A stretch of DNA of 7,473 nucleotides, taken from Syntrophobacter sp. SbD2 (lineage in GTDB: Bacteria; Desulfobacterota; Syntrophobacteria; Syntrophobacterales; Syntrophobacteraceae). The notes under the pieces are model-generated. The model did not search any database and was not told the DNA's origin. It saw only the letters and a program-made list of their open reading frames with translations. Each line of letters begins with the position of its first letter. The first letter of the stretch is position 1. The DNA is taken from contig OMSV01000146.1 in assembly GCA_900290385.1 (NCBI GenBank), positions 3,281-10,753 on the forward strand, read 5' to 3'. This document shows, in pieces, positions 1 to 7,473 of this stretch. A program made the position numbers and the translations under genes.

Positions 1-1
1 G

Positions 2-1459
2 AACAATGCCGGGGACGGTTTCGCGCTGGCCAGAATTTATCATTCGAAAGGGGCGCAGGTAAGGGTCGTATGCCTTCGTTCTCCCCTGAAGTTGAGCGGA
101 GATGCGCTGACAAACTTCAAGATTCTCGAAAAGATCGGCATTCCCATAACAGTATGGAAGGATGCGGAAGATTTTGATGCGCAATGGGAACCGATCGGCA
201 AGAGCGGCGCGATTATCGACGCCATTCTTGGGACCGGGCTCAAGAGCGCAGTGAAGGGTCTGTACCGTGACATAATCGAGAAAATAAACGGGCTTGACGT
301 TCCGGTCCTGGCGGTCGATGTTCCGTCCGGACTTGACGCCACAACAGGCCAGCCTCTTGGCGCCGCCATCAAGGCCACCGCCACGGCCACCTTCGGTTTT
401 CTAAAAATCGGCTGCCTGATAGAGAGAGGGCCCGAACTGGCCGGGCAGGTCGAAGTTATAGACATTGGAATTCCGCCCGGCCTTGTCCGGTCCGCAACCA
501 TTGAGCGCTATTGGCTCACCGGCCAACTCCTTTCATCGTGGATTGAGCCGCGTCATCCCACAACACACAAAGGACAAGCCGGACACGTGTGCGTTCTATC
601 GGGCTCCCAGGGGAAAACCGGGGCTGCCGCTCTCGTGTGCCTGGGGGCCGCAAGAGCGGGAGCGGGCCTTGTGACGCTCTTTATTCCGGAAAGTCTTAAT
701 CCGATTCTGGAGGTAAAGCTGACGGAGGCTATGACCTTTCCCATTGCTGAAACTTCTGAGAAAACCCCCTCTCCCGCCGCAGTTCGTCAAATTCTTCTTT
801 TCCTGCAAGACAAGCAGGCCCTGGCGATGGGTCCGGGAATTTCGACGAATGAGGATACGGCGGCTCTGGTCAAAGAACTGCTGGTGGAGGCGCGTTGCCC
901 CATAGTGCTGGACGCCGACGCAATTACTGCGGTATCTGAAGATCCCGCCATCCTCCGCAAGGCGAAGGTTCCTCTCGTGCTCACGCCTCATCCGGGTGAG
1001 ATGGCGCGAATCTGTCACCGCAACGTATCGGATGTCCAGCGCAACCGGCTCGAATCCGCATCGAGCTTCAGCAAAGAGTACGGTGTGGTGCTGGTCCTCA
1101 AAGGCTATCGGACTGTCATTGCAGCCCCGGATGGAAAACTCGCGATAAACAGCACGGGAAATCCCGCAATGGCCAGCGGAGGAACGGGAGACACTCTCAC
1201 AGGAATTATCGCCGGTTTGCTTGCCCAGGGATTCGATCCTTTTCAGGCTGCCTGCCTGGGAGTATATGTACACGGGGCCGCATGCGACCGGATATTCGGT
1301 GGGGTATCGAGCAGGGGGCTTCTGGCAACGGACATGCTGGACGAAGTCCCCGCTGTATTGGGCTTTCTCGAAGGCGGCGGGGCCGCAGCCAAAATCTCTT
1401 CGCTCCACGAGGCGAGCACCCGAGCCTTGGTCCTCGGCAATGGGGAACTGGAACTATGA
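2..1459 (+). CDS. nnr: Bifunctional NAD(P)HX epimerase / ADP-dependent NAD(P)HX dehydratase, 5'-truncated by window edge
   Basis: Repairs hydrated NAD(P)H in the cytoplasm: the N-terminal YjeF_N domain epimerises R/S-NAD(P)HX, and the C-terminal ribokinase-like domain dehydrates S-NADPHX with ADP. The frame is open from base 2, and the first visible residues, NNAGDGFALAR, are the inside of the YjeF_N NNxGDG nucleotide-binding loop, so the true start lies before the window and roughly 50 residues are missing. Of 485 visible residues, about 1-150 are the epimerase (LGTGLKSAVKG, VDVPSGLDATTG) and about 170-470 the dehydratase: HKGQAGHVCVLSGS, GAARAGAGLVT, AMGPGI, LDADAI, LTPHPGEMARI, and the catalytic GGTGDTLTG loop near residues 393-401. 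The internal TTG at 92 is not a real start because the conserved motif lies upstream of it. The stop TGA is one base before the tsaE ATG, suggesting co-transcription. Both domains look intact. The fused epimerase-dehydratase layout is the usual bacterial one. Confidence 0.95.
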   Translation, partial: NNAGDGFALARIYHSKGAQVRVVCLRSPLKLSGDALTNFKILEKIGIPITVWKDAEDFDAQWEPIGKSGAIIDAILGTGLKSAVKGLYRDIIEKINGLDVPVLAVDVPSGLDATTGQPLGAAIKATATATFGFLKIGCLIERGPELAGQVEVIDIGIPPGLVRSATIERYWLTGQLLSSWIEPRHPTTHKGQAGHVCVLSGSQGKTGAAALVCLGAARAGAGLVTLFIPESLNPILEVKLTEAMTFPIAETSEKTPSPAAVRQILLFLQDKQALAMGPGISTNEDTAALVKELLVEARCPIVLDADAITAVSEDPAILRKAKVPLVLTPHPGEMARICHRNVSDVQRNRLESASSFSKEYGVVLVLKGYRTVIAAPDGKLAINSTGNPAMASGGTGDTLTGIIAGLLAQGFDPFQAACLGVYVHGAACDRIFGGVSSRGLLATDMLDEVPAVLGFLEGGGAAAKISSLHEASTRALVLGNGELEL

Positions 1460-1460
1460 T

Positions 1461-1970
1461 ATGAAAGAATTCCTCTTCACTTCCCCCGGCGAATACTGCT
1501 CTTTGCTCCTTGGCCAAACAATAGGCGAGTTGCTTGTGGCCGGTGATATCCTTGCGCTCTGGGGGGAACTCGGCTCGGGCAAAACGCTTTTTGCGCAGGG
1601 AATTGCCATAGGGCTTGGTATTGCTCCTGAAGTAAGGGTAACCAGCCCGACATTTACCATCATAAACGAGTACTCGGGGCGTCTTCATCTCTACCACCTG
1701 GATCTTTACCGGATTTCCACCCCCGATGAGCTTGAGACGCTACCCTGGAAGGAATCTCTATTCGGGGACGGGGTGGCGGTAATCGAATGGCCTCACAGGC
1801 TTGGACGGCTTCTCCCCTCCAAGAGGTTTGACATAAAGTTTTCGATCGACGGTGAAGAAAATCGCGCAATTCTGCTCCGCTGGCGCGGGAGGAAAAACCG
1901 AGCTCGAATGGCAAAATGGGTGGAAAAACTTCGGAGCGTGCAGCTTGAGGCAGTGTGCGCCAAATGTTAA
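1461..1970 (+). CDS. tsaE: tRNA threonylcarbamoyladenosine biosynthesis protein TsaE (P-loop ATPase)
   Basis: TsaE is the ATPase partner of TsaB-TsaD in the complex that makes t6A at position 37 of ANN-decoding tRNAs; it acts in the cytoplasm. The 169-residue product is close to the usual length of about 150-165. It shows a Walker A loop GELGSGKT at residues 35-42, the family signature TSPTFTIINEY at 61-71, LYHLDLYRI at 77-85, and VIEWPHRLGRLLP at about 107-119, where the acidic residue before W is typical. The frame stays open far upstream inside nnr, but the ATG at 1461 is chosen because it gives the family N-terminus and lies one base after the nnr stop. The upstream Shine-Dalgarno is poor (GGGGA around 1443-1447), so translation is probably coupled to nnr. 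The basic tail (RWRGRKNRARMAKWVEK) is slightly longer than usual. nnr-tsaE adjacency is common in bacteria. A 145-base gap follows without a clear terminator. Confidence 0.95.
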   Translation: MKEFLFTSPGEYCSLLLGQTIGELLVAGDILALWGELGSGKTLFAQGIAIGLGIAPEVRVTSPTFTIINEYSGRLHLYHLDLYRISTPDELETLPWKESLFGDGVAVIEWPHRLGRLLPSKRFDIKFSIDGEENRAILLRWRGRKNRARMAKWVEKLRSVQLEAVCAKC

Positions 1971-2115
1971 CCGGCAACTTCGATCCTGCGGATTTTACCG
2001 TCCCGCCCTGTCGTGATGAGCGAGGCGATGACCTGCGGAGGTGAACGCCAGGGCGCAGCGAAGGAACGCCGGCCCTTGAGATGAATCAAGCTGATTTACA
2101 TGCGGAGGCAAAAAA

Positions 2116-2370
2116 ATGCTAAGGCGTCTGTTATTCTCAGCAGCCGTAACGTTGTTCCTGTTGTCAGTCTCTTTACCTGCTCGAGCAGTCGAAGTCCCCT
2201 CATTCATACAGGTCGGAAAAAGCTATTTGATGTACTGGGCCGGGGGCAACGCCGGCGGCTACACTGTCCGGGAGATAGATAAGAGCGGCTGGATAAAAGT
2301 GAGTGGGTCATCCAACGATATAGTGTGGATTAATCTTGAACATGTTATCAAGATACAGCCCCTGAAATAG
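2116..2370 (+). CDS. Small exported protein of unknown function
   Basis: This 84-residue protein begins with a clear Sec signal peptide: MLRR, a hydrophobic core at about residues 5-20, and an ARA motif at 22-24, with likely cleavage after A24. The mature part is only about 60 residues. It is rich in short beta-prone stretches (GKSYLMYW, GGYTVREI, GWIKVSG, IVWINLEHVIKI) and has no cysteines. This suggests a small SH3-like or other beta-barrel fold in the periplasm, but I do not recognise a named family. The start is well supported: GGAGG at 2104-2108 lies seven bases before the ATG. The gap from tsaE (145 bases) suggests a separate transcript, although I could not identify a convincing promoter. 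It converges on the DUF4389 gene with 26 bases between the stop codons. That spacer contains only a weak AT-rich dyad (2376-2389). The gene is probably real because the signal peptide and ribosome binding site agree; its function is unknown. Confidence 0.72.
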   Translation: MLRRLLFSAAVTLFLLSVSLPARAVEVPSFIQVGKSYLMYWAGGNAGGYTVREIDKSGWIKVSGSSNDIVWINLEHVIKIQPLK

Positions 2371-2396
2371 TCTTGAATTCCATAGAATTGCTCTGG

Positions 2397-2705
2397 CTAG
2401 TCGAACTTCACCGGCTCCTCCGGGCGATCCATCTCCCGTGGGAACTCGGTGAACGGAAACGGGCGGGTGTTGTCGTTCAGGGTTGTGTATCGTATGAGCC
2501 TGTAGACATAGACTGCCGCCTTGTTCGAGAGGGAGCGCAGCGGTTCGCTGGAGCTCCTGGTTATGAGGAGCACCACGTACTGGATCAAGACCATCATTTG
2601 GATTAAGAAGTGCATTACGCTCAGTATCACAAGAAAAAGAAGCGTATAAATAAGCCTGATCCCAATTTTTCCTCGAGGAATACCGCCTTGTGACATTTCG
2701 TCCAT
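2397..2705 (-). CDS. DUF4389-like small membrane protein
   Basis: The 102-residue product has a short polar N-terminus, one long hydrophobic segment at about residues 14-48 (one or two membrane helices), then a cytoplasm-like segment with LSNKAAVYVYRLIRYTTLNDNTRPFPFTEFP. The pattern of a hydrophobic helix with a QYVVLLIT-type end, an amphipathic stretch with Y and R residues, and a closing RPFPF motif (81-85) is what I know of DUF4389 proteins, whose biochemical role is unknown. The ATG at 2705 is preceded by AAGGAGATAA on the minus strand, an excellent ribosome binding site. It lies 49 bases downstream of the DoxX-like gene in the same direction, so the two are probably one transcript and may act together in the inner membrane. 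The assignment to DUF4389 rests on pattern memory and would need a profile search. Confidence 0.75.
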   Translation of the reverse strand: MDEMSQGGIPRGKIGIRLIYTLLFLVILSVMHFLIQMMVLIQYVVLLITRSSSEPLRSLSNKAAVYVYRLIRYTTLNDNTRPFPFTEFPREMDRPEEPVKFD

Positions 2706-2754
2706 TTATCTCCTTCGCAAAGTCTGTTTAAAATGAATCAGATTATCGTTGGAG

Positions 2755-3372
2755 TCATTCATCCTTTGGCCCCCAGTCGCGACTGGTGACCATCGCAAAT
2801 TTCGCGTCTAAACCGAGACTTCGCCCGGCATCGAAAAGAGCGAAGGTAACTTGAATGACTATCAGAAAGAAATACGTCCAGGGCCATTCATAAGGGGCCC
2901 GGTAAAGCCCGAGCCACATATTGACAGCCATCAGCGCCCCAAGGGCCGCGCCCACGCGAGTGAAAAGACCCAATATCAGCGACGTTGCTATAAAGACTTC
3001 GACAGCGTACACAAAGGGTGCGAAAACACTCAGGTTAGGCAGGACTATTTCCTTCACGAATTCAGCTTGGGTGCTGAAAGAGGCGTTATTTACCATTTCC
3101 GTCATCCAGTGCCTCAATCCGCTGTCCTGCATGCCGGGCAGGTCCGTGTAATAAAGCGGCGGCTTCAAAAATGTTTGCTGCCACCACATACCTCCCACAA
3201 TTATGCGTGCTATGCACATCCATACGTCTTTTACCGTGCGCTGCCTCGAGTCAATGACGAACATATGGACGGCGACAGCAGATCCCCCCAGGAGAAGAAG
3301 CCAAAAAAGATAGGTGGGCCAGCCTCCGCTGACAAGAAACTCGCAAGTATCCAAAAAAGGGTCGGTTTTCAT
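2755..3372 (-). CDS. DoxX/DoxD-like integral membrane protein
   Basis: This 205-residue protein has about four to five hydrophobic segments: residues about 18-40 (WPTYLFWLLLLGG...), 53-66 (CIARIIVGGMWWQQ), 108-132 (FAPFVYAVEVFIATSLILG), and two near 137-180. It carries hallmarks of the DoxX/DoxD superfamily: R-x3-G-x2-W followed by a KPP motif, GLFTRVGAALGALMAVN, and the C-terminal FALFDAGRSLGLD. DoxD is the small subunit of thiosulfate:quinone oxidoreductase in Acidianus, but most bacterial DoxX relatives have no proven reaction and no DoxA-like partner is visible, so no specific function is claimed. Five upstream codons are open to an ATG at 3387, but GGAGG at 3378-3382 sits five bases before the ATG at 3372 and the 3387 start has no Shine-Dalgarno, so 3372 is preferred. 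The gene leads a likely two-gene operon with the DUF4389-like gene. A perfect inverted repeat lies 24 bases upstream. Confidence 0.82.
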   Translation of the reverse strand: MKTDPFLDTCEFLVSGGWPTYLFWLLLLGGSAVAVHMFVIDSRQRTVKDVWMCIARIIVGGMWWQQTFLKPPLYYTDLPGMQDSGLRHWMTEMVNNASFSTQAEFVKEIVLPNLSVFAPFVYAVEVFIATSLILGLFTRVGAALGALMAVNMWLGLYRAPYEWPWTYFFLIVIQVTFALFDAGRSLGLDAKFAMVTSRDWGPKDE

Positions 3373-3377
3373 CCTCT

Positions 3378-3382
3378 CCTCC
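3378..3382 (-). promoter_or_regulatory. Ribosome binding site deciding the DoxX-like start
   Basis: On the minus strand this reads GGAGG, within GGGGAGGAGAGG, five bases before the ATG at 3372. The alternative in-frame ATG at 3387 would place this purine tract inside its own coding sequence and has no such site of its own, so the shorter protein is favoured. Confidence 0.7.
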
Positions 3383-3387
3383 CCCAT

Positions 3388-3643
3388 CGTTCAACATTGG
3401 CAGCCTGCATGCCAATTACGTGACTGGATCACCCCCGGACGCGATGCTCTCTGCGTTATGAAAAAGTCCGCAAAGCCTGAAGCTCACCGAGCAGATGAGA
3501 CTACCCGCCAAACCCGGGCACAGCGGATATATCGCTCTTTTTCCACGCATATGGCTTGAGACTATACCAGCTTTCATAACGATTCACCAGACACAGAGAA
3601 CACAGCTCGGCCAAGGCGGCAACCAAAGAGCGAAAAGCATATC
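3388..3643. other. Intergenic stretch without a supported gene
   Basis: Apart from the inverted repeat at 3396-3416, I see no gene here. Short open frames exist but lack ribosome binding sites and recognisable products. The phrase ACACAGAGAACACAG near 3591-3605 belongs to the same low-complexity purine-rich style as the tandem repeats that follow. The minus-strand operon promoter presumably lies in the right-hand part of the interval before 3372, but it was not identified. Confidence 0.5.
3396..3416. promoter_or_regulatory. Perfect 7-7-7 inverted repeat upstream of the DoxX-like gene (candidate operator or 5' hairpin)
   Basis: ATTGGCA (3396-3402), a 7-base spacer, and TGCCAAT (3410-3416) form a perfect dyad 24 bases upstream of the chosen start codon at 3372. 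It could be a repressor or activator binding site, or a hairpin in the leader RNA. I could not identify a convincing -35/-10 pair near it, so its role is inferred only from symmetry and position. A 7-base match can arise by chance. Confidence 0.35.
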
Positions 3644-3667
3644 ACGCGGAGACGCGGAGACGCAGAG
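3644..3667. repeat. 8-bp tandem repeat, three copies (ACGCGGAG)
   Basis: ACGCGGAG occurs at 3644-3651 and 3652-3659, followed by ACGCAGAG at 3660-3667. The purine-rich unit is roughly the reverse complement of the CTCTGCG units 40-60 bases downstream, so the two arrays together form an imperfect large inverted repeat. This matches the general style of dispersed CACAGAG/CTCTGTG intergenic elements found in many bacteria. Confidence 0.85.
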
Positions 3668-3702
3668 ATGCTGAGGAAAGGAATTCATCTTAACCATAGC
3701 AC

Positions 3703-3729
3703 CTCTGCGCCCTCTGCGCCCTCTGCGCC
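3703..3729. repeat. 9-bp tandem repeat, three perfect copies (CTCTGCGCC)
   Basis: CTCTGCGCC is repeated exactly at 3703-3711, 3712-3720 and 3721-3729 and runs directly into the 16-bp array that follows, which also starts with TCTGCG. It is non-coding and likely grew by replication slippage. Confidence 0.92.
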
Positions 3730-3777
3730 TCTGCGGTGGAATGGTTCTGCGGTGGAATGGTTCTGCGGTGGAATGGT
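3730..3777. repeat. 16-bp tandem repeat, three perfect copies plus a partial
   Basis: TCTGCGGTGGAATGGT is repeated exactly at 3730-3745, 3746-3761 and 3762-3777, followed by the first six bases of a fourth copy (3778-3783). It ends about 10 bases from the displaced 3' end of the DprA-like gene. The unit contains the TCTGCGGTGGAA phrase common at one end of dispersed bacterial intergenic repeats. Confidence 0.93.
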
Positions 3778-3793
3778 TCTGCGCTGAAAAGAT

Positions 3794-4051
3794 TCAACCG
3801 TTCAGGACTACGATCGGCAGTCCGGGCTCTACATGCCTGCAAAGCTTTGCCTTTTCATCCTTTGTCTGCACGAATACAAATCCCTTATCAGGTTTTATTT
3901 CACCGAGCGTCAGGCTGCCCCGCAAACGCCACTCGCGCTCGTGTCTCCACGATGCGGACGGGTCGGAACGGCTCACCTGAAAACGATACCTTTCGGATTC
4001 GACGAGCCGGGAATAGACCAGTTCACTGCCATATATGGCGGGCTTTGCTCC
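3794..4051 (-). pseudogene. Frame-displaced C-terminal segment of the DprA-like fusion gene
   Basis: In this frame the minus strand encodes GAKPAIYGSELVYSRLVES again, then 66 further residues starting ERYRFQVSRSD and ending PIVVLNG before a stop. The segment includes SWRHEREWRLRGSLTL and KGFVFVQ. The first 19 residues are identical to residues 464-482 of the upstream reading frame because they are encoded by the second copy of an exact 58-bp duplication. Reading from the main frame directly into this segment would give one continuous protein of about 548 residues. The frame is open back to an ATG at 4141, but the extra N-terminal residues there are an out-of-frame reading of the duplicated DNA and have no ribosome binding site. 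It is therefore best seen as the lost tail of the neighbouring gene rather than an independent gene. Confidence 0.75.
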
Positions 4052-4110
4052 CGGATTCGACGAGCCGGGAATAGACCAGTTCACTGCCATATATGGCGGG
4101 CTTTGCTCCC
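3994..4110. repeat. Exact 58-bp tandem duplication inside a coding region
   Basis: Bases 3994-4051 and 4052-4109 are identical, and the match continues one more base to 4110. The unit begins CGGATTCGACGAGCCGG and contains CCATATATGGCGGG. Because 58 is not a multiple of three, the second copy shifts the minus-strand frame, and the main reading frame ends at a TGA (4023-4025) inside the copy at 3994-4051. Exact identity implies a recent event, or an assembly artefact. Confidence 0.95.
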
Positions 4111-5498
4111 AGAGAACGCAAAATATCCCGCCGGACCGCAACCCCGTAGGGTTCTACCGTCCACCTGACTAGCGCCCGGTTCCACTTTCGCATTACAACA
4201 AGCTCCTGCGGGGGATGAGAACTCCAGCAAATCACCGCCGCCCGGCCGCGAACCATCCGGGACGACGCCCGAACCAGCCCGTCCTGTATAATCCTGATGA
4301 GGGTTTCCAGGGCCGAGTGTCCTGAGAGGGGATGTCCGTCAAGCAGATCGAGCAGATATCGATGGTAACTCTGGCCCGGCCATGGGCCTCCACATGCCCT
4401 GGTATAGTGGAAGAGATAATCACTCCAGGCGATATCGTCGTGCTGGGAAGAGCGGTAAAATCCAAGTGGTCTCCCTTTAGAAAAGCGCGGTGAATTTTCC
4501 TTTGCGGGACACTGAGTTTCACCTGGGTCTGCGGCGGGCGAATACTGGGTTCGAGGGAGCTTGAATCCGTGTGCGTGCCCTGAGAATTTTGTTAGAAGGG
4601 TGCGATTTCCCGTGTTCGAAGCGTTGGTCTTTTCGGGTTCGAAAACGAACTGTCGCCGGGGTGATTTTGCCTGGATTTCCTCCAGGGCCGCCAGGAGGTT
4701 TCCGCGAGACCGGATTTCCAGCACGAGATGAAAATCCGCCAGTGCGCCAAGAATCCGGTCGCGGCAGATGGGGGCTTGCCTTTTGGAACATGTGAGGGTC
4801 TCGGCCATACACGTAAATACCGGAACGCTGCGAGCGTTTCCCCCGTATATTTTCAACAGTTCCCGGTCCACCTTCAGAAGAGGCAAAGGCGCAACCAGGA
4901 GTTGAACCAATCCGGAACGCAGGGCCTGCGCGCCCGCCAGATCGTAGGTGAGCGTTCCCATGCTGCCCGCAAGTCCTATTTCCCCGGGGTCTAAATTGCG
5001 GAAAAAGAAGCACAGCGCCTCGAGCCAGTTTGAATCAGGGGAAACGAGCCTCGGTTTTCGGGAATTGAATACTGCAAGTAGAGGCAGACCGGAGTTCAGA
5101 CCGCCTTTGCCAAAAAGGACGGCGGGGCAGCACGCCGCTCCTGATTGAGGGGGCGCCTCCAGGTTGATCGGACCGAGAAACGGGGCGCCCCACCTGAACA
5201 CTTTTATTCCCTTTTCAACGAACTCATCCGCCTGTTTCCGGCAATTATCCCACAGGCTTGCATTAAGGGCCGGAAAGGCTTCCTGCACCCACGAACGCAA
5301 ATCACTTTCGGTTCGAACTCCAGCGCCGGCCAACCGGTTAAACCGGCAGTGCTGTTCCACGCCCTGGATTTTTAACCGCCCCATTAAACCGCTCGCGGCG
5401 AGAACGCAATAAGAGGTTTGGACATCCAGTTGAATAATGGGCTTAAGACGGATTGAGGAATTGGGGGATTTAGGGATTGAGGGATTTGGGGATTTCAC
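4023..5498 (-). CDS. Divergent DprA/SMF-like protein fused to a C-terminal ART/AbiGi-like domain, truncated by frameshift
   Basis: The 491-residue product has two parts. Residues about 25-310 resemble DprA/SMF: a helical start (TSYCVLAASGLMGRLKIQG), PAVLFGKG at 125-132, AVFNSRKPR at 142-150 (compare the DprA GSRxP loop), a segment equivalent to the VSGLARGID region but degenerate (GLAGSMGTLTYDLAGAQAL, 175-193), CRDRILGALADFHLVLEI at 245-262 (compare RNRIIAGLS...VVEA), and NTGNRTLL at 295-302. After a low-complexity linker (315-355) comes a second domain: YLFHYTRACGGPWPGQS (361-377), ALETLIRIIQDGLVRASSRM (396-415), VRWTVEPYGVAV (444-455), and GAKPAIYG (464-471). Its HYT, L-x2-I-x2-GL and YG-x-A features recall ADP-ribosyltransferase-like toxins or AbiGi-type proteins; this is inference. 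The frame ends early because of the 58-bp duplication, leaving nine unrelated residues (GSKARHIWQ). The start is a GTG with only a weak purine tract, and the first 17 residues come from repetitive DNA, so the start is uncertain. True DprA loads RecA in transformation; this degenerate version may instead sense nucleotides. Confidence 0.68.
   Translation of the reverse strand: MKSPNPSIPKSPNSSIRLKPIIQLDVQTSYCVLAASGLMGRLKIQGVEQHCRFNRLAGAGVRTESDLRSWVQEAFPALNASLWDNCRKQADEFVEKGIKVFRWGAPFLGPINLEAPPQSGAACCPAVLFGKGGLNSGLPLLAVFNSRKPRLVSPDSNWLEALCFFFRNLDPGEIGLAGSMGTLTYDLAGAQALRSGLVQLLVAPLPLLKVDRELLKIYGGNARSVPVFTCMAETLTCSKRQAPICRDRILGALADFHLVLEIRSRGNLLAALEEIQAKSPRRQFVFEPEKTNASNTGNRTLLTKFSGHAHGFKLPRTQYSPAADPGETQCPAKENSPRFSKGRPLGFYRSSQHDDIAWSDYLFHYTRACGGPWPGQSYHRYLLDLLDGHPLSGHSALETLIRIIQDGLVRASSRMVRGRAAVICWSSHPPQELVVMRKWNRALVRWTVEPYGVAVRRDILRSLGAKPAIYGSELVYSRLVESGSKARHIWQ
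5451..5495. repeat. Low-complexity GGGATTT/GGGATTGA repeat forming the N-terminus of the DprA-like reading frame
   Basis: Degenerate units of 7-9 bases (GATTGAGG, AATTGGGG, GATTTAGG, GATTGAGG, GATTTGGG) fill this stretch, followed by TTCACTC twice (5494-5507). On the minus strand it encodes the serine/proline-rich residues KSPNPSIPKSPNSSI. Such DNA is usually intergenic, so the coding start of the neighbouring gene may have been extended into, or wrongly placed within, a repeat. Confidence 0.75.
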
Positions 5499-5547
5499 TC
5501 TTCACTCTTCGTCGCGAAGCGACAGAACCAATAGGAATTATTTTTTT

Positions 5548-5661
5548 CTGCTCTCTGCTCCTTGCTCCTTGCTCCCCGCTCCCCGCTCCCCGCTCCCTGC
5601 TCCCTGTGCTCCCCGCTTCCTGCTCACTGCTTCCTGCTCACTGCTCACCGTTCACTATTCT
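5548..5661. repeat. Degenerate heptanucleotide array, about 16 units (CYGCTCC)
   Basis: Seven-base units follow each other in register: CTGCTCT, CTGCTCC, TTGCTCC twice, CCGCTCC three times, CTGCTCC, then one 9-base unit CTGTGCTCC, then CCGCTTC, CTGCTCA, CTGCTTC, CTGCTCA twice, CCGTTCA and CTATTCT. The array occupies the whole first part of the region downstream of thiC, and its last unit overlaps the first base of the thiC stop codon. On the minus strand it reads as GGAGCRG units. It is too short-period and spacerless to be a CRISPR. It may be transcribed as the 3' end of the thiC mRNA. Confidence 0.9.
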
Positions 5662-6932
5662 CAAACCGCCCGGCTGATCTTCACCGCGCAAAGCTTTCCG
5701 CACATGCTGCAGCCCTCGCGGTCCTCGGTTACCTGGAGGCGCGCTTTTACGAGTTCCGGGTCGATGGCTTCACGGGCCATTGCGTCCCAATCCAGGTTGC
5801 TCCGGGCGATCGACATGCGCCTGTCGGCCTCGACGGCCCCCGGAAGTCCTTTGGCGATATCCGCTATATGGCCGGCGATCCGGGCGGCCATAACCCCCTG
5901 GTACACGTCATCGGCGTTGGGAAGTCCAAGGTGTTCGGCAGGGGTCACATAGCAGAGATAATCCGCTCCGGCAGCCCCGGCAATCGCGCCTCCTATGGCG
6001 GCGGTAATGTGGTCGTAGCCTGCCGCAATGTCGGTCGGAAGCGGCCCGAGAATATAAAAGGGAGCGCCGTCGCACAACCTCTTCTGGAGCATGACGTTGG
6101 CGGTAATCTGGTTAAGGGGCACGTGCCCCGGCCCTTCGATCATCACCTGCACGTTTCTTTTGCGCGCCCTTCTTGCCAGCTCTCCAAGGGTCATCAGCTC
6201 TTCCAACTGAGGCCCGTCCGTAGCGTCCAGGATCGCGCCGGGCCGAAATCCGTCCCCGAGGCTAAGAGTAACGTCATACTTGTATGCAATGCTCAGCAGG
6301 TCGTCATAGTACTCATAGAGCGGGTTTTGTTTCCCGTTTTTGCGCATCCAGGCCATGTGAATGGAGCCACCCCGGCTCACGCAGGGCATGATGCGCTCGT
6401 AGGTTTCGAGTTTTTTTACGGAATCCAGTGTCACCCCGCAATGCACCGTGATGTAGTCAAGGCCCTGGGCGCACTGCCGCTCGATGCTTCTCAGAAGTTC
6501 GTCCGCATCCATTGTATCGAGCGCCTGATGCCGTTGAACCATCTCTGTAGCCACCCCATAAATCGGCACCGCTCCAACGATGACCGGCGAGTTCTTCAGG
6601 AAAAAACTCCTGAAGGCCTCCAGGTCCTTGCCGGTGGAAAGGTCCATTATGGAATCGGTCCCGGCCCGCAGGGCCGCCTCGAGCTTTTCCTTCTCAAAAT
6701 CCATGGAACAGCGCTCGCCGCTGGTCCCAAGGTTGGCGTTGACTTTAGTCTTGAGGTTTTTACCGATTGCCCTTAGCTCGGGAAACGAATGATTTATATT
6801 CCTGGGCAGAACAGCCAGTCCTTCGGCAATCAGTTCCCGCAGTTGCTCTGCGGAGACCGGCTCGTTTTCGGCGGCTTTTTTCATTTCTTCTGTGATTATG
6901 CCTGCTCTGGCAGCTTCGAGCTGCGTCGCCAT
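5661..6932 (-). CDS. thiC: Phosphomethylpyrimidine (HMP-P) synthase ThiC, short form; BzaF/HbiS paralogue not excluded
   Basis: ThiC is a radical-SAM enzyme that rearranges aminoimidazole ribotide into HMP phosphate for thiamin synthesis in the cytoplasm. The 423-residue product shows the family core throughout: GIITEEMKKAA at about 11-21, RNINH, TKVNANLGTS, MDLSTG, NSPVIVGAVPIY, DYITVHCGVTL, SRGGSIHMAW, NPLYEYYDDLL, DVTLSLGDGFRPG, EGPGHVPLNQI, LGPLPTDIAAGYDHITAAIGGA and CYVTPAEHLGLP. The [4Fe-4S] cluster cysteines close the protein at C408, C411 and C415 (CSMCGKLC), a CX2CX3C spacing one residue shorter than the E. coli-type CX2CX4C. It lacks the long N-terminal domain of E. coli and plant ThiC. 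The annotated frame permits a GTG at 6935, but the ATG at 6932 is better spaced from the ribosome binding site. The paralogue that makes 5-hydroxybenzimidazole for cobamides (BzaF/HbiS) is very similar and no cobamide genes are visible here, so thiC is preferred. No TPP riboswitch is seen upstream. Confidence 0.9.
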   Translation of the reverse strand: MATQLEAARAGIITEEMKKAAENEPVSAEQLRELIAEGLAVLPRNINHSFPELRAIGKNLKTKVNANLGTSGERCSMDFEKEKLEAALRAGTDSIMDLSTGKDLEAFRSFFLKNSPVIVGAVPIYGVATEMVQRHQALDTMDADELLRSIERQCAQGLDYITVHCGVTLDSVKKLETYERIMPCVSRGGSIHMAWMRKNGKQNPLYEYYDDLLSIAYKYDVTLSLGDGFRPGAILDATDGPQLEELMTLGELARRARKRNVQVMIEGPGHVPLNQITANVMLQKRLCDGAPFYILGPLPTDIAAGYDHITAAIGGAIAGAAGADYLCYVTPAEHLGLPNADDVYQGVMAARIAGHIADIAKGLPGAVEADRRMSIARSNLDWDAMAREAIDPELVKARLQVTEDREGCSMCGKLCAVKISRAV

Positions 6933-6938
6933 CACGTT

Positions 6939-6944
6939 CTCCTC
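6939..6944 (-). promoter_or_regulatory. Ribosome binding site deciding the thiC start
   Basis: The minus strand reads GAGGAG then AACGTG before the ATG at 6932, giving a spacing of six bases. The in-frame GTG at 6935 would be only three bases away, so ATG is favoured. Confidence 0.75.
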
Positions 6945-6977
6945 GTAGTAAGGTGCGATATCCTGAAAATGAACTAG

Positions 6978-7136
6978 TGCAGCGTCAACTAAGTTCCTAT
7001 AGGTAAGGTCCTATAATCCGTCATTCCGGCGAAGGCCGGAATCCAGAGTCTCTTCAGTTGGTTAAAAGCACTGGACCCCGGCTTTTCGCCGGGGTGACGA
7101 TTCCTTGCAACATGTCATAACTTAGTTGACAATGTA
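6978..7136. mobile_element. MITE-like element, copy A (non-autonomous, 159 bp)
   Basis: The left end TGCAGCGTCAACTAAGTT and the right end (7119-7136) are inverted repeats of 18 bp with three mismatches. CTAG lies on both sides (6974-6977 and 7137-7140), as a 4-bp target duplication would. Inside are three hairpins: TATAGGT/near-ACCTATA around 6998-7015 (one mismatch), ATTCCGGC-GAAG-GCCGGAAT at 7023-7042, and ACCCCGGC-TTTTC-GCCGGGGT at 7075-7095. The last two, with the phrases CGTCATTCC and GGGGTGACG, are typical of widespread bacterial dRS3-like intergenic repeats. There is no open frame, so any mobility would need a transposase in trans. The transposase family is not recognised. Confidence 0.75.
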
Positions 7137-7140
7137 CTAG

Positions 7141-7299
7141 TGCAGCGTCAACTAAGTTCCTATAGGTAAGGACCTATAATCCGTCATTCCGGCGAAGGCC
7201 GGAATCCAGAGTCTTTTCAGTTGGTTAAAAGCACTGGACCCCGGCTTTTCGCCGGGGTGACGATTCCTTGCAACATGTCATAACTTAGTTGACGCTGCA
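7141..7299. mobile_element. MITE-like element, copy B (non-autonomous, 159 bp)
   Basis: This is a second copy 163 bases downstream of copy A, differing at about five positions, three of them in the right terminal repeat. Its 18-bp terminal inverted repeats (7141-7158 and 7282-7299) are perfect. The flanks are CTAG (7137-7140) and TTAG (7300-7303). All three internal stems are perfect here: TATAGGT/ACCTATA at 7161-7178, ATTCCGGC/GCCGGAAT at 7186-7205, and ACCCCGGC/GCCGGGGT at 7238-7258. The intact ends suggest that copy B is closer to the mobile form. Confidence 0.78.
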
Positions 7300-7304
7300 T
7301 TAGT

Positions 7305-7473
7305 GTCCATCCGGAAACTCCGGGACAAATTCCACGCCCCGCGAGGTTTCTGTTCGAAAAGGAGGCTTAATTTGGTCATTCCGCTCACCGCCTTTAGGCG
7401 GAAGATTTTCGTCATGGCAAGGAAATCGAGGGGTTGCGCGGAGGCGTACATGGGTACGCCGCACAAGCAAGCC
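7305..7473. other. Non-coding palindromic tail, probable fragment of another intergenic repeat
   Basis: No gene is supported here. Two small hairpins are visible: CCGCC-TTTA-GGCGG at 7388-7401, which can also pair as TTCCGC/GCGGAA, and GGCGTAC-ATGG-GTACGCC at 7443-7460. The phrase TTTGGTCATTCCGCTCACC echoes the CGTCATTCC phrase of the MITE-like elements, suggesting a related dispersed repeat that continues past the window edge. A 62-codon minus-strand open frame crosses the region into the MITE end but shows no sign of being a gene. Confidence 0.5.

What the first reader, a model, noticed from the sequence alone, without database searches (positions are those of the whole stretch)
3994..4110. 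Exact 58-bp tandem duplication truncates a DprA-like fusion protein and could be reversible
Seen directly: two identical 58-bp copies, and the peptide GAKPAIYGSELVYSRLVES encoded in two different frames on either side of the frameshift. Deleting one copy joins 482 residues to a 66-residue tail with EREWRLRG and gives about 548 residues. Long direct repeats can be lost by slippage or recombination, so the gene could switch between a full-length and a truncated form, rather like a phase-variable effector. A recent inactivating mutation or an assembly error are simpler alternatives.
Basis: partly seen in the sequence, partly recalled or inferred. Interest (0 to 1): 0.7.

Follow-up and report, generated by a model that had tools for sequence, protein, structure and literature searches.

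The report
Duplication breaking a DprA fusion gene
A 58-letter stretch present twice in a row breaks a gene that most relatives examined carry whole, cutting off the probable active site of a DNA-sensor-plus-enzyme protein; it is more likely a one-off mutation or an assembly slip than an evolved switch.

The parts
3994..4051 (.). 58-bp repeat, copy 1 on the + strand
4052..4109 (.). 58-bp repeat, copy 2, identical to copy 1; base 4110 also matches
4023..5498 (-). 491-aa truncated ORF (GTG start) of the DprA/ShosA-like - ADP-ribosyltransferase-fold fusion
   Evidence: homologues
4527..5384 (-). DprA/ShosA-like part (P0001 residues 1-286)
4053..4439 (-). start of the ADP-ribosyltransferase-fold part (P0001 residues 316-444), up to the frame break
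   Evidence: coordinates by arithmetic
3797..3994 (-). 66-residue tail of the transferase-fold part, left in another frame
   Evidence: identical to P0001 residues 445-510
3926..3940 (-). EREWR motif in the stranded tail (both glutamates invariant in A3; probable catalytic site)
   Evidence: catalytic role inferred; coordinates by arithmetic
5661..6935 (-). thiC, neighbour of the fusion gene here and on six of 46 relative loci
   Evidence: Pfam
2397..2705 (-). DUF4389 gene, also near the fusion gene in L007-L010

Best explanation
The intact gene encodes a two-part protein: a DprA/ShosA-like domain, probably binding single-stranded DNA, fused to an ADP-ribosyltransferase-fold effector that it probably restrains or triggers (inferred). 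In this window a recent, private, exact 58-bp tandem duplication shifts the frame and cuts off the conserved WxxExEWR segment, leaving the sensor part with a dead effector (inferred). The intact form exists as a database protein identical to the window over the stretches compared. The duplication was not templated by repeats; it could revert by loss of one copy, but nothing shows an evolved on/off switch.
For: Exact duplication. P0001 identical over 417 residues before and 66 after the duplicated stretch, and intact. 111 of 120 listed homologues keep the motif, none has the window's ending. Gene in 25 of 26 family genomes and 39 of 55 class genomes; internal stops in 2 of 43 class-level matches. 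The stranded tail is identical to that of intact P0001 and shows dN/dS 0.37 against L001 (0.16 for the transferase part before the break), so no decay after the break is visible. Border homology one base. Folds. Other tandem repeats in the window.
Confidence: 0.5

Rival explanations
1. Assembly artefact: two contigs overlapping by 58 bases were joined without merging the overlap, so the organism carries one copy.
For: Copies perfectly identical with almost no border homology; 58 equals k-1 for an odd k of 59 (recalled assembler practice); the intact twin P0001 comes from sources tagged jgi and lgn; such duplications are nearly absent in 46 relative loci.
Against: Assembler, k and coverage are unknown; other tandem repeats in the window (16 bp x 3.4 exact, 163 bp x 2 at 98%) suggest that real tandem repeats occur here.
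Confidence: 0.36
2. Reversible switch: cells alternate between one and two copies, turning the transferase effector on and off.
For: A 58-bp direct repeat can be lost by slippage or recombination (general knowledge); an intact form otherwise identical where compared exists; several relatives' proteins lose frame in the same stretch.
Against: No templating repeat at the borders, so off-switching would not recur; no two-copy homologue found; the relatives' breaks have different endings and may be sequence errors.
Confidence: 0.1
3. The 491-residue truncated protein is itself the selected functional form, for example a sensor-only inhibitor.
For: The DprA-like part stays complete; DprA homologues act as antitoxins in shosTA and related pairs (passages of PMC9122126).
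Against: No listed homologue has that ending; the tail shows no visible decay.
Confidence: 0.04

Closest known systems
ShosA / DprA (PF02481 DNA_processg_A; PDB 8zva, 3uqz)
   Different: No Pfam hit above cut-off; a strong separate DprA (E below 1e-72) lies in 23 of 26 family genomes; no phosphoribosyltransferase among the 8 window proteins scanned.
DarT DNA ADP-ribosyltransferase (PF14487; PDB 7omw, 7yk3)
   Different: No PF14487 match in 43 domain sequences, no profile match to two DarTs, no DarG recognised in the window; PF14487 in only 2 of 55 class genomes.
ThsA (SIR2-SLOG effector of Thoeris)
   Same: By analogy: a DprA/LOG-superfamily domain joined to an NAD+-consuming effector (start of the abstract of PMC11204291, listing).
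   Different: Effector fold differs (recalled); no ThsB partner was looked for.
AbiGi / DUF2971 (PF10899, PF11185) and PADLOC PDC-S31
   Same: Weak matches in 3, 2 and 2 of 43 domain sequences (best E 0.0024, 0.052 and 0.0043).
   Different: DUF2971 on the first member scores 15.3 against a cut-off of 22 bits; the AbiGi genome search rang nowhere, controls included, so it tells nothing.

Membership tests
DprA (PF02481) | DprA Rossmann-like fold | tested here: met
DprA (PF02481) | Pfam score above cut-off | tested here: not met
   None for the window ORF; of 7 relatives scanned one weak hit, 14.2 against 29.6 bits; G021's fusion gene 22.5 bits, below cut-off
DprA (PF02481) | Being the genome's only DprA | tested here: not met
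   In relatives: strong separate DprA in 23 of 26 family genomes; G002 has pieces, G010 and G012 only weak matches. Own genome not held
ShosTA | ShosA-like fold | tested here: met
   8zva is the top match
ShosTA | Adjacent phosphoribosyltransferase toxin ShosT | tested here: not met
   No PRTase among 8 window proteins scanned; relatives' neighbours not scanned for it
DarT | ADP-ribosyltransferase fold nearest DarT | tested here: met
DarT | Sequence membership (PF14487) | tested here: not met
   No PF14487 match among the families listed for 43 members; hhalign negative, with only two DarTs
DarT | DarG-type macrodomain antitoxin beside it | tested here: not met
   None in the window. A macrodomain lies elsewhere in 24 of 26 family genomes, including the one lacking the fusion
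DarT | Catalytic glutamate | tested here: inconclusive
   Two glutamates invariant in 43 sequences; not superposed on DarT's
Phase-variable locus | Alternative alleles within one population | not testable with these tools
   No reads; P0001 shows an intact form, its sample unknown
Phase-variable locus | Sequence that templates switching both ways | tested here: not met
   One base of border homology

The most novel reading that the evidence does not exclude
The stretch around the duplication is a recurrent off-site: close relatives repeatedly lose frame just upstream of the WxxExEWR segment, so populations keep a pool of sensor-only cells beside cells with a live DprA-ADP-ribosyltransferase effector.
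Probability: 0.07. Interest if true: 0.75.

Novelty: new variant of a known kind. Interest (0 to 1): 0.38.

Why it matters
The duplication alone is ordinary. It leads to a widespread family without an above-cut-off match in the curated libraries searched: a DprA/ShosA-like protein fused to an ADP-ribosyltransferase fold, found in 25 of 26 genomes of one bacterial family, most of which also have a canonical DprA. If the DprA part senses single-stranded DNA and unleashes the transferase, it would be a one-chain version of the sensor-effector arrangements known from ShosTA and Thoeris, apparently at a stable chromosomal locus (inferred from its conservation).

Tried and rejected
Family libraries found nothing for the two window pieces (Pfam, NCBIfam, PADLOC, PHROGs), nor did a PDB sequence search with the 491-aa piece. 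Profile searches of the PDB found nothing useful: no row for A2; for A3 three unrelated rows at E 0.39-0.54. Viral contigs and phages gave no relative; plasmids one weak hit.

DNA hairpin as a cause: the 58-bp unit folds no better than shuffles (z -0.10). The 12-bp palindrome inside it has a perfect palindrome at the same place in 3 of 36 relatives read, so it is not conserved.

Dedicated antitoxin: NADAR in 1 of 26, macrodomain in 24 of 26 but not strictly co-occurring. The AbiGi genome search rang nowhere, controls included.

Synteny: thiC was found on 6 and DUF4389 on 4 of the 46 loci; many loci with long flanks show neither, so the neighbourhood is not general.

Recurrent frame breaks: of 120 listed homologues 9 lack the motif; with two from the second search I examined 11 C-truncated proteins. 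By eye, six of them (P0031, P0044, P0080, P0098, P0187, P0206) leave frame or end near residues 427-453, beside the duplicated stretch (426-444); P0206 is only 37% identical. I did not make it a claim: their DNA is unreachable here, all six are tagged ena only, the fragments were length-selected by the search, and a ThiC search meant as a control lists only the best 120 of 7998 and is not comparable. In it, P0285, on a contig of the same length as that of fragment P0178 (39,835), is itself slightly abnormal (438 aa, 97% covered), which hints at sequence errors.

Papers: DprA + ADP-ribosyltransferase + fusion + DarT gave 0 papers; seven other searches were read as listings only. Of PMC9122126 and PMC11543638 I read passages. 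Only open-licence papers are held.

Full report
Observation. The window holds an exact 58-bp tandem duplication at 3994-4051 and 4052-4109, with one extra matching base at 4110. Because 58 is not a multiple of three, the minus-strand gene loses its frame after the first copy it reads. The 491-aa ORF (4023-5498) and the 115-aa ORF (3794-4141) both carry the peptide GAKPAIYGSELVYSRLVES. Such duplications are rare in relatives: 46 loci, 563,767 bases, hold one exact tandem duplication of period 30-299, a 30-bp simple repeat.

Is the gene normally longer? Yes. The homologue search gave 133 proteins, 120 listed. Of the 120, 111 carry the WxxExE[WHYF]R motif downstream of the break; 9 do not; none of the proteins held has the window's own ending. 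P0001 (sources tagged jgi and lgn) matches the window exactly over the 417 residues before and the 66 after the duplicated stretch that I compared, and runs through. The search clusters at 90% identity, so a truncated twin could hide among P0001's three members.

How conserved is it? In the family of G001 (the genome holding L001, titled Syntrophobacteraceae bacterium bog_1154), 25 of 26 genomes carry it, a few only in part at contig ends; in the class, 39 of 55. Internal stops appear in 2 of the 43 class-level matches, in G050 and G055. thiC lies on six of the first 46 loci (L001, L003, L007-L010) and DUF4389 on four (L007-L010), as in the window; most other loci show neither. A strong separate DprA (E below 1e-72) is in 23 of 26 family genomes.

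What does the duplication do? It leaves the DprA/ShosA-like part whole and takes the last 66 residues, with both invariant glutamates, out of frame. The expected result is a sensor without a working effector (inferred). Compared with L001, dN/dS is 0.28 for the head, 0.16 for the transferase part before the break, 0.37 for the stranded tail and 0.15 for thiC. The tail is identical in residues to that of intact P0001, so no decay after the break is visible and the event, if real, is recent.

Switch, mutation or artefact? The borders share one base, and the unit has no unusual fold, so no sequence seen here would drive repeated formation. Loss of one copy is possible for any direct repeat. An assembly join of overlapping contigs is a serious rival: 58 is k-1 for k of 59 (recalled), the copies are identical, and an intact twin exists. 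The window's other tandem repeats (16 bp, 163 bp and simple repeats) favour a real event. I put a real null allele at 0.5, an artefact at 0.36 and a switch at 0.1.

How the intact protein probably works (inferred). DprA binds single-stranded DNA, and DprA homologues serve as antitoxins in shosTA and related pairs (passages of PMC9122126). A single chain with a DprA-like part and an ADP-ribosyltransferase-fold part would be a sensor joined to its effector. No antitoxin gene was recognised beside it in the window. A macrodomain protein is present in 24 of 26 family genomes, but also in the one lacking the fusion, so dependence is not shown.

Novelty. The duplication is ordinary. The fusion has no above-cut-off match in Pfam or NCBIfam, and none in PHROGs or PADLOC for the window pieces; one paper search for its parts together gave nothing (open-licence papers only). 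I class it as a new variant of a known kind.

Noticed in passing
window 6964-7293: A 163-bp element in two tandem copies (98% identical), with inverted repeats of about 23 bp at its ends; looks like a small mobile-element relic.
   Followed up: no
window 3702-3783, 5450-5494, 5548-5646: Three clusters of short tandem repeats around the fusion gene; one overlaps its 5' end, where relatives' N-terminal residues vary.
   Followed up: no
P0031, P0044, P0080, P0098, P0187, P0206: Relatives' proteins that leave frame or end near residues 427-453, beside the window's duplicated stretch; real or sequence error unknown.
   Followed up: partly
P0178, P0179, P0191, P0205, P0207, P0208, P0210, P0213, P0216, P0217, P0218, P0220, P0222: Short C-terminal proteins starting at the same two Met positions (377 or 398); five have a contig over 15 kb, as if the upstream frame were broken.
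   Followed up: partly
L074 (genome G001), 1504-1674: A second, tail-only fragment of the fusion (residues 453-509) away from the main gene.
   Followed up: no
L047, 6001-6417: A Hymenobacter plasmid protein with weak similarity (27.7%) to the transferase-fold part.
   Followed up: no
L080 and L081: DarT genes followed by macrodomain genes in two family genomes; the DarT match in L080 contains a stop codon.
   Followed up: no
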